From Actinoplanes italicus (lineage in GTDB: Bacteria > Actinomycetota > Actinomycetes > Mycobacteriales > Micromonosporaceae), in NCBI RefSeq assembly GCF_003001815.1, contig NZ_PVMZ01000009.1, forward strand, positions 186,001 to 250,000: a DNA stretch of 64,000 nucleotides, written 5' to 3'. Below, one piece after another: positions 1 through 64,000 of this stretch. The position numbers and the translations under genes are program-made. Under the pieces are notes generated by a model. The model was not told the origin of the DNA. It saw only the letters and a program-made list of their open reading frames with translations, and ran no database searches. How positions within the stretch are numbered: the stretch's first letter is position 1; each line of letters starts with the position of its first letter.

Positions 1-1
1 A

Positions 2-526
2 CCGCAGACCATCTGGGCCAACTCGCCGAGCAACTGGGGCGTCTGGGCCAACCATCCCAACACCGGCGGCATCAAGTCGTACCCGAACGCCAGCCGCAGC
101 GTCGGCATCCGGCTCAGCGCGCTGCGCAGCGCCACCAGCAGCTTCAACGTCACCGTGCCGTCCGGTGCGGCGTACACCACCGCCTACGACATCTGGGCCG
201 ACGGGCACACGTACGAGATCATGCTCTGGATGAACAAGACCGGCGCCGTCGGGCCGCTCGGGTCGCTGCAGGCCACGGCCACCGTCGGCGGCCACACCTG
301 GAACGTCTACCGCGGATCGAACGGCGCCAACCAGGTGTTCTCCTTCGTCCGGACGAGCAACACCAGCGCCGGCACGGTCGACATCCGTGCCGTCATGAAC
401 TGGATCAGAACCCGCGGATGGTACGGCGACGTCACGCTCAGCACGATCCAGTTCGGCTACGAGATCACCTCGGCGAGTGGCGGCAAGGACTTCGTCACGA
501 ACAGCTACTCCGCGTCGGCCTCGTAG
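2..526 (+). CDS. Glycoside hydrolase family 12 endoglucanase/xyloglucanase, C-terminal part
   Basis: The 5' end lies outside the window; 174 codons are visible, read in the frame that begins at base 2. GH12 enzymes are secreted retaining beta-1,4-glucanases that cut cellulose, mixed-linkage glucan or xyloglucan. The fragment has the family hallmarks: a YDIWADG stretch, the TYEIMLWM motif whose Glu is the usual nucleophile, and a late FGYEITSASGG motif whose Glu matches the acid/base. No carbohydrate-binding module follows the catalytic domain, because the frame stops about 12 residues after that motif. Soluble cello-oligosaccharides from this enzyme could feed the GH94 phosphorylase encoded at 4757. 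Family call is firm; substrate is not. Confidence 0.9.
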   Translation, partial: PQTIWANSPSNWGVWANHPNTGGIKSYPNASRSVGIRLSALRSATSSFNVTVPSGAAYTTAYDIWADGHTYEIMLWMNKTGAVGPLGSLQATATVGGHTWNVYRGSNGANQVFSFVRTSNTSAGTVDIRAVMNWIRTRGWYGDVTLSTIQFGYEITSASGGKDFVTNSYSASAS

Positions 527-604
527 GTCGATGACAGGGCATCCATAGTTTCCGGTGTTTGCATGCTCGGGTAACCCCTGGCGAGCAGCACATCGGAGGA
601 AGAA

Positions 605-1543
605 GTGACGGACCGACCGACCTATCAGGGACGCCCACTGGTCAGACCCGGGGAGGAGGTGTTCGACCAGGGCCTCGGGTTCGACCTGGGCACCCTGATG
701 GGGCGGCGGCAGATCCTGCGGGCGTTCGGCGCCGGTGTGGCCTCCCTGGGGCTGGCCGCCTGCACCTCCGAGTCCACTCCGGCGGCGACCGCCACCACCG
801 CGGCTGCCACGAATGCCGAGGAGATGCCGGCCGAGACGGCCGGGCCGTACCCGGGCGACGGCTCCAACGGCCCGGACGTGCTGGAGCAGAGCGGGATCGT
901 GCGCAGCGACATCCGTTCCAGCTTCGGCGGCGGCAGCGGCACCGCCGAGGGCGTGCCGATGACCCTGGAGCTGACGATCAAGGACCTCGCCGGCGGCGGA
1001 GCCGCGTTCGCCGGGGTGGCCGTCTACGTGTGGCACTGCGACCGGGCCGGGCTCTACTCGATGTACTCCGAGGGCGTCACCGGCGAGAACTACCTGCGCG
1101 GCGTGCAGGTCGCCGACGCCGCCGGGAAGGTGACGTTCACCAGCATCTTCCCGGCCTGCTACACCGGGCGGTGGCCGCACGTCCACTTCGAGGTCTACCC
1201 GGACGAGGCCGCCGTCACCGACTCCACCAAGGCGATCGCCACCTCGCAGGTCGCGATCCCGAAGGAGCACTGCGACACGGTCTACGCCGAGAAGGGGTAC
1301 GAGTCGTCGGTCACCAACCTGGCCCGGCTCACCCTGGCGACCGACAACGTGTTCGGCGACGACTCGGCGGTGAAGCAGCTGGCCACCGTGACCGGTGACG
1401 TGAGCGGCGGATACACCGTGGCCCTGACCGTCGGCGTGGACACCACCACGACCCCGGCTGCGGACGGCGGCCCTCCCGGCGGCGGGCGGGGTGGTCCCGG
1501 CGGTCCAGGCGGAGCACCGCCCTCAGGCCCGCCGCCGGCCTGA
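605..1543 (+). CDS. Intradiol ring-cleavage dioxygenase-like lipoprotein
   Basis: A 312-residue protein of the protocatechuate/catechol intradiol dioxygenase fold. The GTG start at 605 follows a GGAGGAAGA ribosome-binding site. A Tat-like motif (GRRQILRAFG) and a hydrophobic stretch ending in LAAC suggest a Tat-exported lipoprotein. The four expected Fe(III) ligands can be placed: Tyr in the GLYSMYSEG region, Tyr in ACYTGRW, and the two His of PHVHFEVY. The protein ends in a Gly/Pro-rich tail of about 25 residues. Exported intradiol dioxygenase-like proteins are common in actinobacteria, but their substrates are largely unknown. Placed between two plant-polymer hydrolases, it could act on lignin-derived aromatics; that is inference from context only. 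Confidence 0.85.
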   Translation: MTDRPTYQGRPLVRPGEEVFDQGLGFDLGTLMGRRQILRAFGAGVASLGLAACTSESTPAATATTAAATNAEEMPAETAGPYPGDGSNGPDVLEQSGIVRSDIRSSFGGGSGTAEGVPMTLELTIKDLAGGGAAFAGVAVYVWHCDRAGLYSMYSEGVTGENYLRGVQVADAAGKVTFTSIFPACYTGRWPHVHFEVYPDEAAVTDSTKAIATSQVAIPKEHCDTVYAEKGYESSVTNLARLTLATDNVFGDDSAVKQLATVTGDVSGGYTVALTVGVDTTTTPAADGGPPGGGRGGPGGPGGAPPSGPPPA

Positions 1544-1607
1544 TCAAGAGGCGGCCTGATCAAGCGCCGGCCGGGTCGGGGAGGTGGGCCGGCCCGGTTC
1601 CGGAAAT

Positions 1608-1648
1608 GGTTCGGAACCTTGACAGAGGATCGGCGACGGTGGATGAAT
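1608..1648 (+). promoter_or_regulatory. Candidate promoter with palindromic operator for the GH2 gene
   Basis: GGTTCGGAACC (1608-1618) is an 11-bp palindrome directly abutting a TTGACA -35-like hexamer at 1619-1624. A weak -10-like ATGAAT lies at 1643-1648. Further GTTCGAAC and AGACC-GTTC-GGTCT palindromes follow at about 1650-1680. The arrangement suggests a repressor site overlapping the promoter; the regulator is unknown and the -10 is poor. Confidence 0.4.
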
Positions 1649-1728
1649 GTGTTCGAACCTGTGAGAGACCGTTCGGTCTTGCGAGGTTCGGTTGAAGTGC
1701 GTCCGTCCCTGCTCCCGCGAGGAGTCCG

Positions 1729-4515
1729 ATGCGCCAACTTCTAGCCCGTGCGTGTGCGGTTCTGACCCTGGCCTCCACCGGCCTGGTCGCCGTCGCCGGT
1801 CCCGCGTCCGCCGTCGTCCCGAAGACACCACCCCTATCCACGCCCTGGACCAGCCAGGTCTCCACCACCAACCCGCTGCCCGAGTACCCGCGCCCGCAGA
1901 TGACCCGCCCCGACTGGCAGTCATTGAACGGCGAGTGGGAGTTCCTGAACCCGGCCACCGACAGCGCCGGCAACGTCAACCGCAACGCCGCGCCACCGCT
2001 CGGTCAGACGTTGCCGGAGCGGATCCTCGTGCCGTACCCGGTCGAGTCCGCGCTGTCCGGGATCATGCGTAACGACAACCGCGACCTGATGTTCTACCGC
2101 CGCACGTTCACGGTGCCGTCCGGCTGGAACGGCCGCCGCGTGCAGCTGCACTTCGGCGCGGTCGACTACGAGGCCACCGTCTGGGTCAACGGCACCCAGG
2201 TCACCACGCACAAGGGTGGTTACGACCGGTTCGAGGTCGACATCACGCCGCAGCTCAACGGCGGCAACAACGAGATCGTCGTACGGGTTTACGACCCCAC
2301 CGACGGACGCGGCGAGGAGCAGCCGTCCGGCAAGCAGGTCAACAACCCGGGCGGCATCTTTTACACCCCGTCCTCGGGCATCTGGCAGACCGTGTGGCTG
2401 GAGCCCACCCCCGTGTCGTCGATCTACTCGGTCGACATCTACCCGAACATCACCGCCAACAACGTCCGGGTGCGCGTGTTCACCCGCGGCAATGTGAGCG
2501 GGCACAGCGTCTTCGCCGAGGCGCTCAGCGGCGCGACCGTCGTCGGCTCGGCGACCGGCGGGTTCACCGAGTTCACCGTCCCGGTGCCGAACGCCCGGCG
2601 CTGGTCGCCCGACGATCCGTTCCTGCACAACCTGCGGGTCTCGCTACGCAACTCCAGCGGCGCCACGGCCGACCAGGTGACCAGCTACTTCGGCATGCGC
2701 GAGGTCGGCACGAAGCTGGTCGACGGCGTGCTGCGCCCGACCCTCAACGGCGAGTTCGTCTTCCACGCCGGCACCCTCGACCAGGGCTTCTGGCCGGACG
2801 GCGTCTACACCGCGCCCACCGACGCGGCGCTCGCCTTCGACCTGCAGAAGCACAAGGACCTGGGCTTCAACATGGTCCGCAAACACATCAAGGTGGAGCC
2901 CGCCCGCTGGTACTACCACGCCGACCGTCTCGGCCTGCTGGTCTGGCAGGACATCCCGTCCGGTGGTGACGACACCAAGTCGGCCGCCCAGATCGCGCAG
3001 TTCGAGACCGAGGCGCGCGAGATCATCGACGAGCACCGGGCGTTCCCGTCGGTGGTCACCTACGTGCCGTTCAACGAGGGCTGGGGCGAGTGGAACCTGG
3101 CCGAGACCCAGCGGGTCACGCGCAGCCTGGAGGCGTACGACCCGACGCGGTTGATGAATGCGCACAGCGGCTTCAACTGCTGCAACTCCAAGGGCGACCC
3201 GGGTACCGGCGACATCATCGACTGGCATGCCTACACCGGGCCGGACGCGCCCCTGCCGTCGTCGACACGGGTGTCGATGCTCGGTGAGTTCGGCGGGCTC
3301 GGCCTGCGTACGCCGGGGCACGAGTACAGCCCGAACGGGCAGTTCTTCGCCTACGAGCAGATGTCGGGCAACGCGCATCTCAACGACCGGTTCACCGGGA
3401 TGATCCGGGACTCCGAGCGGCTCGTCACCAGCAAGGGGCTGTCCGGTTTCGTCTACACCGAGATCACCGACGTGGAGGGCGAGTACAACGGCCTCTGGAC
3501 GTACGACCGGCGGATCCAGAAGGTCGACACCAACCAGGTGCGCACCGCCATGAACAACCTGCTCCGGACGGCGCGGAACCAGAACGCGGCGGTTCCGCTC
3601 ACCCTCGGGCACGTGCGGTCGTTCCAGGTCACCACGCCCGGATACACCGATCGTCGTCTGCGGCACGCGAACTCGCTGGCGCGTACCGATGTGATCAGTG
3701 GTGACGGACCGCGGCAGGACGCGTCGTTCCGTACCGTGGCCGGTCTTTCCGATCCTCGTTGCTATTCGTTCGAGTCGGTGAATCTGCCGGGCCGGTTCCT
3801 GCGGCACGCGAACAGCGTGGTCCGGCTCGACGCCGATACCGGCGGATCGTTCGCGGCGGACGCCACGTGGTGTTCCCGGCCGGGCCTGGCGGCCGGCGGG
3901 GTCTCCTTCGAGGCGGCCAACCAGCCGGGCCAGTACCTGCGGCACGCCAACGAGCAGGTGCGGATCGACCCGAACACCGGCGGCAGCTTCGCGGCCGACG
4001 CCACCTGGAACGTCTCGGCTCCGGCACTGTGGCGCAGCTCGGTGGTTCTGCCCTTCGACGTGCGGCGCTCGCTGCAGGTCGCCACGTGGGGTTACACCGA
4101 CCGGTACCTGCGGCACGCCGACAGCCTGGGCTGGACCGAGTCGGTGAACAGCGGCAGCAGCGCCCTGCTCAAGGCCGACGCCACGTTCACGCTGCGCCGG
4201 GGCCTGGCCGACTCGTCCTGCTACACCTTCGAGTCGGTCAACTTCCCGGGACAGTTTCTGCGGCACGCCTCGAGCCGCATCCGGATGGCGCCGAACGACG
4301 GGTCGGCGCTGTTCGCGGCCGACGCCACGTTCTGTGCCAGGCCCGGACTCAGCGGCACCGGGGTGACCTTCGAGTCGATCAACATCCCGGGCAGCTTCCT
4401 CCGGCACTACGACGCCCAGGCCTGGATCGCCTCCGGGGCGGGCACCGGAGCGAACCGCCCGCTGACCCTGACCGCCGACAGCAGCTGGACCGTCGCCGGT
4501 CCCTGGACACCGTAA
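1729..4515 (+). CDS. Secreted glycoside hydrolase family 2 protein with two AbfB domains
   Basis: A 928-residue secreted enzyme. An N-terminal signal peptide (about 28 residues, ending in AGPASA) is followed by a GH2 sugar-binding jelly roll, an Ig-like domain and a TIM barrel to about residue 620. The catalytic pair fits Glu450 in FNEGWGEW (acid/base) and Glu520 in MLGEFGG (nucleophile). Two AbfB-type beta-trefoil domains follow (about 622-762 and 763-928), each with repeated F-E-S-V-N-x-P-G-x-F-L-R-H signatures; this domain binds arabinofuranosyl side chains. GH2 covers beta-galactosidases, glucuronidases, mannosidases and arabinosidases; AbfB points to arabinose-decorated polymers. The ATG at 1729 is preceded by AGGAG. 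A long perfect hairpin follows the stop. Confidence 0.88.
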   Translation: MRQLLARACAVLTLASTGLVAVAGPASAVVPKTPPLSTPWTSQVSTTNPLPEYPRPQMTRPDWQSLNGEWEFLNPATDSAGNVNRNAAPPLGQTLPERILVPYPVESALSGIMRNDNRDLMFYRRTFTVPSGWNGRRVQLHFGAVDYEATVWVNGTQVTTHKGGYDRFEVDITPQLNGGNNEIVVRVYDPTDGRGEEQPSGKQVNNPGGIFYTPSSGIWQTVWLEPTPVSSIYSVDIYPNITANNVRVRVFTRGNVSGHSVFAEALSGATVVGSATGGFTEFTVPVPNARRWSPDDPFLHNLRVSLRNSSGATADQVTSYFGMREVGTKLVDGVLRPTLNGEFVFHAGTLDQGFWPDGVYTAPTDAALAFDLQKHKDLGFNMVRKHIKVEPARWYYHADRLGLLVWQDIPSGGDDTKSAAQIAQFETEAREIIDEHRAFPSVVTYVPFNEGWGEWNLAETQRVTRSLEAYDPTRLMNAHSGFNCCNSKGDPGTGDIIDWHAYTGPDAPLPSSTRVSMLGEFGGLGLRTPGHEYSPNGQFFAYEQMSGNAHLNDRFTGMIRDSERLVTSKGLSGFVYTEITDVEGEYNGLWTYDRRIQKVDTNQVRTAMNNLLRTARNQNAAVPLTLGHVRSFQVTTPGYTDRRLRHANSLARTDVISGDGPRQDASFRTVAGLSDPRCYSFESVNLPGRFLRHANSVVRLDADTGGSFAADATWCSRPGLAAGGVSFEAANQPGQYLRHANEQVRIDPNTGGSFAADATWNVSAPALWRSSVVLPFDVRRSLQVATWGYTDRYLRHADSLGWTESVNSGSSALLKADATFTLRRGLADSSCYTFESVNFPGQFLRHASSRIRMAPNDGSALFAADATFCARPGLSGTGVTFESINIPGSFLRHYDAQAWIASGAGTGANRPLTLTADSSWTVAGPWTP

Positions 4516-4521
4516 GAGATG

Positions 4522-4576
4522 CGGCTGTGCCTCACCGCTGTCTCAGCTCGCTCGAGACAGCGGTGAGGCACAGCCG
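4522..4576. terminator. Perfect 23-bp hairpin after the GH2 gene
   Basis: Arms 4522-4544 and 4554-4576 are exact inverse complements around a 9-base loop, starting 7 bases after the GH2 stop. There is no T tract. It probably ends GH2 transcription. Parts of it (ACCGCTGTCTCA and a CGGTGAG-GCA-AGCCG-like arm) recur at 15191-15235 behind another gene. Confidence 0.75.
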
Positions 4577-4641
4577 TGTGCGCCGGGCTCCGGCGGCCCG
4601 GAACTTTCGCCGGAGGCTCGGGATCTGAAACCTCAGGGCTG

Positions 4642-4693
4642 GTCACAGGAAGGTGTCGGAGCGGTAAAATGCTCGACTATGGGAGCGCTCCCA
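4642..4693 (+). promoter_or_regulatory. GH94 promoter with exact CebR box
   Basis: TGGGAGCGCTCCCA at 4680-4693 is identical to the palindromic site of CebR, the LacI-family cellobiose/cellotriose-responsive repressor of streptomycetes. A TAAAAT -10-like element lies at 4665-4670, with a GTCACA at 4642-4647 at 17-bp spacing. This would place the operator at about +4 to +17, where a repressor would block transcription. The box match is seen; the control by cellobiose is inferred from CebR biology. Confidence 0.75.
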
Positions 4694-4756
4694 CCACTGC
4701 TCCCATGCCGGCCCGCGACCAGCGGGGCGGCTCCGACTGCGACGGGGGAGGACCTG

Positions 4757-7195
4757 TTGCGCTACGGGCAATTCGACGATGAGCAGCGCGAGTACGTCAT
4801 CGATCGGCCGGACACGCCACTGCCGTGGATCAATTACCTCGGTACGGACGCCTACTTCGGGATCGTGTCCAACACGGCGGGTGGCTACTCGTTCTACCGT
4901 GACGCCCGTCTGCGGCGGCTCACCCGTTACCGGTACAACAACGCGCCGCTCGATGTGGGCGGCCGCTACGTCTACGTCCGCGACGACGCCAGCGGGGACT
5001 ACTGGTCGCCGTCCTGGCAGCCGACCCCGGAACGGGAACTCGACGACTACGAGTGCCGCCACGGGCTGTCCTACACCAAGATCGGCTCGTCCCGGCGGGG
5101 CATCCGGGCCGAGACCCTCTACTTCGCGCCGCTCGGCGAGACCCTCGAGGTCTGGCGGGTACGGGTAACCAACGAGCGCGACGAGAACGCGGAACTGTCG
5201 CTGTTCTCCTCGATCGAGTTCTGCCTCTGGGACGCCCAAGACGACGCGACCAACTACCAGCGGAACTTCAGCACCGGTCAGGTCGAGGTCGTCGACGGGG
5301 TGATCTACCACAAGACGGAGTACCGCGAACGTCGTGACCACTTCGCCTACTTCGCCTGCTCGGAGCCGCTCGCCGGGTTCGACACCTCGCGCGACGCGTT
5401 CCTGGGCGCCTACCGCGGCTGGGACCGTCCGTCCGTCGTCGAGTCCGGCTCGTCGGGCAACTCGGTCGCGAACGGCTGGCAGCCGATGGGCAGCCACCAC
5501 GTCCGGCTCGCCCTCGCGCCCGGCCAGACCCGCGAGGTCGTCTTCGTCCTCGGCTACGCCGAGAACCCCAAGGACGACAAGTTCGATCCGCCCGGATCGC
5601 AGACGATCAACAAGACCCGGGTGCTGCCGGTCATCTCCCGGTGGCTGCGGCCCGAGGTCGTCGAGCAGGGGTACGCCGACCTGCGCTCCTACTGGGACGG
5701 TCTGCTCGGCAACCTGCACGTGTCGACGCCGGACGGCGACACCGACCGGATGGTCAACGTGTGGAACGCGTACCAGTGCCTGGTCACGTTCAACATGAGC
5801 CGCTCCACCTCGATGTACGAGTCGGGCATCGGCCGCGGCATGGGCTTCCGTGACTCCAACCAGGACCTTCTCGGTTTCGTGCACATGATCCCGGAGCGGG
5901 CGCGCGAGCGGATCCTGGACATCGCGGCCACCCAGAAGGAGGACGGCGGCGCGTACCACCAGTACCAGCCGCTGACCAAGCGCGGGAACAACGACATCGG
6001 CAGCGGCTTCAACGACGACCCGTTGTGGCTGATCCTCGGCGTGGCCGCCTACCTCAAGGAGACCGGCGACCACACGTTCCTCGACGAGCAGGTGCCGTTC
6101 GACAACGCGCCCGGCAGTGAGGTCTCGCTCTACGAGCACCTGCGCCGGTCGCTGCGGTACACCCTGGACCGGCTCGGCCCGCACGGGCTGCCGCTGATCG
6201 GCCGCGCCGACTGGAACGACTGCCTCAACCTGAACTGCTTCTCCGACACCCCGGGCGAGCCGTTCCAGACCACCGAGAACGCCACCGGCGGGGTGGCCGA
6301 GTCGGTCTTCATCGCCGGGCTGTTCGTGCTGGCGGCCAAGGAACTGGCGGAGATCGCCGCGCTGCGCGGGCAGGACAGCGAGGGCGTCGTCTACCGGGCG
6401 GCGGCCGAGAAGATGGCCGGCACGATCACCGAGCACGGCTGGGACGGCGCCTGGTTCCGCCGGGCGTACGACTTCTACGGCAACGTGATCGGCTCGGGCG
6501 AGAACGACGAGGGGCAGATCTTCATCGAGCCGCAGGGCATCTGCGTGCTCGGCGGTGTCGGCCTGGAGGACGGGCTGGCCGTGAAGGCGCTGAACAGCGT
6601 CGCCGATCGGCTCGCCACCCCGCACGGCATCGTGCTGCAGCAGCCGGCCTACTCCAGCTACCGGATCGAGCTGGGCGAGATCTCGTCCTACCCGCCCGGG
6701 TACAAGGAGAACGCCGGCATCTTCTGCCACACCAACCCGTGGATCATGATCGCCGAGACGATGGTGGGCAACGGGGACCGGGCGTTCGACTACTACCGGC
6801 GCCTCAACCCGTCGGCCCGCGAGGACATCAGCGAGGTGCACCGCTGCGAGCCGTACGTCTACGCCCAGATGATCGCGGGCAAGGACGCGCCCACCCATGG
6901 CGAGGCCAAGAACTCGTGGCTGAGCGGCACCGCCGCCTGGAACTTCGTGGCGATCAGCCAGTGGATCCTCGGCATCCGGCCCGACTACGGCGGCCTGCGG
7001 ATCGACCCGGTGCTGCCGTCCGGCTGGCCCGGCTTCTCGGCGACCCGGGGTTTCCGCGGCGCCACCTACGAGATCAGCGTCAGTGGCGAGGGCCGGGTCA
7101 CCCACCTGGTCGTCGACGGTGAACGGGTCGAGGGCAACCTGATCCCGCCGGCGGCTCCCGGCGCGGTGGTCCGCGTGGAGGCCGTCCTGGGCTGA
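4757..7195 (+). CDS. GH94 cellobiose-type phosphorylase
   Basis: A cytoplasmic inverting phosphorylase that splits a beta-linked disaccharide with phosphate to give a sugar 1-phosphate plus a free sugar; cellobiose is the likeliest substrate. The start chosen is TTG at 4757, eight bases after a GGGGGAGG site, because the in-frame ATG at 4679 overlaps the CebR box and would lie at the transcription start. From TTG the protein has 812 residues, close to characterised cellobiose phosphorylases. The RADWNDCLN motif around residue 485 carries the conserved catalytic Asp, followed by CFSDTPGEPFQT; an N-terminal beta-sandwich with FDDEQREYVI and YNNAPLDVGGRY motifs precedes the alpha/alpha barrel. 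It has no signal peptide. Chitobiose or laminaribiose specificity is less likely but possible. Confidence 0.9.
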   Translation: MRYGQFDDEQREYVIDRPDTPLPWINYLGTDAYFGIVSNTAGGYSFYRDARLRRLTRYRYNNAPLDVGGRYVYVRDDASGDYWSPSWQPTPERELDDYECRHGLSYTKIGSSRRGIRAETLYFAPLGETLEVWRVRVTNERDENAELSLFSSIEFCLWDAQDDATNYQRNFSTGQVEVVDGVIYHKTEYRERRDHFAYFACSEPLAGFDTSRDAFLGAYRGWDRPSVVESGSSGNSVANGWQPMGSHHVRLALAPGQTREVVFVLGYAENPKDDKFDPPGSQTINKTRVLPVISRWLRPEVVEQGYADLRSYWDGLLGNLHVSTPDGDTDRMVNVWNAYQCLVTFNMSRSTSMYESGIGRGMGFRDSNQDLLGFVHMIPERARERILDIAATQKEDGGAYHQYQPLTKRGNNDIGSGFNDDPLWLILGVAAYLKETGDHTFLDEQVPFDNAPGSEVSLYEHLRRSLRYTLDRLGPHGLPLIGRADWNDCLNLNCFSDTPGEPFQTTENATGGVAESVFIAGLFVLAAKELAEIAALRGQDSEGVVYRAAAEKMAGTITEHGWDGAWFRRAYDFYGNVIGSGENDEGQIFIEPQGICVLGGVGLEDGLAVKALNSVADRLATPHGIVLQQPAYSSYRIELGEISSYPPGYKENAGIFCHTNPWIMIAETMVGNGDRAFDYYRRLNPSAREDISEVHRCEPYVYAQMIAGKDAPTHGEAKNSWLSGTAAWNFVAISQWILGIRPDYGGLRIDPVLPSGWPGFSATRGFRGATYEISVSGEGRVTHLVVDGERVEGNLIPPAAPGAVVRVEAVLG

Positions 7196-7339
7196 CACAT
7201 CGCGCCGAAATCGTGACCGTTCGTTACCTTGAGCGGCGGTCGAACGGCGTGCCGCGAGCCGGATGCGCACCGTACCGTGTGGAGGGTCGGACAGTGCCGT
7301 CGACGGGTATGGAGGGGCACCCGGCTCGCGGAGGAACAA

Positions 7340-8056
7340 GTGAACGAGTGGACCAGATACGGCGCGAACAGCCCGATCCCGGCCCGGTTGCGCAGCCGCC
7401 GCCGGCCGGTGATCTGGCTGTTCGTCGGCGTGCTGCTGATGGTCGGCGCGATCCGGCTGATCGGTGAGAACAGGCCCGGGGCCGCCGGTGTCCTGGGCTT
7501 CGCCGGCGGCGTGACGATCCTGGTCCAGACCGGCAAGCTGATCTCCCGTACCCGGACGCTGCGCGGCCGTCCTCGCCTGGCGGCCCGCCGCGGCTGGACG
7601 TACCGCGCCGAGGACACCGCGCTGCCCGCGTCGACACGGCTGGAACAGTTCCTGCGGGACGCGCCGCCCGCGTTCGCGGTGGTCTCCGGCACCGAGAACG
7701 GTGTGGAGTTCGTCGTCTTCGACCAGACCCGTGACATCGGCGGTCACGACACGTTCTACCTGGCCAGGTTGCCGCGCCCGCTGCCGGTGGGCCGGGTGTC
7801 CATCGCGGACGGGCAGCTTGTCGGCGGTGACATCGGCACGCCCGAGGTGGCGGCGCTGTTCACGGCTGAACTGCTCGGCCGGATCGAGGAGGCCCTGCCG
7901 GGCTGCGGGTACGTGGTGACGGGCGAGTGGGTGAACACGCCGGTCACCGCTCTGCTGAGCCCTCGGCCCCGCGAGATCGAGCAGCGGATCGACGCGATGA
8001 CCCGAGTCGCCGCGCTCCTCTCCGACGCGGCCGATGAGCTGACCTCAGCGGGGTGA
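7340..8056 (+). CDS. Hypothetical protein with two membrane helices
   Basis: The GTG at 7340 is preceded by GGAGGAAC. The protein has 238 residues. After a short basic N-terminus, two hydrophobic segments (roughly 18-40 and 48-65) probably form a membrane hairpin. The remaining 170 residues are a soluble domain with no motif I recognise. The soluble part includes a GTENGVEFVVFDQTRD stretch and a GYVVTGEWV segment, resembling the beta-rich soluble part of other actinobacterial membrane-anchored proteins of unknown role. It stands alone between the GH94 gene and the nitroreductase. No function can be assigned. Confidence 0.75.
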   Translation: MNEWTRYGANSPIPARLRSRRRPVIWLFVGVLLMVGAIRLIGENRPGAAGVLGFAGGVTILVQTGKLISRTRTLRGRPRLAARRGWTYRAEDTALPASTRLEQFLRDAPPAFAVVSGTENGVEFVVFDQTRDIGGHDTFYLARLPRPLPVGRVSIADGQLVGGDIGTPEVAALFTAELLGRIEEALPGCGYVVTGEWVNTPVTALLSPRPREIEQRIDAMTRVAALLSDAADELTSAG

Positions 8057-8199
8057 TCGCCGGCCCCTGGATCGGTGAGGGACCGCGCATGCCCCGGCGG
8101 TGGCGCCGGGGCCGTGAGGGTACGCCTGCGTCGCAGCGACGGCCGGGTTCTCCTGGTAGCCGTACCATATTTTCCCTATGGGCTAGGTAGGATAACCGC

Positions 8200-8997
8200 A
8201 TGTCTCTCGCCGCCCGCTACGGTGACCCCTCGGCTGCCGTCGCTGTTGCCAATGAAGTTCTCGCCGTTCAGCTCGCGCATCGATCGGTGCGCCGGTTCGG
8301 GCCCCGCGATGTCACCGCCGACGAGCTCACCGCCCTGGTCGCGGCCGCCCAGTCCGCGCCCAGCTCGTCCAACCTGCAGCCGTGGAGTGTCGTCGCGGTG
8401 CGGGATCCCGGGCGCCGCAAGCGTCTGTCTGTGCTCGCCGGGGATCAGGCGTTCATCGCGCAGGCGCCGCTGTTCCTCGTCTGGGTCGCCGATCTGGGGC
8501 GGGCCCGCCGTCTCGCGCATCGGGCCGGTACGCCGCTGGATGCCGCCGACTACCTGGAGACGACGCTGGTCGGGTTCATCGACACTGCCCTGGCCGCGCA
8601 GAACGCGGTGGTCGCGGCCCGCTCGCTCGGTCTCGGCACGGTCTTCGTCGGGGCGATCCGCAACCGGCTCGAGGAGGTCGCCGCGGAGCTCGGCCTGCCG
8701 GCGCACGCCGTCGCGGCCTTCGGGCTCGCGGTCGGGGAGCCCGACCCGTCCGAGGAGGCCGGCATCAAGCCGCGGCTGCCGCAGAGCGCGGTCCTGCACC
8801 ACGAACGCTACGACGCGGACGCCGCCGACGCGCACATCGAGGTGTACGACGAGCGCCTGACCGACTACAACAGCCGCTTCGGCCTGCCGGGCGCCTGGAG
8901 CGACCGGGTGCTGGCCCGGCTGCGCGGCCCGGAGTCGCTGTCCGGCCGGCACGTGCTCCGGGCCACCCTGGAACGCCTTGGCCTGCCCTCGCGCTAA
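8200..8997 (+). CDS. NfsA-like nitroreductase family oxidoreductase
   Basis: A 265-residue flavoprotein of the NfsA/FRP branch of the nitroreductase family, which uses NAD(P)H and FMN to reduce nitro compounds or flavins. Signatures are the N-terminal RSVRRF followed by a QSAPSSSNLQPWSVVAV segment that binds the FMN phosphate, a LAAQNAVVAARSLGLGTVFVGAIRN helix-strand region, and the C-terminal LPQSAVLHHERY typical of NfsA-type proteins. The length is usual. Upstream, TAGGTAGGAT about 6 bases before the ATG could be both a weak ribosome site and a -10 element. It has no co-directional partner that explains its substrate; a general detoxification role is likely. Confidence 0.85.
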   Translation: MSLAARYGDPSAAVAVANEVLAVQLAHRSVRRFGPRDVTADELTALVAAAQSAPSSSNLQPWSVVAVRDPGRRKRLSVLAGDQAFIAQAPLFLVWVADLGRARRLAHRAGTPLDAADYLETTLVGFIDTALAAQNAVVAARSLGLGTVFVGAIRNRLEEVAAELGLPAHAVAAFGLAVGEPDPSEEAGIKPRLPQSAVLHHERYDADAADAHIEVYDERLTDYNSRFGLPGAWSDRVLARLRGPESLSGRHVLRATLERLGLPSR

Positions 8998-9092
8998 ATC
9001 TAAGGACCGGCTCGCCGCCGTCGATCCAGTCCGGTGTGAACCGGCCCGGGATCTCCCCGACCGGCCGGGACGTCTCGGCGCCCCGGCCGGCG

Positions 9093-10610
9093 ATGGTGCG
9101 TGCCGGGCGTACGGTCAACGTGGCCTTCGTCTTTCTCGCCGCGGTGTTCGCCGTCGGATACCTGCTCGGAAGCGTGCCGGTCCGGACCGGGCTGATGCTG
9201 CTCTCCGGGATCCTCGCGGCCGTGGCGATCGCGGCCGGCATGCGCTGGCACCGGGTGACCGACCAGCGGCCGTGGGTGCTGGTGATCATCGCGTTGCTGC
9301 TGCTCACGGTGGGCAATGCCGGCTGGTTCATGGCCGCGCTGCTGCGTGACGGCGGCACCCCGCCGGACGTGCTGGTGGTGCCTCCGCAGCTCGGCGGCTA
9401 CGTGTTCATGCTGGCCGCGAGCCTGATGATCGTGATCCGGCACGCACCCCGCGACGCCGGGGGCACGATCGACGCCGCGGTGTGGGGTGTGGCGCTGGCC
9501 GCACCGGCGTGGGAGTTCCTGTTCCGGCCGAACCTGCTGCGCGGCGGCATGGGGATCGCCGGACAGTTCCTGGTGCTGACCCAGCTGCTGGTGCTGCTCG
9601 GCATCTGCGGCGCCCTGCTGCGGGTGGCCCGCGCCAGTTCCGCGAGCCGGACCTGCCTGAACTACCTGTTCGCGTCGCTCGGCCTCACCATCCTGGGCAC
9701 CGCCATCGTCAACATGGGGCCGGCCACCGGTGAGGCGGGGTCGCTGCCGGCGCTCTGCTTCGCGATCGGCTACCTGAGCCTCGGTGCGGCCGGGATGCAC
9801 CCGAGCGTCAAACACCTCAGCGAGCCGGTCACCCGTCTCGGCGGGCCGATCCCGAAGATGCGTCTCGGCATGCTCGGTTCGGCCCTCGTGCTGATCCCGG
9901 TCTGCGGTGGTCTCGGCCAGCTGCTCGGGCAGCCCGCCGACGGGCTGCTGCTCACCGTCGCGCCGCTGCTCAGCATCCCGCTGGTGCTGGTCCGGATCAG
10001 CCGGCTCAAGCACGCCCTGCTCTACCAGGCCACCCACGACGAGCTGACCGGCCTGGTCAACCGGCGCCGGCTGTTCACCGAGATGCACAAGGCGATCGCC
10101 GCCCATGCCGGCGGCGCTCCCGGAGATCTGGCGCTGATCTACTGCGACCTCAACGGCTTCAAACCGATCAACGATGAGTACGGCCATGAGGCGGGCGACG
10201 CGATACTGCGCGCCACCGCCACGCGGATCAGCGACGCGGTCCGGCCCGGGGACGTGGTGGCCCGGATCGGTGGCGACGAGTTCCTGATCTTCGGAGCGGA
10301 GGCGGACGACGCCACGGTACGGGCCATCGGCGACCGGGTGGCGCGGTCCATCGCCGCGCCCGTCACCTGGAACGGGCAGACGCTCCAGGTGACGGCCGCG
10401 GTGGGCACCGTCACCTGGACCGAGCGTCGCCTCGTCGCGCCGGACGATCTGCTCGCGCGGGCCGACGAGCGCATGTACGCCGACAAGCGCTCCCGGTCAG
10501 CGCAGCGCGGGCAGCACCTTCGCGCCGAACGTCTCGATGAACGGCATCAGGTCCTGCCCCACGTGGTGCAGGTAGATGCGGTCGAAGCCGAGAGCGGCAT
10601 AGCCTCGTAG
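9093..10610 (+). CDS. Membrane diguanylate cyclase (multi-TM plus GGDEF)
   Basis: A 505-residue protein made of about eight hydrophobic helices (residues 8-300) and a C-terminal GGDEF domain. The active-site motif is intact (RIGGDEFLIF), and RPGD five residues before it is an RxxD inhibitory I-site, so it should make cyclic di-GMP from two GTP with product inhibition. ATG 9093 is chosen because the hydrophobic segments begin just after it; GTG 9096 is an alternative. There is no recognisable sensory domain other than the membrane part. The last 38 residues are basic, unlike normal GGDEF ends, and are encoded antisense to the end of the convergent luciferase-like gene (114-bp overlap). Confidence 0.85.
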   Translation: MVRAGRTVNVAFVFLAAVFAVGYLLGSVPVRTGLMLLSGILAAVAIAAGMRWHRVTDQRPWVLVIIALLLLTVGNAGWFMAALLRDGGTPPDVLVVPPQLGGYVFMLAASLMIVIRHAPRDAGGTIDAAVWGVALAAPAWEFLFRPNLLRGGMGIAGQFLVLTQLLVLLGICGALLRVARASSASRTCLNYLFASLGLTILGTAIVNMGPATGEAGSLPALCFAIGYLSLGAAGMHPSVKHLSEPVTRLGGPIPKMRLGMLGSALVLIPVCGGLGQLLGQPADGLLLTVAPLLSIPLVLVRISRLKHALLYQATHDELTGLVNRRRLFTEMHKAIAAHAGGAPGDLALIYCDLNGFKPINDEYGHEAGDAILRATATRISDAVRPGDVVARIGGDEFLIFGAEADDATVRAIGDRVARSIAAPVTWNGQTLQVTAAVGTVTWTERRLVAPDDLLARADERMYADKRSRSAQRGQHLRAERLDERHQVLPHVVQVDAVEAESGIAS

Positions 10611-11453
10611 CCGTTGCACGTGCTCCTCCAGGTCGGCGGAGATGTTCACGACCTTCGCCACCTGCTCGACCGTGACATTTTCGGACACGACGTCGAACTC
10701 CTCGGCGGTCGCCAGGTCCCAGCAGACCGGCGGGGCGAAGATGTTGCCGCGCCACTGGTCGTACGCGATCTCCTCGGCCTGCTGCTGGGTCGGCGCCCAG
10801 CTCAGGTGCACCTGCAGGCAGATCGGACCGCGGCCACCGGCTCCCCGGTAAGCGTCGATCATCGCGCGCAGGTGGTCCTCGGGCGCGTTGACGGTGGCCA
10901 GGCCGTCGGCCCACTCGGCGCACCAGCGGGCCGTCTCGACGCTGACCGCGGCGCCGATCAGGGGCGGGGTCACCTCGGGACGTGTCCAGAGCCGGGCCCG
11001 GTCGACGGTGACCAGGCCGTCGCGGGACACCTGTTCGCCGGCCAGCAGGTCACGGATGACCTCGACGGACTCGCGCAGGCGGGCGTTGCGGACCTCCTTG
11101 CGCGGCCACTTGCCGCCGGTGATGTGCTCGTTGCTGAACTCGCCGGAGCCGAGCGCCACCCAGAAGCGGTCCGGGAACATGTCTCCCAGGGTGCCGATCG
11201 CCTGCGCGATGATCGCCGGGTGGTAGCGCTGGCCCGGTGCGTTCACCACGCCGAAGCTCAGGTTCGTGGCCTGCAGGGCCGCGCCGAGCCAGGACCAGGC
11301 GAAGCCCGACTGGCCCTGGCGGGCGCTCCATGGCGAGAAATGGTCGGAACACATGGCGGCCTCGAACCCGGCGCGCTCGGCCGCGATCATCGCGTCCAGG
11401 AGCACGCCAGGCCGGATCTGCTCGTGCGATGCGTGGATGCCGTACTGCGTCAT
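10497..11453 (-). CDS. LLM-class flavin/F420-type oxidoreductase
   Basis: A 318-residue luciferase-like TIM barrel. The MCSDHFSPWSARQGQSGFAWSWLGAA region and the FWVALGSGEFSNEHITG segment match the branch that includes F420-dependent glucose-6-phosphate dehydrogenase relatives and the so-called non-F420 flavinoid subfamily. Members reduce or oxidise small substrates with F420 or FMN. The cofactor cannot be settled from sequence alone. The gene is monocistronic, convergent with the diguanylate cyclase gene (overlap 10497-10610), and starts 19 bases from the stop of the copper lipoprotein gene on the same strand, so the two could be co-transcribed. Confident about family, not about substrate. 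Confidence 0.85.
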   Translation of the reverse strand: MTQYGIHASHEQIRPGVLLDAMIAAERAGFEAAMCSDHFSPWSARQGQSGFAWSWLGAALQATNLSFGVVNAPGQRYHPAIIAQAIGTLGDMFPDRFWVALGSGEFSNEHITGGKWPRKEVRNARLRESVEVIRDLLAGEQVSRDGLVTVDRARLWTRPEVTPPLIGAAVSVETARWCAEWADGLATVNAPEDHLRAMIDAYRGAGGRGPICLQVHLSWAPTQQQAEEIAYDQWRGNIFAPPVCWDLATAEEFDVVSENVTVEQVAKVVNISADLEEHVQRLRGYAALGFDRIYLHHVGQDLMPFIETFGAKVLPALR

Positions 11454-11471
11454 GACATCCCGCTTTACCCA

Positions 11472-12632
11472 CTACTCGCTCGCGACGACCAGGATTCCGA
11501 GACACATCTCGTCGCTGGTGCCCTCACCCCACACGACGTACCGGGAGGGCAGCTTCTGCAGCTGTGGCAGCTGCTTGCGCAGCGTCGCGTCGTGGGTGCA
11601 GGTCACCCGTACCGTATCGCCCTTGGCGATCTTGACGGGTTTGGCCAGGGGAAGCAGCGCCTGGTTGTCGAAGTTGTACTGCGGCACGTCGAGCAGGGTC
11701 TGCGCCTTCGGTGTGCCGGGGTTCAGCTCGACCTTGATCGCCCGGCCGAGCAGATGCATGTGCCCGGCCGCCATGTGCACCGTGCCGCCCTGCTCGATCG
11801 GCTGGTCACAGGACTGGGTGTTGCCGGCCTTCGGCGTGCCACCGGCGTTGCACCACTGGTTGAGCTGGTTGACCGTCTCCACGGACTCGGCGCCGAACCG
11901 CTTGCCGACGTCTGCGACCGCGGTGGCCCGGTCGCAGAGCGGCCCGCTGCCGCCCGGCTCGCACGGCAGCTCGATCGGGGCCATCACCAGGCCGGTCTCC
12001 AGCGGCTTGAGGCTCGGCGCGGCGGAGATGCGCATCTGCATGCCGGACGCGTCCGAACCGGGGCCGCCGTCGCCGGAACCGAGCAGGTTGTAGTGCACCT
12101 GCATGACGAGCTTGCTGCCGGGCGGCATCTCGAAGCCGTAGCCGGACGGCATCAGGGTCTCGCCCGCGCCGGGCGCCCAGTGCGCGACCCAGGCGGTCTG
12201 TCCCTGCACGCCGCTGTCACCGAAGCAGGTCCAGCCCTCCCCGGTCGCCTCGGCGTCCACCTTCTCGGCGGCCTTGGCCTGCTCGGGGTCGAGCCGGTAG
12301 AAGATCGCGTGGTGCACGATGGCCGCGTTCTGCGGCAGGAACTGGCTGCCGGTGAGATAGGCGGCCTCGGTCAGTTTCGGGTCGACGAGGAAGCACCGGT
12401 ACTCGTCGGTGCCGCCGTTCGGCGCGGCCGGGGTGTACGGCGTCGACAGCCCCACCTCGACGAACCGCTCACCCTCGCGTAGCGGGCTGGCCGGCGGTGC
12501 CGAACCGGCGCTGTGACCGGTGTGCGGGCTGGTGGGCGGTGGCGCCGCGACCGGTGCCGGATCCTTGGCGCACGCGGCCAGGAACAGCACGGCGGCGAGG
12601 GCGGCGGCGGTAGCGGGACGGGCGAACCTCAT
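11472..12632 (-). CDS. PHM/DBM-like copper type II monooxygenase lipoprotein
   Basis: A 386-residue lipoprotein (signal peptide ending in FLAAC). The fold is that of ascorbate-dependent type II copper monooxygenases, the eukaryotic peptidylglycine alpha-hydroxylating and dopamine beta-monooxygenases. All six copper ligands can be placed: His-His in AIVHHAIFY and His in MQVHYN for the first copper; HxH in GHMHLLG and Met in SDEMCLGIL for the second. Conserved Cys residues (YRCF, WTCF, PLCD, QWCN) suggest structural disulfides. ATG 12632 is chosen over an ATG eight codons upstream because GGGGAGG sits just before it. The bacterial substrate is unknown. It probably works outside the membrane. 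Confidence 0.85.
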   Translation of the reverse strand: MRFARPATAAALAAVLFLAACAKDPAPVAAPPPTSPHTGHSAGSAPPASPLREGERFVEVGLSTPYTPAAPNGGTDEYRCFLVDPKLTEAAYLTGSQFLPQNAAIVHHAIFYRLDPEQAKAAEKVDAEATGEGWTCFGDSGVQGQTAWVAHWAPGAGETLMPSGYGFEMPPGSKLVMQVHYNLLGSGDGGPGSDASGMQMRISAAPSLKPLETGLVMAPIELPCEPGGSGPLCDRATAVADVGKRFGAESVETVNQLNQWCNAGGTPKAGNTQSCDQPIEQGGTVHMAAGHMHLLGRAIKVELNPGTPKAQTLLDVPQYNFDNQALLPLAKPVKIAKGDTVRVTCTHDATLRKQLPQLQKLPSRYVVWGEGTSDEMCLGILVVASE

Positions 12633-12745
12633 GCTGGCCTCCCCAGGGCCGGACAATGGACCGCCTCATCCTCCCAACCGCCGCCCACGGCGGCATATCA
12701 GTGGTAACCCGGACGAGACCCTACGAATGGATCTTCAGGGTCGTA

Positions 12746-13243
12746 TCAGGGTCCCGTCGATCCGGTCAGCGTCGGCTCGGGCGCGGGCTCGGCCGGCACC
12801 ACGTTCTCGACCATCGACGGCGGCGAGCCACTGTCGCGCGCCAGGGTGAAGGCGCCGGCGCAGAACGCGAGCAGCACGAAGGCGGCCACCACGGCGAGCA
12901 CCACCCAGAGCGCCGTCCGCTTCGGCTGCCGCGCGGGCTGCACCGCGGGAGGGTACGGACTTGCCGGGGGGTACGGACTTGCCGGGGGGTACGGCGCGGT
13001 CGGTGGCACCCGGGGCAGGTCGGTCTGTGTATCGGCGGCGGCCACGATGCTCTCCGGGTCGCCGAGACGGTCCAGGATCGTGCGGACCTCGGCCTCGGTC
13101 TGCGCCTCCGACTCGGCCCGGGCGATCTCGATGTGCTCGCGCAGGTCGGCGATCAGCTCCTCGCGACGCCCGGCCGGCAGCCGGCTCGCGGCCCGCTCCA
13201 CCCGCGCCAGGTAGGCGGCGACGAGTTCGTCGGTCTGGGTCAT
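12746..13243 (-). CDS. HAAS-domain membrane protein (PadR partner)
   Basis: A 165-residue protein. Residues 1-70 resemble the HAAS/DUF1700 helical signalling domain (RLPAGRREELIADLREHIE, then DRLGDPESIV). A Pro-rich linker follows with the hexapeptide repeat SPYPPA, encoded by an 18-bp tandem repeat near 12948-13000. One transmembrane helix (about 112-135) and a short outer tail complete it. HAAS proteins are typically encoded directly after a PadR regulator and are thought to help sense membrane stress or control transport. Here the ATG begins one base after the PadR stop codon, so the two are translationally coupled. Confidence 0.85.
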   Translation of the reverse strand: MTQTDELVAAYLARVERAASRLPAGRREELIADLREHIEIARAESEAQTEAEVRTILDRLGDPESIVAAADTQTDLPRVPPTAPYPPASPYPPASPYPPAVQPARQPKRTALWVVLAVVAAFVLLAFCAGAFTLARDSGSPPSMVENVVPAEPAPEPTLTGSTGP

Positions 13244-13244
13244 C

Positions 13245-13583
13245 TCAGAGCTCCGTTCCGAGGATGCGGTCGACGCCGCTGCGAAAGACGACCCACTCGG
13301 TGCGGAAGTGGGTGAGAGCCGCCTCGCCGTCCGGAGTGAGGGTGTAGTAGCGACGGGGAGGACCGGCCGGAGCCTCGCGCCAGGTGGTCGCGATCCGGCC
13401 GTTGCGCCGCAGTCGGGAGAGCAACGGATACATCGTGCCCTCGCTGGTGGTCATGCCGAGGCCGGTGCTGAGTTGCTGGACCAGCTCGACGCCGTAGAGC
13501 TCGCGCTTGTCGAGAAGCGCGAGCACGCAGTACTCGATGGTGCCCCGGCGCAGGGCCGTGGTCAGTGCCGCATCGTCGCTCAC
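13245..13583 (-). CDS. PadR-family transcriptional regulator
   Basis: A 112-residue winged-helix repressor starting at GTG 13583. The core RRGTIEYCVLALLDKRELYGVELVQQL and TSEGTMYPLLSRLRRNGRI segments are the PadR DNA-binding domain, and RRYYTLTPDGEAAL is the wing. Longer in-frame starts to 13652 exist, but they would run through the palindromes at 13590-13610, which are better explained as its operator. It is the first gene of a two-gene operon with the HAAS protein. PadR proteins are usually autorepressed and released by small ligands or membrane stress. Confidence 0.88.
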   Translation of the reverse strand: MSDDAALTTALRRGTIEYCVLALLDKRELYGVELVQQLSTGLGMTTSEGTMYPLLSRLRRNGRIATTWREAPAGPPRRYYTLTPDGEAALTHFRTEWVVFRSGVDRILGTEL

Positions 13584-13589
13584 GCCCAC

Positions 13590-13610
13590 AAGGTACCTTG
13601 CGTCGCAAGG
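13590..13610 (-). promoter_or_regulatory. Palindromic operator for the PadR-HAAS operon
   Basis: CCTTGCGTCGCAAGG (13596-13610) is a 15-bp palindrome, and AAGGTACCTT (13590-13599) is a second, overlapping one. They lie 7-27 bases upstream of the PadR GTG. Tandem overlapping palindromes are typical of PadR autoregulatory sites. No convincing ribosome-binding site separates them from the start. Confidence 0.55.
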
Positions 13611-13656
13611 GATAGGCAAACGAAAAGGGGGCCGCTCCGGCGGCCCCCTCAACTGA

Positions 13657-15099
13657 TCAGCTGGTGATGCGGAAAGTGGCGTCGGAGCGCTCGGTCGCGG
13701 TGCTGATCGGGTCGATCCGCAGCAGGTAGTTGTAGTGCCGCAGGTAACGGGTCGGATAGTTGTACGACTGGAACGACGACCAGGAACTGTCGGCCAGCCC
13801 GGCCACCTGCTTGAACGTCGCGTCGCCGGCGAACGTCGAGGTGCCGTCGTTCGGCGCGAGCACCAGGTCGTAGCCGTAGTGGCGCAGGTAGTTGCCCGGG
13901 AAGTTGACCGACTCGAACGACACGTACCCGGAGTTGTTCGCCAGGCCGGGAACCAGCCGGAACTGGGCGTCCTGGGCCGGACTCACGTTCGCGTCGATGC
14001 GCACGTCCATGTTGACGTGCCGGACGTAGCGGGTCTGGTTGTTGTACGACTGCAGCCGGTTGATCGGCGCGCTCGCACCCCACTTCGCCAGCACCCGGCT
14101 CTCCTCGGCGGCGGTCAGGTTCAGGATCGACCCGTGCCGCTTCTTCGTGCTGCCGAGGCTGTAGTCGCTGCGGGTGGCGAAGTTCGCGGTGCTGCCCAGG
14201 TTGGTCGAGCGCACCGGCATGTAACCGCGGCCGGTCGCGTACTGGTCGACCCACAGGTGCCACTCGTTGGTGCCGTTGGTCTGTGCCCACATCGGGCCCT
14301 CGACCACGTTGCCGCCGGTGGCGCCGTTGGAGATGCCGAGGTGCTGCAGGTCGCCGATCCGGGTCCAGCTGCCGAGGATCGAGTTGCTGCCCTCGACGGT
14401 GATCTGCCCGTCGGCCGACGCCCGGTAGTAGCGGTAGCCGCCCAGGCTGTTCGCCACCTCGATGATCTGGGTGTCGATGATGCCCTGGCCGGATCCCCGG
14501 TCGATGTAGAGCTGCGGGGCGGTCACGGTACGGAAATCGCTGGTCCGGACATACCAGATGCGGTGCTTGGTGACGCCGTTGAGAGCCGAGTTGGTGGCCC
14601 AGTAGATGACGTAGTCGCCGGTGGCCGGGTTCCAGATCGCCTCGGGCGCCCACGCGTCACCGGCGCCGGAGATGCCGCCGGCCACGTTGATCAGCCGGGG
14701 CGCCGACCAGTTGACCAGGTCGCTGGACTCCCACACGACCAGGCTCTTGCTGCCCTTGGTGGACGCGTCGCCCCACGAGGTGCCGCTGGCGATCCGCAGG
14801 TCGGTCGCGATGATCCAGTACTTGTCGCCGCCGGGGGAGCGGACGATGGCGGGGTCGCGGACGCCCTTGGTGCCGACGGTGGACAGCAGCACCGGGCCGC
14901 CGTTGTTGAGGTCGGTCCAGTTGCGGCCGTTCTTGCTGTGGGCGAGATAGATCTGTTCACCCTGGCTCTGCTCCCCGATGAAGTGGGCCATCAGGTAGCC
15001 GGTGAACGGGTCGAGGGCGCTGGCCGGGGCGGCCAGGCCGGCGATGAAGAGGACGAAGGTGGCCAGGAACGCGCTGGTGCGACTGAGGACTCGGGGCAT
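13657..15099 (-). CDS. Secreted GH43 arabinan-active enzyme with AbfB domain
   Basis: A 480-residue secreted protein: signal peptide to about residue 28 (ending ASA), a five-bladed GH43 propeller (about 30-335) and a C-terminal AbfB beta-trefoil (about 338-480) with repeats of SYNYPTRYLRHYN type. Candidate catalytic residues are Asp in GVRDPAIV, Asp in IIDTQIIE and Glu in VVEGPMW. GH43 enzymes of this kind act on alpha-L-arabinofuranosyl linkages. The catalytic domain is clearly paralogous to the first GH43 module of the 1622-residue protein at 41163. ATG 15099 is used rather than 15174, because the upstream stretch contains a LacI-type palindrome. Confidence 0.88.
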   Translation of the reverse strand: MPRVLSRTSAFLATFVLFIAGLAAPASALDPFTGYLMAHFIGEQSQGEQIYLAHSKNGRNWTDLNNGGPVLLSTVGTKGVRDPAIVRSPGGDKYWIIATDLRIASGTSWGDASTKGSKSLVVWESSDLVNWSAPRLINVAGGISGAGDAWAPEAIWNPATGDYVIYWATNSALNGVTKHRIWYVRTSDFRTVTAPQLYIDRGSGQGIIDTQIIEVANSLGGYRYYRASADGQITVEGSNSILGSWTRIGDLQHLGISNGATGGNVVEGPMWAQTNGTNEWHLWVDQYATGRGYMPVRSTNLGSTANFATRSDYSLGSTKKRHGSILNLTAAEESRVLAKWGASAPINRLQSYNNQTRYVRHVNMDVRIDANVSPAQDAQFRLVPGLANNSGYVSFESVNFPGNYLRHYGYDLVLAPNDGTSTFAGDATFKQVAGLADSSWSSFQSYNYPTRYLRHYNYLLRIDPISTATERSDATFRITS

Positions 15100-15111
15100 C
15101 GAAACTCCGAT

Positions 15112-15125
15112 TGTTAGCGCTAACG
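15112..15125 (-). promoter_or_regulatory. LacI-type operator upstream of GH43-AbfB
   Basis: TGTTAGCGCTAACG, with the perfect 12-bp palindrome GTTAGCGCTAAC at 15113-15124, lies 13-26 bases before the GH43 start. LacI-family sites are even-spaced palindromes with a central CG like this one. Closely related sites are at 46104-46117 and 18844-18857. Confidence 0.65.
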
Positions 15126-15190
15126 CTCGTGGGGGAATGTTTCGAAGTGTTGATGCCCGTAACTTTCTTGTCAACCACCGGATTTGTTGT

Positions 15191-15235
15191 ACCGCTGTCT
15201 CAACGCCGTTCAGGCTGCGGTGAGAGGCAGCCGGT
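15191..15235 (-). terminator. Imperfect hairpin after the serine dehydratase gene
   Basis: ACC-GCTG-TCTCA at 15191-15202 pairs with TGAGA-GG-CAGC-CGGT at 15221-15235, with a GG bulge and one extra C. It lies just past the stop of the minus-strand serine dehydratase gene and before the GH43 promoter. Its arms resemble the hairpin at 4522-4576. Confidence 0.5.
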
Positions 15236-15243
15236 GCAGGGCT

Positions 15244-16593
15244 TCAGCACTCGATGACGTTGACGGCCAGGCCGCCGCGCGCGGTCTCCTTGTACTTGTC
15301 CTTCATGTCGGCGCCGGTCTCCTTCATGGTCTTGATGACCTTGTCGAGGGAGACGTGGTGGCGGCCGTCGCCGCGCAGGGCCATGCGGGCGGCGGTGACG
15401 GCCTTGACGGCGGCCATGCCGTTGCGTTCGATGCACGGGATCTGGACGAGGCCGCCGACCGGGTCGCAGGTCAGGCCGAGGTTGTGTTCCATGCCGATCT
15501 CGGCGGCGTTCTCGACCTGCTCGGGAGTGCCGCCGAGCACCTCGGCGAGCCCGGCCGCGGCCATCGCGCACGCCGAACCGACCTCGCCCTGACAGCCCAC
15601 CTCGGCGCCCGAGATGCTCGCGTTGCGCTTGAACAGCAGGCCGATCGCACCGGCCGTGAGCAGGTAGCGGACCACGCCCTCCTTGTCCGCGCCCGGCACG
15701 AAGTCCAGGTAGTAGCGCAGCACGGCCGGGATGATCCCGGCGGCACCGTTCGTGGGGGCGGTCACCACCCGGCCGCCGGCCGCGTTCTCCTCGTTCACCG
15801 CCATGGCGTAGACGGTCAGCCACTCCATGGCGTGCGCCTCCGGGTTGCCCTCGGCGCGCAGCTGACGGGCCGTGGTCGCGGCACGGCGGCGCACCCGCAG
15901 GCCACCGGGGAGCACGCCCTCGGCGTCCAGGCCGGCGTCCACGCAGTCCCGCATGACCTGCCAGATGTCCAGCAGGCCGGATTTGATCTCCGATTCGGTA
16001 CGGTCGGCGCCCTCGTTGGCGAGCATGAGGCGGGAGATCGACAGTCCCGTGGCGTTCGCCCGTGCCAGCAGCTCGGCGGCCGTGGCGAACGGGTGTGCGA
16101 CAGGGGCGTGCTCACGCCGTACCACCGATATGTCCTTATCCACGATGAACCCGCCGCCGACCGAGAAGTAGGTCTTGGTGATCAGCTCGGTCCCGTCGGC
16201 GTCGAGCGCGGTGAACAGCATGCCGTTGGGGTGACCGGGAAGGGTCCGGCGCCGGTGCAGGACCAGGTCGACGCCGATCTCGCGCTCGCGCAGCAGCCGC
16301 AGCCGCCGGTCGGCGTGGATACGTGCGGCCCGCGCGTCCGCCATGACCACGTCCACCGTCTCGGGGGCGTCGCCCTCAAGCCCCAGGAGCACGGCCTTCG
16401 GCGTCCCGTGCCCATGGCCGGTGGCGCCGAGCGACCCGAACATCTCGGCCCGCACACTCTCCACCTGATCGTTTCCGGCCAGCAGCCCGGCGAAGAGCCG
16501 TGCCGCGCGCATCGGGCCGACGGTGTGTGAACTGGAGGGGCCGATACCGGCCGTGAACAGATCGAAGACGGAGACATGCTGCTCAGAGCTCAC
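15244..16593 (-). CDS. sdaA: L-serine ammonia-lyase, iron-sulfur, single-chain
   Basis: A 449-residue cytoplasmic enzyme that deaminates L-serine to pyruvate and ammonia. The N-terminal beta domain has the [19 protein letters not shown] signature. The alpha domain carries conserved cysteines in [18 protein letters not shown] and [18 protein letters not shown], which hold the oxygen-labile 4Fe-4S cluster. The C-terminal VNVIEC ends with the conserved terminal Cys that plugs the active site in the resting enzyme. The start is GTG 16593 with AAAGGAG upstream. It is monocistronic, with a hairpin after its stop. Confidence 0.95.
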
Positions 16594-16673
16594 GATGCAC
16601 TCCTTTGTGCGCCGACGGCCGGGGGATGCCGATGGGAGTGGTTACGTGAGCGACGGGTCGGCGGTTCAGCGAC

Positions 16674-16701
16674 TTGACCCTATGTAGAGTTCCGATAGAG
16701 T
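16674..16701 (+). promoter_or_regulatory. Promoter for leaderless PadR-like gene
   Basis: TTGACC (16674-16679) and TAGAGT (16696-16701) are spaced by 16 bp, and the ATG follows at 16708, so the mRNA is probably leaderless. TAGAGT occurs twice as a direct repeat (16685-16690 and 16696-16701), and CTAT/ATAG flank the spacer. These repeats could be the autoregulatory site. Confidence 0.55.
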
Positions 16702-16707
16702 GGCCGG

Positions 16708-17022
16708 ATGCGGATCACGATCCCGACGGCGCGGATTCTCGCCGCACTGCTCGCCGAGCCCGACGCGGACCGGTACGGCCTGGAGCTGATGCAGGCGACC
16801 GGCCTGGCCAGCGGCAGCCTCTACCCGATCCTGCACCGTCTCCAGGGCGCCGGCTGGGTCGAGGCCCGCTGGGAGCAGGTCGACCCGGCAGCCGAGGGGC
16901 GGCCCGCCCGCCGGTTCTACCGCCTCACCGCCGACGGCGTCGTCAATGCCCGCCAGGCACTCGCCAAGCTCCGCGCCCAGACCGCGATCCCCGGCGCGTC
17001 CCCGCAGGTCAATCCGGCCTAG
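16708..17022 (+). CDS. Small PadR-like winged-helix regulator
   Basis: A 104-residue DNA-binding protein. The winged helix is visible in TARILAALLAEPDADRYGLELM, SGSLYPILHRLQGAGWVEARWE and the wing ARRFYRLTADGVVNAR. It lacks the long C-terminal dimerisation helix of larger PadR proteins, as in the PadR-s2 group. It overlaps the convergent glycosyltransferase gene by 4 bp. There is no obvious target other than itself. It is divergent from the serine dehydratase gene with about 115 bp between the starts, so regulation of that gene is possible. Confidence 0.85.
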   Translation: MRITIPTARILAALLAEPDADRYGLELMQATGLASGSLYPILHRLQGAGWVEARWEQVDPAAEGRPARRFYRLTADGVVNARQALAKLRAQTAIPGASPQVNPA

Positions 17023-17867
17023 GTGTCGCACACCCCGGACATCGGGTTCTTGCGGGCCATCACGACCGGCGACGCGTTCCGGCGCTGGTGGCTCGCGTGC
17101 TGCCAGCGCATGATCGGATACATTGCCAGCAGGAGGCGGGCGGTCATCCAGGCCCGGGCGTACGAGCCGCGCCGCAGCCGGCCGATGTGGCGGGCGTACC
17201 CCTGCTCGGTCATCAGCAGGTAGTGCCGGAACCCGGCGAAGTCACCCTTCACCCGCCGCGACGACGTCCCGGCCACCAGCCGCCGGGCGTACAGCACCGA
17301 GAAGCCACTCTCCCGCAGGTGCAGGCCGAGATCCAGATCCTCGTGGAACCGCTCGTCCGCGCAGAGCGTCGTGGCCACCGCCTGCCAGATCGGCCGCCGG
17401 ATCGCCATGTTCGCCCCGAAGATCCAGTCCAGCCGTCCGTTCGGCACCGTCCACATGCCGCGGATCAGGGCGTCACCCCGGGCCGCCACCCGCGGCATCA
17501 TCACGTCGTAGTAGCGGACCGGTCCGGTCGCGGCGTCCACCGACGGGTCGCCGAAGGTGGCCACCACCTCGGCCAGATAGCCCTCCGGCAGCCGGGTGTC
17601 CGCGTCGATCCGCACGATGATGTCACCGGTCGCCGCGTTCAGGCCGCGATTGCGGGCGTGCTGAACACCCTGCCGCTCCTCCTGCAGCACGATCACATCC
17701 GCCGCGAATTGGAGCAGTATCTCCGCCGTACGATCGGATGAATTGTTGTCGACGACGATCACCTCGTCGGCGGCCCGTGATTGTGCGAGAACGGCACGCA
17801 GGCAGGGGCCGATCATCGTTTCCTCGTTATATGCGGGAATGACTACAGAAATGCGCGGCCGGCCCAT
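17019..17867 (-). CDS. Family 2 glycosyltransferase
   Basis: A 282-residue GT-A fold enzyme. SVVIPAYNEE opens the nucleotide-sugar binding domain, VIVVDNNSSDRTAEI follows, and RIDADTRLP supplies the DxD metal-binding motif. EDLDLGLHLRESG carries the acceptor-side ED motif. A short hydrophobic stretch near residues 240-255 may touch the membrane, but there is no multi-helix tail. The substrate could be a lipid-linked or cell-envelope glycan; nothing nearby identifies it. It is monocistronic and convergent with the small PadR gene. Confidence 0.85.
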   Translation of the reverse strand: MGRPRISVVIPAYNEETMIGPCLRAVLAQSRAADEVIVVDNNSSDRTAEILLQFAADVIVLQEERQGVQHARNRGLNAATGDIIVRIDADTRLPEGYLAEVVATFGDPSVDAATGPVRYYDVMMPRVAARGDALIRGMWTVPNGRLDWIFGANMAIRRPIWQAVATTLCADERFHEDLDLGLHLRESGFSVLYARRLVAGTSSRRVKGDFAGFRHYLLMTEQGYARHIGRLRRGSYARAWMTARLLLAMYPIMRWQHASHQRRNASPVVMARKNPMSGVCDT

Positions 17868-18055
17868 GGCTCCTCCGAATATCTCATTGACGAGGATGAT
17901 TCATCGCAGGTGGAGACGGGTCAACGGACGGCGCTTGACGGGCGGGTGGCGGTTTGATGAGCGGGCGGAAACCGGTAAGGTCTGTCGATGCGCCGATCAT
18001 GGCGTGCCGTTTAAGTCGCCCCTAAGAAAAACTTAAAACAAGCAAGGAAAAGGAC

Positions 18056-19417
18056 ATGAGAGCCCTGCGTACGGTGTGCGTTGCCGCACTTGCCGCTTTT
18101 GTCATGGGAGCGTGCTCAACGTCATCCGGGGAAACGGCTGATCCGGGGCCCGCTGAGCGGGTCGCGGCCGGCTCGTCACTGCCACCCGGGGCGTCCGTGG
18201 CGCCGTCCGCCTCCGCCTCCTCCGTCGTGAAGCCGCAGGCCCCCGCGACCCCCGCGACCACCGGGGCCTGCGCCCGCAAGATCGCTGCCGCGCCCGTCGC
18301 GAAGATCACCGAGGTGAAGCTGCCGTCCAAGGTCATCGGCTACGGCTCCGAGGGCGACACCGACAAACTGCCGATGGCGATCGCGGCCCGCCCCGACGGC
18401 GGCTCGTGGCTCGCCTGGCTCGGCACCGACGGCAAGGTCCACCTCGGCCGTCTCGGCTGCGACGACAAACTCACCGGCACGCCCACCAGCTTCACCGGCA
18501 TCGACCTGCAGGACGTCCAGGCCGATGCGAAGGGCGGCGTCATCCTGCTCACCCGCAAGGGCAACTGCGGCGGCGGCAAACTCTGCGGCGGCACGTCCAG
18601 CCCGTGCAACACGATGCACATGATCCGCTTCGACGACAACGGCAAGCTCCTCTGGGAACGCCAGGTCACCAACCTGACCGGCGGCCGCACCGGCTACGAC
18701 GACGGCGCCCGCTTCATCTGGTGGTACCAGCACCACGGCCGCCTCGCCACCAACGGCTCCGACTGGGCCGCCTACTTCGGCACCGCCATCACCGTCAAGA
18801 ACGGCGCCTGCGTCGACATCCACCAGGGCGACCGCATCCAGGTTGTGAGCGCTAACGGCAAGCTGCTCAGCGGCCACAAGGACGCCGCCGAGGTCGGATG
18901 CAGCCACGCCTGGAACTCGCGCATCGTCTGGGACCCGCGCACCAAACGCTTCGCCGCCGTCTGCGCCACCGACAACGACTGCCGGATCGCGCAGCCCAAC
19001 CCGTACCGCACGGTCGCCACCGGCACCTGCGACGGCACCCTCTTCGGCGGTGACCTGGTCCTGGCCAAGTCGAAGGGGTACTGGACCGCCTGGAGCCAGG
19101 GCGGCAAGATCCGCCTCGAGCGCTTCACCACCGGGAAGTCCACGTCGAGCATCAAGACCGGCATCGCGTCCGCGCACCCGCACCTGGTCACCTACGGCAG
19201 CGGGCGGATGCTGCTCGCCTGGCAGTCCGGGGCGGGCATCGCGGCCCAGGTCTACGACGCCGGAACCGGCAAGGCCGTCGGCGGTCGCCTGAACCTCGCC
19301 GCTAAGGACCACTCCTACCAGGCGTTCAAGTCCTACGCCGACGGGAGTGTCGCCTATCCGGCGGCGGGCGGTTCGACCTCGGCCATCAAGATCGCGCGGG
19401 TCCTGCCGCAAAGCTGA
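18056..19417 (+). CDS. Lipoprotein with predicted beta-propeller, function unknown
   Basis: A 453-residue lipoprotein: signal peptide with lipobox VMGAC at about residue 20, a Ser/Pro/Ala-rich spacer to about 75, then repeated beta-rich segments such as GGSWLAWLGTDGKVHLGRL, GGVILLTRKGN, GYWTAWSQGGKIRLERF and GRMLLAWQSGAGIAAQVYD. These look like blades of a beta-propeller. Cys pairs (GNCGGGKLCGG, CATDNDC) suggest disulfides outside the membrane. AAGGAAAAGG precedes the ATG. A LacI-type palindrome lies inside the coding region at 18844. The last codons and the stop are repeated twice downstream in a 40-bp array. No enzymatic motif is recognised. Confidence 0.8.
   Translation: MRALRTVCVAALAAFVMGACSTSSGETADPGPAERVAAGSSLPPGASVAPSASASSVVKPQAPATPATTGACARKIAAAPVAKITEVKLPSKVIGYGSEGDTDKLPMAIAARPDGGSWLAWLGTDGKVHLGRLGCDDKLTGTPTSFTGIDLQDVQADAKGGVILLTRKGNCGGGKLCGGTSSPCNTMHMIRFDDNGKLLWERQVTNLTGGRTGYDDGARFIWWYQHHGRLATNGSDWAAYFGTAITVKNGACVDIHQGDRIQVVSANGKLLSGHKDAAEVGCSHAWNSRIVWDPRTKRFAAVCATDNDCRIAQPNPYRTVATGTCDGTLFGGDLVLAKSKGYWTAWSQGGKIRLERFTTGKSTSSIKTGIASAHPHLVTYGSGRMLLAWQSGAGIAAQVYDAGTGKAVGGRLNLAAKDHSYQAFKSYADGSVAYPAAGGSTSAIKIARVLPQS
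18844..18857 (+). promoter_or_regulatory. Intragenic LacI-type palindrome
   Basis: TGTGAGCGCTAACG matches the operator upstream of the double-GH43 gene (reverse complement of 46104-46117) at 13 of 14 positions, but lies in the middle of the lipoprotein gene. It could be a roadblock or auxiliary site, or chance. Confidence 0.3.
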
Positions 19418-19498
19418 CTCGGCCGTCAAGATCGCGCGGGTCCTGCCGCAGAGCTGACTCGGCCGTCAAGATCGCGCGGGTCCTGCCGCAAAGCTGAT
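19379..19498 (+). repeat. 40-bp tandem repeat, three copies, starting inside a gene
   Basis: Units at 19379-19418, 19419-19458 and 19459-19498 differ by only a few bases. The first unit contains the last 12 codons and the TGA of the lipoprotein gene, so the gene end has been tandemly duplicated. Because 40 is not divisible by three, the later copies are in other frames. Confidence 0.9.
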
Positions 19499-19571
19499 CG
19501 GTGCGGTGTTCCGCTCTCCCTCCGGAGGGCGGAACGCCGCCCGCGGATCCTGGATCGTCGTCTTCGCGAGA

Positions 19572-19618
19572 GATCTTGTGGACTCCGGCCCTCGACGCAA
19601 CCGCAACCTCACAAGATC
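19572..19618. repeat. Dispersed palindromic element, copy A
   Basis: GATCTTGTG (19572-19580) and CACAAGATC (19610-19618) form exact 9-bp arms around 29 bases. Related elements are at 35715-35761 and 35804-35858. Confidence 0.65.
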
Positions 19619-19740
19619 GCGGGCGGTGGGCGGTGGGCGGCGGGCGGCGGGCGGCGGTGCGCGGCGGTGCGCGGCGGTGCGCGGCGGCGGGTGGCGGTGC
19701 GCGGCGGGTGCGCGGCGGGCGGCGGGTGAGGACGGCGGGT
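19618..19740. repeat. G-rich low-complexity tract
   Basis: About 120 bases made almost only of GGCGGGC, GGCGGTGC and GCGGGTG units. It fills the gap between the lipoprotein and SGNH hydrolase genes. G-runs of three or more are frequent on the plus strand. I see no gene in it. Confidence 0.7.
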
Positions 19741-19748
19741 GGTCGGCG

Positions 19749-20501
19749 TCAGACGGTGATGGGGGTCCAGGAGGCGTACTTGGGGAGGCGGTTGTCTCCT
19801 GAGGACCGGCCCCGCAAGCGCCGGTGGATCCAGGGAAGTACGTGCTGACCGTAGTAGCGGGCCTCGTTGAGCAGGTGGAACGCCGGCGCCGGGCCCGGGT
19901 CGAGGGCGTGCGGTGGCTTCGGGTGGCCCAGGGCGCCCAGCACCAGGGAGGCCACCCGCCGGTGGCCGGCCGCGTTGAGGTGCAGGCGGTCGGATGACCA
20001 ATATGCACGACGGCGCAGTTCGACGTCGCGGAAGCAGTCGACGAACGTCACACCGTAGCGGGGGAGCAGCTCGGACACCGCGGCGGTGAGGATCTCGCCT
20101 CGCTGGCGGAACGTGCTGCCGAACGGCAGGTGGTCGGAGGGGTCGGCGCCGCTCAGCACGACGAGGCGGACATCGGTGTCGACACAGCGCTGGACGGCGT
20201 GCTCGGTCAGCTCGATGAGGTGCTCCAGGGAGACACCGCGCCGCAGCATGTCGTTGCCGCCGCCGTTGAAGGTGAGCAGCGTCGGGGCCGGTGTGAGGGC
20301 CAGCGCGGTCTCCAGCTGCTCCTTCACGATCGGCTCGAGCAGGCGGCCCCGGATGGCCAGGTTCGCATACTCCACCGGACCGTCGGCGATCTCGGAGAGG
20401 CCGGCGGCGACGAGGTCTGCCCAGCCCCGCTCGGTGCCGTCGGGCAGGGTGTCACCCAGGCCCTCGGTGAAGCTGTCGCCGATCGCCACGTAGCGCGTCA
20501 T
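19749..20501 (-). CDS. SGNH/GDSL-family hydrolase
   Basis: A 250-residue esterase/lipase-type hydrolase without a signal peptide. Block I has the nucleophile Ser in AIGDSFTEGLGD, block II the oxyanion Gly in NLAIRGR, block III the Asn in NGGGNDM, and block V the catalytic Asp and His in SSDRLHLNAAGH. All four SGNH residues are therefore present. Such proteins deacylate esters on sugars, lipids or peptides; the substrate is unknown. A strong terminator from the upstream aldehyde dehydrogenase gene separates the two, so it has its own promoter. Confidence 0.9.
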   Translation of the reverse strand: MTRYVAIGDSFTEGLGDTLPDGTERGWADLVAAGLSEIADGPVEYANLAIRGRLLEPIVKEQLETALALTPAPTLLTFNGGGNDMLRRGVSLEHLIELTEHAVQRCVDTDVRLVVLSGADPSDHLPFGSTFRQRGEILTAAVSELLPRYGVTFVDCFRDVELRRRAYWSSDRLHLNAAGHRRVASLVLGALGHPKPPHALDPGPAPAFHLLNEARYYGQHVLPWIHRRLRGRSSGDNRLPKYASWTPITV

Positions 20502-20572
20502 GTGGTGCCCCCGTGCTGTAACCCTTCGAGATCCGCATCGACGCTATCCGACCGAACGGTCGCAAAGCTAAC

Positions 20573-20615
20573 CAATGAAACGGCGACCTGCGTCACGAAT
20601 GACACAGGCCGCCGT
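20573..20615 (-). terminator. Intrinsic terminator with UUCG tetraloop
   Basis: Read on the minus strand, 16-bp arms (20600-20615 and 20580-20595, two G-U pairs) enclose a TTCG loop and are followed by TTTCATT. It lies just after the aldehyde dehydrogenase stop and is the clearest factor-independent terminator in the window. Confidence 0.85.
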
Positions 20616-20624
20616 CGTGGGAAA

Positions 20625-22064
20625 TCAAGCGGGCCAGTCCACGCTCAGGTATTGCGTCTCCTGGAACTCGCGCAGCCCCTCCCGGGCGCCCTCGCGGCCG
20701 AGGCCGCTCTGCTTGACGCCGCCGAACGGGGCGGCCGGGTCGGAGACGAGGCCACGGTTGACGCCGACCATGCCGGCGTCGAGGGCCTCGCCGAGGCGCA
20801 GGGCACGGGCCAGATCACCGGAGAAGACGTACGCCGCCAGGCCGTACTTGCTGTCGTTGACCAGTTTGAGCAGCTCCTCCTCGGTGTCCCAGCTGGTGAT
20901 GGCCGCGACCGGCCCGAAGATCTCGTCCTGAAGGATCGCCGCGTCGGCCGGGACGTCGATGAGGACGGTCGGCGGGTAGAAGTGGCCCGGCGCGTCCGGT
21001 GTGGGGGCACGGTGGCTGATCCGGGCGCCGGCCGCGACCGCCTCGTCGACGGTCCGGGTGACCCGGTGCAGCGCGTTCGCGCTGATCAGCGGCCCGACGG
21101 CGGCGCCGTCGGCGGCCGGGCCGACGGTCAGTTCCTCCACGGCGGCACCGAACCTCTCGACGAAGCCGGAGACCACCGCTGAGTGGACGTAGAACCGGTT
21201 CGCGGCGGTGCAGGCCTGTCCGCCGTTGCGGAACTTGGCGATCATCGCCCCGGCTACGGCCACGTCCAGGTCGGCGTCGTCGGCGACGATGAACGGAGCG
21301 TTGCCGCCGAGCTCCATCGACGAGTTGACGACCCGGTCGGCGGCGTGCCGCAGCAGCACCCGGCCGACCGCGGTGCTGCCGGTGAAGGAGATCTTGCGGA
21401 CCCGTTCGTCGTCGAGCCACGCACCGACCACACCGGACGCGTCGGTGGTGGTCACCACGGTGATCACCCCGTCCGGCAGCCCGGCCTCGGTGAGCAGCCG
21501 GGCGATGGCGAGCGCGGTGAGCGGTGTCTCGGCGGCCGGTTTGACGACCGCGGTGCAACCGGCGGCGAGCGCCGGGCCGATCTTGCGGGTGATCATCGCG
21601 GCGGGGAAGTTCCACGGCGTGACCAGTGCGGCTACCCCGACAGGGCGATGCGTGACGAGGGTACGGGTGCCCCCGGCCGGCGATTCCCCGAAGTCGCCTC
21701 CCGGCCGTACCGCCTCCTCGGCGAACCACCGGAAGAACTCCGCCGCGTAGGTCACCTCACCGGTGGCGTCGGACAGCGACTTCCCGTTCTCCCTGGTGAT
21801 CAGCAGGGCGAGCGACTCACGGTCACGGACCATCAGCTCGTACGCCCGATGCAGGATCTCCGACCGGCGACGAGGAGGGGTCCGCCGCCAGGTGGTGAAG
21901 GCCGCGGCGGCGGTGTCGACGGCCGCGCGTGCGCCGTCGGTGCCCTGGTCCTCGACCTGTGCCACGACCGTCAGGGTCGCCGGGTCGATCACGTCGAAGG
22001 TCACCGGATCTCCTCGAAGGCCGGGCGGTTCGGTGATCAGCCGGCGCTGTTGCTCAATGCTCAC
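20625..22064 (-). CDS. gabD: NAD(P)-dependent succinate-semialdehyde-type dehydrogenase
   Basis: An aldehyde dehydrogenase of about 479 residues. Signatures are TPWNFPAAMITRKIGPALAAG (cofactor binding), FTGSTAVGR, the ELGGNAPFIV motif with the general-base Glu, and NGGQACTAANRF with the catalytic Cys. The overall pattern is that of the GabD/SSADH branch, which oxidises succinate semialdehyde to succinate. The start is uncertain: GTG 22064 has a GAGG site; ATG 22091 would add nine residues. It is divergent from a LysR gene 76 bp away, which probably controls it. Other short-chain semialdehydes are possible substrates. Confidence 0.85.
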   Translation of the reverse strand: MSIEQQRRLITEPPGLRGDPVTFDVIDPATLTVVAQVEDQGTDGARAAVDTAAAAFTTWRRTPPRRRSEILHRAYELMVRDRESLALLITRENGKSLSDATGEVTYAAEFFRWFAEEAVRPGGDFGESPAGGTRTLVTHRPVGVAALVTPWNFPAAMITRKIGPALAAGCTAVVKPAAETPLTALAIARLLTEAGLPDGVITVVTTTDASGVVGAWLDDERVRKISFTGSTAVGRVLLRHAADRVVNSSMELGGNAPFIVADDADLDVAVAGAMIAKFRNGGQACTAANRFYVHSAVVSGFVERFGAAVEELTVGPAADGAAVGPLISANALHRVTRTVDEAVAAGARISHRAPTPDAPGHFYPPTVLIDVPADAAILQDEIFGPVAAITSWDTEEELLKLVNDSKYGLAAYVFSGDLARALRLGEALDAGMVGVNRGLVSDPAAPFGGVKQSGLGREGAREGLREFQETQYLSVDWPA

Positions 22065-22139
22065 GCGCCTCAGTCTCGGGCGCGCCGTCATGCCCGTCCA
22101 TTACCGTTGCGGCAGCCCGACTATGCCGGGGAGGCATGA

Positions 22140-23003
22140 ATGGAGCTGCGGCATCTCCGCTACTTCGTGGCGACCGCCGAGGCAGGCACGGTCAGCGGCG
22201 CGGCCGCCCGGTTGCACCTCACACAGCCCGGCCTGTCCCGGCAGCTGCGCCAGCTGGAGAGGGACCTCGGCGTGCCGCTCTTCGACCGTTCGACCACCCG
22301 CCTGGAGCTGTCCACGACCGGTCGCGCCCTCCTCCCGCAGGCCCGTGACCTGCTGCAGCGTGCGGACGCGCTGAAGGTGGCGGCCTCTTTCCACGCCAAC
22401 GGCCGGCTGGAGCGGCTGACCATCGGCGCGCCGGCCGTGACGCTGACCGACGTGATCGCCCCGTTCATCGCGACACTGGCCCCGGACGACCCGACCACCG
22501 ACGTCCTGGGCGCCGACGGTCTCTCCCCGGCCGAGACGCTGCGGCGGGCCGATCTGGCGGTGACCACGTTTCGTGCGTCGGCGCCGTTTCAGGAGATGCC
22601 ACTCGCCGTGCTGCCGGTCTGGGCCTACGTTCCCGGGGACCATCCTTGGGCGGACCGGGTGCGCGTCCGTCTCGCGGACCTGTCCGGCGAGCCGCTGATC
22701 CTGTTGCCGGCGACGTTCACCGCCCGGCAGGCCTGGGACGCGGCCGTGGCCGGCAATTCGCACGAGCCCTTCATCGAGGCGGCCAACGGCACGGTCGCCC
22801 AAGCGCTGGCAGCGGCCGGTCGCGGAATCGCCATAGCCTCCGACGACCCTCGGTTCGACCTGCGGCCGCTGGCCGTCGAGGAGCTCTCCATCCGGCTCCG
22901 CGCCGTCTGGGACTCCCGCCACGCCGCCGCCGCGACCCTGGAGCGCTTCGCCGGCCGCCTGGGCGCCTTCATCCGGGACCGCTACGACGCCCCCGCCTCC
23001 TGA
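22140..23003 (+). CDS. LysR-family transcriptional regulator
   Basis: A 287-residue regulator. The N-terminal helix-turn-helix is MELRHLRYFVATAEAGTVSGAAARLHLTQPGLSRQL, followed by RQLERDLGVPLFDRS and the linker helix. The C-terminal two-lobed effector domain is intact but on the short side. GGGGAGG precedes the ATG. It is transcribed divergently from the aldehyde dehydrogenase gene across a short shared promoter region, the usual layout for a LysR activator and its target. The effector could be succinate semialdehyde or a related metabolite; this is inference. Confidence 0.9.
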   Translation: MELRHLRYFVATAEAGTVSGAAARLHLTQPGLSRQLRQLERDLGVPLFDRSTTRLELSTTGRALLPQARDLLQRADALKVAASFHANGRLERLTIGAPAVTLTDVIAPFIATLAPDDPTTDVLGADGLSPAETLRRADLAVTTFRASAPFQEMPLAVLPVWAYVPGDHPWADRVRVRLADLSGEPLILLPATFTARQAWDAAVAGNSHEPFIEAANGTVAQALAAAGRGIAIASDDPRFDLRPLAVEELSIRLRAVWDSRHAAAATLERFAGRLGAFIRDRYDAPAS

Positions 23004-23071
23004 CCGAGCGTGCTTGGAAAGCAACGGCAGGTGATCTCAGGTCTGGCCCCGGCGCGCCGATTCGTCGCGAC

Positions 23072-24259
23072 ATGGATCGCGTTGAGCTCGACGGCCGCTG
23101 GTTCGGCACGGGACACAGCACGCTCACTGACCCGGCCTCGGCCGGGGCCGAGGCGGCCGCGGCCGCGCTGAACGGCCGTGAGCCGCTGGTGGTGTTCGTC
23201 TTCTGTTCGGTGGGCTATCACGTGCCGGAGCTGTTCGACGGCATCCGGGAACGGGTCGGCGCCGGGACGGTGATCGTCGGCTGCACCACGTCGGGGCAGA
23301 TCGGGGGCGGCACCGTCAGCCGGGACGGCGTGTCGGTCACCGCGTGGGGCGGTGCCGGCTTCGCCGTACGCACCCATGTCTCGAGAAACGTCTCGGGCCG
23401 CCTGCGTGACGCCGGCGTGGAGGCCGCCTCGTGCCTGGGCGCCGTCGACCAGCCGCATCGGGCGCTGCTGATGCTCGCCGACGGCCTGACCGGTAACCAG
23501 CACGAGATCGTCCGTGGCGCATTCTCGGTGGCCGGCGCCGTGGTTCCGCTGGTCGGCGGCTGCGCCGGTGACCATCTTGCCTACGTACGCACCTACCAGT
23601 TCCACGGTGGCCGGGACGGGGTGGAGATCCTCTCCGACGCGGTCGTGGGCGTGGCGGTCGGCTCGGACCAGCCACTCGGCGTGGGCATCGCGCACGGCTG
23701 GCGCAAGCAGGGCGACGCCATGATCGTGACCAGCAGTCAGGACGGCCGCGTCCACGAGCTGGACGGCGAACCGGCATTGGACGTGCTCCTGCGGCGGCTC
23801 GGTCTCGACGAGTCGATCCTCGACGACGAGGAGGCGTTCCGGCAGGCGGCTTTCTCCCACCCGCTGGGCCTGTCCCGGCGCAGCGGCGAAGACATCCGGG
23901 TGATCCACTCGGCGGACCGTTCCGCCCGGTCGCTGATCTGCCTGGCCGACGTGCCGCAGGGCGCCCTCGCCTGGATGATGGAGAGCGACCACGGCTCGCT
24001 CACCGACGCGGCCGGTCAGGCCGTCGCGCAGGCGGTCGGGACGCTCGGCGGCCGGACGCCCCTCGGCGCGATGGTCTTCGACTGCGCCGCCCGCCGGATC
24101 GCCATCGGCGAGGACGGCGTCAAGCCCGAGCACGACGGCATCGCCGCCGTGATTCCGGATGTGCCGTTCGGCGGCTTCTACACCAACGGTGAGATCGCCC
24201 GGGTGCGTGGCGCGCTCGGCATGCACCACTTCACCGTGGCCACGCTCGCGCTGGGTTGA
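23072..24259 (+). CDS. FIST-domain sensory protein
   Basis: A 395-residue cytoplasmic protein with FIST N (VVFVFCSVGYHVPELFDGI, IVGCTTSGQIGGGTVSRDGVSV, then LVGGCAGD) and FIST C (HPLGLSRRSGEDIRVIHS to VFDCAARR and FGGFYTNGEIARV) domains. FIST proteins bind small ligands, probably amino acids, and are linked to signal transduction. The ATG at 23072 lacks a clear ribosome site, so the transcript may be leaderless. The GGDEF-EAL gene starts 27 bases after the stop, so the FIST protein is probably its input module. Confidence 0.88.
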   Translation: MDRVELDGRWFGTGHSTLTDPASAGAEAAAAALNGREPLVVFVFCSVGYHVPELFDGIRERVGAGTVIVGCTTSGQIGGGTVSRDGVSVTAWGGAGFAVRTHVSRNVSGRLRDAGVEAASCLGAVDQPHRALLMLADGLTGNQHEIVRGAFSVAGAVVPLVGGCAGDHLAYVRTYQFHGGRDGVEILSDAVVGVAVGSDQPLGVGIAHGWRKQGDAMIVTSSQDGRVHELDGEPALDVLLRRLGLDESILDDEEAFRQAAFSHPLGLSRRSGEDIRVIHSADRSARSLICLADVPQGALAWMMESDHGSLTDAAGQAVAQAVGTLGGRTPLGAMVFDCAARRIAIGEDGVKPEHDGIAAVIPDVPFGGFYTNGEIARVRGALGMHHFTVATLALG

Positions 24260-24286
24260 GGAAGCTCTTGTGTTGAGGAGGCGGTC

Positions 24287-26023
24287 GTGAACCACTGGTC
24301 CACACATCAGCTCACCGAGTTCTTCGCCGCGGTCTGCTCGCCGCAGGACGAGCGAGCCGCCATCACCATCGCGGTGGAACGGGCCGCCGAGGTGCTGGAG
24401 GCCGAGGTCGGGGCGGTTCTGCGCGGTGACCGGGTCGAGGTGGCCCGCGGCGTCGACCGCGACCTGCTCGACGGCGCCCTGCCGGCGGGTCCGGCGTCCC
24501 AGCTGTCGCTGCCCGGCCTCGAGGACCTCAACATCGGCACCGCGCGGTTCGGCGCCGAACCGCGCGGGTCGTTGATGGTGGCGCGGGCCGGTGACCCGCT
24601 CGACCCGGAGGAACGGCAGCTGCTGCAGGCGATGGCGCAGACGCTGGGCCTGGCACTGGACAACATCGCCCTGCTCACCGCCGAGCGACGCCTGCGTGAG
24701 GAGCGTGAGCGCGAGGCCGCCGAGCGGCTTGCCCTCGTCGAGGCGGTGCGCGAGGCCCGGCACGACTCGCTGACCGGTCTGCCGACCCGGGTGCTGTTCC
24801 TGGAGATCCTGGCCGGGAAGCTGCGCCTGACGGTGCCGACCAGCGTGCTCTTCATCGACCTGGACCGGTTCAAGGCGGTCAACGACAGCCTCGGCCACCG
24901 GGCCGGTGACGACCTGCTCGGACACGTGGCGGCCCGGATCCGCGACTGCCTGCGCCCGGCCGACGTGGGTGCCCGGATCGGCGGCGACGAGTTCGCGGTG
25001 CTGCTCGACACGACCGTCGCCGACGACGCGGTGCCGGTGGCGTGGCGGCTGATCGAGGCGCTGCGCCGGCCGTTCCGGATCAGCGGCCGGGACGTGTTCA
25101 TCGGCGCCAGCATCGGCATCGCCACCGGCACGGCCGGGTTCGACGCCGACGACCTGCTCGGCAACGCCGACGTGGCGATGTACCGGGCCAAGAAGGACGG
25201 CCCCGGCAAGGTGATCGTCTTCGAGCCGGCCATGCACGCCGAGGCGCTGGCCCGTCTCACCCTCACCGCCGACCTGCGGCACGCGCTGGCCGCCGACGAG
25301 TTCCGGCTGCTCTACCAGCCGCTGATCCGGTTGGAGACCGGCGTGGCGACCGGCGTGGAGGCGCTGATCCGCTGGAAACGGCCCGGTCGCGGGTATGTGC
25401 CGCCGGTCGAGTTCCTGCCGCTGGCCGAGGAGAACGGCATGATCGCCGACATCGGCCGCTGGGTGCTGCGGGCCGCCGGCGAGCAGGCCGCCCGCTGGCG
25501 GCGGACCCACCCGGCCCTGACCCTGAACGTGAACGTCTCGGGCCGCCAGCTCACCGACCCGCAGTTCGCCGCCGACGTGGAGCAGACGCTCACCGGCTGC
25601 GGGCTCCCGGCGGGCGCGGTCACCCTGGAGCTGACCGAGTCGGTTCTGATGAACGATCCGCGTACGGCCATCGCCTGCCTGGGCGACCTGCGTGACCTCG
25701 GCGTGGGCCTGGCGATCGACGACTTCGGCACCGGCTACTCGTCACTGTCCTACCTGCAGCGCCTCCCGGTCGACGAGCTGAAGATCGACCGCGCGTTCAT
25801 CAGCCGTGCCGAGCCGACCGCCGCCGACCTGGCGGTCATCCGCACGGTGGTCGAGCTGGCCCGCACACTCAAGCTGCGTACCGTGGTCGAGGGCGTCGAG
25901 ACCGAGGAACAGCACCGGGCCATGCGGGAGCTGGGCTGCGACTACGGTCAGGGCTACCACCTGTGCCGGCCGATCGAGCCGGAGAGCGTGCCGGCCGCGT
26001 TCGCGGCGCCGCTGGTCACCTGA
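24287..26023 (+). CDS. GGDEF-EAL cyclic di-GMP enzyme with N-terminal GAF-like region
   Basis: A 578-residue soluble protein, GTG start with TGAGGAGG upstream. Residues 1-135 are a GAF-like region ending in a coiled-coil linker (ERRLREEREREAAERLALVEAVREA). The GGDEF domain (about 150-310) has an intact RIGGDEFAVLL and an RPAD I-site. The EAL domain (about 320-575) keeps EALIRW, NVNVSGRQL, LELTES, DDFGTGYSSL, KIDR and VEGVET, so both cyclase and phosphodiesterase activities are possible. Co-transcription with the FIST gene suggests ligand-controlled cyclic di-GMP turnover. It overlaps the convergent AraC gene by 8 bp. Confidence 0.9.
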   Translation: MNHWSTHQLTEFFAAVCSPQDERAAITIAVERAAEVLEAEVGAVLRGDRVEVARGVDRDLLDGALPAGPASQLSLPGLEDLNIGTARFGAEPRGSLMVARAGDPLDPEERQLLQAMAQTLGLALDNIALLTAERRLREEREREAAERLALVEAVREARHDSLTGLPTRVLFLEILAGKLRLTVPTSVLFIDLDRFKAVNDSLGHRAGDDLLGHVAARIRDCLRPADVGARIGGDEFAVLLDTTVADDAVPVAWRLIEALRRPFRISGRDVFIGASIGIATGTAGFDADDLLGNADVAMYRAKKDGPGKVIVFEPAMHAEALARLTLTADLRHALAADEFRLLYQPLIRLETGVATGVEALIRWKRPGRGYVPPVEFLPLAEENGMIADIGRWVLRAAGEQAARWRRTHPALTLNVNVSGRQLTDPQFAADVEQTLTGCGLPAGAVTLELTESVLMNDPRTAIACLGDLRDLGVGLAIDDFGTGYSSLSYLQRLPVDELKIDRAFISRAEPTAADLAVIRTVVELARTLKLRTVVEGVETEEQHRAMRELGCDYGQGYHLCRPIEPESVPAAFAAPLVT

Positions 26024-26927
26024 ACCCCGTTCGATAGCGGCCGGGCGGTACCCCGAAGCGGCGCTTGAACGCCGTCGCGAACGCGAACTCGGAGCCGTAC
26101 CCGACCCGGTCCGCGACCGCGCCGAGGGTCAGATCGGTGCTCCGCAGCAGCCCGGCCGCCACCGCCATCCGCCACCACGTCAGATACGTCAGCGGGGGCC
26201 GGCCGAGCTGCTCGGTGAATCGGCGGGCGAACGGCGCGCGGGACAGCCCGCCCTCGGCGGCCAGCGCGGCGACCGTCCAGTCCCGGCCCGGTTCGCGGTG
26301 CATGGCCCGCAGTGCGGCGCCGGTCACCGGATCGGACAGTGCGGCCGCCCAGCCGGTCGGATGGTCGCCGGTCAGGCAGGTCCGCAGCAGGTGCACGAGC
26401 ATCGTGTCGAGCAGCGCCGGGATCAGGGCGGTGCTGCCCGGTCCGGGATCGATCAGCTCGGCGGCCAGGTGCTCGACGGTGGCGGCCAGCCGCGGATGCC
26501 GTCCGGCCGGGATGTGGATCAGGTCCGGCAGATCGTGGATCATCGGGTGCACCAGCTCCGGCGCCAGCTCGTAGGCGCCGCAGAGCGTCACGGTCGCGTC
26601 CGCGTCCCCGGCCGGGCCGGCCGCGGCGAACGCCGGGAGCCCGGCCATGTCGTCGGGGCCGCACGCGGGCAGGATCGGCCGGGTGCCGGGCGAGTCGGCG
26701 AGCGTGTGCCCGTCACCGTGCGCCCGGAACACGATGTCGCCCGCGGCGAGCCGCAGCGGTTCCGCGCCGGCGCGCAGCAGCACGCACGAGCCGCGTGCCA
26801 GCACGTGGAATCCGGCCGAACCGGGCGCCGGCGCGAACTCCTGCGCCCACGGCGCCCGCCACGCCACCCGCGCGGATCGGGGGCGGCCGGTTCGCATCAC
26901 CGCAAGCACGTCGCTGAGCACGTCCAT
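26016..26927 (-). CDS. AraC-family regulator with cupin-like sensor
   Basis: A regulator of about 303 residues: an N-terminal cupin region (residues 20-180) of the AraC_binding_2 type, including HVLARGSCVLLRAGAEPLRLAAGDIVFRAHGDGHTL, and a C-terminal double helix-turn-helix (WTVAALAAEGGLSRAPFARRFTEQLG and LTLGAVADRVGYGSEFAFATAFKRRFG). ATG 26927 is preferred to ATG 26960, since a TATATG -10-like box lies between them. It is divergent from the MDR oxidoreductase gene 75 bp away, which is its likely target. Regulators of this type commonly respond to electrophiles or aldehydes. Confidence 0.88.
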   Translation of the reverse strand: MDVLSDVLAVMRTGRPRSARVAWRAPWAQEFAPAPGSAGFHVLARGSCVLLRAGAEPLRLAAGDIVFRAHGDGHTLADSPGTRPILPACGPDDMAGLPAFAAAGPAGDADATVTLCGAYELAPELVHPMIHDLPDLIHIPAGRHPRLAATVEHLAAELIDPGPGSTALIPALLDTMLVHLLRTCLTGDHPTGWAAALSDPVTGAALRAMHREPGRDWTVAALAAEGGLSRAPFARRFTEQLGRPPLTYLTWWRMAVAAGLLRSTDLTLGAVADRVGYGSEFAFATAFKRRFGVPPGRYRTGFR

Positions 26928-27001
26928 GAGCGAGACGATCGCATATAGAAACGGGATCATGGAACATTCATCGTCCTGGGCGGCCCGCTTACGGTTCGTT
27001 C

Positions 27002-27877
27002 ATGAGAGCAATGCGCATGCATGGGTACGGGGAACCGGCCGTGATCCACCTCGACCGGATCCCGCGGCCCGTACCCGGTGCCGGTGAGGTTCTGCTCCGG
27101 GTCGCCGCGACCACGTTCAACCCGTCCGAGGCCGGGTTGCGGCAGGGGTTGCTGCGGTCGATCGTGCCGCTCGATCTGCCGTACACCATGGGTCTCGATG
27201 TGGCCGGAACCATCGCCGACGGTGACCGCACCGGTGATCGGGTGATCGCCCGCCTCGACGGAGGTGCCGCCGCCGAGTACGCCGTGGCACCGGAGAACAT
27301 GCTGGTCCGCGTGCCGGAGGGTGTCCCGCTGGAGGACGCGGCGGCCCTGCCGATCGCCGGTCTCACCGCCTGGCAGGCCGTGTTCGAGCATGCAAAGGTG
27401 ACCGCCGGTGACCGGGTGCTGATCAACGGCGTCGGCGCGATCGGCCGCTTCGCCATCCAGCTCGCGCGGCACGCGGGCGCCCACGTCATCGCCGTCGCCA
27501 CGCCGCGCAGTCTGGCCGCCGCCCGCGACGCCGGAGCCGGCGAGGTGCTGACGGCCGGGACGATCGCCGAGCACCTCGAACCGGTCGACGCGCTGATCCA
27601 CCTCGTCCCGGCCGGCCCGGAGCACACCGCCCTGCTGCGTCCCGGCGGCATCCTGGTCTCCGCGACCACCCCGGCCGACCGCCTTCCGCCCGGCGGAGTG
27701 CACTTCATCGTCCGCAACGACATCGCGGACCTCGCGGCCATGCTCGACCTGGTGGCCGCCGGCACGATCCGCATCGACATCGCGGCCCGCCGTCCCCTGG
27801 CCGACCTGCCGGTCGTCCACGCCGAGGCCGAGGCCGGGCGCCTCCCCGGAAAGACCCTGTTCCTGCCCACGGAATGA
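27002..27877 (+). CDS. Zinc-free MDR quinone oxidoreductase-like protein
   Basis: A 291-residue medium-chain dehydrogenase/reductase of the quinone oxidoreductase branch. GroES-like N-terminus (MHGYGEPAVIHLDRIPRPVPGAGEVLLRV, NPSEAGLRQG, GLDVAGTI) and a Rossmann domain with AGLTAWQAVFEHAKVTAGDRVLINGVGAIGRFAIQLAR. There are no catalytic or structural zinc cysteines, as expected for quinone reductases. It probably reduces quinones or alpha,beta-unsaturated carbonyls with NADPH. It is divergent from the AraC gene, so induction by its substrate is plausible. Confidence 0.88.
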   Translation: MRAMRMHGYGEPAVIHLDRIPRPVPGAGEVLLRVAATTFNPSEAGLRQGLLRSIVPLDLPYTMGLDVAGTIADGDRTGDRVIARLDGGAAAEYAVAPENMLVRVPEGVPLEDAAALPIAGLTAWQAVFEHAKVTAGDRVLINGVGAIGRFAIQLARHAGAHVIAVATPRSLAAARDAGAGEVLTAGTIAEHLEPVDALIHLVPAGPEHTALLRPGGILVSATTPADRLPPGGVHFIVRNDIADLAAMLDLVAAGTIRIDIAARRPLADLPVVHAEAEAGRLPGKTLFLPTE

Positions 27878-27955
27878 GCGGCCGTCAACCCGCCGGCCGT
27901 ACCCGAGGCAGGTTCCGGCGGCCGGATTCCGGTTCTGTGGGACGGCTGGCGGATG

Positions 27956-28834
27956 TCAGCTGAGGGTTGCGGCCTGGAGGTCGATGTTGCCGCAGGTGGG
28001 GTGGTGGACGGCGGTCGCCGTCCAGGTCACGGTCAGCTTGCTGCCGGCCGGGGCGCGGTAACGGATCTCGAAGCGATTCGTGCTGATGGTGTCGCGGTTC
28101 TCCAGGGTGCCGGAGGCCGAGGCGTTGCCGACCGTGACGGTCAGGCGGCCGGTGGCCATCCAGACGCCGGCGTAGACGCGCAGCGTCCGGGTGGCCGGAC
28201 CGGCCGGAGCACGCAGGATGATGGTGCCGCCCTGGCCGCAGGTGTAGACACCGGTCGGAGTGCGGCTGGCCGTGGCGGTCGGTGTGCCGCCGGTCCAGGA
28301 GTAGAGCTGCGGGTTGTTGTCGTAGCGGCCGCGCGGGGTGCCGCCGAGATCCTCGATCCGGCCCGCGCCGGGGCGGCGGTTCACCGCGGTGGCGCTGCCC
28401 AGTCCCCAGTGCACCCAGTCCCGGGCGCCCTCGGCGCTCAGGTTGACGAACGCCGGAATCGGGCCGGCGGTCAGCGACACCGCCGGGAGCACCGGCTTGG
28501 CGGCGGGTGTCGGTGTGCGGTCCGGGGCCGGAGTGCCGCCGGTGCCGGGATCGGCCACCGGGACGGACGGCACCGCCGGCGGCGGGCCGGACGGTTCGGC
28601 CCACGGCGCCGGCGTCGACAGGGACCAATGCTCGTACGGGACACCGGTCCACAGCGGGGACTTCGGCGCCGGGCTCGCGCTGCTTTCCGGTTCGCCGCCG
28701 GTGTTGATCCACACCGCGGTGATGATCGCGAGGGTGGCGGCGGCCGCCGCGGCGGCGAGACGCCGCCGGCGATGTGCGGCGCGGTGCCGGCCGGTGTGAA
28801 CGCCGGACGGGTCGTCCTCGGTGCTGTCGTGCAC
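27956..28834 (-). CDS. Membrane-anchored protein of unknown function
   Basis: A protein of about 292 residues from GTG 28834 (GGGGGCT upstream); an ATG at 28909 would add 25 residues. After a basic cytoplasmic stretch (HRAAHRRRRL) there is one transmembrane helix, a long Pro-rich extracellular linker, and a C-terminal domain of about 160 residues. That domain contains GPIPAFVNLSAEGARDWVHWGL, two Cys (TCGQGG, PTCGN) and alternating hydrophobic strands, and resembles a beta-sandwich carbohydrate-binding fold. No catalytic motif is visible. It is divergent from the MFS transporter gene. Confidence 0.7.
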   Translation of the reverse strand: MHDSTEDDPSGVHTGRHRAAHRRRRLAAAAAAATLAIITAVWINTGGEPESSASPAPKSPLWTGVPYEHWSLSTPAPWAEPSGPPPAVPSVPVADPGTGGTPAPDRTPTPAAKPVLPAVSLTAGPIPAFVNLSAEGARDWVHWGLGSATAVNRRPGAGRIEDLGGTPRGRYDNNPQLYSWTGGTPTATASRTPTGVYTCGQGGTIILRAPAGPATRTLRVYAGVWMATGRLTVTVGNASASGTLENRDTISTNRFEIRYRAPAGSKLTVTWTATAVHHPTCGNIDLQAATLS

Positions 28835-28934
28835 TGCCGTGAGCCCCCACGCTGTCCGAATCCGTTCGGCGAACGCTGACCAACCTACGGCCCGTTGCGA
28901 CCGGAACAAACATTTCGGTCGATATTGTGTGTCG

Positions 28935-30098
28935 ATGGGGAGCCGGATCGTGCCGCTGCTGGCGCTCGCCGCGGCGGCGTTCTGCTACGTGGCCACCGAG
29001 ACGATGCCCATCGGGCTCCTGACGCTCATCGCGGACGACCTCGGTGTCTCACCCCCGGCGGTCGGGCTTCTGATCACCGGGTACGCCGTGACGGTCGCGG
29101 TGATCACGATCCCCCTGACGTACGCCACCCGCAACGTGCCGCGGCGCCGCCTGCTGATCGTGCTGCTGGCCGTCCTGGTGGTGGCGAACCTGCTCTCCGC
29201 CGCCGCGCACGCCTACCCGGTGCTGCTCGGCGCCCGCCTGCTCGCCGCCGTGTCCCAGGCGATCTACTGGGCCGTGGCGGCGCCCGTGGTGGCGGCCATG
29301 TTCGAGGTCACGGTCCGCGGCCGGGTCAACGCGGTCGTCTTCGCCGGCGCCTCGCTCGGCCCGATGCTGGGCGTGCCGGCCGGCACGTGGATCGGCCAGC
29401 AGTCCGGCTGGCGGGCCGCCTTCCTGGCCCTGGCCGCGCTCGCGCTGGCGGCGCTCGCGGCCCTGGTCGCGGGCATGCCGGCGATCGAGGTGTCGACCAC
29501 CCACGCGGCCACCGGCACGAATCCGGACGGCCGCCGGTACGCGATCCTCGTCGCCGTCACCGCGTTGTCGGTCGCCGGGCTGTACGCGGCTTTCACGTAC
29601 ACCGAGATCCTTTTGACCGCGGTGACCGGTTTCGCGGCGGCCGCGGTGGCCCCGCTGCTGCTCGCGCGGGGTGTCGCCGACTTCGCCGGCATCGCCGCCG
29701 GAGGTTACGCCAGCGACCGCTGGCAGCGCGGCGCCGTCACCGGATCGGTCGCCGTGCTCGCCGTGTCGCTGCTGGCCATGTACGTGACCGCGGACTCCCG
29801 GCCGATGACCGCGGTCCTGCTGGCCGTCACCGGGTTCGCGATCGGCGCGCTCACCCCGGCCCTGCAGAACCGGGTCATGGAGGTGGCGCCGGGCAGCACC
29901 GACATGGCGTCGGCCGGCAACTCGGTGGCCTTCAACGTCGGGATCGCGGCCGGCTCGCTGCTCGGTGCGGCCGTCGTCGAGGCGTCCGGCGCCCGTGCCA
30001 CCGCGCTGGCCGGCGGGCTGCTGGCGGTGGCGGCCCTGCTGCTCTTCCTGGCCGAACCGGTGCTCGCGCGGCGTACCCCCGAAATGGTCCGCGAGTGA
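28935..30098 (+). CDS. MFS transporter, DHA1 (drug:H+ antiporter) type
   Basis: A 387-residue membrane protein with 12 predicted helices in two halves. It starts with LLALAAAAFCYVATETMPIGLL, typical of the AraJ/Cmr-like DHA1 family, which export drugs or sugars. The loop 2-3 motif A is modified to TYATRNVPRRRLL, and motif C-like Gly/Pro residues are in FAGASLGPMLGVPAGTWIGQ. The start is ATG 28935 (or GTG 28929), with TATTGT just before it and no Shine-Dalgarno sequence, so the mRNA may be leaderless. The substrate is unknown. Confidence 0.85.
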   Translation: MGSRIVPLLALAAAAFCYVATETMPIGLLTLIADDLGVSPPAVGLLITGYAVTVAVITIPLTYATRNVPRRRLLIVLLAVLVVANLLSAAAHAYPVLLGARLLAAVSQAIYWAVAAPVVAAMFEVTVRGRVNAVVFAGASLGPMLGVPAGTWIGQQSGWRAAFLALAALALAALAALVAGMPAIEVSTTHAATGTNPDGRRYAILVAVTALSVAGLYAAFTYTEILLTAVTGFAAAAVAPLLLARGVADFAGIAAGGYASDRWQRGAVTGSVAVLAVSLLAMYVTADSRPMTAVLLAVTGFAIGALTPALQNRVMEVAPGSTDMASAGNSVAFNVGIAAGSLLGAAVVEASGARATALAGGLLAVAALLLFLAEPVLARRTPEMVRE

Positions 30099-30120
30099 TC
30101 GCCCTGGCAAGCTCTCCCAC

Positions 30121-30468
30121 GTGGAAGCACTGCGGCTGATTCTTCTCCTCATTCACCTGGTCGGTTTCGCCCTGCTGCTCGGCGGCGCCGTCACCCAGCT
30201 CCTGTCCGGAAAGATCCGGATCAACGCGCCGGTCCTCTGGGGCTCGATCATCCAGCTCGCCAGCGGCATCGCGCTCGCCGCGCCACTGCGCGGGGGCGGC
30301 GACAACGAGCCCGACCCGATCAAGCTCGGCGTCAAGGCGCTGATCGCCGTGATGATCTTCATCATGGTCTTCATCCCGCGTAAGCGCGAAGAGGTCAACA
30401 AGGGCCACTTCATCGGCATCATCACGCTGACCGTGGTGAACGCCGCCGTGGCCGTCCTCTGGCGCTAG
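30121..30468 (+). CDS. Small four-helix membrane protein
   Basis: A 115-residue integral membrane protein from GTG 30121, starting 22 bases after the MFS stop and probably co-transcribed with it. Four hydrophobic segments are visible (ALRLILLLIHLVGFALLLGG, LWGSIIQLASGIALA, LGVKALIAVMIFIMVFI, IGIITLTVVNAAVAVLW), with a basic PRKREEVNKGH loop. This pattern is widespread in actinobacteria as an uncharacterised integral membrane family. It overlaps the convergent small secreted gene by 4 bp. Confidence 0.75.
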   Translation: MEALRLILLLIHLVGFALLLGGAVTQLLSGKIRINAPVLWGSIIQLASGIALAAPLRGGGDNEPDPIKLGVKALIAVMIFIMVFIPRKREEVNKGHFIGIITLTVVNAAVAVLWR

Positions 30469-30761
30469 CCCGGCGGCTCGGCCTCGTCGCCGGCCTCGCA
30501 GTAGTCCAGCCGGCCCGCGTCGAAGCCACGGCCGAAGCCGAGGATGTACCCGCGGACGTAGTCGGTGATCTCGAAGGTCTGCGCCCGGACCGGTTTGGCA
30601 CAGTCGGTCCGGGCGGCCTCCAGACCGGAGTCGAAGCCGTCCTTGTAGCCCTGCCGGAACTGCCGGCCGTCACCGGGAGCGGCGCCGGCCGGTGCCGCGG
30701 CGACCGGGACCAGCCCGGACACCGCCAGCAGGAGAGCGACGCCGAATCGTTGCGCCTTCAT
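30465..30761 (-). CDS. Small secreted protein, unknown
   Basis: A 98-residue protein with a signal peptide (MKAQRFGVALLLAVSGLVPVAAAPAGAAPG) and a mature part of about 70 residues. The mature part has a tyrosine/glycine-rich repeat-like pattern (FRQGYKDGFDSGLEAA, DYVRGYILGFGRGFDAGRLDYC) and two Cys that could form one disulfide. The G-Y/F-x-x-G-F periodicity resembles short helical glycine-zipper repeats. No family is recognised. Confidence 0.65.
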   Translation of the reverse strand: MKAQRFGVALLLAVSGLVPVAAAPAGAAPGDGRQFRQGYKDGFDSGLEAARTDCAKPVRAQTFEITDYVRGYILGFGRGFDAGRLDYCEAGDEAEPPG

Positions 30762-30942
30762 GACTTGTGGAATCTACGCGCCCTTCCTCCCCGCTGTACG
30801 CGGAACGGTAGATCCCGCGTATAGGTGTGATGCGGACGGCGGGGGCGTGCGAGTTGCTCCGGGCGCCGGTAGTCTCGGGCGGATTCGCGCGGGTAGGAGG
30901 CCCGCTCGATCATGCCCACGGCAAGGGCACTGGGCCGTTGCG

Positions 30943-30948
30943 TAGGAT
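30943..30948 (+). promoter_or_regulatory. -10 element for the DivIVA gene
   Basis: TAGGAT lies 43 bases before the DivIVA ATG; no convincing -35 hexamer is seen at the usual distance. The leader carries GAGGAG just before the start. Confidence 0.4.
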
Positions 30949-30990
30949 TTCTCGCCGCACGACCCAAACAGAGGGAACCCGAGGAGCACG

Positions 30991-31695
30991 ATGCCGCTCA
31001 CTCCAGCAGACATTCACAACGTGGCGTTCAAGAAGCCGCCGATAGGGAAGCGCGGGTACGACGAGGAAGAGGTCGACGCGTTCCTCGACGAGGTCGAGGC
31101 CGAGCTGACCCGGCTCCTGGAGGAGAACGGCGCGCTCAAGGAGACCCTGCAGCGTGGTGGCGGCCCCGGCGGCGGCAACCCGGCCGCGACGATGGTCCTC
31201 AACAACGAGTTCGCGGACCTGGCCGCCCAGCTGGAGCGCCTGCAGGAGGCCCGGGCCCGGGCCGAGCAGAACGCCCGCAACGTCCAGTCGCAACTGGAGC
31301 GCGCCCGCAGCCAGCCGCCCTCCGGTGCGATGCCGGCCCTGTCCGGCGCCGACGACGACCGCAACTCGCGGGTGCTGATGATGGCCCAGCGGACCGCCGA
31401 CGAGCACATGCGCGACGCGCAGCGTGAGTCCGAGACGCTGATCACCAACGCCCGCGACAAGTCCGACCAGCTGGTCAGCGAGGCCCAGATCAAGGCCGCG
31501 ACGATCGAGGCGGACGCCCGGCGCAACCACACCGAGGCGATGGACAGCCTGGTGGAGAAGCGCTCCACGGCGCTGGACGAGATCGACCGGCTCGGTCAGC
31601 TCGCCAGCAGCTACCAGGAGGCGCTGACCAACCACGTCCAGCAGCAGCTGATGGACCTGACGGCGGCCCCGGAGCCCGGCGGACGCGACATCTGA
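30991..31695 (+). CDS. wag31: DivIVA/Wag31 polar growth protein
   Basis: A 234-residue coiled-coil protein. The N-terminal [20 protein letters not shown], then [16 protein letters not shown], is the lipid-binding DivIVA head nearly as in mycobacterial Wag31. It is followed by a coiled coil, a Gly/Pro-rich break (residues 52-60), and a second long coiled coil ([17 protein letters not shown] to the end). DivIVA marks curved membranes at cell poles and directs apical wall synthesis in actinobacteria. GAGGAG precedes the ATG. The gene is not next to ftsZ, sepF or yggT here, so it could be a paralogue or reflect a rearranged locus. Confidence 0.92.
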
Positions 31696-31708
31696 TCGCC
31701 GGTACGAC

Positions 31709-31742
31709 GACGGCCCGCCCCCTGACCAGGGGACGGGCCGTC
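31709..31742. terminator. Bidirectional hairpin between DivIVA and the M28 peptidase
   Basis: GACGGCCCG-c-CCCCT (31709-31723) pairs with AGGGG-a-CGGGCCGTC (31728-31742) around a GACC loop. It lies between convergent stops at 31695 and 31753, so it can serve both genes. Confidence 0.8.
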
Positions 31743-31752
31743 GCGCTGTTTC

Positions 31753-33384
31753 CTAGGACTCCGGGTGGTGGATGTGCTCGTCGCCGCCGTCACCGGTGTT
31801 GAAGGTGCCCTGCGGACCGGCCGGGGCCGGCAGCCTGATCGGCTTGCCGGGGACCGGCTTGCCCTTCACACCGTTCACCGACTCGGTCGAGTAGGCGTAG
31901 GTGAGCTGGGCGAACGCGATGAGGTCGCTGTTGACCTCGAGCGCGTTCAGGTCCAGGTTGGTGATGTCGTCGCCGGCCTCGTGGTAGTTCGGGTCGAACG
32001 ACTCGCCCGCGGTGCCGCCCCAGATGGCCGCCTGCTGCTCGGTCTTGACGACCTCGGCGCCGGTGAACAGGCCGCCGGCCGGGATGCCCGCCTCGATGAA
32101 CGCCTGGTAGTCGCTGCGGCCCGAGTACTCGGCGTCGTCGTACGGCTTCTTCTTCCACGTGTAGTACGACTCGAAGAGGTCCTCGATCGCGGTCGAGCCC
32201 TCCGGCACCACGACCGGGGCCGGGAACGACGACTGATCCGAGTCGTACACCTGGAAGATGTAGTTCGGCGAACCGACCATGTCGTAGTTCAGGTAGAGCG
32301 CGATCCGGTCCCTCTCGGCCTGCGGCAGCTCCGCGACGTACGCCGCCGAACCGAGCAGACCCTCCTCCTCAGCACCCCACCAGGCGAACCGGATGGTGTT
32401 CTGCGGCTTGGTCTTGGCCAGGGTCAGCGCCGTCTCCAGGATCGCGGCCGAACCCGAGCCGTTGTCGTTGATGCCCGCGCCGGCGGTGACGCTGTCCAGG
32501 TGGGAGCCGGCCATCACGACGTTGTTCCTGTTCTTGCCGGGCAGCTCGGCGATCACGTTGACGTCGGTCCGGGTCTCCGACGGCAGGATCCGCACGTGCG
32601 CGGTCGAGCCGGCCGCGGCCAGGGCCGCACCGTCGGCGAAGCTCGCGCCGACCACCGGGACCGTGACGTCCGGGTTGTCGCCGAGGGTGCCGACGATCAG
32701 GGCCTCGCGGGTCGGGTCGTTGCCCTGGTTGAAGATCACCACGGCCTCGGCACCGGCCGCCTGGGCGTTGCGCGCCTTGATCACGAAGTCGCAGCTGCCG
32801 CGCTGGACGAGGGCGATGTCGGCGGTGCCGCTGAAGTCCAGGCCGGTGAAGTCCGCGGCCTCGCAGCCACTCGTGCTGGCCCGGTCACCGGTCAGGTTGA
32901 CGTCGACCGGGACGACCTTGCCGGTCACGTCACCGGGGGCGCTGTTGGTGAAGGCGCCGGTCTCGTACGACGCGGCGGCCGGCGTGATCTGGTCGAGCAC
33001 GGCCGGGAAGACGAACTGAAACTCGAACGGGTCCAGCGTGACCCTGTAGCCGGCCTTCTTGAGCAGGCCGGACACGTACTTGACGCTGTCCGCGTAGCCC
33101 TTCGTGCCGGCCGCGCGGCTGCCCGGGTAGTAGGGGTCGTTATTGCGGTCGGCGATCTTCTGGAGGTTCTTGAGGTGCCCCAGAACGTCGTCGAGCGTCA
33201 CACACTTCAGAACTTCGGCGTACGTGTCGTTGGCCTGCTTGGCACACCGGTCGCCATGGCCGTGGCCGTGACCACCCGCGGTGGCGGCGGTCGCCGGGGC
33301 GACGGTCAGCACGGTGGCGATGGCCGCCGTGCCGAGGGCCCGGAGCGATCGGCGCCGGGTTGGCGCCACGTCGTCGTGACTCAT
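31753..33384 (-). CDS. Secreted M28 family aminopeptidase with PA domain
   Basis: A 543-residue secreted zinc peptidase. Tat-like signal (TRRRSLRALGTAAI), a His/Gly-rich stretch after cleavage, a PA insert domain (about 155-270), and an M28 catalytic domain. Zinc ligands can be placed: His in AGSHLDSV, bridging Asp in INDNGSGS, Glu of WWGAEEEG, Asp in NYDMVGS and His in NYHEAGDD. It probably removes N-terminal hydrophobic residues like the streptomycete secreted aminopeptidases. AGGAG lies 10 bases before the ATG. The PA domain retains Cys in SGCEAADF and GSCDF. Confidence 0.9.
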   Translation of the reverse strand: MSHDDVAPTRRRSLRALGTAAIATVLTVAPATAATAGGHGHGHGDRCAKQANDTYAEVLKCVTLDDVLGHLKNLQKIADRNNDPYYPGSRAAGTKGYADSVKYVSGLLKKAGYRVTLDPFEFQFVFPAVLDQITPAAASYETGAFTNSAPGDVTGKVVPVDVNLTGDRASTSGCEAADFTGLDFSGTADIALVQRGSCDFVIKARNAQAAGAEAVVIFNQGNDPTREALIVGTLGDNPDVTVPVVGASFADGAALAAAGSTAHVRILPSETRTDVNVIAELPGKNRNNVVMAGSHLDSVTAGAGINDNGSGSAAILETALTLAKTKPQNTIRFAWWGAEEEGLLGSAAYVAELPQAERDRIALYLNYDMVGSPNYIFQVYDSDQSSFPAPVVVPEGSTAIEDLFESYYTWKKKPYDDAEYSGRSDYQAFIEAGIPAGGLFTGAEVVKTEQQAAIWGGTAGESFDPNYHEAGDDITNLDLNALEVNSDLIAFAQLTYAYSTESVNGVKGKPVPGKPIRLPAPAGPQGTFNTGDGGDEHIHHPES

Positions 33385-33467
33385 CTACGAGATCTCCTGT
33401 CCATTGCGGAACTCCGATCACCGTAGAAGAAGGTCGGTGTCGATGGCCACCGGCTGAAATCGGGCCG

Positions 33468-34235
33468 TCACGAGTGATAACCGGCGGACCGGATGTGCTC
33501 ACCGGCTTTGATGCTCGGCATCCGGCCGCTCACCGGCCTTGATTCGCCGCACCCGGCAGTTCGGAGGCTTTGAATCGCCGCATCCGGCCGCTCGCCGGCT
33601 TTGAATCGCCGCACCCGGCAGTTCGGAGGCTTTGATTCGCCGCATCCGGCCGCTCGCCGGCTTTGAATCGCCGCACCCGGCAGTTCGGAGGCTTTGATTC
33701 GGCGCAACCGGCCGCTCGCCGGCCAGCAGAACAGCGCCGTCAGCGCCAGGAGGGCCACGCTGACGCCCCACTCGACGACGGAATCGTCCACGTCGTCGAA
33801 CGGGGCGGGACCCAGCCGGCCCGCCGGATCGACGACCACCTGCAGTCGCTCGCCCGGCCCGAACTCGCCCTCGGCGCCGTCCCATCGCCCCAGTTCGTCC
33901 AGGCTGCCGACCTCGACGAACTCGTAGCGGCGGCCGTCCTCGGTGATGGCGCTGACCACCGCGGTGGTCTCCCGGCCATGAGAGGCGAGCGCCGTCTCCG
34001 TCCCGGCGTCCGCGGCGACGAACACCATCAGGGCGCCGGTGAGAACACCGAGAACGGCATACCAGAACCGCAGGCGTACGGTCCAGGCGCACAGCGCGAT
34101 GGCGGTGAAACAGGCGACGTCCGGAACGTTCGACGGCCATCGCAGGATCGGCGCGACCGCGGCCACCACGGCGGCGACCAGGAAAAGGCCGAAGCTGACG
34201 GCGAACTTCGCCGGACGGGAACGCGGACGCCGCAT
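33468..34235 (-). CDS. DUF3592-like membrane protein with repeat-encoded tail
   Basis: About 255 residues from ATG 34235 (ATG 34253 is an alternative). Three hydrophobic segments (FAVSFGLFLVAAVVAAVAPI, VACFTAIALCAW, FWYAVLGVLTGALMVFVA) precede a small beta domain (GRETTAVVSAITEDGRRYEFVEV to LQVVVDPAGRLGP) like DUF3592, and one more helix (WGVSVALLALTALFCWPA). The last roughly 85 residues are encoded entirely by a 31-bp tandem array, giving Arg/Ala/Gly-rich repeats. The natural end was probably just after the last helix, and the stop has been lost into the array. Function unknown. Confidence 0.6.
   Translation of the reverse strand: MRRPRSRPAKFAVSFGLFLVAAVVAAVAPILRWPSNVPDVACFTAIALCAWTVRLRFWYAVLGVLTGALMVFVAADAGTETALASHGRETTAVVSAITEDGRRYEFVEVGSLDELGRWDGAEGEFGPGERLQVVVDPAGRLGPAPFDDVDDSVVEWGVSVALLALTALFCWPASGRLRRIKASELPGAAIQSRRAAGCGESKPPNCRVRRFKAGERPDAAIQSLRTAGCGESRPVSGRMPSIKAGEHIRSAGYHS
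33504..33720. repeat. 31-bp tandem array, seven copies
   Basis: Units begin with GGCTTTGA (or a close variant) at 33504, 33535, 33566, 33597, 33628, 33659 and 33690. Two alternating versions (CATCCGGCCGCTC and CACCCGGCAGTTC) give a 62-bp higher-order period. The array overlaps the 3' end of the DUF3592 gene. Confidence 0.9.
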
Positions 34236-34331
34236 CGCCCGAGTGTGACGCATCAGTGCCGCGTCCGTGGTAGCCGGGACGCCCGCGCTGGGAGGGCGAC
34301 GCGACCGGTTCCGGTCGGCAGGCTGTGAGCT

Positions 34332-34620
34332 GTGACGTCGACCGTGGACAGTGCGGCCCCGCCAGTGCGCCGGCGATGGCCCGGAGTACTGCTGTTCGCG
34401 CTGGTCACCCGCCGTGACCGTGGTTGCGTTACGGAATCGCCTGCCCGATCCGGGACGGGTCGCCGGCACCCTGGCCGGGGCCGACCCGTGGTGGACGGCC
34501 GGTGCGGTGCTGCTGCTGTACCGGCTCGCTTCGTGCTGGATGATGCTGCCGCTCGGCCCGGCCGGCTGGTTCATGAACCACCCGCGCCGAAGCCCGAAAC
34601 CGATCATCGACCAGCACTGT
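34332..34620 (+). pseudogene. Remnant of a multi-helix membrane protein gene (UPF0104/LPG synthase-like)
   Basis: The plus strand starts MTSTVDSAAPPVRRRWPGVLLFALV, then continues in another frame (from about 34410) with VVALRNRLPDPGRVAGTLAGADPWWTAGAVLLLYRLASCWMMLPLGPAGWFM. In intact UPF0104/lysylphosphatidylglycerol synthetase-like membrane proteins, the N-terminal LLFA helix, the RLPDP...ADP.W loop and a late LLLYR...LPLG helix are separated by about 200 residues. Here they are juxtaposed and out of frame. A deletion plus frameshift explains this. The family assignment is a recollected pattern and moderately sure; the decay is clearer. Confidence 0.45.
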
Positions 34621-34647
34621 GCGCCATGACGGCCATCGCCCTGCCGT

Positions 34648-34874
34648 CACTCTCGCCCCGCGGTCACTCGCACCGCGGTCACTCGCCCCGCGGTCACTCG
34701 CACCGCGGTCACTCGCCCCGCGGTCACTCGCACCGCGGTCACTCGCCCCGCGGTCACTCGCACCGCGGTCACTCGCCCCGCGGTCACTCGCACCGCGGTC
34801 ACTCGCCCCGCGGTCACTCGCACCGCGGTCACTCGCCCCGCGGTCACTCGCACCGCGGTCACTCGCCCCGCGGT
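34648..34874. repeat. 15-bp tandem array with 30-bp super-period
   Basis: Fourteen exact 15-base units (34665-34874) alternate between CACTCGCACCGCGGT and CACTCGCCCCGCGGT, preceded by one 17-base variant unit at 34648-34664. Because 15 is divisible by three, long reading frames cross it on both strands, but none looks like a gene. It follows the decayed gene directly. Confidence 0.95.
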
Positions 34875-34972
34875 CACTTTCGCTCCCGGCTTCGCTCTTG
34901 CCCTGCGGGCACTCTGGCCCCTCGCCGCTGTTGCCCTCGTCTCGTTGGTAGCTCCGCAGAATGGTTATGGAA

Positions 34973-34991
34973 CCGGACGGTAATCGTCCGG
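34973..34991 (+). promoter_or_regulatory. Inverted repeat upstream of the VOC gene
   Basis: CCGGACG-GTAAT-CGTCCGG has 7-bp arms. A TAGCAT -10-like element lies just after it and the ATG at 35014. It may be an operator; no regulator is known. Confidence 0.4.
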
Positions 34992-35013
34992 AATAGCTCC
35001 TAGCATCGCGGTC

Positions 35014-35370
35014 ATGGCTATCGCTCGTTTCCCGACCATCGTTCTCGACTGCCCCGAACCGGCGGTGCTCGCCAAGTTCTACAGCGAGATGCTCGACTGG
35101 AAGGTCGACGCCTCCGAGGACTGGATCGATATCCGTGCCGACTACGGGCAGTGCATCTCGTTTCAGAAGGTGGAGGGTTACCGGCCGCCGGTCTGGCCGA
35201 CCCAGGACGTACCCCAGCAGATGCACCTGGACGTGGTCGTCGACGACCTCGACGTAGCGGAGGCGGCGGTGGTGGCCCTCGGGGCGACCAAGCACGCCGA
35301 GCAGCCGGGCACGTCGTTCCGCGTCTTCCTCGACCCGGCGGGCCACCCGTTCTGTCTCTGCCTGAACTGA
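35014..35370 (+). CDS. VOC (glyoxalase-like) family protein
   Basis: A 118-residue single-unit vicinal oxygen chelate protein. Two beta-alpha-beta-beta-beta modules are visible: PTIVLDCPEPAVLAKFYSEMLDWKV in the first and QMHLDVVVDDLDVAEAAVVALGATKH, then GTSFRVFLDPAGHPFCLCL, in the second. The putative metal His of QMHLDV is kept. This group includes many small glyoxalase-like proteins without known substrates, some linked to antibiotic resistance. It is monocistronic, followed by a long non-coding repeat region. Confidence 0.88.
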   Translation: MAIARFPTIVLDCPEPAVLAKFYSEMLDWKVDASEDWIDIRADYGQCISFQKVEGYRPPVWPTQDVPQQMHLDVVVDDLDVAEAAVVALGATKHAEQPGTSFRVFLDPAGHPFCLCLN

Positions 35371-35421
35371 TAGTTGTCCGCCCGCCGTGGGTCTCGTTGT
35401 CGCCACCTCTGGACAGAACGT

Positions 35422-35696
35422 TCGTTCCGCCTCCGTTCCGTCCTCGCCGCGTCTCCGTTCCGTCCCCGCCGGGCCTCCGTTCCGTCCTCGCCGCGTCTCC
35501 GTTCCGTCCCCGCCGGGCCTCCGATCCATCCCCGCCGCGTTTCCGTTCCGCCTCCGTTCCGTCCTTGCCGCGCCTCCGTTCCGCCTCCGTTCCGTCCTTG
35601 CCGCGCCTCCGATCCGCCTACGCTGCGTCTGCGCTGCGCCTACGCTGCGTCTCCGTTTCGTCTCTGCTGCGTCGTCGTTCCGCTCAGCTGCGTCCC
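35422..35696. repeat. 11-bp degenerate tandem array, 25 units in register
   Basis: Consecutive 11-mers of the type CCGTTCCGTCC, TCGCCGCGTCT, CCGCCGGGCCT, ACGCTGCGTCT run for 275 bases without a register shift (35422 plus 20 units reaches 35642 exactly). Pairs of units form a partly conserved 22-bp period. Base identity drifts, but spacing does not. Confidence 0.85.
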
Positions 35697-35714
35697 CGCC
35701 GCGCCTGCCGCACC

Positions 35715-35761
35715 GATCTTGTGAGCTTTGGCCGCCCAGGCCACCTCAACCACACAAGGTC
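35715..35761. repeat. Dispersed palindromic element, copy B
   Basis: GATCTTGTG (35715-35723) pairs with CACAAGGTC (35753-35761), with one G-U type mismatch, around an inner GGCC-containing segment. Confidence 0.6.
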
Positions 35762-35803
35762 TGTGAAGACGAAGGTGGAGCGGGCATCGCACGCTGCACT
35801 TGT

Positions 35804-35858
35804 CGCAGATCTTGTGAGATTCCGGCTGCCTGCGGGGCGGAACCTCACAAGATCTGCG
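35804..35858. repeat. Dispersed palindromic element, copy C
   Basis: CGCAGATCTTGTGAG (35804-35818) and CTCACAAGATCTGCG (35844-35858) are perfect 15-bp arms; after one mismatch, TTCCG/CGGAA extends the stem by 5 bp. It is the best copy of the family also seen at 19572 and 35715. Confidence 0.8.
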
Positions 35859-35974
35859 AGGGCCGCGTTCGCCGAGATCCCGTTTCCAGGAGCCGTGGGT
35901 GCTCGGGGAGCTGAAGCCTCCAGGCTCCGGCAATGCGCCACAAACGAACGCTCTTTCCACAGGCAAGTCCTCTG

Positions 35975-36182
35975 GCGTGGACTGAACGTTCTGTCAGCGG
36001 GTGTGGGGATAGGTGGGCTTTCAGAGCGGAACGAACGTTATGTCTACCAGCGTGAGGATGGGTGCGCTTCAGCACGCGATGAATGTTCTGTCTGCAGGTG
36101 GGGTGGAGGGTGTTTCAGCGTGGAATGAACGTTCTGTCTACGAGTGGGCGGCCCCCGGGCTGGAACGAACGTTCTGTCTGGG
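35975..36182. repeat. Degenerate repeats centred on GAACGTTCTGTC
   Basis: Five copies of a motif like GGAACGAACGTTCTGTCTRC lie near 35979, 36027, 36076, 36119 and 36160, spaced 38-50 bases, with TTTCAGCG often preceding. A weaker copy is at 35945 and an inverted one at 35411-35429. The core GAACGTTC is a palindrome. Confidence 0.75.
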
Positions 36183-36200
36183 GGGTGGCATGGCGGGCCT

Positions 36201-37946
36201 TCAACGCTGCAACCGTGCCTTGGCCACGTTGAGCAGCACCAGGATCGCGCCGAGGACTGCGGCTGCGGCGCTGAAGTAGATCAGGAACTGGATCCGGTAC
36301 TCGGAGTCCAAGAAGACGACCGTGGCCACGCCGCCGACGAACAGGCTGAACGGGATCTTGACGATGGCGGCGGCACGGGCTGCGGCTGCGCTACTGCCAC
36401 GCCATAGCTTCGGCGCGGCCGTCACGAGGAGCATGCCGAACAGGAACGGCACCGCGCCGAAGAAGATGTAGCCGGCGAGCGGACCGTCGGTGATGCCGAT
36501 CCCGAGCAGCCAAAGAAAGGCGCCGAGCAGGCCGGCGCCGAGCACCAGCGTCACGACGGCCGCCGCCCGGGTCAGGGCCGAGGGCCGTCCGAGCCGTTCC
36601 GTGATCTTGCCGGGTGTGGAAGAGGCCACCGGAGCGGATGCGGCAGATGGCGGAAGTGCCGGGCCGGATGTGGTCATAGGCGGCGCCGTGGATGCGGAAA
36701 GCGGCGGAGAAGATACCGCACCCACGCCGGGAACCGCCGCCGGGACACGGATCGGCGCGGCCGATGCGGGGACAGGTCCGGGCGCCGGGATGGAGCCGGA
36801 CGCCGCCGCAGGAACGGGTGCGAGGGCCGGGGCAGCGGCGACAGGAGGCGGACCGGCGGTGGACGGCGCGAGCGGCGACGCTGCCCAGGGCAGCGGCATG
36901 CCGCTCCGGGCGGCGCGCCACAGGCGGACGGCCGCGACCGGGAGCAGCCCGAGAGCCAGGAACATGGCCAGGTAGGTGAGGAAGACCGCCCGCTCCTTGC
37001 TGACGGTGATGCCCTCGGCCCGCATCATCGCCGGCAGTACGGCCTTGGCGTGCACATACGAGACCTGGGTGGCCAGGACGATCCAGGCCGGCGCCAGCGC
37101 CGCGACGAGCGTGGCCGCCCCGCGCCACCAGCGTGGCAGGAACGGGATGGCGCACAGCAGGATGGCAGGCAGGATCAGCGCCACCGGCCACAGCAGGGCC
37201 GGCCCGCCGAGGTCGAACGGCGAGTAACCGACCCGCTCGAGTTCGTTGTTCCGGACCACCCAGAACGTGCTGAGGTCCGGCGTTGCGGGAGTGGCCGCGA
37301 GGGCCGCCGCGACGGCGACGGCACCGAGGACGAGCAGGGCGTACCGTTCGGCGACGATCTGGGCCGCTACCAGCAGGAGCAGGAACGTGCCGAGGAAGCC
37401 GAGGAGCCAGCCGGGGCCGACGAGCCACGTGTCGCCGGGCACGCTGAGCTCACCGGTGGGCTTCGCGCCGGCCAGGAGCCCGGCCATGTGGCGGGCGTCG
37501 AGCTGGTCGATCCGGGCGTAGAGCATCAGCAGCAGGCCCATGAACAGGGAGCCGGCCACGAGAGCCGGCACGCCGAGGACGATCCGCAGCGTGTGGCGCC
37601 GGGGGAGCAGGGCCAGGACGAGGATCGTGAGCAGGCCCGCGCCGAGCGAGTAGCCCAGCCAGTAGACGGGTGCGCCGGTGCCGTGCACCTCGAGCAGGGT
37701 GATCTCGCGGTTCTCGCCGGTCTGGAGGAACTCGACCTGGCCGCCGAGGGCGACCATCCCGATGCCGAGCAGCGCGAACGTCCACAGTCCACCGGCCCGC
37801 CGCCGGACGGGAGTGACGGCGGCCGGGCCGCGACTGCGGTGCAGGAGCGCGAGCCCGGCGGTCAGACCCAGCGGGGCAACGATCACCGCCACCATCCAGA
37901 TGGTCACGGCGGTGGCCTCGGCGGGAGTGGGGGCGATTTCCGGCAT
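36201..37946 (-). CDS. Large multi-helix membrane protein with Pro/Ala linker
   Basis: About 581 residues from ATG 37946 (an upstream ATG at 38006 is less likely). The first 370 residues hold about nine helices, including TIWMVAVIVAPLGLTAGLALLH, VYWLGYSLGAGLLTILVLALL and YLAMFLALGLLPVAAVRLW. A Pro/Ala/Ser-rich linker of about 110 residues follows, then three more helices to the C-terminus. No transporter or enzyme motif is recognised. The stop of the GH30 gene on the same strand is 63 bases upstream of its ATG, so co-transcription with GH30 is possible. Confidence 0.7.
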   Translation of the reverse strand: MPEIAPTPAEATAVTIWMVAVIVAPLGLTAGLALLHRSRGPAAVTPVRRRAGGLWTFALLGIGMVALGGQVEFLQTGENREITLLEVHGTGAPVYWLGYSLGAGLLTILVLALLPRRHTLRIVLGVPALVAGSLFMGLLLMLYARIDQLDARHMAGLLAGAKPTGELSVPGDTWLVGPGWLLGFLGTFLLLLVAAQIVAERYALLVLGAVAVAAALAATPATPDLSTFWVVRNNELERVGYSPFDLGGPALLWPVALILPAILLCAIPFLPRWWRGAATLVAALAPAWIVLATQVSYVHAKAVLPAMMRAEGITVSKERAVFLTYLAMFLALGLLPVAAVRLWRAARSGMPLPWAASPLAPSTAGPPPVAAAPALAPVPAAASGSIPAPGPVPASAAPIRVPAAVPGVGAVSSPPLSASTAPPMTTSGPALPPSAASAPVASSTPGKITERLGRPSALTRAAAVVTLVLGAGLLGAFLWLLGIGITDGPLAGYIFFGAVPFLFGMLLVTAAPKLWRGSSAAAARAAAIVKIPFSLFVGGVATVVFLDSEYRIQFLIYFSAAAAVLGAILVLLNVAKARLQR

Positions 37947-38009
37947 GGTGGACGATCGTAGATGTATCCGGGTGCGGGCGCCGTCCCGAAGGACCGACGC
38001 CCGCACGGG

Positions 38010-41000
38010 TCAGCGCTTGCGGGTCAGCGTGATCTCGTAGGTCTGCCGGGTGGCGCCGTCCTCGCTGATGGCGACGACGGTCCGGGTGCGGCCGGAACCG
38101 GTGACCTCGACCGTGGCGTACGGGTCGGTGGTCACCGCCGTCACCTCGGCGGCGGCCGGGTCACCGACCGCGACCTGCCAGGATTTGACCGCCGGGTCGA
38201 ACGACCGGATCGCCTCGCCGTCGACCAGGATCGACGTGACCGACGCGTCGGAGCCACGGCCGGGCGCCGCGACGTACACCTGAAGCTCCGAGACGGTCAG
38301 GTATCCGTCCGGCGTGGGGGTGACCCGGAGGCAGAACGGGTTCGTGCCCGGGTTGAGCGGGATGTCGGCGACGGTCGAGGTGACCACGACGGGCGACCCG
38401 GTGACCTGGCAGTCGCCGCCGGACTGCGTGCCGGCCTGGACGGTGGCGGCGATGCCGCCGCCGGAGGAGTTGTCCCGGTAGAAGTGCAGCACCGCCCGGT
38501 GCGGCGACACCCCCGCCGGCAGCGTGGCGGTGAGCGTCTCGACCGGGTTGCGGCCCGAGCCCTTCCAGTTGGACCAGGCCTTGTCGGTGAGGTTGCCGTT
38601 GGTGAGGCCGGCCGTCGAGTAGCCGGGCTCGGTGTAGGACGCGGTCACCGAGACCCCGTTCTGCAGGCCTTCGGACGGTGGTGTGACCTGCACCCGGGCG
38701 ATGGCCGGGAGCGTCTGGCCGGGTACCACCGTGGCGGTTCCGGCCACTTCGGTCACACCCGGCGCCGGGAAGGTCGCGGCCGTCCACACCACCGGGACGG
38801 TCGCTGTACCGCCGTTCTCGCCGAGGGCGGTGACGGTGGCCGGCATCGACGCGAGCCCACCGGTCCAGGCCTTGGCCCGGCCGGGCACCGTCGAGGTGAA
38901 GACGTCCACGGTGACCTTCGCGGTGGCCTCGACCTTCCTGCCGAGGGCGTCGGTGGCGGTGCCGTTCACCAGCACGGTGCCCGGCTTGCTCCACTGCGAC
39001 GCGGGCGGAACGGTCCAGGTGACCGGCAGGGCACGGTTCTCTCCGCCGGCCAGCACGGCGGTCACCGTCGCCGGCAGCACCGGCGCCTGGCCGGGCACGG
39101 TGTGGGTGAGGGCGATCTCGGTACGCCCGACCGTCTCGTCCTTGAGCGTCCACCGCTGGTTCGCGCCGGAGTTGGGCATCCATGTGCCGACCCGGGTGCC
39201 GTCGGCGGTGGCCCCTCCGCCTACGTCGAGCAGCCGTCGTTCGCCCACGTTGATGAGGGTGTAAGTGCCGTCCCCGGTGGTCGAGAAGCGCCACAGCGCA
39301 CCGTCGTCGACGGCCCCGGCGGACTCGGTGACCAGTTGCCCGCCACGGACGGCCAGCCGCTGGCCGGTGCCCGCATTGATCAGCTGGTAGCGCTCGTGGA
39401 CGGCGCTCTCCTGCACGGTCCAGAGCTGGTCGGCGGCGGTGGTGCTGTTGGTGCGGATCACGACGTCGGTGCCGGACGGCGTCAGCGACCGCCCGCTGGC
39501 GGCGCCTTCGAACCGGTAGGTGCGGCCCTCTCGCAGGTGTGACCCGCCGTCGTCGCGGACCCCGCTGACCAGGAAGGTCGTCACGGACTGGGCGGGTACG
39601 GCAAGGGTGACGCGCTTGCCGGTGACCCGCGCCGTGGCGCCCTTGACCAGCTTGCCGCTCGCGCTGGTGACGATCGGGGTCACCTTGGCGTCCGCGTCGA
39701 CCTCGAACTTCGACAGGTCGAGGGTCACGTTCTCCGCGGCCGTGCCCGGGTTGGAGTGGACCACGGTCAGGCCGCGCTCCGAGGTCGCCGCGACGCTGCG
39801 GGTCCCGTCCACCTTCACCAGGTGGTCACCGGGCCGGATGTAGTGGGTGAAGTTCCGGATCGTGTCGAACTTGGTGTTGGTCCGGATCGGGCAGGTGGCG
39901 AGCGTGTCGTTCGGGCCGCAGTCGAAGGGCACGTGGATGGCGCCCCACTGAAGGTTGCCCTCGGCGACCATGTTCTCGGCGTCCTCGACCGGCTGCCACA
40001 GCACCCAGGCGGTGGGCTCCAGTTCGCGCAGGTCGTCGATGATTCGCTGGGCCATGCCCAGGCCTGAGTCCATGCTGGTGAAGTCCTTGCCCCAGCTGCC
40101 CTCGACCTCGCTCATCCAGAGCGGCTTCTGTTCGGCCTTGGCGATGTCACGGACGCTGGTCCGCTGGCCGGTGCCGTACGTGTGCACGTTGATCCGGTCG
40201 ACGGCCTCCTTGGCGGCCGGTGTGTAGCCGTACCAGTCGGTGACGAGTGTTCCCGGGTTGGTCTCGTCCGGAGCGGCGATGCCCCGGTACGGCGCGATAC
40301 GGCGGAGCGACTCGAGCACCTGGGCCTGCAGTGCGGGCCCGGCGTGGGCCCCTTCCTGGCGGCCACCGGTGGGCCGGCCGTCGGCGCCCAGGGTGGTACG
40401 CCAGTAGTTGGTGTTCGGCTCGTTGAGCGGCTCGATCGTGTCGACCTTGATCTTGTGCTTCTTCTCCAGGAACTCGGTGACCCGGAGCAGGTAGGTCGAG
40501 AACTCGTCGAGCGTCTCGGTCCGGATCTGGTCGGCGTTCGGGTCGAAGCCGCCGCTGACGTACCCGCTGACGGTCTGGAACCAGGGCGGCGAGTTGCTGA
40601 ACGTCTCCCAGTGGTCGACGCGTTTCTTGATCCTGTCGACCCACCAGCGCTGGTTCGCGTCGGCGTTCCAGTTCCAGTGCTGCGGGTTGTCCGGGTCCCA
40701 CCAGTCCTTGTCGGCCGGTGTGTAGGTGGCCGGCGCCTTCCACCAGCCCGGCACGTCACCGCCGGGTCGCAGGTAGGAGCCGACCGTGGGCGCGTTGCCG
40801 CCGCCGATGTTGTAGCGGGCGATGTTGAGGTTCAGCCCGTCCGGGCCGTAGAGCATGTCTGCGAGCTTGTTGCGGATCTCGTCGGGGTATCCGCCGGTGG
40901 CGTGGGCGAGCCACGCGAGGCTGGTGCCCCAGCCCTCCCACCGCTCCCCGTGGTAGCTGGGATCGATGGTGATCGTCGTGGCAACGGGAGCGGCGGTGGC

Positions 41001-41066
41001 CGGCGCGGGTACCGCCAGGGCCGTGGCAGCCAGCGCCGTGGCCGTGAGGAGTGCTCGAATTCTCAT
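38010..41066 (-). CDS. Secreted GH30 beta-galactanase-type enzyme with ricin and Ig-like domains
   Basis: A 1018-residue secreted enzyme. Signal peptide (about 26 residues), GH30 TIM barrel plus beta-sandwich (about 30-495), ricin-type beta-trefoil of the CBM13 kind (about 510-650, QLWTVQE, YQLINAGTGQRL, NQRWTLKD), two Big_4-type Ig modules (about 655-800), a carbohydrate-binding-like beta domain (about 805-930) and a small C-terminal Ig module. Acid/base Glu is in EPLNEPNTNYW (about residue 217), nucleophile Glu in MSEVEGSWG (about 320). The GFDPNADQ and GWGTSLAWLA motifs fit the endo-beta-1,6-galactanase subfamily, so arabinogalactan is the likely substrate. Confidence 0.82.
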   Translation of the reverse strand: MRIRALLTATALAATALAVPAPATAAPVATTITIDPSYHGERWEGWGTSLAWLAHATGGYPDEIRNKLADMLYGPDGLNLNIARYNIGGGNAPTVGSYLRPGGDVPGWWKAPATYTPADKDWWDPDNPQHWNWNADANQRWWVDRIKKRVDHWETFSNSPPWFQTVSGYVSGGFDPNADQIRTETLDEFSTYLLRVTEFLEKKHKIKVDTIEPLNEPNTNYWRTTLGADGRPTGGRQEGAHAGPALQAQVLESLRRIAPYRGIAAPDETNPGTLVTDWYGYTPAAKEAVDRINVHTYGTGQRTSVRDIAKAEQKPLWMSEVEGSWGKDFTSMDSGLGMAQRIIDDLRELEPTAWVLWQPVEDAENMVAEGNLQWGAIHVPFDCGPNDTLATCPIRTNTKFDTIRNFTHYIRPGDHLVKVDGTRSVAATSERGLTVVHSNPGTAAENVTLDLSKFEVDADAKVTPIVTSASGKLVKGATARVTGKRVTLAVPAQSVTTFLVSGVRDDGGSHLREGRTYRFEGAASGRSLTPSGTDVVIRTNSTTAADQLWTVQESAVHERYQLINAGTGQRLAVRGGQLVTESAGAVDDGALWRFSTTGDGTYTLINVGERRLLDVGGGATADGTRVGTWMPNSGANQRWTLKDETVGRTEIALTHTVPGQAPVLPATVTAVLAGGENRALPVTWTVPPASQWSKPGTVLVNGTATDALGRKVEATAKVTVDVFTSTVPGRAKAWTGGLASMPATVTALGENGGTATVPVVWTAATFPAPGVTEVAGTATVVPGQTLPAIARVQVTPPSEGLQNGVSVTASYTEPGYSTAGLTNGNLTDKAWSNWKGSGRNPVETLTATLPAGVSPHRAVLHFYRDNSSGGGIAATVQAGTQSGGDCQVTGSPVVVTSTVADIPLNPGTNPFCLRVTPTPDGYLTVSELQVYVAAPGRGSDASVTSILVDGEAIRSFDPAVKSWQVAVGDPAAAEVTAVTTDPYATVEVTGSGRTRTVVAISEDGATRQTYEITLTRKR

Positions 41067-41088
41067 CGCAGTCCTAGGTCCGGTGGAA

Positions 41089-41102
41089 TGGTTACGTAAA
41101 CA
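41089..41102 (-). promoter_or_regulatory. LacI-type operator upstream of GH30
   Basis: TGGTTACGTAAACA is a 14-bp near-palindrome (one mismatched pair) with a central CG, 23 bases before the GH30 ATG. Its sequence class differs from the CebR box and from the GH43 operators. Confidence 0.6.
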
Positions 41103-41125
41103 TTTGACGATATGGATGTCAATCG

Positions 41126-41155
41126 GGAGCGGGCCGGGAATCCCCGGCCCGCTCC
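41126..41155 (-). terminator. Hairpin after the double-GH43 gene
   Basis: Perfect 13-bp arms (41126-41138 and 41143-41155) with a 4-base loop, 8 bases past the double-GH43 stop and before the GH30 promoter. It separates the two transcripts. Confidence 0.75.
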
Positions 41156-41162
41156 TATGGCG

Positions 41163-44100
41163 TCAGACGACGATGCCGCCGCCGTCCAGGTTGAGGTCGT
41201 GCACCTCGTGGACGACCTTCCCGGTACGGGCCTGCCAGACCTTGATCGACACCAGGTCCTTACGGCCGTCGACGACCGTGATCAGCACCCGGTACCCGGA
41301 CACCCCGTCGATCGTCGCGCTGCCGAGCAGCGACGCCACCGGCCCGAGGACCAGCAGCGGCGTCAGGTCGGCCGACTCGACGACACCCTTCGGCGTGCCG
41401 ATCCACGCCTTCCCGGTGCTCTTGCCGGACCGGGCCAGGAACGCGAAGTCGGTCGTCGAGCTCCAGCCGCTGCCCGCCACGTAGCCGGCCTTCGACTGGT
41501 GGACGACGGTGAACGGCAGTACCCCGGGGCTTGAGGAACCGTCGTCGTCGCTGACCGTGACCGATGGCCGGTAGACGCCCGGAGTCGTGTACTTGTGCTT
41601 CACCGTGCACACGCCGGCCGCGACGGTCCCGGCCGACGTGGATCCGTCGCCCCACGCAGCCGTACAGCTGAGGGTGTCGGCGCCCGCGTCGCGGACCGTG
41701 ACCTTCCGGACCACCTCGGTCTTGACGGCGACCGGGGCGTCCGGTGCCGGACGCCCGGCCGGAACCGTGACCACCGGAGCGGCGTTGACCACCGTGATCA
41801 CCGCCGTGTCGCTGCTGCTCCCGGCGGTGAGCGTGACCGTGTGGGTGCCGTTGTCGGCGCAGGTCAGCGTAGTCGCGGCGGCGTGCGGATCGGCGAACAC
41901 GCAGCCCGTGCCGGTGACCGTCCAGGCCGGCCGGTTGGCGTTGTTGGAGACCGTGCCGGCCAGGGCGATGGCGCTGCCCTCGGGCCCGCCGGTGTCCGGC
42001 CCGGCACCGGCTACCGTCACCGGGTCGATGCTCTCCAGCGTGGGCACGACCGGCTTGATCGCCCCGTCGGCCGCGAACTCGAGCCGGTCGATCGTCGTCT
42101 CCCGGTGCGTGCCGTCACCGCCCGGGATCGCGAACCGGTGGTAGGCCGTGTACCAGGAGTCCGACCCCGGAACGCGGACCACCGAGTGGTGGCCGGTGCC
42201 GAGAATGCCCAGCGACGTGTCCTTCGAAAGGATCACGCCGACCCGCTCGCTCCACGGTCCGAGCGGCGACGAGCCGGTCGCGTACGCCACCCGGTAGTCG
42301 GCGCTGCGGGTGTCGTTCTCCGACCACATGAAGTAGTAGACGCCGTTCCGCTTGATGACGAAGCTGCCCTCGTTGTAGTTCGCGGGCTTGTACGTCTTCA
42401 CCAGCGCGGGGTCGAACGACACCATGTCGTCGTTGAGCGGTACCTGATACGAGTTGCCGTTGCCCCAGTACAGGTAGGACTTCCCGTCGTCGTCGGTGAA
42501 CACCGCCGGGTCGATCATCTGACCCGGGTAGGTGCCACCCGCGACCAGCGGCCTGCCGAGCGCGTCGGTGAACGGCCCGGCCGGCGAGTCGGCGACCGCC
42601 ACGCCCAGGTGCTTGGCCGTGTTGCCGCTGGCCAGGCCACCCGAGAAGTAGAAGTAGTACTTTCCGCCACGGGACGCGATCGCCGGTGCCCACGCGCTGT
42701 TGTCGGCCCACGTCACGTCCGGCCCGAGGTCGAGGATCACCCCGTGGTCGGTCCAGTTGACCAGGTCCTTCGACGACCACGCCTTGAACTGGGTTCCGGA
42801 CCAGCCGGCGAACCCGTCGGTGGTGGCGTGGATCCAGAACGTGTCACCGAAGACCGAGATGTTCGGGTCGGCGTTCAGTCCCGGCAGGATCGGCGACTTC
42901 ATGACCAGCGCCTGAACGGTCCATTTGCGGGTGGTCCCGTCGGCGGCGGTCACCGTGTAGGTCACCGGCTTCGTGAAGTCCTGCGGCGCGCCCGGGGAGA
43001 TGGTGCTTCCCTTGGCGAGGGTGAAGGACGGGGCCAGCGACGTGACATCGGTACCGGGCTTGACCGGCAATTTCACCGTCGACGTGGCGTCGTCGACGAT
43101 CGCGGTGGCCTTCAACTGCGGAAGATCAACCCCTCCGATCGATGTCGTACGCCCTGCGAGCTCCAGAATCTCCGAGGCGGACAGCGCCGTGTCGTAGATC
43201 CGGAAGTCGTCGACCTCACCGGCGTAGTACGGGTCCGCCGCGTAGAGCGAACGACCGACATAGCCGCTGTAGTTCTTCGACGCGTCGTAGAGGTCGGACG
43301 GCTTGACCGTGACCCCGGTCGCACCCGCGACCTTCGTGCCGTTGAGATACATGGCCGCGTTCGACCCGTCGACCGTCACGGCGATGTGCTGCCAGCTGCC
43401 GCCGGGCAGCGCCGCGCTGTGCGACAGCTGCTTCTCGGCCTGCCAGGACCCGGTGGTGAGCGCCGAGAACAGCACGTTGCCGCCGTTGCGTGGCCCGGTG
43501 AACAGGTACTTGTTGCTGTCCGGCCCGAGACCGTAGATCCACTGGTTGATCGTGGTCGACGCGGTCCACTTGGCCCAGACCGAGACCGTCACGGCGCTCG
43601 CGCCCTTGAGCACGCCGTTCGGGATCGTCACGTACGGCGAGGTCGAGCCGCCGGACATCTTGAACGAGCCGTCCTGGACACCGGTGCCCCACGCCGGAGT
43701 GCGTACGTAGGTGCCGTTGAAGTCGTTGCCGGAGGTGTCCCGGGCGACCGTGCCGCTCGTCTCATCGAACTGGTAGCGCAGCCGCAGCCCGATCGACGGG
43801 GTCGGCGGCTCCTCGTACTTCGCCGAGATCCGGTCGTACTCGGCTTTGGTGACCGGCAGGATCGTGCCATGGCGCGGGCGCGACGGCATGGTGTACGTGG
43901 GTTCCGGCGTCCACTTGCCCGAGTTCAGGTCGGTAGTGGAGAACGGGACGTAGCCCCGGCCGCCGTACTCGTCGATGTAGAGGTACCACTTCTCCTCGGT
44001 GTTCGACTTGAACACCAGAGGGCCTTCGCCCTGGCTGAGTGCGCCCTGGCCGATGCACTCGGCCTGGAAGTCCCAGTTCGTGCTCAGCAGGTCGGTGGAC

Positions 44101-46031
44101 TTCTCCTGGATCAGGAACTTGCTGCACGGCGAGGTCGACGAGTTGTTCCGCTCGTCCTTGGTGATCCGGTGATAGACACCGTTGTGCTCGATCACCGTCG
44201 AGTCGATCACCGAGTAGCCGGGGTCCTTCCACACCTGCGGCTCGCTGAACGTGTGGAAGTCACGCGTGGTCGCGTACATCATCTTGTTGTAGGTGTTGCC
44301 GGTGTGGTTCGGGTCGTTCTCGGCGTAGAGCTTGGACGCCCAGAAGACCACGTAGGCGCCCAGTTCCCTTGAGTAGAACGCCTCCGGTGCCCAGGTGTTG
44401 CCGGCGGTGTCGGGGGAGACCTTCACGAGGCGCTGGTCGGTCCAGTTGACCAGGTCGGTCGACTCCCACACCATGATCGACTTGCTGCCGGTGCGCTGCG
44501 ACGCGTCCCAGTCACCGTTGCCATAGATCTTGAGGTCGGTGGCGATCTGGTAGAACTTGTCGCCCTCCGGTGAGCGGATGATGAACGGGTCGCGCAGGCC
44601 CTGGGTGCCGAGTGTCGAGGTCAGCACCGGGTTGCCGTTGTTGATCTCACGCCAGCTCAGCGGGTTGTTGCCGTTGCTGAGCGCGTTGTAGACCTGCTCG
44701 CCGTTGGAGTAGCCCTCGCCGGTGAAGTAGCTGAACAGGTAACCCTCGTAGGGCTCCGGCTTCGGCAGGGCGGGCACCGTGGCGGTGAAGTCGCGGGTCG
44801 CGGTGGCCGTGCCGTAGGTGACGGTCGCCGTCAGCGTGACCGTTTTCGACGGCTGCCCGGTCGCGGGGCGGTGTACCTCGCCGCTGGCCGAGATCGTCGC
44901 CGGGTCACTGGACACCCACGTTGCCGTCGCGGGGAGGGACACGTTTCCGCGTACGTCATCAAGGTTGTGGATCTTCAGAGCCTTGACCGCTGCCTCCGCG
45001 TTGGCCGCGTCGTCGAGTGCGGCCTTGACGGTGACCTGGAAGGTCTTGGTGCCCTGCGAGGCGCCGCGGCGCAGCGTCGCGGTGAGTGTGGCGTGCGCGT
45101 CCGGCTCGCCGGCGGCCGGGCGGAAGATCTTCCCGGCGTCGCTGATCACGTCACTGTCGCCGGAGCTCCAGGTGATCTTGGAGCCGTACGGGGCGGTCGC
45201 CGGCAGATTCAGATCAGCGGTGAGACCGCTCGTGTCGCCTAGGTCCAGTGCCGCGGCGTCGGCCGTGACCGACTCGGCGTTCGCGGGTGCGGCCAGAGTC
45301 TCCACCTCCGCCGGAGCCAGCGCCCGGTCGTAGACGCGGACGTCGCGCAGCCGGCCCTTGAGCAGCCGGTCGCCGTTGTAGTTGGACTTGCCGAAGTAGT
45401 TCGCGGTCGTGGTGCCGCCGCCGATCGCGCTCGGCAGGACGCTGATCGAGGTGTTGGTCGCGACCGCGACGCCGTCCTCGTAGAGCGTGCCGGTCGTGCC
45501 GGTCTGCGTGTAGGTGACCGTCTTCCACGCGCCGCGGACCAGGTTGTGACCGTCGGCGGGCCGGGTGTTCTGCTCGCCGGTCCAGTTCACCGGCGAGATC
45601 GCGCTCCGGTACGCGTTGCCGGTCGCCATCAGGTAGCCGTTGCCGTACCCGGTCGCCGTCTCGGTGTTGCCGAGGCCGTAGAGGAAGTACGGCGTCGCCT
45701 GGGACGGGTCGATCTTCACGTCGAACGAGACGCTGATCGAGTCCAGTGTCTTCAGAAGATCGTTCGGGGCCTTGATGTACGTGTCGGTGCCGTTGAGCTC
45801 GAGGCCCTGCGTCCCGGACCAGCCCGCGGTGCCGACCACGGCGCCGTCGCGGCCGTTGCCGGACGAGTCGGTCGCGACCGCGCCGCTCGCCTCGTCCAGC
45901 CTGTACCAGAGGACGAGGCCGTCGGCGGCGGCCGCGGCGGTCGGCGCGGCGAGCACGCCACTGAGCACGGCCAAAACAGTGAAGGGCGCTAACAATTTAG
46001 TACGGCGCGCGAAGCGCCTGCTTATCTGCAT
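41163..46031 (-). CDS. Giant secreted enzyme with two GH43 modules
   Basis: A 1622-residue secreted protein: signal peptide (to about 34), LamG/concanavalin-like domain (about 35-250), two atrophied-Ig domains (255-420), GH43 module 1 (about 425-755), second LamG (760-980), Ig-like domain (about 990-1055), GH43 module 2 (about 1055-1365), Ig and PKD-like domains and a C-terminal beta domain of about 100 residues. Module 2 has the classical triad: Asp in LNADPNIS, Asp in QMIDPAVF, Glu in NYNEGSFV. Module 1 resembles the GH43-AbfB protein at 13657, with GLRDPFII, VIDSTVIE and QGEGPLVF. Two catalytic modules suggest sequential debranching of arabinan or arabinogalactan. AGGGAG precedes the ATG. 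Confidence 0.88.
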   Translation of the reverse strand: MQISRRFARRTKLLAPFTVLAVLSGVLAAPTAAAAADGLVLWYRLDEASGAVATDSSGNGRDGAVVGTAGWSGTQGLELNGTDTYIKAPNDLLKTLDSISVSFDVKIDPSQATPYFLYGLGNTETATGYGNGYLMATGNAYRSAISPVNWTGEQNTRPADGHNLVRGAWKTVTYTQTGTTGTLYEDGVAVATNTSISVLPSAIGGGTTTANYFGKSNYNGDRLLKGRLRDVRVYDRALAPAEVETLAAPANAESVTADAAALDLGDTSGLTADLNLPATAPYGSKITWSSGDSDVISDAGKIFRPAAGEPDAHATLTATLRRGASQGTKTFQVTVKAALDDAANAEAAVKALKIHNLDDVRGNVSLPATATWVSSDPATISASGEVHRPATGQPSKTVTLTATVTYGTATATRDFTATVPALPKPEPYEGYLFSYFTGEGYSNGEQVYNALSNGNNPLSWREINNGNPVLTSTLGTQGLRDPFIIRSPEGDKFYQIATDLKIYGNGDWDASQRTGSKSIMVWESTDLVNWTDQRLVKVSPDTAGNTWAPEAFYSRELGAYVVFWASKLYAENDPNHTGNTYNKMMYATTRDFHTFSEPQVWKDPGYSVIDSTVIEHNGVYHRITKDERNNSSTSPCSKFLIQEKSTDLLSTNWDFQAECIGQGALSQGEGPLVFKSNTEEKWYLYIDEYGGRGYVPFSTTDLNSGKWTPEPTYTMPSRPRHGTILPVTKAEYDRISAKYEEPPTPSIGLRLRYQFDETSGTVARDTSGNDFNGTYVRTPAWGTGVQDGSFKMSGGSTSPYVTIPNGVLKGASAVTVSVWAKWTASTTINQWIYGLGPDSNKYLFTGPRNGGNVLFSALTTGSWQAEKQLSHSAALPGGSWQHIAVTVDGSNAAMYLNGTKVAGATGVTVKPSDLYDASKNYSGYVGRSLYAADPYYAGEVDDFRIYDTALSASEILELAGRTTSIGGVDLPQLKATAIVDDATSTVKLPVKPGTDVTSLAPSFTLAKGSTISPGAPQDFTKPVTYTVTAADGTTRKWTVQALVMKSPILPGLNADPNISVFGDTFWIHATTDGFAGWSGTQFKAWSSKDLVNWTDHGVILDLGPDVTWADNSAWAPAIASRGGKYYFYFSGGLASGNTAKHLGVAVADSPAGPFTDALGRPLVAGGTYPGQMIDPAVFTDDDGKSYLYWGNGNSYQVPLNDDMVSFDPALVKTYKPANYNEGSFVIKRNGVYYFMWSENDTRSADYRVAYATGSSPLGPWSERVGVILSKDTSLGILGTGHHSVVRVPGSDSWYTAYHRFAIPGGDGTHRETTIDRLEFAADGAIKPVVPTLESIDPVTVAGAGPDTGGPEGSAIALAGTVSNNANRPAWTVTGTGCVFADPHAAATTLTCADNGTHTVTLTAGSSSDTAVITVVNAAPVVTVPAGRPAPDAPVAVKTEVVRKVTVRDAGADTLSCTAAWGDGSTSAGTVAAGVCTVKHKYTTPGVYRPSVTVSDDDGSSSPGVLPFTVVHQSKAGYVAGSGWSSTTDFAFLARSGKSTGKAWIGTPKGVVESADLTPLLVLGPVASLLGSATIDGVSGYRVLITVVDGRKDLVSIKVWQARTGKVVHEVHDLNLDGGGIVV

Positions 46032-46103
46032 TTGTCTCCCTGCTGGAACAGCCGCGCCCCACCGTCCCCAATCGACGGGCGCGTAACGGGGGTGTTGCCA
46101 GAG

Positions 46104-46117
46104 TGTTAGCGCTCACA
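46104..46117 (-). promoter_or_regulatory. LacI-type operator upstream of the double-GH43 gene
   Basis: On the minus strand the site reads TGTGAGCGCTAACA, a 14-bp near-palindrome 73 bases before the start. It shares 12 of 14 positions with the site at 15112-15125. A second, half-matching GGCGCTAACAATTT lies inside the signal-peptide codons near 45986. Confidence 0.65.
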
Positions 46118-46157
46118 GCAGTGGCGTCAAGACTTTGTTCCCACGTCGATACATGCG

Positions 46158-46823
46158 CTAGTGGTCGAGACCGGCCCACTGTCGCCACTGCCGGATCGCC
46201 GGGCACAGCTCCTGCTCGCGGGCGTCGGACATCATCCGTACCCACATGCTCTGGTAGGTGACGTCCAGCGCCGGTGCCACCAGGTCCACTTCGAAGAGCA
46301 TCCGGGTGGCCGAGGTGGCGTGACTCGCCATGGCCATCTCCCGCGCGCCCCGGGCCGCCCTCGGGTCACCGGGCCCGTCGAACGGGAACGTCACGATCAG
46401 CGCGATCAGCTCGTAGTAGTCGCCGAACGCGAGCATCCCGGCGGCGGTCGTCAGGTAGCGGACGTGGGTGGAACCGGTGACGGCCGGCGGTTCGGCGCAG
46501 AGCACGCCGAGGGCGTGGCGGCGCATCCGCTCGGCGTGCCGCAGCTGCGTGTCGCGCAGCTGCCGACCGGCCGCGGTCGAGGTGAGACGGGTGGCGTCCG
46601 GGCGGTCCACCGCGCGCAGTTGCAGCAGGTGCGGCTCGGCGAGATCGTCGAGAAGCAGAGTGGCGATCCGGGCGATCTCCGCGTCGGCCGGTGCGAGCGC
46701 CGGGTTCAGCCGGGCCTCCCGTCCGGCGATCGCGATCTTCAGGTCGGTGAGTGCCGCGGCCCGGCCGTCCGGCCCCGCGTCGGTCAGCAGGGCTCGCAGG
46801 CTACGGGTGGACCACAGTGCCAT
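46158..46823 (-). CDS. Helical protein of unknown function
   Basis: A 221-residue soluble protein rich in Ala, Leu and Arg, predicted all-helical. A stretch LRALLTDAGPDGRAAALTDLKIAIAGREARLNP is followed by DLAEPHLLQLRAVDRPDATRLTSTAAGRQLRDTQLRHAERMRRHAL. No motif or family is recognised. TAGCGT and TAGGTA lie immediately before the ATG, with no ribosome site, so it may be leaderless. It is divergent from the NYN gene, with 133 bp between starts. Confidence 0.65.
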   Translation of the reverse strand: MALWSTRSLRALLTDAGPDGRAAALTDLKIAIAGREARLNPALAPADAEIARIATLLLDDLAEPHLLQLRAVDRPDATRLTSTAAGRQLRDTQLRHAERMRRHALGVLCAEPPAVTGSTHVRYLTTAAGMLAFGDYYELIALIVTFPFDGPGDPRAARGAREMAMASHATSATRMLFEVDLVAPALDVTYQSMWVRMMSDAREQELCPAIRQWRQWAGLDH

Positions 46824-46956
46824 TTACCTACGCTACCGCCCGAAGCGTCCGTATTCGAGACTCATCTATGTATCGGTGGCGACAGGCGCGTCCGGCCTGG
46901 GTAGCCCTATTCTCGAAGATTCGGCAAGGTCGGTTCGGCAGGGCAGGGGGACACCG

Positions 46957-47742
46957 GTGGCGGCGGTGAGTGAGAACTCGGTCAGGCTGGCCGTGCTGAT
47001 CGACGCGGACAACGCGCAGGCGTCGATCGTCGACGGGCTGCTCGCCGAGGTGGCGAAGTACGGGACGGCGCACGTCAAGCGCGCCTACGGCGACTGGACC
47101 GGGACCAGTCTGCGCAGCTGGAAGGATCAGTTGCTGGCCCAGTCGATCCAGCCGATCCAGCAGTTCGCCTACACGGTCGGCAAGAACGCCACCGACGCCG
47201 CCATGATCATCGATGCCATGGACCTGCTCTACACCGGCCGCTTCGACGGGTTCTGCATCGTCTCCAGTGACAGCGACTTCACCCGGCTCGCCTCCCGGAT
47301 CCGCGAGTCCGGGCTGACGGTCTACGGCTTCGGTGAACGCAAGACCCCGAAACCGTTCGTGGCCGCCTGTGACAAGTTCATCTACACCGAGAACCTGTAC
47401 ACCGAGAACCTCGCCGAGCCGGAGTCCGTCCGGATCCCCGAGCCGAGTCCGGTGCTGGCCAGTGCCCATCTGCGCGGCGACACCAGTCTGATGAACCTGA
47501 TCCGCTCCGCGGTCGAGGCCGCCTCCGGCGACGACGGATGGGCTCCGCTCGCCGCCGTCGGGCACATCGTCACCAAGCAGCGCTCCGACTTCGACCCGCG
47601 CAGCTACGGATACCCGAAACTGGGCGGCCTCATCACCGCCATCGGGCTGTTCGACATCGACCGGCGCGACTCCGCCGACGGTAAACAGGCCATCATCTGG
47701 ATCCGCGACAAGCGGCGCTCCGGGAAGAAGACCGCTGAATGA
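46957..47742 (+). CDS. NYN ribonuclease-fold protein with LOTUS/OST-HTH domain
   Basis: A 261-residue protein from GTG 46957 (GGGGGA upstream). The NYN/PIN-like domain (about 10-150) has acidic residues in LIDADNAQ, NATDAAMIIDAMD and SSDSDFTRLA, as in metal-dependent ribonucleases. The C-terminal OST-HTH/LOTUS domain (about 175-255) reads LIRSAVEAASGDDGWAPLAAVGHIV then YGYPKLGGLITAIGLFDI; LOTUS domains bind RNA, with a preference for G-rich or quadruplex forms. It probably processes or degrades RNA. Its stop overlaps the TetR start by ATGA, so the two are coupled. Confidence 0.88.
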   Translation: MAAVSENSVRLAVLIDADNAQASIVDGLLAEVAKYGTAHVKRAYGDWTGTSLRSWKDQLLAQSIQPIQQFAYTVGKNATDAAMIIDAMDLLYTGRFDGFCIVSSDSDFTRLASRIRESGLTVYGFGERKTPKPFVAACDKFIYTENLYTENLAEPESVRIPEPSPVLASAHLRGDTSLMNLIRSAVEAASGDDGWAPLAAVGHIVTKQRSDFDPRSYGYPKLGGLITAIGLFDIDRRDSADGKQAIIWIRDKRRSGKKTAE

Positions 47743-48362
47743 CCACCCGCGGGCGGCGCCGCGACGCCGAGGAGAACCGGGACCGCATCCTGCGGGCGGC
47801 GCGGACCCTGCTCGCCCGCCAGCCGGCCGCCAGCATGGACGACCTGGCGCAGGCCGCCGGGGTGGTCCGGCGCACGGTCTACGCCCACTTCCCGAACCGG
47901 GACGAGTTGCTCGCCGGGCTCGCCGACAGGTGCTCCGGGGATCTGCTGGACGCGCTCAGCCGTACCGACCGGGATGCTCTTGATCCGGAAGTCGCCATGG
48001 CCGACTTCGTGCGCACGCTGTGGACCGCGGGCGAGGAGTATCGCCTGCTGATCTCCCTGGCCGAGAGCAACCTGGGCATGGCCGGGATCCGGGAGCTGCT
48101 GCTGCCGATCGCGGCGCAGAGCTACGGGCTGCTGGAACGCGCGCGGGCGAGCGGGCGGTTCGCCACGCACCTGCCGCTGCCGGTGCTGAGCTCGGCCCTG
48201 CAGGCGATGAACCTGGCCATGATGCAGGCGGTCAACGACGAGCTGTGGACCGACGACGGCACCCGGGCCGCGGTCGCCGTGCTCGTCGCCGCCGGCCTGC
48301 CGTCGGCTCTCGCTGAGGAGGCGGTCAAGCGTGCTGCCTCACAAGATGTTGCACAGCGGTGA
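47739..48362 (+). CDS. TetR-family transcriptional regulator
   Basis: A 207-residue regulator. The DNA-binding part is RDRILRAARTLLARQPAASMDDLAQAAGVVRRTVYAHFPNRDELLAGL; the C-terminal ligand domain is divergent. ATGA overlap with the NYN gene implies translational coupling. The downstream DoxX-like gene starts 23 bases later and may be its target. The last codons include CTCACAAGATG and ACAGCGGTGAG, which resemble arms of the two palindromic repeat families in this window. Confidence 0.88.
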   Translation: MTTRGRRRDAEENRDRILRAARTLLARQPAASMDDLAQAAGVVRRTVYAHFPNRDELLAGLADRCSGDLLDALSRTDRDALDPEVAMADFVRTLWTAGEEYRLLISLAESNLGMAGIRELLLPIAAQSYGLLERARASGRFATHLPLPVLSSALQAMNLAMMQAVNDELWTDDGTRAAVAVLVAAGLPSALAEEAVKRAASQDVAQR

Positions 48363-48384
48363 GCACGAAAACTAGCCTGCTCGG

Positions 48385-48717
48385 GTGAACACCGCGCTGG
48401 CCGTCATCGTCATCGTCTTCTTCGGCGTCCAGGGCATCGCCCGGCTCACCGCCTCGCCGGAGGAGCAGCGCGCCTCGGCGTACCACTTCGGCGTCTCCCT
48501 CTCCGAGTACCGCAAGACCTCCGCCCTGATGATCATCGGTGGTCTCGGGATCGCGGCCGGCCTGGTCGTGCCGCCGCTCGGCGTCGCCGCGGCCATCGGT
48601 CTCGTCATGCTCATGACGATCGTCGCCGGCCTGCGCCTGCTCTGCCAGGACGGTGCGCTGCGAGTCGCGCTGCCGCTCGCCGCCGCCGTTCTCACCGCGG
48701 GAACGCTCGTGTGGTGA
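48385..48717 (+). CDS. DoxX-like small membrane protein
   Basis: A 110-residue protein (GTG start) with four hydrophobic segments: TALAVIVIVFFGVQGIARL, TSALMIIGGLGIAAGLVV, GVAAAIGLVMLMTIVAGL and VALPLAAAVLTAGTLV. The YHFGVSLSEYRKTSALMIIGGLGIAAGL segment resembles the DoxX_2 family of quinone-associated or unknown membrane proteins. It follows the TetR gene closely on the same strand, and TetR regulators often control such neighbours. Confidence 0.75.
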   Translation: MNTALAVIVIVFFGVQGIARLTASPEEQRASAYHFGVSLSEYRKTSALMIIGGLGIAAGLVVPPLGVAAAIGLVMLMTIVAGLRLLCQDGALRVALPLAAAVLTAGTLVW

Positions 48718-48784
48718 GAATTGTCGATGGCGGCTCGGTGAACGCCATTGCGTCCAGCGTGGACGACCGGTACTCACTTCAGAG

Positions 48785-50020
48785 ATGAAGCGTGTTCTCT
48801 TCACCGCACTCCTCGGCGCGGCCCTGACAGCCGTCCCGGCGCCCGCCCACGCGGGTTCCTCCGAGGTGCGTTTCGCGACATACAACCTGTCCCTCAACCG
48901 GCCCACCCAGGGCCTGCTCCGCGAGCACCTGGCCGACCCGGCCGTCGACGACGTCTACCGCCGCCAGGCCCGCAACGTGGCCGAGGTGATCCAGCGGGCC
49001 GCGCCCGACGTCGTGCTGGTCAACGAGTTCGACTACGACCCCGAGGCCGCCCGGCTCTTCGCCGAGAACTTCCTCGCCGTCTCCCAGAACGGCGCGCCCG
49101 CCCAGCGGTACCGGTACCGCTACGTCGCCCCGTCGAACACCGGCATCGCCTCCGGCTTCGACCTCAACAACAACGGCGTCATCGACACCACACCAGGCGA
49201 CGGCTCGTACGGCGACGACTCGTACGGCTTCGGTCTCTTCCCCGGCCAGTACGGCATGGTCGTGTACTCGAAGTACCCGATCGACTTTTCTGCGATCCGC
49301 ACCTTCCAGCACTTCAAGTGGAAGGACATGCCCGGCAGCCTGCTCCCCGCCGACTTCTACTCGGCCGAGGAGCAGGCGGTCCTTCGCCTGTCGTCGAAGA
49401 GCCACTGGGACGTGCCGATCCGCGTCGGCCGCAAGACGGTGCACTTCCTCACCTCGCACCCGACGCCGCCCACCTTCGACGGGCCCGAGGACCGCAACGG
49501 GCGCCGCAACCACGACGAGATCCGGTTCTGGGCCGACTACATCACCCCTGGGCGTACGTCCTCGTACATCTACGACGACCGCGGGCGTCGTGGTGGCCTG
49601 CGCCCCGGTGCGGACTTCGTGATCGCCGGTGACCAGAACGCCGACCCCGACGACGGCGACTCCACCGGTGACGCCGTCGAGCAGCTGCTCGACCACCGTC
49701 TGATCAACAGCCGGCTCGCGCCGGCCAGCGCCGGTGCCGCCGAGGCGGCCACACTGCAGGGCGGCGCCAACCTGACCCACACCGGTGACCCGGCTCATGA
49801 CACCGCCGACTTCTCCGACACCGCGCCGGGGAACCTGCGGGCCGACTATGTGCTGCCGCGGGCGGGGCTCAAGGTTCGCGGGGGAGGCGTGTTCTGGCCG
49901 GTGCGGGCCGACCCGCTGTCGCGGTTGAGCGGTGTGTACGGGGCGGAATGGGCGCCGGTCAACGGCTTCCCGACCTCCGACCATCGCCTGGTCTGGCTCG
50001 ACCTGAAGATCCGCCGCTGA
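48785..50020 (+). CDS. Secreted endonuclease/exonuclease/phosphatase family protein
   Basis: A 411-residue secreted protein: signal peptide (about 23 residues, ending AHA) and one EEP catalytic domain. Catalytic positions are visible: Asn in ATYNLSLNR, Glu in VLVNEFDYD, His in LTSHPTPPTF, Asp and Asn in AGDQNADPDDGD, and the final SDHRLVWLDL. A DLNNNGVIDT stretch resembles a calcium-binding loop. Actinobacterial secreted proteins of this type are nucleases or phosphodiesterases involved in phosphate scavenging or biofilm DNA turnover. A strong hairpin follows the stop. Confidence 0.88.
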   Translation: MKRVLFTALLGAALTAVPAPAHAGSSEVRFATYNLSLNRPTQGLLREHLADPAVDDVYRRQARNVAEVIQRAAPDVVLVNEFDYDPEAARLFAENFLAVSQNGAPAQRYRYRYVAPSNTGIASGFDLNNNGVIDTTPGDGSYGDDSYGFGLFPGQYGMVVYSKYPIDFSAIRTFQHFKWKDMPGSLLPADFYSAEEQAVLRLSSKSHWDVPIRVGRKTVHFLTSHPTPPTFDGPEDRNGRRNHDEIRFWADYITPGRTSSYIYDDRGRRGGLRPGADFVIAGDQNADPDDGDSTGDAVEQLLDHRLINSRLAPASAGAAEAATLQGGANLTHTGDPAHDTADFSDTAPGNLRADYVLPRAGLKVRGGGVFWPVRADPLSRLSGVYGAEWAPVNGFPTSDHRLVWLDLKIRR

Positions 50021-50060
50021 CCCGTTGGCGTCGTCCTGCCGTTTCGCGGCTCGCCCGCCT

Positions 50061-50111
50061 GCCGTAGCCCGGCCACCTGAAGCGTTACTTCAAGGGTGCG
50101 CCGGCTACGGC
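50061..50111. terminator. Hairpin between EEP and TPR genes
   Basis: GCCGTAGCC (50061-50069) pairs with GGCTACGGC (50103-50111), and inner CTGAAG/CTTCAAG segments extend the fold. It lies between convergent genes, just before a 25-bp array. Confidence 0.65.
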
Positions 50112-50124
50112 TCGCGGGCCCGGT

Positions 50125-50232
50125 GCCCATCATCTCTCGCGGGCGTGGCGCCCATCATCTCTCGCGGGCGTGGCGCCCATCATCTCTCGCGGGCGTGGCG
50201 CCCATCATCTCTCGCGGGCGTGGCGCCATCAT
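50125..50232. repeat. 25-bp tandem array, four copies plus a partial one
   Basis: Units starting GCCCATCATCTCTCGCGGGC begin at 50125, 50150, 50175 and 50200; a fifth at 50225 lacks one C and is truncated at the stop codon of the minus-strand TPR gene. Confidence 0.92.
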
Positions 50233-51174
50233 CTAGAGAAAGGCGCGCCCGGCGGCGAGGCGTTCCGTGGTCAGATTCGGCGTGGCGAGGGCGTGGCCGA
50301 CGAGCACCTTGCGGTAACCGGTGTGCTCGACCGCCGCCGCCAAGGTCAGGAACAGGTCGAACGCCTCGCCGGATCCCGTCGCACGGGCCCGGTAGGCGGC
50401 CGCCGCGGCGCGTAGTGCCGGCTCATCCGGTTCGTGCTCCAGCCCTCGGGCCGTCAGCTGCGCCGCGCCGGTGAAGTCGTCCTCCGCGGCGGCCAGGTCG
50501 GCGAGATCCAGGTAGAGCGACCAGTTCCCCGGATCCAGCTCGAGCGCCCGCTCGTAGCAGCGCCGCGTCGCCGTGCCGTCACCGAGATGACGATGGGTGG
50601 CGCCACGAACGACCGAGGTGATCATCAGTGGCTCGATCGCGTCGGCCCGGTCGCAGAGTGCGAACGACTCGTCGATCCGGCCGGCGAAGCGCAGCATGAT
50701 CGCCATCCGGGCCATCTGCTCCGGGACCGGCTCACGGGCGCACACCGCCTCGATCGCCCGGAACCACGGCGTCAGCTTCTCACCATCCAGAGGCTGCCCG
50801 GCATCGGCGACGGCGATCGCGGCGTCGCCCATCCCCGTCGGCGACAGGCCCGCGACCAGGTCGTCGTCGAACCAGGGCGCATCCGCCCACGGTACGTCCG
50901 GCCGGTAACCGGTCACCCAGGCCAGAGCCGTGGCAGCGGCATCCATGTCGCCGGCCAGACGGGCGAGATAGGCATCAGTCAGGAGCCCGGCGAGACCGAC
51001 CCGGTCGGCGCCGGTGTCCGGATATTGTTCACGGATCTCGGCCAGCAGCTGATAGGGCTCGAGGCTGCCCGGGTCCCGCACGACCGCACCGGCGGCGAAC
51101 CTCAGGCCGGCCGCGGGCGAGCCGCCGCAGTGTGACATGACACGTGCCATCGCCAGGTCGCCCTTGATCGACAT
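50233..51174 (-). CDS. TPR-repeat protein
   Basis: A 313-residue soluble protein from ATG 51174. Helical repeats of the tetratricopeptide type are seen in the C-terminal half ([63 protein letters not shown]) and weaker ones before. TPRs mediate protein-protein contacts. No enzymatic domain is attached. It is divergent from the FAD monooxygenase gene with an 80-bp gap. A longer open frame extends upstream but runs antisense through that monooxygenase gene and should not be used as the start. Confidence 0.75.
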
Positions 51175-51253
51175 GGCTTGCACCGTACCGTGGACTGTCC
51201 GGTTGTGGGCACTTCGATCCGATGAGCATCGATGAGGGGGAGCCTGGTTCGTC

Positions 51254-52672
51254 ATGGACGTACTTGTGGTGGGCGGCGGCATCGCGGGCCTCGCACTGGC
51301 GCGGGCGCTGCGCCGCCAGGACGTCCCGGTGACCGTGGCCGACGACGGTCCTTCAGGTTCGTGGTCAGGTGGCCTGGCGATCAACCTGCCCGGCAACGCG
51401 ATCGCCGCCTTCGCCGCGCTCGGCCTCGCCGACGGTCTGGCCAAACTCGGCCGCCCCACCGAACGCCGCGAGTACCGGTCCATGCGCGACCGTCTGATCT
51501 TCTCCGTCGACGAGGACGCCTTCTGGGGGCCGGAGGCGCGGCCCCGATGCGTACGCCGTTCCGACCTGCTGGCCCTGCTCGCCGACGGCCTCGACGACAC
51601 CATCCGGCGCCCGCTGCCGGTCACCGCGGTCCGCCCGGTCCCCGGAGGAGCCGACGTCGAATTCGGAGACGACACCCTCCAGCGGTACGGCTTCGTCGCG
51701 GGCGCGGACGGCGTCCGCTCCGTGGTCCGGGCCACCGCCCTCGGCGACTCATCCCACGCCGCGGACCTCCCGCGTCGCGGCGACTCGGCTCCCGGGCCGG
51801 CGTCTGATTCCATCCCCGGCCTCAGCCCCAGCCCCAGCCCCGGCCTCAGCCCCAGCCCCAGCCCCGGCCCTGGCCTCAGTCCCAGCACCGGCTCTGACCC
51901 CGGCCGCGGTTCCGGCTCTGGTCTCGGTTCCGGCTCTGGTCTCGGTTCCGGCTCTGGTCTCGGTTCGGGCCCTGGCTTCGGCTCCGGCCCTGGCTTCGGC
52001 TCCGGTTCGGGCCCTAGCTCCGGTTCCGGCCTTGGCTCCGGGGCTCGTGCCGCCGGGCGTGGACGTGTCACGCGACTGGCCCTGCTCAGTTCCGCGAGCT
52101 GGCGCTTCATGGCGCCCAACCCCGGCGTCGACTGCTGGACCGTCTGGTCTGGTCCCGGCGGCGCCTTCCTGCTCATCCCGGTCGATGATCATCAGGTCTA
52201 CGGGTACGCCTCCGCCACCACTGGTGGCCCGGTCAGCGCCGACGAGTCCTGGCTGCACACCACCTTCAAGGACTATCCGGCACCCGTCCGCACCGTCCTG
52301 GACAGCATGACCGACCTCTATCACTCCCCGATCGAGGAGATCCGCACTCCCACCTGGTCGAACGGCCGCTGCGTCATCATCGGCGACGCCGCCCACGCCA
52401 CCGCGCCGGTCTGGGCCCAGGGGGCGGCCCTGGCCGTAGAGGACGCCCTGGTACTCGCCGAACTGCTGGCCACCACCGACTGGGACGACGCCGGAGCCCA
52501 CTACGAGCGCCTCCGCCGCGACCGGGTCACCCACGTCCAGACCGCGACCGACCGTTTCTCCCGAGCCGCCGCCCTGCCGTCCTGGCTGCGCCACCTGATC
52601 CTGCCCGCGATCGGCCCCCGCGCCTACCGCGACACCTACAACCCCTTGCGCCACCCGTTCCCCACCCCTTGA
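51254..52672 (+). CDS. FAD-dependent monooxygenase with low-complexity insert
   Basis: A 472-residue group A flavin monooxygenase (PHBH/salicylate hydroxylase-like). The FAD motifs are [17 protein letters not shown], the DG motif in [11 protein letters not shown], and the GD motif in [25 protein letters not shown]. Between residues about 178 and 267 lies an insert of Ser/Pro/Gly repeats ([13 protein letters not shown], then GSGSGLG hexapeptides) from an 18-bp DNA repeat. This would fall between the first FAD part and the substrate sheet (WRFMAPNP). Without the insert the protein is about 380 residues, the usual length. Whether the enzyme still folds is uncertain. Confidence 0.85.
51787..52056 (+). 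repeat. In-frame 18-bp repeat inside the monooxygenase gene
   Basis: The unit GGTTCCGGCTCTGGTCTC occurs at 51908, 51926 and 51944, followed by derived copies from 51962, and is preceded by CCCCAGCCCCAGC-type repeats from about 51825. Period 18 keeps the reading frame. Confidence 0.88.
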
Positions 52673-52755
52673 CGGGGCCGTACACATGAACAAAGCGCCC
52701 AACCCCGGCCCGACCCTCGCTCCCCAACCTGCCGCCCCGCCAATCAGGGCGGCAT

Positions 52756-53000
52756 GCGTGGTGATGTGTGGCGCGCGGGTGGGCGTGGGTCTCCACGCTG
52801 CCGGGGCCGGCGGTGTGCGTGGTGATGTGTGGCGCGCGGGTGGGCGTAGGTCACCACGTTGCCGGGACCAGACGGAGTGCGTGGCGATCTGCGGTGCGCC
52901 TGTGGGTATTGAGATTGTTGGCGTAGGTCTCCACGTTGCCAGGGCCGGCGGTGTGCGTGGTGATCTGCGGTGCATGGGTGGGCGTCACCACACATCGGAC
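52756..53000. repeat. About 61-bp tandem array, four copies
   Basis: Copies start with GCGTGGTGATGTGTGGCGCG or variants at 52756, 52817, 52879 and 52955; the third unit carries a roughly 15-base insertion. All share a TAGGTCTCCACGTTGCC-like half. Confidence 0.8.
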
Positions 53001-53349
53001 GTGGCGGCGCCCCGAAGATACGAGTCGAGACCGTCGCCATTGTCCAAGATCTGGCCGGTGGCCGGTGGCCGGTGGCTGGCGGTCGGCGGTCGGTCCCGGC
53101 ATGTGGCGGCTGACAGCGGTCACCTCGCGGTGTGGTGCTGGTGGCGGTCGCCTTGGCGTGGGTCGATGCAGTGACGGTCGGCAGATGGCTGCTGTTATTG
53201 CCCGAAGTGCGGATGTTGGCGCCGTAGTCGCCCTAGGTGCGCCGTCAGCGCTGGCTGCCGACGGGCGGTTGCCCAACCGCGATTGCCCGATGTGCGGCCG
53301 GTAATCGCCGCCGAGCGATCGACACCGTCCCGCTTCGGCCCTCGGCGAG

Positions 53350-53572
53350 CGAAGCGGGCGGCGGTGTCGCCCTGAGCAGGCGGTGGTGACCCGAAGCGGG
53401 CGGTGGTGACCCGAAGCGGGCGGTGGCGCCGCTCGGCGCCGGCGGTGGTGTCGCCCTGAGCAGGCGGTGGTCACCCGAAGCGGGCAGTGGTGTCGCTCGG
53501 CGCAGGCAGCGGTGTGGCCTGAAGCGGGCACCGGTGTGGCCTGAAGCGGGCAGCGGTGTGGCCGGAAGCCGA
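53350..53572. repeat. 20-22-bp tandem array, about ten copies
   Basis: Units such as CGGTGGTGACCCGAAGCGGG (exact at 53381 and 53401) and CAGCGGTGTGGCCTGAAGCGGG alternate in length between 20 and 22 bases. Confidence 0.8.
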
Positions 53573-53593
53573 CGGCGATGTCGTCGCGGAAGG

Positions 53594-54079
53594 TCAGTTG
53601 GGGGTGAACAGGCCCTGCAGGCCGACGACGATCGCGATGATGCCGAAGACGGCGACGAGCAGTGCCGGCCCCGCGAGATCGGCCGGCGGCGGTCCGGCGA
53701 CGCCACCGGGTGCGGTAGCCGCATTGGGGGCCGCACCTCCGCCGAGGCCGTCGGCGGCGTGGCCGGACGAGTCCGGCCCCGACGATCCGCTGGAGACGGC
53801 GGCCGGAACCAGGGGCCGGCGCCCGGTCAGCCGCTCCCAGGCGAGGATCACGCCGACGGCGATGCCGACGACCTCGAAGTGGAACAGGTGCGGCCCGGAG
53901 ATCAGATGGACGATCAGGAAGTATCCGCCCGCGACCAGCGCCACGATGCCGATCAGCCAGCGCCATCCGGCGATGCGGGCGGTGAGACGGGCGATCACCG
54001 GGAAGCGTCCGAGCAGCGGGATCGCGAGCAGGAGACCGCCGACGATGTTGGCGGCGTCGAGCAGCAGAGCCATCAGCAT
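53594..54079 (-). CDS. Membrane protein of unknown function
   Basis: A 161-residue protein (ATG 54079, or ATG 54073). Four hydrophobic segments: ALLLDAANIVGGLLLAIPLL, WLIGIVALVAGGYFLIVHLI, VVGIAVGVILAW and LLVAVFGIIAIVVGLQGLF, the last two separated by a Gly/Ser/Pro/Ala linker. No family motif. Its start lies 38 bases after the MFS stop on the same strand, and a CebR-like box sits 43-56 bases upstream. Confidence 0.7.
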   Translation of the reverse strand: MLMALLLDAANIVGGLLLAIPLLGRFPVIARLTARIAGWRWLIGIVALVAGGYFLIVHLISGPHLFHFEVVGIAVGVILAWERLTGRRPLVPAAVSSGSSGPDSSGHAADGLGGGAAPNAATAPGGVAGPPPADLAGPALLVAVFGIIAIVVGLQGLFTPN

Positions 54080-54116
54080 GGCGTTGAGTCCTTAAATGAG
54101 GCGTCCCACCGTGAGC

Positions 54117-55334
54117 TTAACTTGGAGCGCTCCCAAACGCAGAGTCCGAGGCCGCTCGGTGGACCAGTGGGCGGGTCAGCCACGTGGCGAGCAGGGCGAC
54201 GACACACAGGGCGGCCAGGCTGAGGTAGCCGGCGCGGAACGATCCTGTGACGTCCTTCACGACGCCCAGCGCGTACACGAAGACGAAGCTCCCCAGATTG
54301 GCGCAGAAGTTGCCGAAACCGCTGATGAGCCCGGCATTTCGATCGCCGAGGACCTGCAGCGGCAAGGCGAACAACGGCCCGAAGTAGACCTGGATCGCCA
54401 CCGAGATCAGCGCGACCACACCGAGTAGCCCTGCCATCCCCGGCGCGTACGTGAGCAGGCTCAAGCCGACGGTGAGCACGGCCAGGGAACCGCCGATGAC
54501 CAGGAGCGGCCGGTTGATCCGGTCGGACAGGTAGCCGCCGAGGTAGTTGACCGGCGCGCTGATCGCCGAGGCGACGGCGGCGACGAGTCCGGCCGACGCC
54601 AGCGATTGGCCACGATCGACGACCAGGTAGGTCGGCAGCCAGAACGTGAAGCCCTGCGCCACGGCCAGCCGGGTGAACTGGATGACGCCGGTGAGCTGCA
54701 CGATCCTCTGCCGGATGAGACCCGGCAGCTCGGCGAACCGGACCGGGTCGGTGCGTGGTCGCTCGGGGGCCGGCCCGGCGAGGAACCGGTAGAGCGCCAG
54801 CGCGAGCAGGCCCGAGCAGGCGAACAGGATGAACAGCAGACGCCAGCCGAGCGGGCCGACCAGGAGCGGGCCGACCGCGCTGAGCAGGATGTTCGACGAG
54901 AACCCGCCGACCACGTAGAGGCCCATCGCGGTGGCTCGCCGGCCGGGTGGGAACAGTTCGGTCATCAGCAGCATGCCCGGCGTGAACACCAGGGCGCGGA
55001 AGAACCCGGCCAGTGCCTGATCGATCAGGAGCAGTGGGTACGAGTGGAGCACGGCGAAGAGCGCGGCCAGCAGGTTCATCCCCACCAGCCCGATGACGAA
55101 CAGCCGTCGCGGGGTGAAGCGGTCGGCCAGGTAACCGGACGGGACCTGCATCAACGCGTACGTCAGGTTGCTCGCCGCGGCCAGCGTGCCGGCCTCGGTG
55201 AAGCTCAGGCCGAGATCGCTGCGGATGAGGGGCAGGAACAGGCCGATCCCGCCGAAGATCAGCCCGATCGTGCTCTGGCAGACGACCAGGAGGGTGATGA
55301 CCGGTCGCCGGGCCCGGGTGTCGCTGATCGTCAT
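54117..55334 (-). CDS. MFS transporter (CynX/NimT-like or sugar-phosphate-like)
   Basis: A 405-residue, 12-helix carrier from ATG 55334. GIGLFLPLIRSDLGLSFTEAGTLAAASNLTYALMQVPSGYLADRFTPRRLF contains motif A (GYLADRFTPRR). The second half repeats it as GYLSDRINRPLL. A loop of Arg/Pro-rich residues separates the halves. The substrate cannot be read from sequence; organic anion or nitrate-like transport is usual for relatives. It is divergent from the N-acetyltransferase gene, with 63 bp between starts. Confidence 0.85.
   Translation of the reverse strand: MTISDTRARRPVITLLVVCQSTIGLIFGGIGLFLPLIRSDLGLSFTEAGTLAAASNLTYALMQVPSGYLADRFTPRRLFVIGLVGMNLLAALFAVLHSYPLLLIDQALAGFFRALVFTPGMLLMTELFPPGRRATAMGLYVVGGFSSNILLSAVGPLLVGPLGWRLLFILFACSGLLALALYRFLAGPAPERPRTDPVRFAELPGLIRQRIVQLTGVIQFTRLAVAQGFTFWLPTYLVVDRGQSLASAGLVAAVASAISAPVNYLGGYLSDRINRPLLVIGGSLAVLTVGLSLLTYAPGMAGLLGVVALISVAIQVYFGPLFALPLQVLGDRNAGLISGFGNFCANLGSFVFVYALGVVKDVTGSFRAGYLSLAALCVVALLATWLTRPLVHRAASDSAFGSAPS
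54122..54135 (-). promoter_or_regulatory. CebR-like box at the end of the MFS gene
   Basis: On the minus strand TGGGAGCGCTCCAA matches the CebR consensus at 13 of 14 positions. It overlaps the last codons of the MFS gene and lies upstream of the small membrane protein gene, where it could act as its operator. Confidence 0.4.
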
Positions 55335-55397
55335 CCGTGGATCGTAGGCACGTTTCCGGCGGACCGAGATGTCGTACCCGGCCGCTAGCGTGTTCCC

Positions 55398-56282
55398 ATG
55401 CCCGATCCTGTCGACGTCCCCGGTTATCTCGCCCGTCTCGGCCTGCCCGAGCTGGCCGGCCACGAGCCGAGCGTGCCGGCTCTGCGTGCGCTGCACCGGG
55501 CGCATGCTGAGCGGGTGCCCTACGAGTGCCTGGAGATCCATCTCGACCGGCCGACGACGATCTGTCCAGCGGACTCCATCCGGCGCATCGTGAGCGGCCG
55601 CGGTGGTTACTGCTATCACCTCAACGGCGCCTTCTCGACGCTGCTGCGGGCGATGGGATACCAGGTCACCCGGCACGTCGGCGGGGTGCAGGGGCATGCC
55701 GATCCGGCTCCTGACATCTCGGCCAACCACCTGGTCCTCACCGTCTCCGATCTGCCGTCGACCGAGTCGCCGGACGGCTCCTGGCTGGTCGACCTCGGCA
55801 TGGGCGACGGCCTGCACGGTCCACTTCCGCTGGTCGAGGGCATACATGAGGACGGACCTTTCCGGTACGCCCTGCGCGCCTCCGAGGCGACGCCGGGTGG
55901 GTGGAGGTTCGACCATGATCCGTCGGCCGCCTTCCTCGGCATGGATTTCCGGGCTGAGTCCGCCCGCATGTCGGACTTCCAGGAGAGGCATGTCGAGCTC
56001 TCGACCTCGCCGGATTCCGGCTTCGTCCGCGTGGCTCTGGCCGCCCGGCGGGACGCGACCGGCGCCGACGTGCTGCGGGGCCTGACATTGACCCGGATCG
56101 GTGCCGAGCCGGCCCGTTGCGAGCTCCGTGATTCAACGGCTTATTTCGATGCGCTCGCCGACATTTTCGGCATCGTCCTGTCGCCGGAGGACAGGGCTGT
56201 TCTCTGGCCACGGGTCACCGAGGCGCATGAACGCTGGGTCCGGTCGCAGGCCGAGGTCACGGCGGAGGCGGCCGTGGGATAG
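55398..56282 (+). CDS. nat: Arylamine N-acetyltransferase
   Basis: A 294-residue cytoplasmic enzyme that transfers acetyl from acetyl-CoA to arylamines or hydrazines. The Cys-His-Asp triad is clear: Cys in GRGGYCYHLNGAF, His in SANHLVLTV and Asp in LVDLGMGDG. The length is a little above the usual 275-285 residues. NAT-fold enzymes also close macrolactam rings in ansamycin pathways, but no polyketide genes are near, so a xenobiotic or general role is likelier. No strong ribosome site precedes the ATG. Confidence 0.92.
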   Translation: MPDPVDVPGYLARLGLPELAGHEPSVPALRALHRAHAERVPYECLEIHLDRPTTICPADSIRRIVSGRGGYCYHLNGAFSTLLRAMGYQVTRHVGGVQGHADPAPDISANHLVLTVSDLPSTESPDGSWLVDLGMGDGLHGPLPLVEGIHEDGPFRYALRASEATPGGWRFDHDPSAAFLGMDFRAESARMSDFQERHVELSTSPDSGFVRVALAARRDATGADVLRGLTLTRIGAEPARCELRDSTAYFDALADIFGIVLSPEDRAVLWPRVTEAHERWVRSQAEVTAEAAVG

Positions 56283-56313
56283 GTGGGATTTGCCAATGCG
56301 AATGAGCCTCTGA

Positions 56314-56332
56314 TTAGGTAAGGCTTACCTTA
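56314..56332 (+). promoter_or_regulatory. IdeR/DmdR-type iron box
   Basis: TTAGGTAAGGCTTACCTTA fits the 19-bp palindromic iron box (TTAGGTTAGGCTAACCTAA-like) bound by Fe(II)-loaded IdeR/DmdR1/DtxR. It lies 45 bases before the GNAT start, so that gene is probably repressed by iron. Confidence 0.85.
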
Positions 56333-56354
56333 TCGAGTTAACGGAGGTTCAGGC

Positions 56355-56384
56355 GTGGGGGCACGCGTGATTCAAAATGTCTGA
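56355..56384 (+). CDS. Possible 9-codon leader ORF
   Basis: GTG 56355 follows a strong GGAGG (56343-56347) at 7-base spacing and encodes Val-Gly-Ala-Arg-Val-Ile-Gln-Asn-Val before TGA 56382. It overlaps the GNAT ATG (56377) in another frame. The GNAT start itself has no properly spaced ribosome site, so translation may be coupled to this leader. It could also be chance. Confidence 0.35.
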   Translation: MGARVIQNV

Positions 56385-56922
56385 AATAAGTTCCGTAGTC
56401 CTTGCCGAGAAGGTCGACCTCGATGAACTGGCGAAGGTGTACCGACGTGTGCACGCCGCCGACCTGCACCTGACCGACCACAGCGAACCGTCGTTAGAGG
56501 ACCGTCTGCGCTGGACCGCTGAGGCGCCCGGCTTCCAGGCGGCACTTGCTTACGTGGATGGTGAGCTGGTCGGGACCGTGATGGGCTGTCCACTGCCGCC
56601 GGAGACCCTGTGGTGGCGCGACCTGACCGATGTGAACGATCCCGGCCTGGCCGTCGAGTGGGAGGGGCGCACGTTCGCCATCTGCGAGGCGTTCGTCGAC
56701 CCCGCCTATCAACGGCACCGGCTGGGCGTACGCATGGTGGCTGATCTTCTCGATCAGCGGAAGGAGGAGCGCGTCTCGCTGGCGGTGGCCGAGACCAACA
56801 CCCGCGTGTGGCACGCGTTGCAGCGGCTCAAGTTCCTGCATGTCGGCGACCTGATCCCGTTCCCCGGCTGGCGTTCGCACCGCATGCTGGTCCGCGACCT
56901 GCCGCTGAGCGCCTCTCGCTGA
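56377..56922 (+). CDS. GNAT acetyltransferase under an iron box
   Basis: A 181-residue protein with a GNAT core: LAYVDGELVGTVMGC (strands 2-4), FAICEAFVDPAYQRHRLGVRMVADLLDQ (acetyl-CoA loop, Q/R-x-x-R/L-G variant) and VSLAVAETNTRVWHALQRLKFLHVG (C-terminal part). An in-frame stop at 56368 fixes the start at or after 56371, so ATG 56377 is the start. The iron box suggests a role when iron is short, for example acylation of a hydroxylated amine in siderophore assembly or modification of an iron-related protein; that is inference. A 40-bp array follows. Confidence 0.85.
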   Translation: MSEISSVVLAEKVDLDELAKVYRRVHAADLHLTDHSEPSLEDRLRWTAEAPGFQAALAYVDGELVGTVMGCPLPPETLWWRDLTDVNDPGLAVEWEGRTFAICEAFVDPAYQRHRLGVRMVADLLDQRKEERVSLAVAETNTRVWHALQRLKFLHVGDLIPFPGWRSHRMLVRDLPLSASR

Positions 56923-57231
56923 GCGATCGCCCGCAAACCCGGCGGGGACACCCTCTGCGATGAGCCCCGCCGGGTGAGCACTCGGACTGCCGTGGGCAGA
57001 GGACTCCCGCCGGGTGAGCACTCGGACCGCCGTGGGCAGAGGATTCCCGCCGGGTGAGCACTCGGACCGCCGTGGGCAGAGGATTCCCGCCGGGTGAGCA
57101 CTCGGACCGCCGTGGGCAGACGATCCCCGCTGGGCGAGTGCTCGGACCGCCGTGGGCGCGGCCGTTACGCGGTTATCCGCGAGGGGATAACTCACCGGCG
57201 AAGACGAACGAACGGCGAGGACGAACCGTGT
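56923..57231. repeat. Gap with a 40-bp tandem array, five copies
   Basis: Units of the type CCCGCCGGGTGAGCACTCGG run 56966-57005, 57006-57045, 57046-57085, 57086-57125 and 57126-57165; the last is the most diverged. It lies between the convergent GNAT and HxlR genes. The rest of the gap (57166-57231) shows nothing recognisable. Confidence 0.9.
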
Positions 57232-57795
57232 TCAGGATGCGGCATCGGCCGAGCGTGGCCGTGCGCCCGGTCCGGGGCGGGGCTGGATCTCCCGCTTCTT
57301 CTCCACGAGATGGCCGTCCGCGCAGGTCACGGCGAGGTGCAGTTCGGCGCCGCAGTCGCGGTGGGCGTACTCGATGGGTGGTCCCTCGGGGTCGGCGAGG
57401 TAGCGGTTGCCCCATTCGGCCAGCGCGATCATGACCGGGTAGAGGTCAAGGCCCTTCTCGGTGAGACGGTATTCGTGACGGACGCGGGAGCCGGGTTCCC
57501 GGTACGGCTCGCGGCGCAGCACCCCGTTCTCGACCAGGGAGCTCAGCCGGTTGGTGAGGACCTGGCGGGGGATGCCGGTGCGTACCCGCATGTCATCGAA
57601 GCGCCGGATGCCGGAGAACACCTCGCGCAGCACCACGAGGGCCCACTTCTCGCCGAGGATGCCCATGGCCCGTTCGACGGTGCAGTTGTCGACAGACCAG
57701 TTGAGGGCGGAGGGGGCGCCGGACCGGTCGGGGGCGGCGGGGGCAGCGGCGGAGGGAGAAGCGGCCGGAAGGGGAGAGGCGGAGGGAGGCGGCAT
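57232..57795 (-). CDS. HxlR-family transcriptional regulator
   Basis: A 187-residue regulator from ATG 57795. After a Pro/Ala-rich N-terminus comes the HxlR winged helix: CTVERAMGILGEKWALVVLREVFSGIRRFDDMRVRTGIPRQVLTNRLSSLVENGVLRREPY, then the YRLTEKGLDLYPVMIALAEWGNRYL helix. The extended C-terminus has Cys in RDCGAELHLAVTCADGH that could bind metal or sense oxidants. It is divergent from the thioesterase gene across 56 bp, which holds a candidate operator. Confidence 0.9.
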   Translation of the reverse strand: MPPPSASPLPAASPSAAAPAAPDRSGAPSALNWSVDNCTVERAMGILGEKWALVVLREVFSGIRRFDDMRVRTGIPRQVLTNRLSSLVENGVLRREPYREPGSRVRHEYRLTEKGLDLYPVMIALAEWGNRYLADPEGPPIEYAHRDCGAELHLAVTCADGHLVEKKREIQPRPGPGARPRSADAAS

Positions 57796-57821
57796 GTGAG
57801 GAAGGCTAAGTCTCGTTGACA

Positions 57822-57850
57822 GATGCAGCAAGCCTCTGCAAGCCTGCATC
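57822..57850. promoter_or_regulatory. Candidate HxlR operator
   Basis: GATGCAG (57822-57828) and CTGCATC (57844-57850) are inverted arms around a 15-base centre. The direct repeat GCAAGCCT also occurs twice in the same segment. TTGACA at 57816-57821 may be the -35 of the thioesterase gene. Confidence 0.5.
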
Positions 57851-57851
57851 C

Positions 57852-58364
57852 ATGACGCAGACCCAGGAAGCCGCCCGCACCCGTACGTTCGGCTGGACCG
57901 ATCCGGCCGAGCACGCGAGTCAGCTCGGCCGCCGCAGCGGGCTGGAGATCCTGAACGCCATGTCCAGCGGCGAGCTCCCGCCTCCGCCGATCATGCACCT
58001 GATCGACGCCGTGGGCATGCGGGCCGTGGAGGGCAGCGTCACCCTCGAGCTGGAGCCGCAGGAGTTCCACTACAACCCGCTCGGCTCGGTGCACGGCGGA
58101 GTCCTCTCCACCCTGCTCGACACCGCGGCCGCCTGCTCGGTGCACAGCACCCTGCCGGCCGGGGTCGGCTACACCAGCATGGACCTCAACGTGAAGTTCC
58201 TCCGCCCGGCCACCATCGCCTCCGGCCGGCTGACCTGCACCGGCACGGTGCTGCAGCGCGGGCGGCGGACCGCGCTCGCCGAGGCCCGGATCACCGACTC
58301 GGCCGGCAGGCTGATCGCCCACGCCACCTCCAGCTGCATGATCTTCGAGATCCCCGGCGCCTGA
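57852..58364 (+). CDS. PaaI-type acyl-CoA thioesterase
   Basis: A 170-residue hotdog-fold protein. The YNPLGSVHGGVLSTLLDTAAACSVHSTLP segment is the PaaI/HGG motif helix with the active-site region, and YTSMDLNVKFLRPATIASGRLTCTGTVLQRGRRTALAEARITDSAGRLIAHAT forms the long sheet. Such enzymes hydrolyse aryl- or hydroxyphenylacetyl-CoA thioesters. ATG 57852 is used; an in-frame start at 57816 would overlap the likely promoter. Regulation by the divergent HxlR protein is likely. Confidence 0.88.
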   Translation: MTQTQEAARTRTFGWTDPAEHASQLGRRSGLEILNAMSSGELPPPPIMHLIDAVGMRAVEGSVTLELEPQEFHYNPLGSVHGGVLSTLLDTAAACSVHSTLPAGVGYTSMDLNVKFLRPATIASGRLTCTGTVLQRGRRTALAEARITDSAGRLIAHATSSCMIFEIPGA

Positions 58365-58372
58365 CCCGCGCC

Positions 58373-58903
58373 TCACTCCGGCGGGTCCTCGCCGACCAGG
58401 CCGTCGATCGACTCGCGGATCAGGTCGGCGTGACCGGTGTGCCGGGCGTACTCCTCGATCATGTCGACGAGCATCCGGCGCAGGCTGGGCGTACGCCCGT
58501 CGGGCCAGGTGAAGTCGGCGGGATGGTCCAGGCCGCCCGCGGCCAGCGCCTCCGCGATGTTCGCCCGCGAGCGCTCCACCGACTCCCGCCAGAGCGCGTA
58601 GAGCTCGCCGGGACTGTCGGCGGCGGCGCTGCGCCATTCCCAGTCGGTCTCGGCGTCCCAGTCCACGTCCTTCCACAGGGCCGCCGGCTGCCGGCCGAGC
58701 CGGATCGAGAAGTACATGTCCTCGCACAGGGCGAGGTGCTTGAGCAGTCCCCCGAGGGTGATCGTGCTGGCCGCCACGGTGACGGCGAGGCCGGCCGCAT
58801 CCAGTCCGCCGCTCTTCCAGGCGAAGATGCGGCGCTGACGTTCCAGCGCGCCGATCAGCGTCTCGGTCTCGGTGCCGGCGGCGGGTGGTCCCATCGGAAT
58901 CAT
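58373..58903 (-). CDS. DinB/DUF664-family protein
   Basis: A 176-residue four-helix-bundle protein of the DinB superfamily. Three His ligands for a metal are visible: LLKHLALCED and the pair in EEYARHTGHADLIRE. Members include mycothiol- and bacillithiol-dependent thiol transferases and many uncharacterised proteins; mycothiol dependence is plausible in this type of organism. It is divergent from the WYL regulator with 57 bp between the starts, and so may be its target. The stop lies 8 bases from the convergent thioesterase stop. Confidence 0.85.
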   Translation of the reverse strand: MIPMGPPAAGTETETLIGALERQRRIFAWKSGGLDAAGLAVTVAASTITLGGLLKHLALCEDMYFSIRLGRQPAALWKDVDWDAETDWEWRSAAADSPGELYALWRESVERSRANIAEALAAGGLDHPADFTWPDGRTPSLRRMLVDMIEEYARHTGHADLIRESIDGLVGEDPPE

Positions 58904-58960
58904 GACGGCACGCTAACCTCGCTTCCGGACGTTCTACTTCCGGAATGTGGGGACGTTTCT

Positions 58961-59938
58961 GTGGAGAGCCCGACCGCGCGGGCGCTGATGGCGTTCGAGG
59001 CCGTCCAGGGCAGCCCCGGCATCACCGCCGACCGGCTCGCCGAACGCCTCGGCGGCATCTCCGAACGCGCCGCTCGCCGCTACATCGCGATCCTGCGCGA
59101 GGCCGGCATCCCGATCGAGTCGGTGCGCGGGCCGTACGGCGGCTATCGCGTCGGTCGCGGCGCCCGCCCGGCCCCGCTGATCTTCACCCAGTCCGAGGCG
59201 CTCGGCCTGGTCATGGCGGTTCTCGACGGCCACCACGCGGCCGGTGACACGTCCGACCCGGTGGGCAGCGCGCTCGGCAAGATCGTCCGGGTGCTGCCGG
59301 AGAGCCTGGGCGCCCAGGTCGAGGCGGTCCGGCGCACCGCGGCGCCGGCGCCCGACCCGGGCGCTGCGCGGCCCGACCCCGAGATCACCTCCCGGTTGGT
59401 GCGGGCTTGCGCTCAGAATCTGGTCGTACGGGTGAGCTACCGCTCCGAGGCCGGCAACGAGTGGACGACCGACGCCGACCCGTGGGCGATCGTGGTCCGG
59501 TACGGCCGGTGGTACCTGCTCTGCCACGCGCACAGTGCCGATGCCCGCCGTGCCTACCGGATCGACCGGGTCACGGCGGTGGAGGTCCTGGCCGCCACGT
59601 TCCTGCCACCGGCCACTCTGGACCCGGTCGCCGTCCTCGACGAGCACCTGGCCACCGGCTGGGAGTACCACACCGAGATCCTGATCGAGGCGACTCCGGA
59701 GCGGGTGGCGGCCATGGTCGGCTCGGCTCTCGGAACCCTGCGCCCCGGCCCCGAGCCCGGCACCACGGTTCTGACCGGTAGCACCAGCAGCCCGTACTGG
59801 TATGCCCGCCAGCTGCCGGCCCTCGAGGTCCCGTACCGGATCCTCGGCGGGCCCGAACTGCGTGAGGCGGCCCGCCGGATCGCCGGGCGCCTGCTGACGG
59901 CGGCCGGAGCCGGCCCGGAGCAGGTTCGGCCTGCCTGA
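58961..59938 (+). CDS. WYL-domain transcriptional regulator
   Basis: A 325-residue regulator from GTG 58961. The N-terminal helix-turn-helix (RALMAFEAVQGSPGITADRLAERLGGISERAARRYIAILREAGIPIESVRGPYGGYRVG) is of the HTH_11/DeoR-like kind. The WYL domain (about 140-215) has the diagnostic YGRWYLLCHAHSADARRAYRIDRVTAV motif, and a WCX extension follows. WYL domains bind small ligands or nucleic acids. CTTCCGGA occurs twice between this gene and the divergent DinB gene and could be its operator. The stop is followed by a 40-bp array that includes the same CCTGCCTGA end. Confidence 0.9.
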   Translation: MESPTARALMAFEAVQGSPGITADRLAERLGGISERAARRYIAILREAGIPIESVRGPYGGYRVGRGARPAPLIFTQSEALGLVMAVLDGHHAAGDTSDPVGSALGKIVRVLPESLGAQVEAVRRTAAPAPDPGAARPDPEITSRLVRACAQNLVVRVSYRSEAGNEWTTDADPWAIVVRYGRWYLLCHAHSADARRAYRIDRVTAVEVLAATFLPPATLDPVAVLDEHLATGWEYHTEILIEATPERVAAMVGSALGTLRPGPEPGTTVLTGSTSSPYWYARQLPALEVPYRILGGPELREAARRIAGRLLTAAGAGPEQVRPA

Positions 59939-60054
59939 GACCCGTCTGAGGACCGCCGAGACCTGCGGAGACCTGCGAGACCTGCCTGAGGTCTGCCGAG
60001 ACCTGCGGAGACCTGCGAGACCTGCCTGAGGTCTGCCGAGACCTGTGAGACCTG
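59930..60054. repeat. 40-bp tandem array including the WYL stop codon sequence
   Basis: GCCGAGACCTGCGGAGACCT begins copies at 59955 and 59995, with a partial copy at 60035. Inside each unit CCTGCCTGAGG repeats the end of the WYL gene (CCT GCC TGA). A 10-base GAGACCTGCG sub-repeat is also present. Confidence 0.85.
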
Positions 60055-60060
60055 CCAGGC

Positions 60061-60702
60061 CTACCTCACCAGGGAGGACGACGCCGGCTGGCTCGACCTC
60101 CGTCCGGCGGCGATGAGTCGCTGCCGGAAACCGGCCTGCCGGGGCACGCGTGGCCCGTCCGCCGGGTGAGCGGCAGGCGGGTGACCGGCAGGCGGACGTT
60201 CCGCGTGGCCGGTGTCCAGACGGCCGCCGCTCAGAAGGCCGTCGGCTCGGGGACCGGCGGCTCGCGGCGGGCGAGGGTCGGCGACGGGGGCGCGCGGGTC
60301 GGCGAGACGGCCGCCGAACCAGGCGCTGAAGCCCGCGGCGGCGAGGCCGGCCACCTCGACCAGCAGGAGGCCGGCGTTCACGGTCCGGTCCGGATCGCGG
60401 ACGCGCATCAGGGTGAGGACGGCGAAGGTGATCAGCACGCCGGCGTCGAGCAGCAGGGCCAGGACGAAGATCCGGGCGGCCGGCCCGGCCGCGGTGGCCG
60501 CGTCGAAGCCGGCGGTCAGCGTGGCGAGCAGGCCGCCACCGAGGCCGGCCACCAGGTTCCAGAACGCGACCGTGCCGATCAGGGCGGGTGCCCCGAGCAG
60601 GGTGGCCAGGTCGAAGACGAAGGCCGTCCAGAACAGGCCGAGCGGGAACATCAGCAGCAGTGGCTGCATCCCGTGGCCAGCGATGCGGAGCCGGCTCTGC
60701 AT
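60061..60702 (-). CDS. DUF2231-like membrane protein
   Basis: A 213-residue membrane protein: four helices in the first 140 residues (QPLLLMFPLGLFWTAFVFDLATLLG, WNLVAGLGGGLLATLTAGFD, IFVLALLLDAGVLITFAVL, LLVEVAGLAAAGFSAWFGG) resembling DUF2231, with the HGMQPLLLMFPLGL signature. The C-terminal 70 residues are Arg/Pro/Gly/His-rich and unstructured. Function unknown. Confidence 0.78.
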   Translation of the reverse strand: MQSRLRIAGHGMQPLLLMFPLGLFWTAFVFDLATLLGAPALIGTVAFWNLVAGLGGGLLATLTAGFDAATAAGPAARIFVLALLLDAGVLITFAVLTLMRVRDPDRTVNAGLLLVEVAGLAAAGFSAWFGGRLADPRAPVADPRPPRAAGPRADGLLSGGRLDTGHAERPPAGHPPAAHPADGPRVPRQAGFRQRLIAAGRRSSQPASSSLVR

Positions 60703-60955
60703 GCGGCGGTCCCCCTGCCGTGCTCGGCGGTGTCATCTGACCCTCCCAGCGTCGACGGAAAGGAGCGGATACGGGCCGTTCCAGGCGGGTGAATCCCTGT
60801 GCGTGCGGGTGAATCCGGACAGCCGGTGCGCCCTGGACGAGCTGCCGACTCCGGAGAGTCACAGGGCGGTCGACGCATGGGAGGCGGAAGCCTCAAGGCG
60901 GGGGACCGCGTGCCGATGGTGCCTGGGTCGAGCTCAGCCAGGGAGGTGCCGCGTC
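60703..60955 (+). other. Leader region before the two-module GGDEF gene
   Basis: A 253-bp gap between divergent genes. Plus-strand pairing includes GAGGC-GGAA-GCCTC (60889-60902) with a GNRA-type loop. It may be a structured leader, but it does not match the cyclic di-GMP riboswitch consensus closely. GGGAGG at 60941-60946 serves the downstream GTG. Confidence 0.35.
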
Positions 60956-62965
60956 GTGGAGCGCGATTCCCTGGGTACGGCCCAGCGGTCCCGCCGGCAG
61001 TCGTTGCGGGCCTCCGCGGCCTACGGCGCGGTGCCGGCGGTGCTGTCGTCGGCCTACGCGATCGGCACCTGGAGTTCTCCGCACCGGAGCCCGATGCTGC
61101 TGGTCGCGGCGTTGATGATCGGCTTCTCGGCGCTGGCCTGGGTGGCCGCCCAGTGGATCTCCCGGACCCGGTGGTGGATCTGGATCCAGCAGGCGGCCGC
61201 GGGCGTGAGCCTGGCGGGTTCGGCAGCGCTGAGCGTGCTCGACGGTGGGGTGGCCGGGCCGCTCGGCACGTTCATCCCGCTGTCGGTGGTGCTGATGGCG
61301 GTCGTGGTGCCACCCCGGATGTTCCTGGTGACGGCCGGGTCGGGCGCTGTCGCGTACGCCGTGGTCCTGCTCTTCGGCGACACACCGCCCGCCGGGTATC
61401 CGCTGGTGCATTCCCTTGCCTTCGCCTGCATCGCGTTCCTGTGCCTGCGGCATTCGGCCGTGCTCGCGTCGCTGCGGCGGCGGCTGGCCGACAGCTCGCG
61501 CACCGATCCGCTGACCGGCTGCCTGAACCGGCGCGGGTTCGACTCCTCCGTGGCGGCCGCGATGGCCGAGGCGGAACGATCCGGCACGCCGGTCACCCTG
61601 GTGCTGCTCGACCTCGACCACTTCAAGGAGGTCAACGACACGTACGGCCACCGAGCCGGCGACGAGCTGCTCGCGTGGACCGGTCAGGAGTTGCGCGCCG
61701 ACCTGCGGGCGCGGGACGCGGTGGGGCGGCAGGGCGGCGACGAGTTCGCGATGCTGCTGCCGGGAACCGGCGCGGCCGACGCGGAAGCCGTGGTGGAGCG
61801 GCTCCGGGAGCGGCTGCGGCCGTGCGCGCCGGGCAGTCTCGGTCATGCCACGTTCCCGGAGGACGCGAAGGACCTCAGCGAGCTGCTGCTCGTCGCGGAC
61901 CAGCGGCTCTATCAGGACAAGGCGGCCCGTGAGCGGCGGGCGCCGTGCGCCGAGTCGGTGGCTCGCGCGCGAGCCGGGATCCGGCCGTCCGGTCCGGTGC
62001 CGGAGGTGGAGGCGCGGGAGCGGCGGCGGCACTCGATCGCCGATCCGGGCTGGATGTCGATCACACAGACCTGCGTGGCGATGATCTACGTGGCGCTGGT
62101 GGCCGGTGACCATCCGCACCGGACGGGCATGATCGCGCTGTCGGTGTGGGGGTTCGTCACAGGGGTGGCGCTGGTCGCCGGCGCCGACTGGGTGAGCCGG
62201 TCGCGGCTGGCGCGGCCGGTGATGCTGGCGTTCGCGTTCAGCGCGTTCGTGAGCTGCGCAGCGATCGCCACGCTGGACGGTGGGGTGGACCAGCCGCTCG
62301 GGATCGGGGTGCTGATCTCGATTCCGCTGCTCATGCTCGGCATGCGTCCGGAGGTGGCGGGGCCGGTCGCGGTCGCCGCGGGTGGGCTGTACGTGCTGGT
62401 CGGGCTGCTGGTCGGCGATCCGGGTGGCTGGTTCCTCGTGATCCAGCTGCTGGGGACCGCGGCCGCGGCGACCGCCTGTGCGTTGCAGGGCCGCTCGGCG
62501 GCCCGGCAGCGGCGGCTCCTGACCCGGCTGTCGCGGGTGGATGTGCTGACCGACGTGCTGAACCGGCGCGGGTTCGCCGAGAGGTTCGCCACCCTGATCG
62601 AGGAGGACCGGGCCGCCGCGCTGCTGGTACTCGACCTGGACCGGTTCAAGCAGCTCAACGACGCCTACGGGCACGCGGCCGGTGACGAGTTGCTGCGCTG
62701 GGTCGCGGCGACGCTGCGGGAGCGGGTGCGGCCGGAGGACGTGGTGGGCAGGCTCGGCGGTGACGAGTTCGTGGTCCTGCTGACCGGTGGCGACGCCTTC
62801 GCGGTGGCCGCGGACCTCCGTACGGCCCTGGCCGCGCGGACCGGCGCGAGCATCGGCGCCGCGGTCCTCGGTGTGGACGGTGACGACTTCGACAGCCTCT
62901 ACGCGGTCGCCGACGCACGCCTCTACGAGCAGAAGAAGCCCGTCCCGCGATACGTCCGAAGCTGA
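60956..62965 (+). CDS. Membrane protein with two tandem TM-GGDEF modules
   Basis: A 669-residue protein from GTG 60956 (GGGAGG upstream). It is an internal duplication: six predicted helices and a GGDEF domain (about 1-330), then another helical block (about 360-510) and a second GGDEF (about 510-665). Both active sites (RQGGDEFAMLL and RLGGDEFVVLL) look intact, and both have an RxxD five residues before (RARD, RPED). The two membrane blocks share ALSVLDGGVAGPLG and ATLDGGVDQPLG. Since GGDEF domains work as dimers, the two halves may form an intramolecular active site. The final codons and TGA are duplicated downstream. Confidence 0.88.
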   Translation: MERDSLGTAQRSRRQSLRASAAYGAVPAVLSSAYAIGTWSSPHRSPMLLVAALMIGFSALAWVAAQWISRTRWWIWIQQAAAGVSLAGSAALSVLDGGVAGPLGTFIPLSVVLMAVVVPPRMFLVTAGSGAVAYAVVLLFGDTPPAGYPLVHSLAFACIAFLCLRHSAVLASLRRRLADSSRTDPLTGCLNRRGFDSSVAAAMAEAERSGTPVTLVLLDLDHFKEVNDTYGHRAGDELLAWTGQELRADLRARDAVGRQGGDEFAMLLPGTGAADAEAVVERLRERLRPCAPGSLGHATFPEDAKDLSELLLVADQRLYQDKAARERRAPCAESVARARAGIRPSGPVPEVEARERRRHSIADPGWMSITQTCVAMIYVALVAGDHPHRTGMIALSVWGFVTGVALVAGADWVSRSRLARPVMLAFAFSAFVSCAAIATLDGGVDQPLGIGVLISIPLLMLGMRPEVAGPVAVAAGGLYVLVGLLVGDPGGWFLVIQLLGTAAAATACALQGRSAARQRRLLTRLSRVDVLTDVLNRRGFAERFATLIEEDRAAALLVLDLDRFKQLNDAYGHAAGDELLRWVAATLRERVRPEDVVGRLGGDEFVVLLTGGDAFAVAADLRTALAARTGASIGAAVLGVDGDDFDSLYAVADARLYEQKKPVPRYVRS

Positions 62966-63075
62966 CCCCGACCTGCGGAAGAAGCTGATCCGGGCCTGAG
63001 GAGGAAGCTGACCCCGACCTGCGGAAGAAGCTGATCCGGGCCTGGGGAGGAAGTCGATCCGGGCCTGGCGAAGAG
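62959..63075. repeat. 46-bp tandem array including the GGDEF gene's stop
   Basis: GAAGCTGACCCCGACCTGCG occurs at 62959 and 63005 (period 46); GAAGCTGATCCGGGCCTG half-units lie between, and a partial third unit follows. The first copy contains the gene's last codons and TGA. Half-units of 23 bases are also related. Confidence 0.85.
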
Positions 63076-63163
63076 GGCAACCGATCGGCACCCGGTGATC
63101 AACCGGGGCGGCACCGGAGGCGATCCCAGAATGGGGTCCCTCTTTTCAGATCGGACCTGTCGT

Positions 63164-63904
63164 ATGAAGCGTGTTCTGCTCCTGCTCGCCGCGGTGTCGA
63201 CGCTGGTGGTGGCACAGCCCGGCGTGGCTCTGGCCGCCGCCGGCAGTGCGAAGGCCTATGCGTTCATGAGCCAGGCGCACGGCGACGCCCTGATCGCCCG
63301 CTGGAACCCTTGTGGTGGCGCGCTGGACTACCGGGTCAACCTGGACCGGGCCCCGAAGAACTCGCTGGCCGAGGTGAAGACCGCGTTCAGCCGGATCTCG
63401 GCGGCCACCGGCCTGACGTTCCGTTATGCCGGGACGACCGACGTGATCCCGCAGGCGGGCAAGGGCTACAAGGGAACCTATCCGGCGGGCACCGAGCTGG
63501 TGATCGCGTGGGCCACGCCCGGCAAGCACAGTAAGTGGCTGCCGTCCGGTGCCCGTGCGCTCGGCATGGGCGGGGGCGCCTGGCAGACCGCGTACACCGC
63601 GTCCGGCGGCAGGGCGCTGCGGATGGTCGAGGGCTCGGTGGTGCTCAACGCGACCGCGCTGAAGTCGATGGCCCGCGGATTCGGCGGGTCGTCCGGCGGC
63701 ACGACCGGGGCGGTGCTGATGCACGAGATCGGCCACGCGATCGGCCTGGCCCACCCGGAGCAGAACGACCGGAATCAGATCATGTATCACACCATCACCT
63801 CGAAGAAGGCGGTGTGGGGCGCCGGCGACCTGACGGGTCTGCGCAAGGTCGGCAAGACCGCCGGATGCCTGTACGACCAGCGGCCGGCGTCGGTCAAGAA
63901 GTAG
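63164..63904 (+). CDS. Secreted matrixin-like zinc metalloprotease
   Basis: A 246-residue secreted protein: signal peptide (about 25 residues) and a metzincin catalytic domain. The zinc motif is HEIGHAIGLAHPEQN (HExxHxxGxxH) and the Met-turn is QIMYHT. Two Cys (NPCGGAL and GCLYD) may be disulfide-bonded. Matrixin-like metzincins of this size degrade extracellular proteins. It follows the 46-bp array and has no cotranscribed partner in the window. Confidence 0.88.
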   Translation: MKRVLLLLAAVSTLVVAQPGVALAAAGSAKAYAFMSQAHGDALIARWNPCGGALDYRVNLDRAPKNSLAEVKTAFSRISAATGLTFRYAGTTDVIPQAGKGYKGTYPAGTELVIAWATPGKHSKWLPSGARALGMGGGAWQTAYTASGGRALRMVEGSVVLNATALKSMARGFGGSSGGTTGAVLMHEIGHAIGLAHPEQNDRNQIMYHTITSKKAVWGAGDLTGLRKVGKTAGCLYDQRPASVKK

Positions 63905-63982
63905 AGACCTGGTGGAAAGGCCCCATGCGTCGCAGTTTTCACCAGTGTTGCCCAAGGTGAACAAGTGATTACGGTCGATACA

Positions 63983-64000
63983 TGCGGGCCTTCTTCCTGG
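63983..64000 (+). CDS. Possible start of a further gene, cut by the window end
   Basis: ATG 63983 begins MRAFFL before the window ends. GATTACGGT and GATACATG give a plausible -10 region and a leaderless start. Too short to judge. Confidence 0.2.

Follow-up and report, generated by a model that had tools for sequence, protein, structure and literature searches.

The animal enzymes PHM and DBH, which make amidated hormones and noradrenaline, are textbook copper enzymes. They belong to a superfamily with a double jelly-roll core and six copper ligands, three histidines at CuH and two histidines and a methionine at CuM. Long-range electron transfer between the two coppers is still debated, and both open and closed conformers have been described; in the accessible parts of PMC4846438 and PMC6123673, 6ALA (PHM) and chain A of 4ZEL (DBH) are closed conformers, in which the residues of both copper sites come together. 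Electron supply to another copper enzyme has been studied in Cellvibrio japonicus, where, according to the available portion of PMC8981238, Cbp2D combines c-type cytochromes with a YceI domain that binds ubiquinone, and its X183 haem domain serves to reduce and activate bacterial copper LPMOs. In the literature searched, most subscription journals lying outside its scope, we found no publication on a PHM-like bacterial protein of the kind analysed here and no assigned substrate for a bacterial PHM/DBH-type enzyme; the actinobacterial family reported below is without a description in that literature.

The copper lipoprotein gene and its predicted fold

The window, that is, the whole stretch of DNA analysed, comprises 64,000 nucleotides of the soil actinobacterium Actinoplanes italicus (NZ_PVMZ01000009.1, positions 186,001 to 250,000), and all coordinates refer to it. 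Its reverse strand carries a gene whose product had been described in an initial annotation as a copper lipoprotein with all six PHM/DBM-type ligands; the conserved ligands, the lipobox Cys21 and the PHM/DBH fold bear this description out, and the product is almost certainly a PHM-fold dicopper protein. The features of the locus are as follows:

10497..11453 (-), LLM flavin/F420-type oxidoreductase, TIGR03885 (NCBIfam), 18 bp downstream, a neighbour in the close clade only
11472..12632 (-), coding sequence of the predicted dicopper lipoprotein, PHM/DBH fold, 386 aa (ORF listing, Pfam, alignment, AlphaFold2)
11505..11507 (-), predicted CuM ligand M376, motif DEMC (alignment; register with PHM M314 from the structural match)
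11754..11762 (-), predicted CuM ligands H291 and H293, motif GHMH, aligned to HTH of PHM and of DBH
11808..11963 (-), inter-domain insert from C224 to C275, four invariant cysteines, helices predicted at 235-246 and 248-262 (alignment, AlphaFold2)
12093..12095 (-), predicted CuH ligand H180, motif QVHY (alignment)
12309..12314 (-), predicted CuH ligands H107 and H108, aligned to the HH pair of PHM
12513..12524 (-), paired histidines of the disordered linker (H37-T-G-H40), a candidate site for copper collection (alignment, linker statistics)
12570..12632 (-), signal peptide with lipobox LAAC, putative lipidation site Cys21 (sequence, aligned rows)
12638..12644 (-), ribosome-binding site GGGGAGG, 5 nt ahead of the ATG of the copper gene (sequence)
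12746..13243 (-), HAAS-domain protein, a neighbour upstream on the same strand (Pfam)
13245..13652 (-), PadR-family regulator, likewise a neighbour upstream on the same strand (Pfam, NCBIfam)
13625..13650 (-), terminator-like hairpin that ends the upstream GH43 gene, close to the start of PadR (hairpin scan)

The ATG at 12632 appears to be a better start than the alternative TTG at 12656 in the ORF listing, because it fits better with the ribosome-binding site and the lipobox. The signal peptide occupies residues 1 to 21 and the lipobox residues 18 to 21; Cys21 is a cysteine in 77 of the 80 aligned rows, and the lipobox pattern matched 74 of the 79 relatives. A linker rich in Pro, Ala and Ser follows (residues 22 to 50), and the copper core spans residues 49 to 386. 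Counterparts in the closest named species are 84 to 87% identical to the 386-aa protein. No sigma-70-like promoter was found between 10300 and 13800, where the consensus is uninformative for an actinomycete, and the hairpin scan returned two terminator-like sites against 0.8 expected from shuffling.

AlphaFold2, run on a 61-row alignment, produced a model with a pLDDT of 85.2 and a pTM of 0.82 that has the double jelly-roll core of the PHM/DBH superfamily. The first 31 Foldseek rows were all PHM or DBH. When VIA-align was used, the model matched PHM (6ala_C) with a Z score of 24.9 at 2.8 Å over 263 residues and DBH (4zel_A) with a Z score of 23.8, within 1.1 Z of PHM, at 2.8 Å over 269 residues. 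The next fold was PNGase F (Z 8.7); PNGase F and the DUF2961 double jelly-roll proteins, whose relation is discussed in PMC8812541 as far as the accessible text goes, have the same overall fold, but their similarity is far lower (Z 6.9 to 8.7) and, unlike the copper lipoprotein, they have no copper sites.

Comparison of a predicted structure with PHM had been suggested as a check on the annotation, and its outcome was favorable: the model covers PHM residues 56..324 end to end, with 10 residues separating M376 from the aligned end at 386 and, likewise, M314 from that at 324. Because of this end-to-end match, in which the closed conformers 6ALA and 4ZEL chain A fit best, the copper ligands would be expected to cluster in the fold. 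Open PHM entries fit the model worse, at 4.3 to 5.4 Å. However, since the model of a haem-fused relative also fits 6ALA and 4ZEL chain A best, the closed-conformer match is not special to the window protein and may be a habit of the predictor.

The two jelly rolls are separated by an insert of 63 to 68 residues (219-285), which contains C224, C233, C261 and C275; in a profile alignment, the corresponding linker of rat PHM is some 40 residues shorter. The insert is common to the clade of the window protein, its paralogue, and the secreted stand-alone and haem-fused relatives, and with its four cysteines it sets the family apart from rat PHM.

Copper ligands, substrate pocket and linker

The Pfam C-domain model Cu2_monoox_C matched the protein at an E value of 7.9e-9 (35.6 bits, above the cut-off of 23) and the N-domain model Cu2_monooxygen at 1.5e-5 (25.6 bits, below the cut-off of 30), so that the protein enters the copper type II ascorbate-dependent monooxygenase profile through its C domain alone; no NCBIfam model matched it. 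As a single sequence it had one clear PDB match, rat PHM (E 4.5e-4), and the 61-row family profile reached PHM at 9e-8 and DBH at 2e-6. In an alignment of the window protein with 79 relatives, H107, H108, H180, H291 and H293 were present in all 80 rows and M376 in 78, the other two rows being gaps (an in-frame stop in L036 and a contig edge in L078), and the ligand set of the superfamily is complete. All five histidine ligands of rat PHM align with the copper protein in the profile alignment (HH, QVHY and HxH), and human DBH, which shares the HxHLxGR motif with the copper protein, aligns on the HxH pair. The eight cysteines of the mature domain (80, 136, 224, 233, 261, 275, 345 and 377) are invariant wherever they are covered, and both ligands and cysteines are also kept in 11 haem-fused relatives, five secreted stand-alone relatives and the paralogue. 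The stop in L036 (L036:6923-7954, Acrocarpospora macrocephala) lies ahead of the last copper ligand and represents either a broken gene or a sequencing error.

In the available part of PMC6123673, PHM Q170 and Q272 are substrate-linked glutamines that hold the substrate water network. This pair is kept: Q178 (equivalent to Q170) is found in 80 of 80 rows and Q324 (equivalent to Q272) in 79, with one gap, the latter register being set by the fact that Q272 and Q324 both lie 21 residues before the following cysteine. By contrast, PHM R240, N316 and Y318, which we take to hold the peptide carboxylate, correspond to A289, L378 and I380, and the carboxylate anchor is missing. Position 289 is Ala in 67 of 80 rows, position 378 is Leu or Val in 78 and position 380 is aliphatic in 78, the two remaining rows at each of the latter positions being gaps. 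Because the anchor positions are mostly small or aliphatic, the substrate is probably less polar and without a terminal carboxylate; this loss is not absolute, since two of the 80 rows have Arg at 289. The earlier label "peptidylglycine monooxygenase-like" thus suits the fold and ligands but not the peptide substrate that it implies, and we think it fairly probable that the protein is not a peptidylglycine enzyme.

The claim that there is no eukaryote-like partner domain was correct for the window protein but does not extend to its distant relatives, which do carry a fused c-type haem domain. The protein itself has no PAL domain, the copper domains filling residues 49-386 of 386, and DOMON, the N-terminal domain of DBH and MOXD, was not matched at an E value of 0.01; the signal peptide and a 30-aa linker alone precede the core. 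PHM (the PAM domain; PDB 1SDW, 1OPM and 6ALA) resembles the protein in its fold, six ligands and glutamine pair, but identity is about 20%, and the copper lipoprotein differs in lacking PAL, in its anchor positions, in its helical four-cysteine insert and in its lipid anchor with a His-pair linker. DBH (PDB 4ZEL) is alike in fold and in the HxHLxGR motif; however, the copper lipoprotein is prokaryotic and has neither a DOMON nor a dimerisation domain. As read from the sequence, then, it would not be PHM proper, by its pocket positions and architecture, nor DBH, by its architecture.

Position 347, encoded with C345 in the region of 11590-11595, holds His throughout the lipoprotein clade, whereas all 11 haem-fused proteins have Trp and the five secreted stand-alone members Tyr or Phe; the residue tracks the clades and may reflect one event each.

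The N-terminal linker is disordered in the model (pLDDT below 50 for residues 1-41) and its sequence is otherwise unconserved, yet two histidines with zero to four residues between them occur in 74 of 80 rows. HxxH exactly was present in 62 of the 78 linkers of at least 10 aa, whereas 500 shufflings of each linker gave 7.5 on average and 17 at most. Within 40 residues after the lipobox, HxxH was found in 67 of 77 copper proteins versus 0 of 30 other lipoproteins, and a looser spacing in 73 of 77 versus 1 of 30; the control is small (30 proteins of 23 families, drawn from these loci and from 800 kb of sequence in two genomes), and the copper proteins share a common ancestry, though their linkers are not alignable. 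The three haem-fused lipoproteins do not have the pair. It could be a lineage habit, because it is missing from two basal MAG rows, L067 and L072. The pair may bind copper, a proposal to which we give slightly less than an even chance.

Gene neighbourhood, paralogue and haem-fused relatives

The LLM oxidoreductase gene, 18 bp and not 19 bp downstream as first stated, had been put forward as a possible co-transcribed partner, a proposal that gene-neighbourhood analysis did not sustain. The two genes adjoin in 9 of 79 loci (L003-L009, L066 and L070) and in 13 of 60 genus genomes, all in one close clade whose copper proteins are at least 77% identical. When LLM presence was counted at an E value of 1e-100 or better, 36 of the 60 genomes had both genes, 10 the copper gene only, 12 the LLM gene only and 2 neither, so that co-occurrence (36 observed, 36.8 expected) was independent (Fisher P = 0.71). 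LLM as an obligatory partner was accordingly rejected. Furthermore, the start of the LLM protein has no evident signal peptide, whereas the copper protein has an export signal; the two proteins would therefore work in different compartments.

No conserved neighbourhood of the window's clade was found in the 70 of 79 loci in which the copper gene was called; the simple gene caller used in the survey missed it in L007, L010, L038, L045, L047, L059, L064, L072 and L075. The widest recurrent neighbour family, a merged ATP-binding cluster, occurred in 14 loci at varying places, and the GH43 gene upstream in the window is part of the same close-clade synteny as the LLM gene. The tandem of PadR and HAAS genes accompanies the copper gene only in its nearest Actinoplanes loci. 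A DUF1775 gene, of a family linked to copper, is divergent from the copper lipoprotein gene in three related loci (L030:5773-6720, L043 and L049), and an AA10 LPMO gene lies within a few genes in L022, L043 and L049 (3 of 79 loci).

The genome has a second copy, 53% identical, on contig C16 (L112:9055-10407, minus strand). In 21 paralogue loci, hand-chosen from genus and family matches plus the own locus, a divergent MMPL transporter gene adjoins in 17, a LuxR-type response regulator is near in 20, and a sensor kinase and an OmpR partner are present in 18 and 17, respectively; MMPL of this type was found in none of the 79 loci of window-type relatives.

The copper gene is present in 46 of 60 genomes of the genus and in 97 of 250 of the family, four of the latter by short weak stretches only (G002, G569, G570 and G597). 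Across the phylum, 16 of 396 genomes, the own genome included, matched the family profile and 12 of 396 the Pfam C domain. One small-genome actinobacterium has two secreted stand-alone copies in tandem (L189:6088-9244). Plasmid-borne horizontal spread was considered and set aside: the one such record, from Nonomuraea gerenzanensis, is 11.85 Mb, which is chromosome-sized.

The distant set contained 17 matches in 15 other genomes, of which 16 were intact after a fragment (L190, genome G243) was left out. Eleven of the 16 (L180-L185 and L210-L214) have a CxxCH motif 93 to 118 aa ahead of the copper domain, followed by an MPPW or MPP motif that could supply the second haem ligand. Pfam cytochrome models matched 10 of these 11, all below their cut-offs, L213 having the motif alone; in the structural comparison of a haem-fused model, copper-domain rows fill the list and no cytochrome folds were among the matches listed. 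In 8 of the 11, a YceI domain scored above its Pfam cut-off in front of the haem, and the three without it (L184, L185 and L213) are lipoproteins. This YceI, c-haem and PHM-domain architecture, which occurs in several actinobacterial families, is apparently undescribed. The haem-fused proteins share the six ligands, eight domain cysteines and insert with the window protein, but have a c-haem domain in place of the short linker and Trp instead of His347, and are split from all other family members by a branch with SH-aLRT 100; the tree was rooted at its midpoint and does not give the direction of change. CxxCH was found in none of the 80 stand-alone proteins of the window type, and no gene with a CxxCH...MPP pattern in the 99 flanks covered out of 100 stand-alone and paralogue loci. 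The own genome has two YceI copies, both on contigs other than that of the copper gene, and a search for cytochrome b561 found none there and likewise none in control genomes, which makes it uninformative.

The pairing of YceI with a c-type haem recurs in Cbp2D/Cbp2E, where it serves an extracellular copper monooxygenase, in the part of PMC8981238 available; there, however, haem and monooxygenase reside in different proteins, and the latter is an LPMO. By analogy with Cbp2D, electrons are likely to be supplied through haem in the fused clade; for the window's clade this is a reasonable conjecture. The window's clade may use a different electron donor, since the haem-fused proteins are a clade of their own.

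Proposed function and its alternatives

The protein most likely works like a PHM/DBH-type monooxygenase, and oxygenase activity as such is highly probable. Our overall best explanation, held with reasonable but limited confidence, is a lipid-anchored PHM/DBH-fold oxygenase with another substrate and donor. The lipid anchor would place it on the outer face of the cytoplasmic membrane, where CuH (H107, H108 and H180) would take and relay electrons, and CuM (H291, H293 and M376) would be the site at which O2 binds and a C-H bond is hydroxylated, the substrate being lodged between the two domains. This substrate would be something other than a glycine-extended peptide. A donor other than ascorbate is proposed because in the deep relatives the copper domain is immediately preceded by a c-haem domain; we consider the chances for and against a haem or other non-ascorbate donor to be evenly balanced. 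The His pair, on a flexible linker that sits where the deep relatives have their haem domain, would capture copper.

It can also be envisioned, as a speculative extension that is rather doubtful as a whole, that a prokaryotic PHM/DBH branch draws its electrons from the membrane electron chain and not from ascorbate. In one clade, the fused YceI and c-haem domains would feed the copper sites, perhaps also delivering the substrate, an isoprenoid or a quinone-like compound; in the window's clade, the His-pair arm in the haem's place would capture copper, possibly as a third site, the donor would be a separate membrane protein, and the substrate would be a hydrophobic envelope molecule and not a peptide.

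Loss of catalysis, leaving a lipoprotein for copper storage, scavenging or sensing, would suit a stand-alone protein with an extra His pair and the divergent DUF1775 neighbour in L030, L043 and L049. It is unlikely, since two different copper sites, Q178/Q324 and the cysteines of four disulfide pairs are strictly kept, which is more than storage needs, and the haem fusion in relatives implies electron transfer. A true peptidylglycine hydroxylase, acting on secreted glycine-extended peptides with a product that breaks down either with no lyase at all or through an unlinked enzyme, would have the same fold and ligands and the Q170/Q272 equivalents, and PHM is the best structural and a near-best sequence match; this is a little less likely again, given the residues at the presumed R240, N316 and Y318 positions, the missing lyase domain and a DBH score so close to that of PHM.

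In the PHM reaction, H2O2 can replace O2 and a reductant (PMC6123673, accessible part), and an enzyme acting chiefly as a peroxygenase or oxidase, which would consume or produce H2O2, for instance in aid of copper enzymes that degrade polysaccharides, would fit the LPMO gene in L022, L043 and L049 and the GH43 gene upstream in the window; we judge it very unlikely, since the former is seen in 3 of 79 loci and the latter shares its close-clade synteny with LLM. That the copper protein and the LLM oxidoreductase form a functional pair in one pathway is the least probable alternative: their genes are 18 bp apart on one strand and remain neighbours in 13 of 60 genus genomes, but they adjoin in only 9 of 79 wider loci, occur independently, and encode proteins for different compartments, the LLM protein having no evident export signal.

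For the preferred reading, a lipid-anchored oxygenase with another substrate and donor, the new leads are the haem-fused relatives and the His-pair linker. A family that keeps the whole copper apparatus, changes the pocket and has haem-attached relatives would give a small, spectroscopically tractable bacterial system in which to study the entry of electrons at CuH and to ask if catalysis takes place in the closed state. Its study would also reveal the bacterial role of an enzyme that is ancestral or sister to those of hormone amidation and noradrenaline synthesis.
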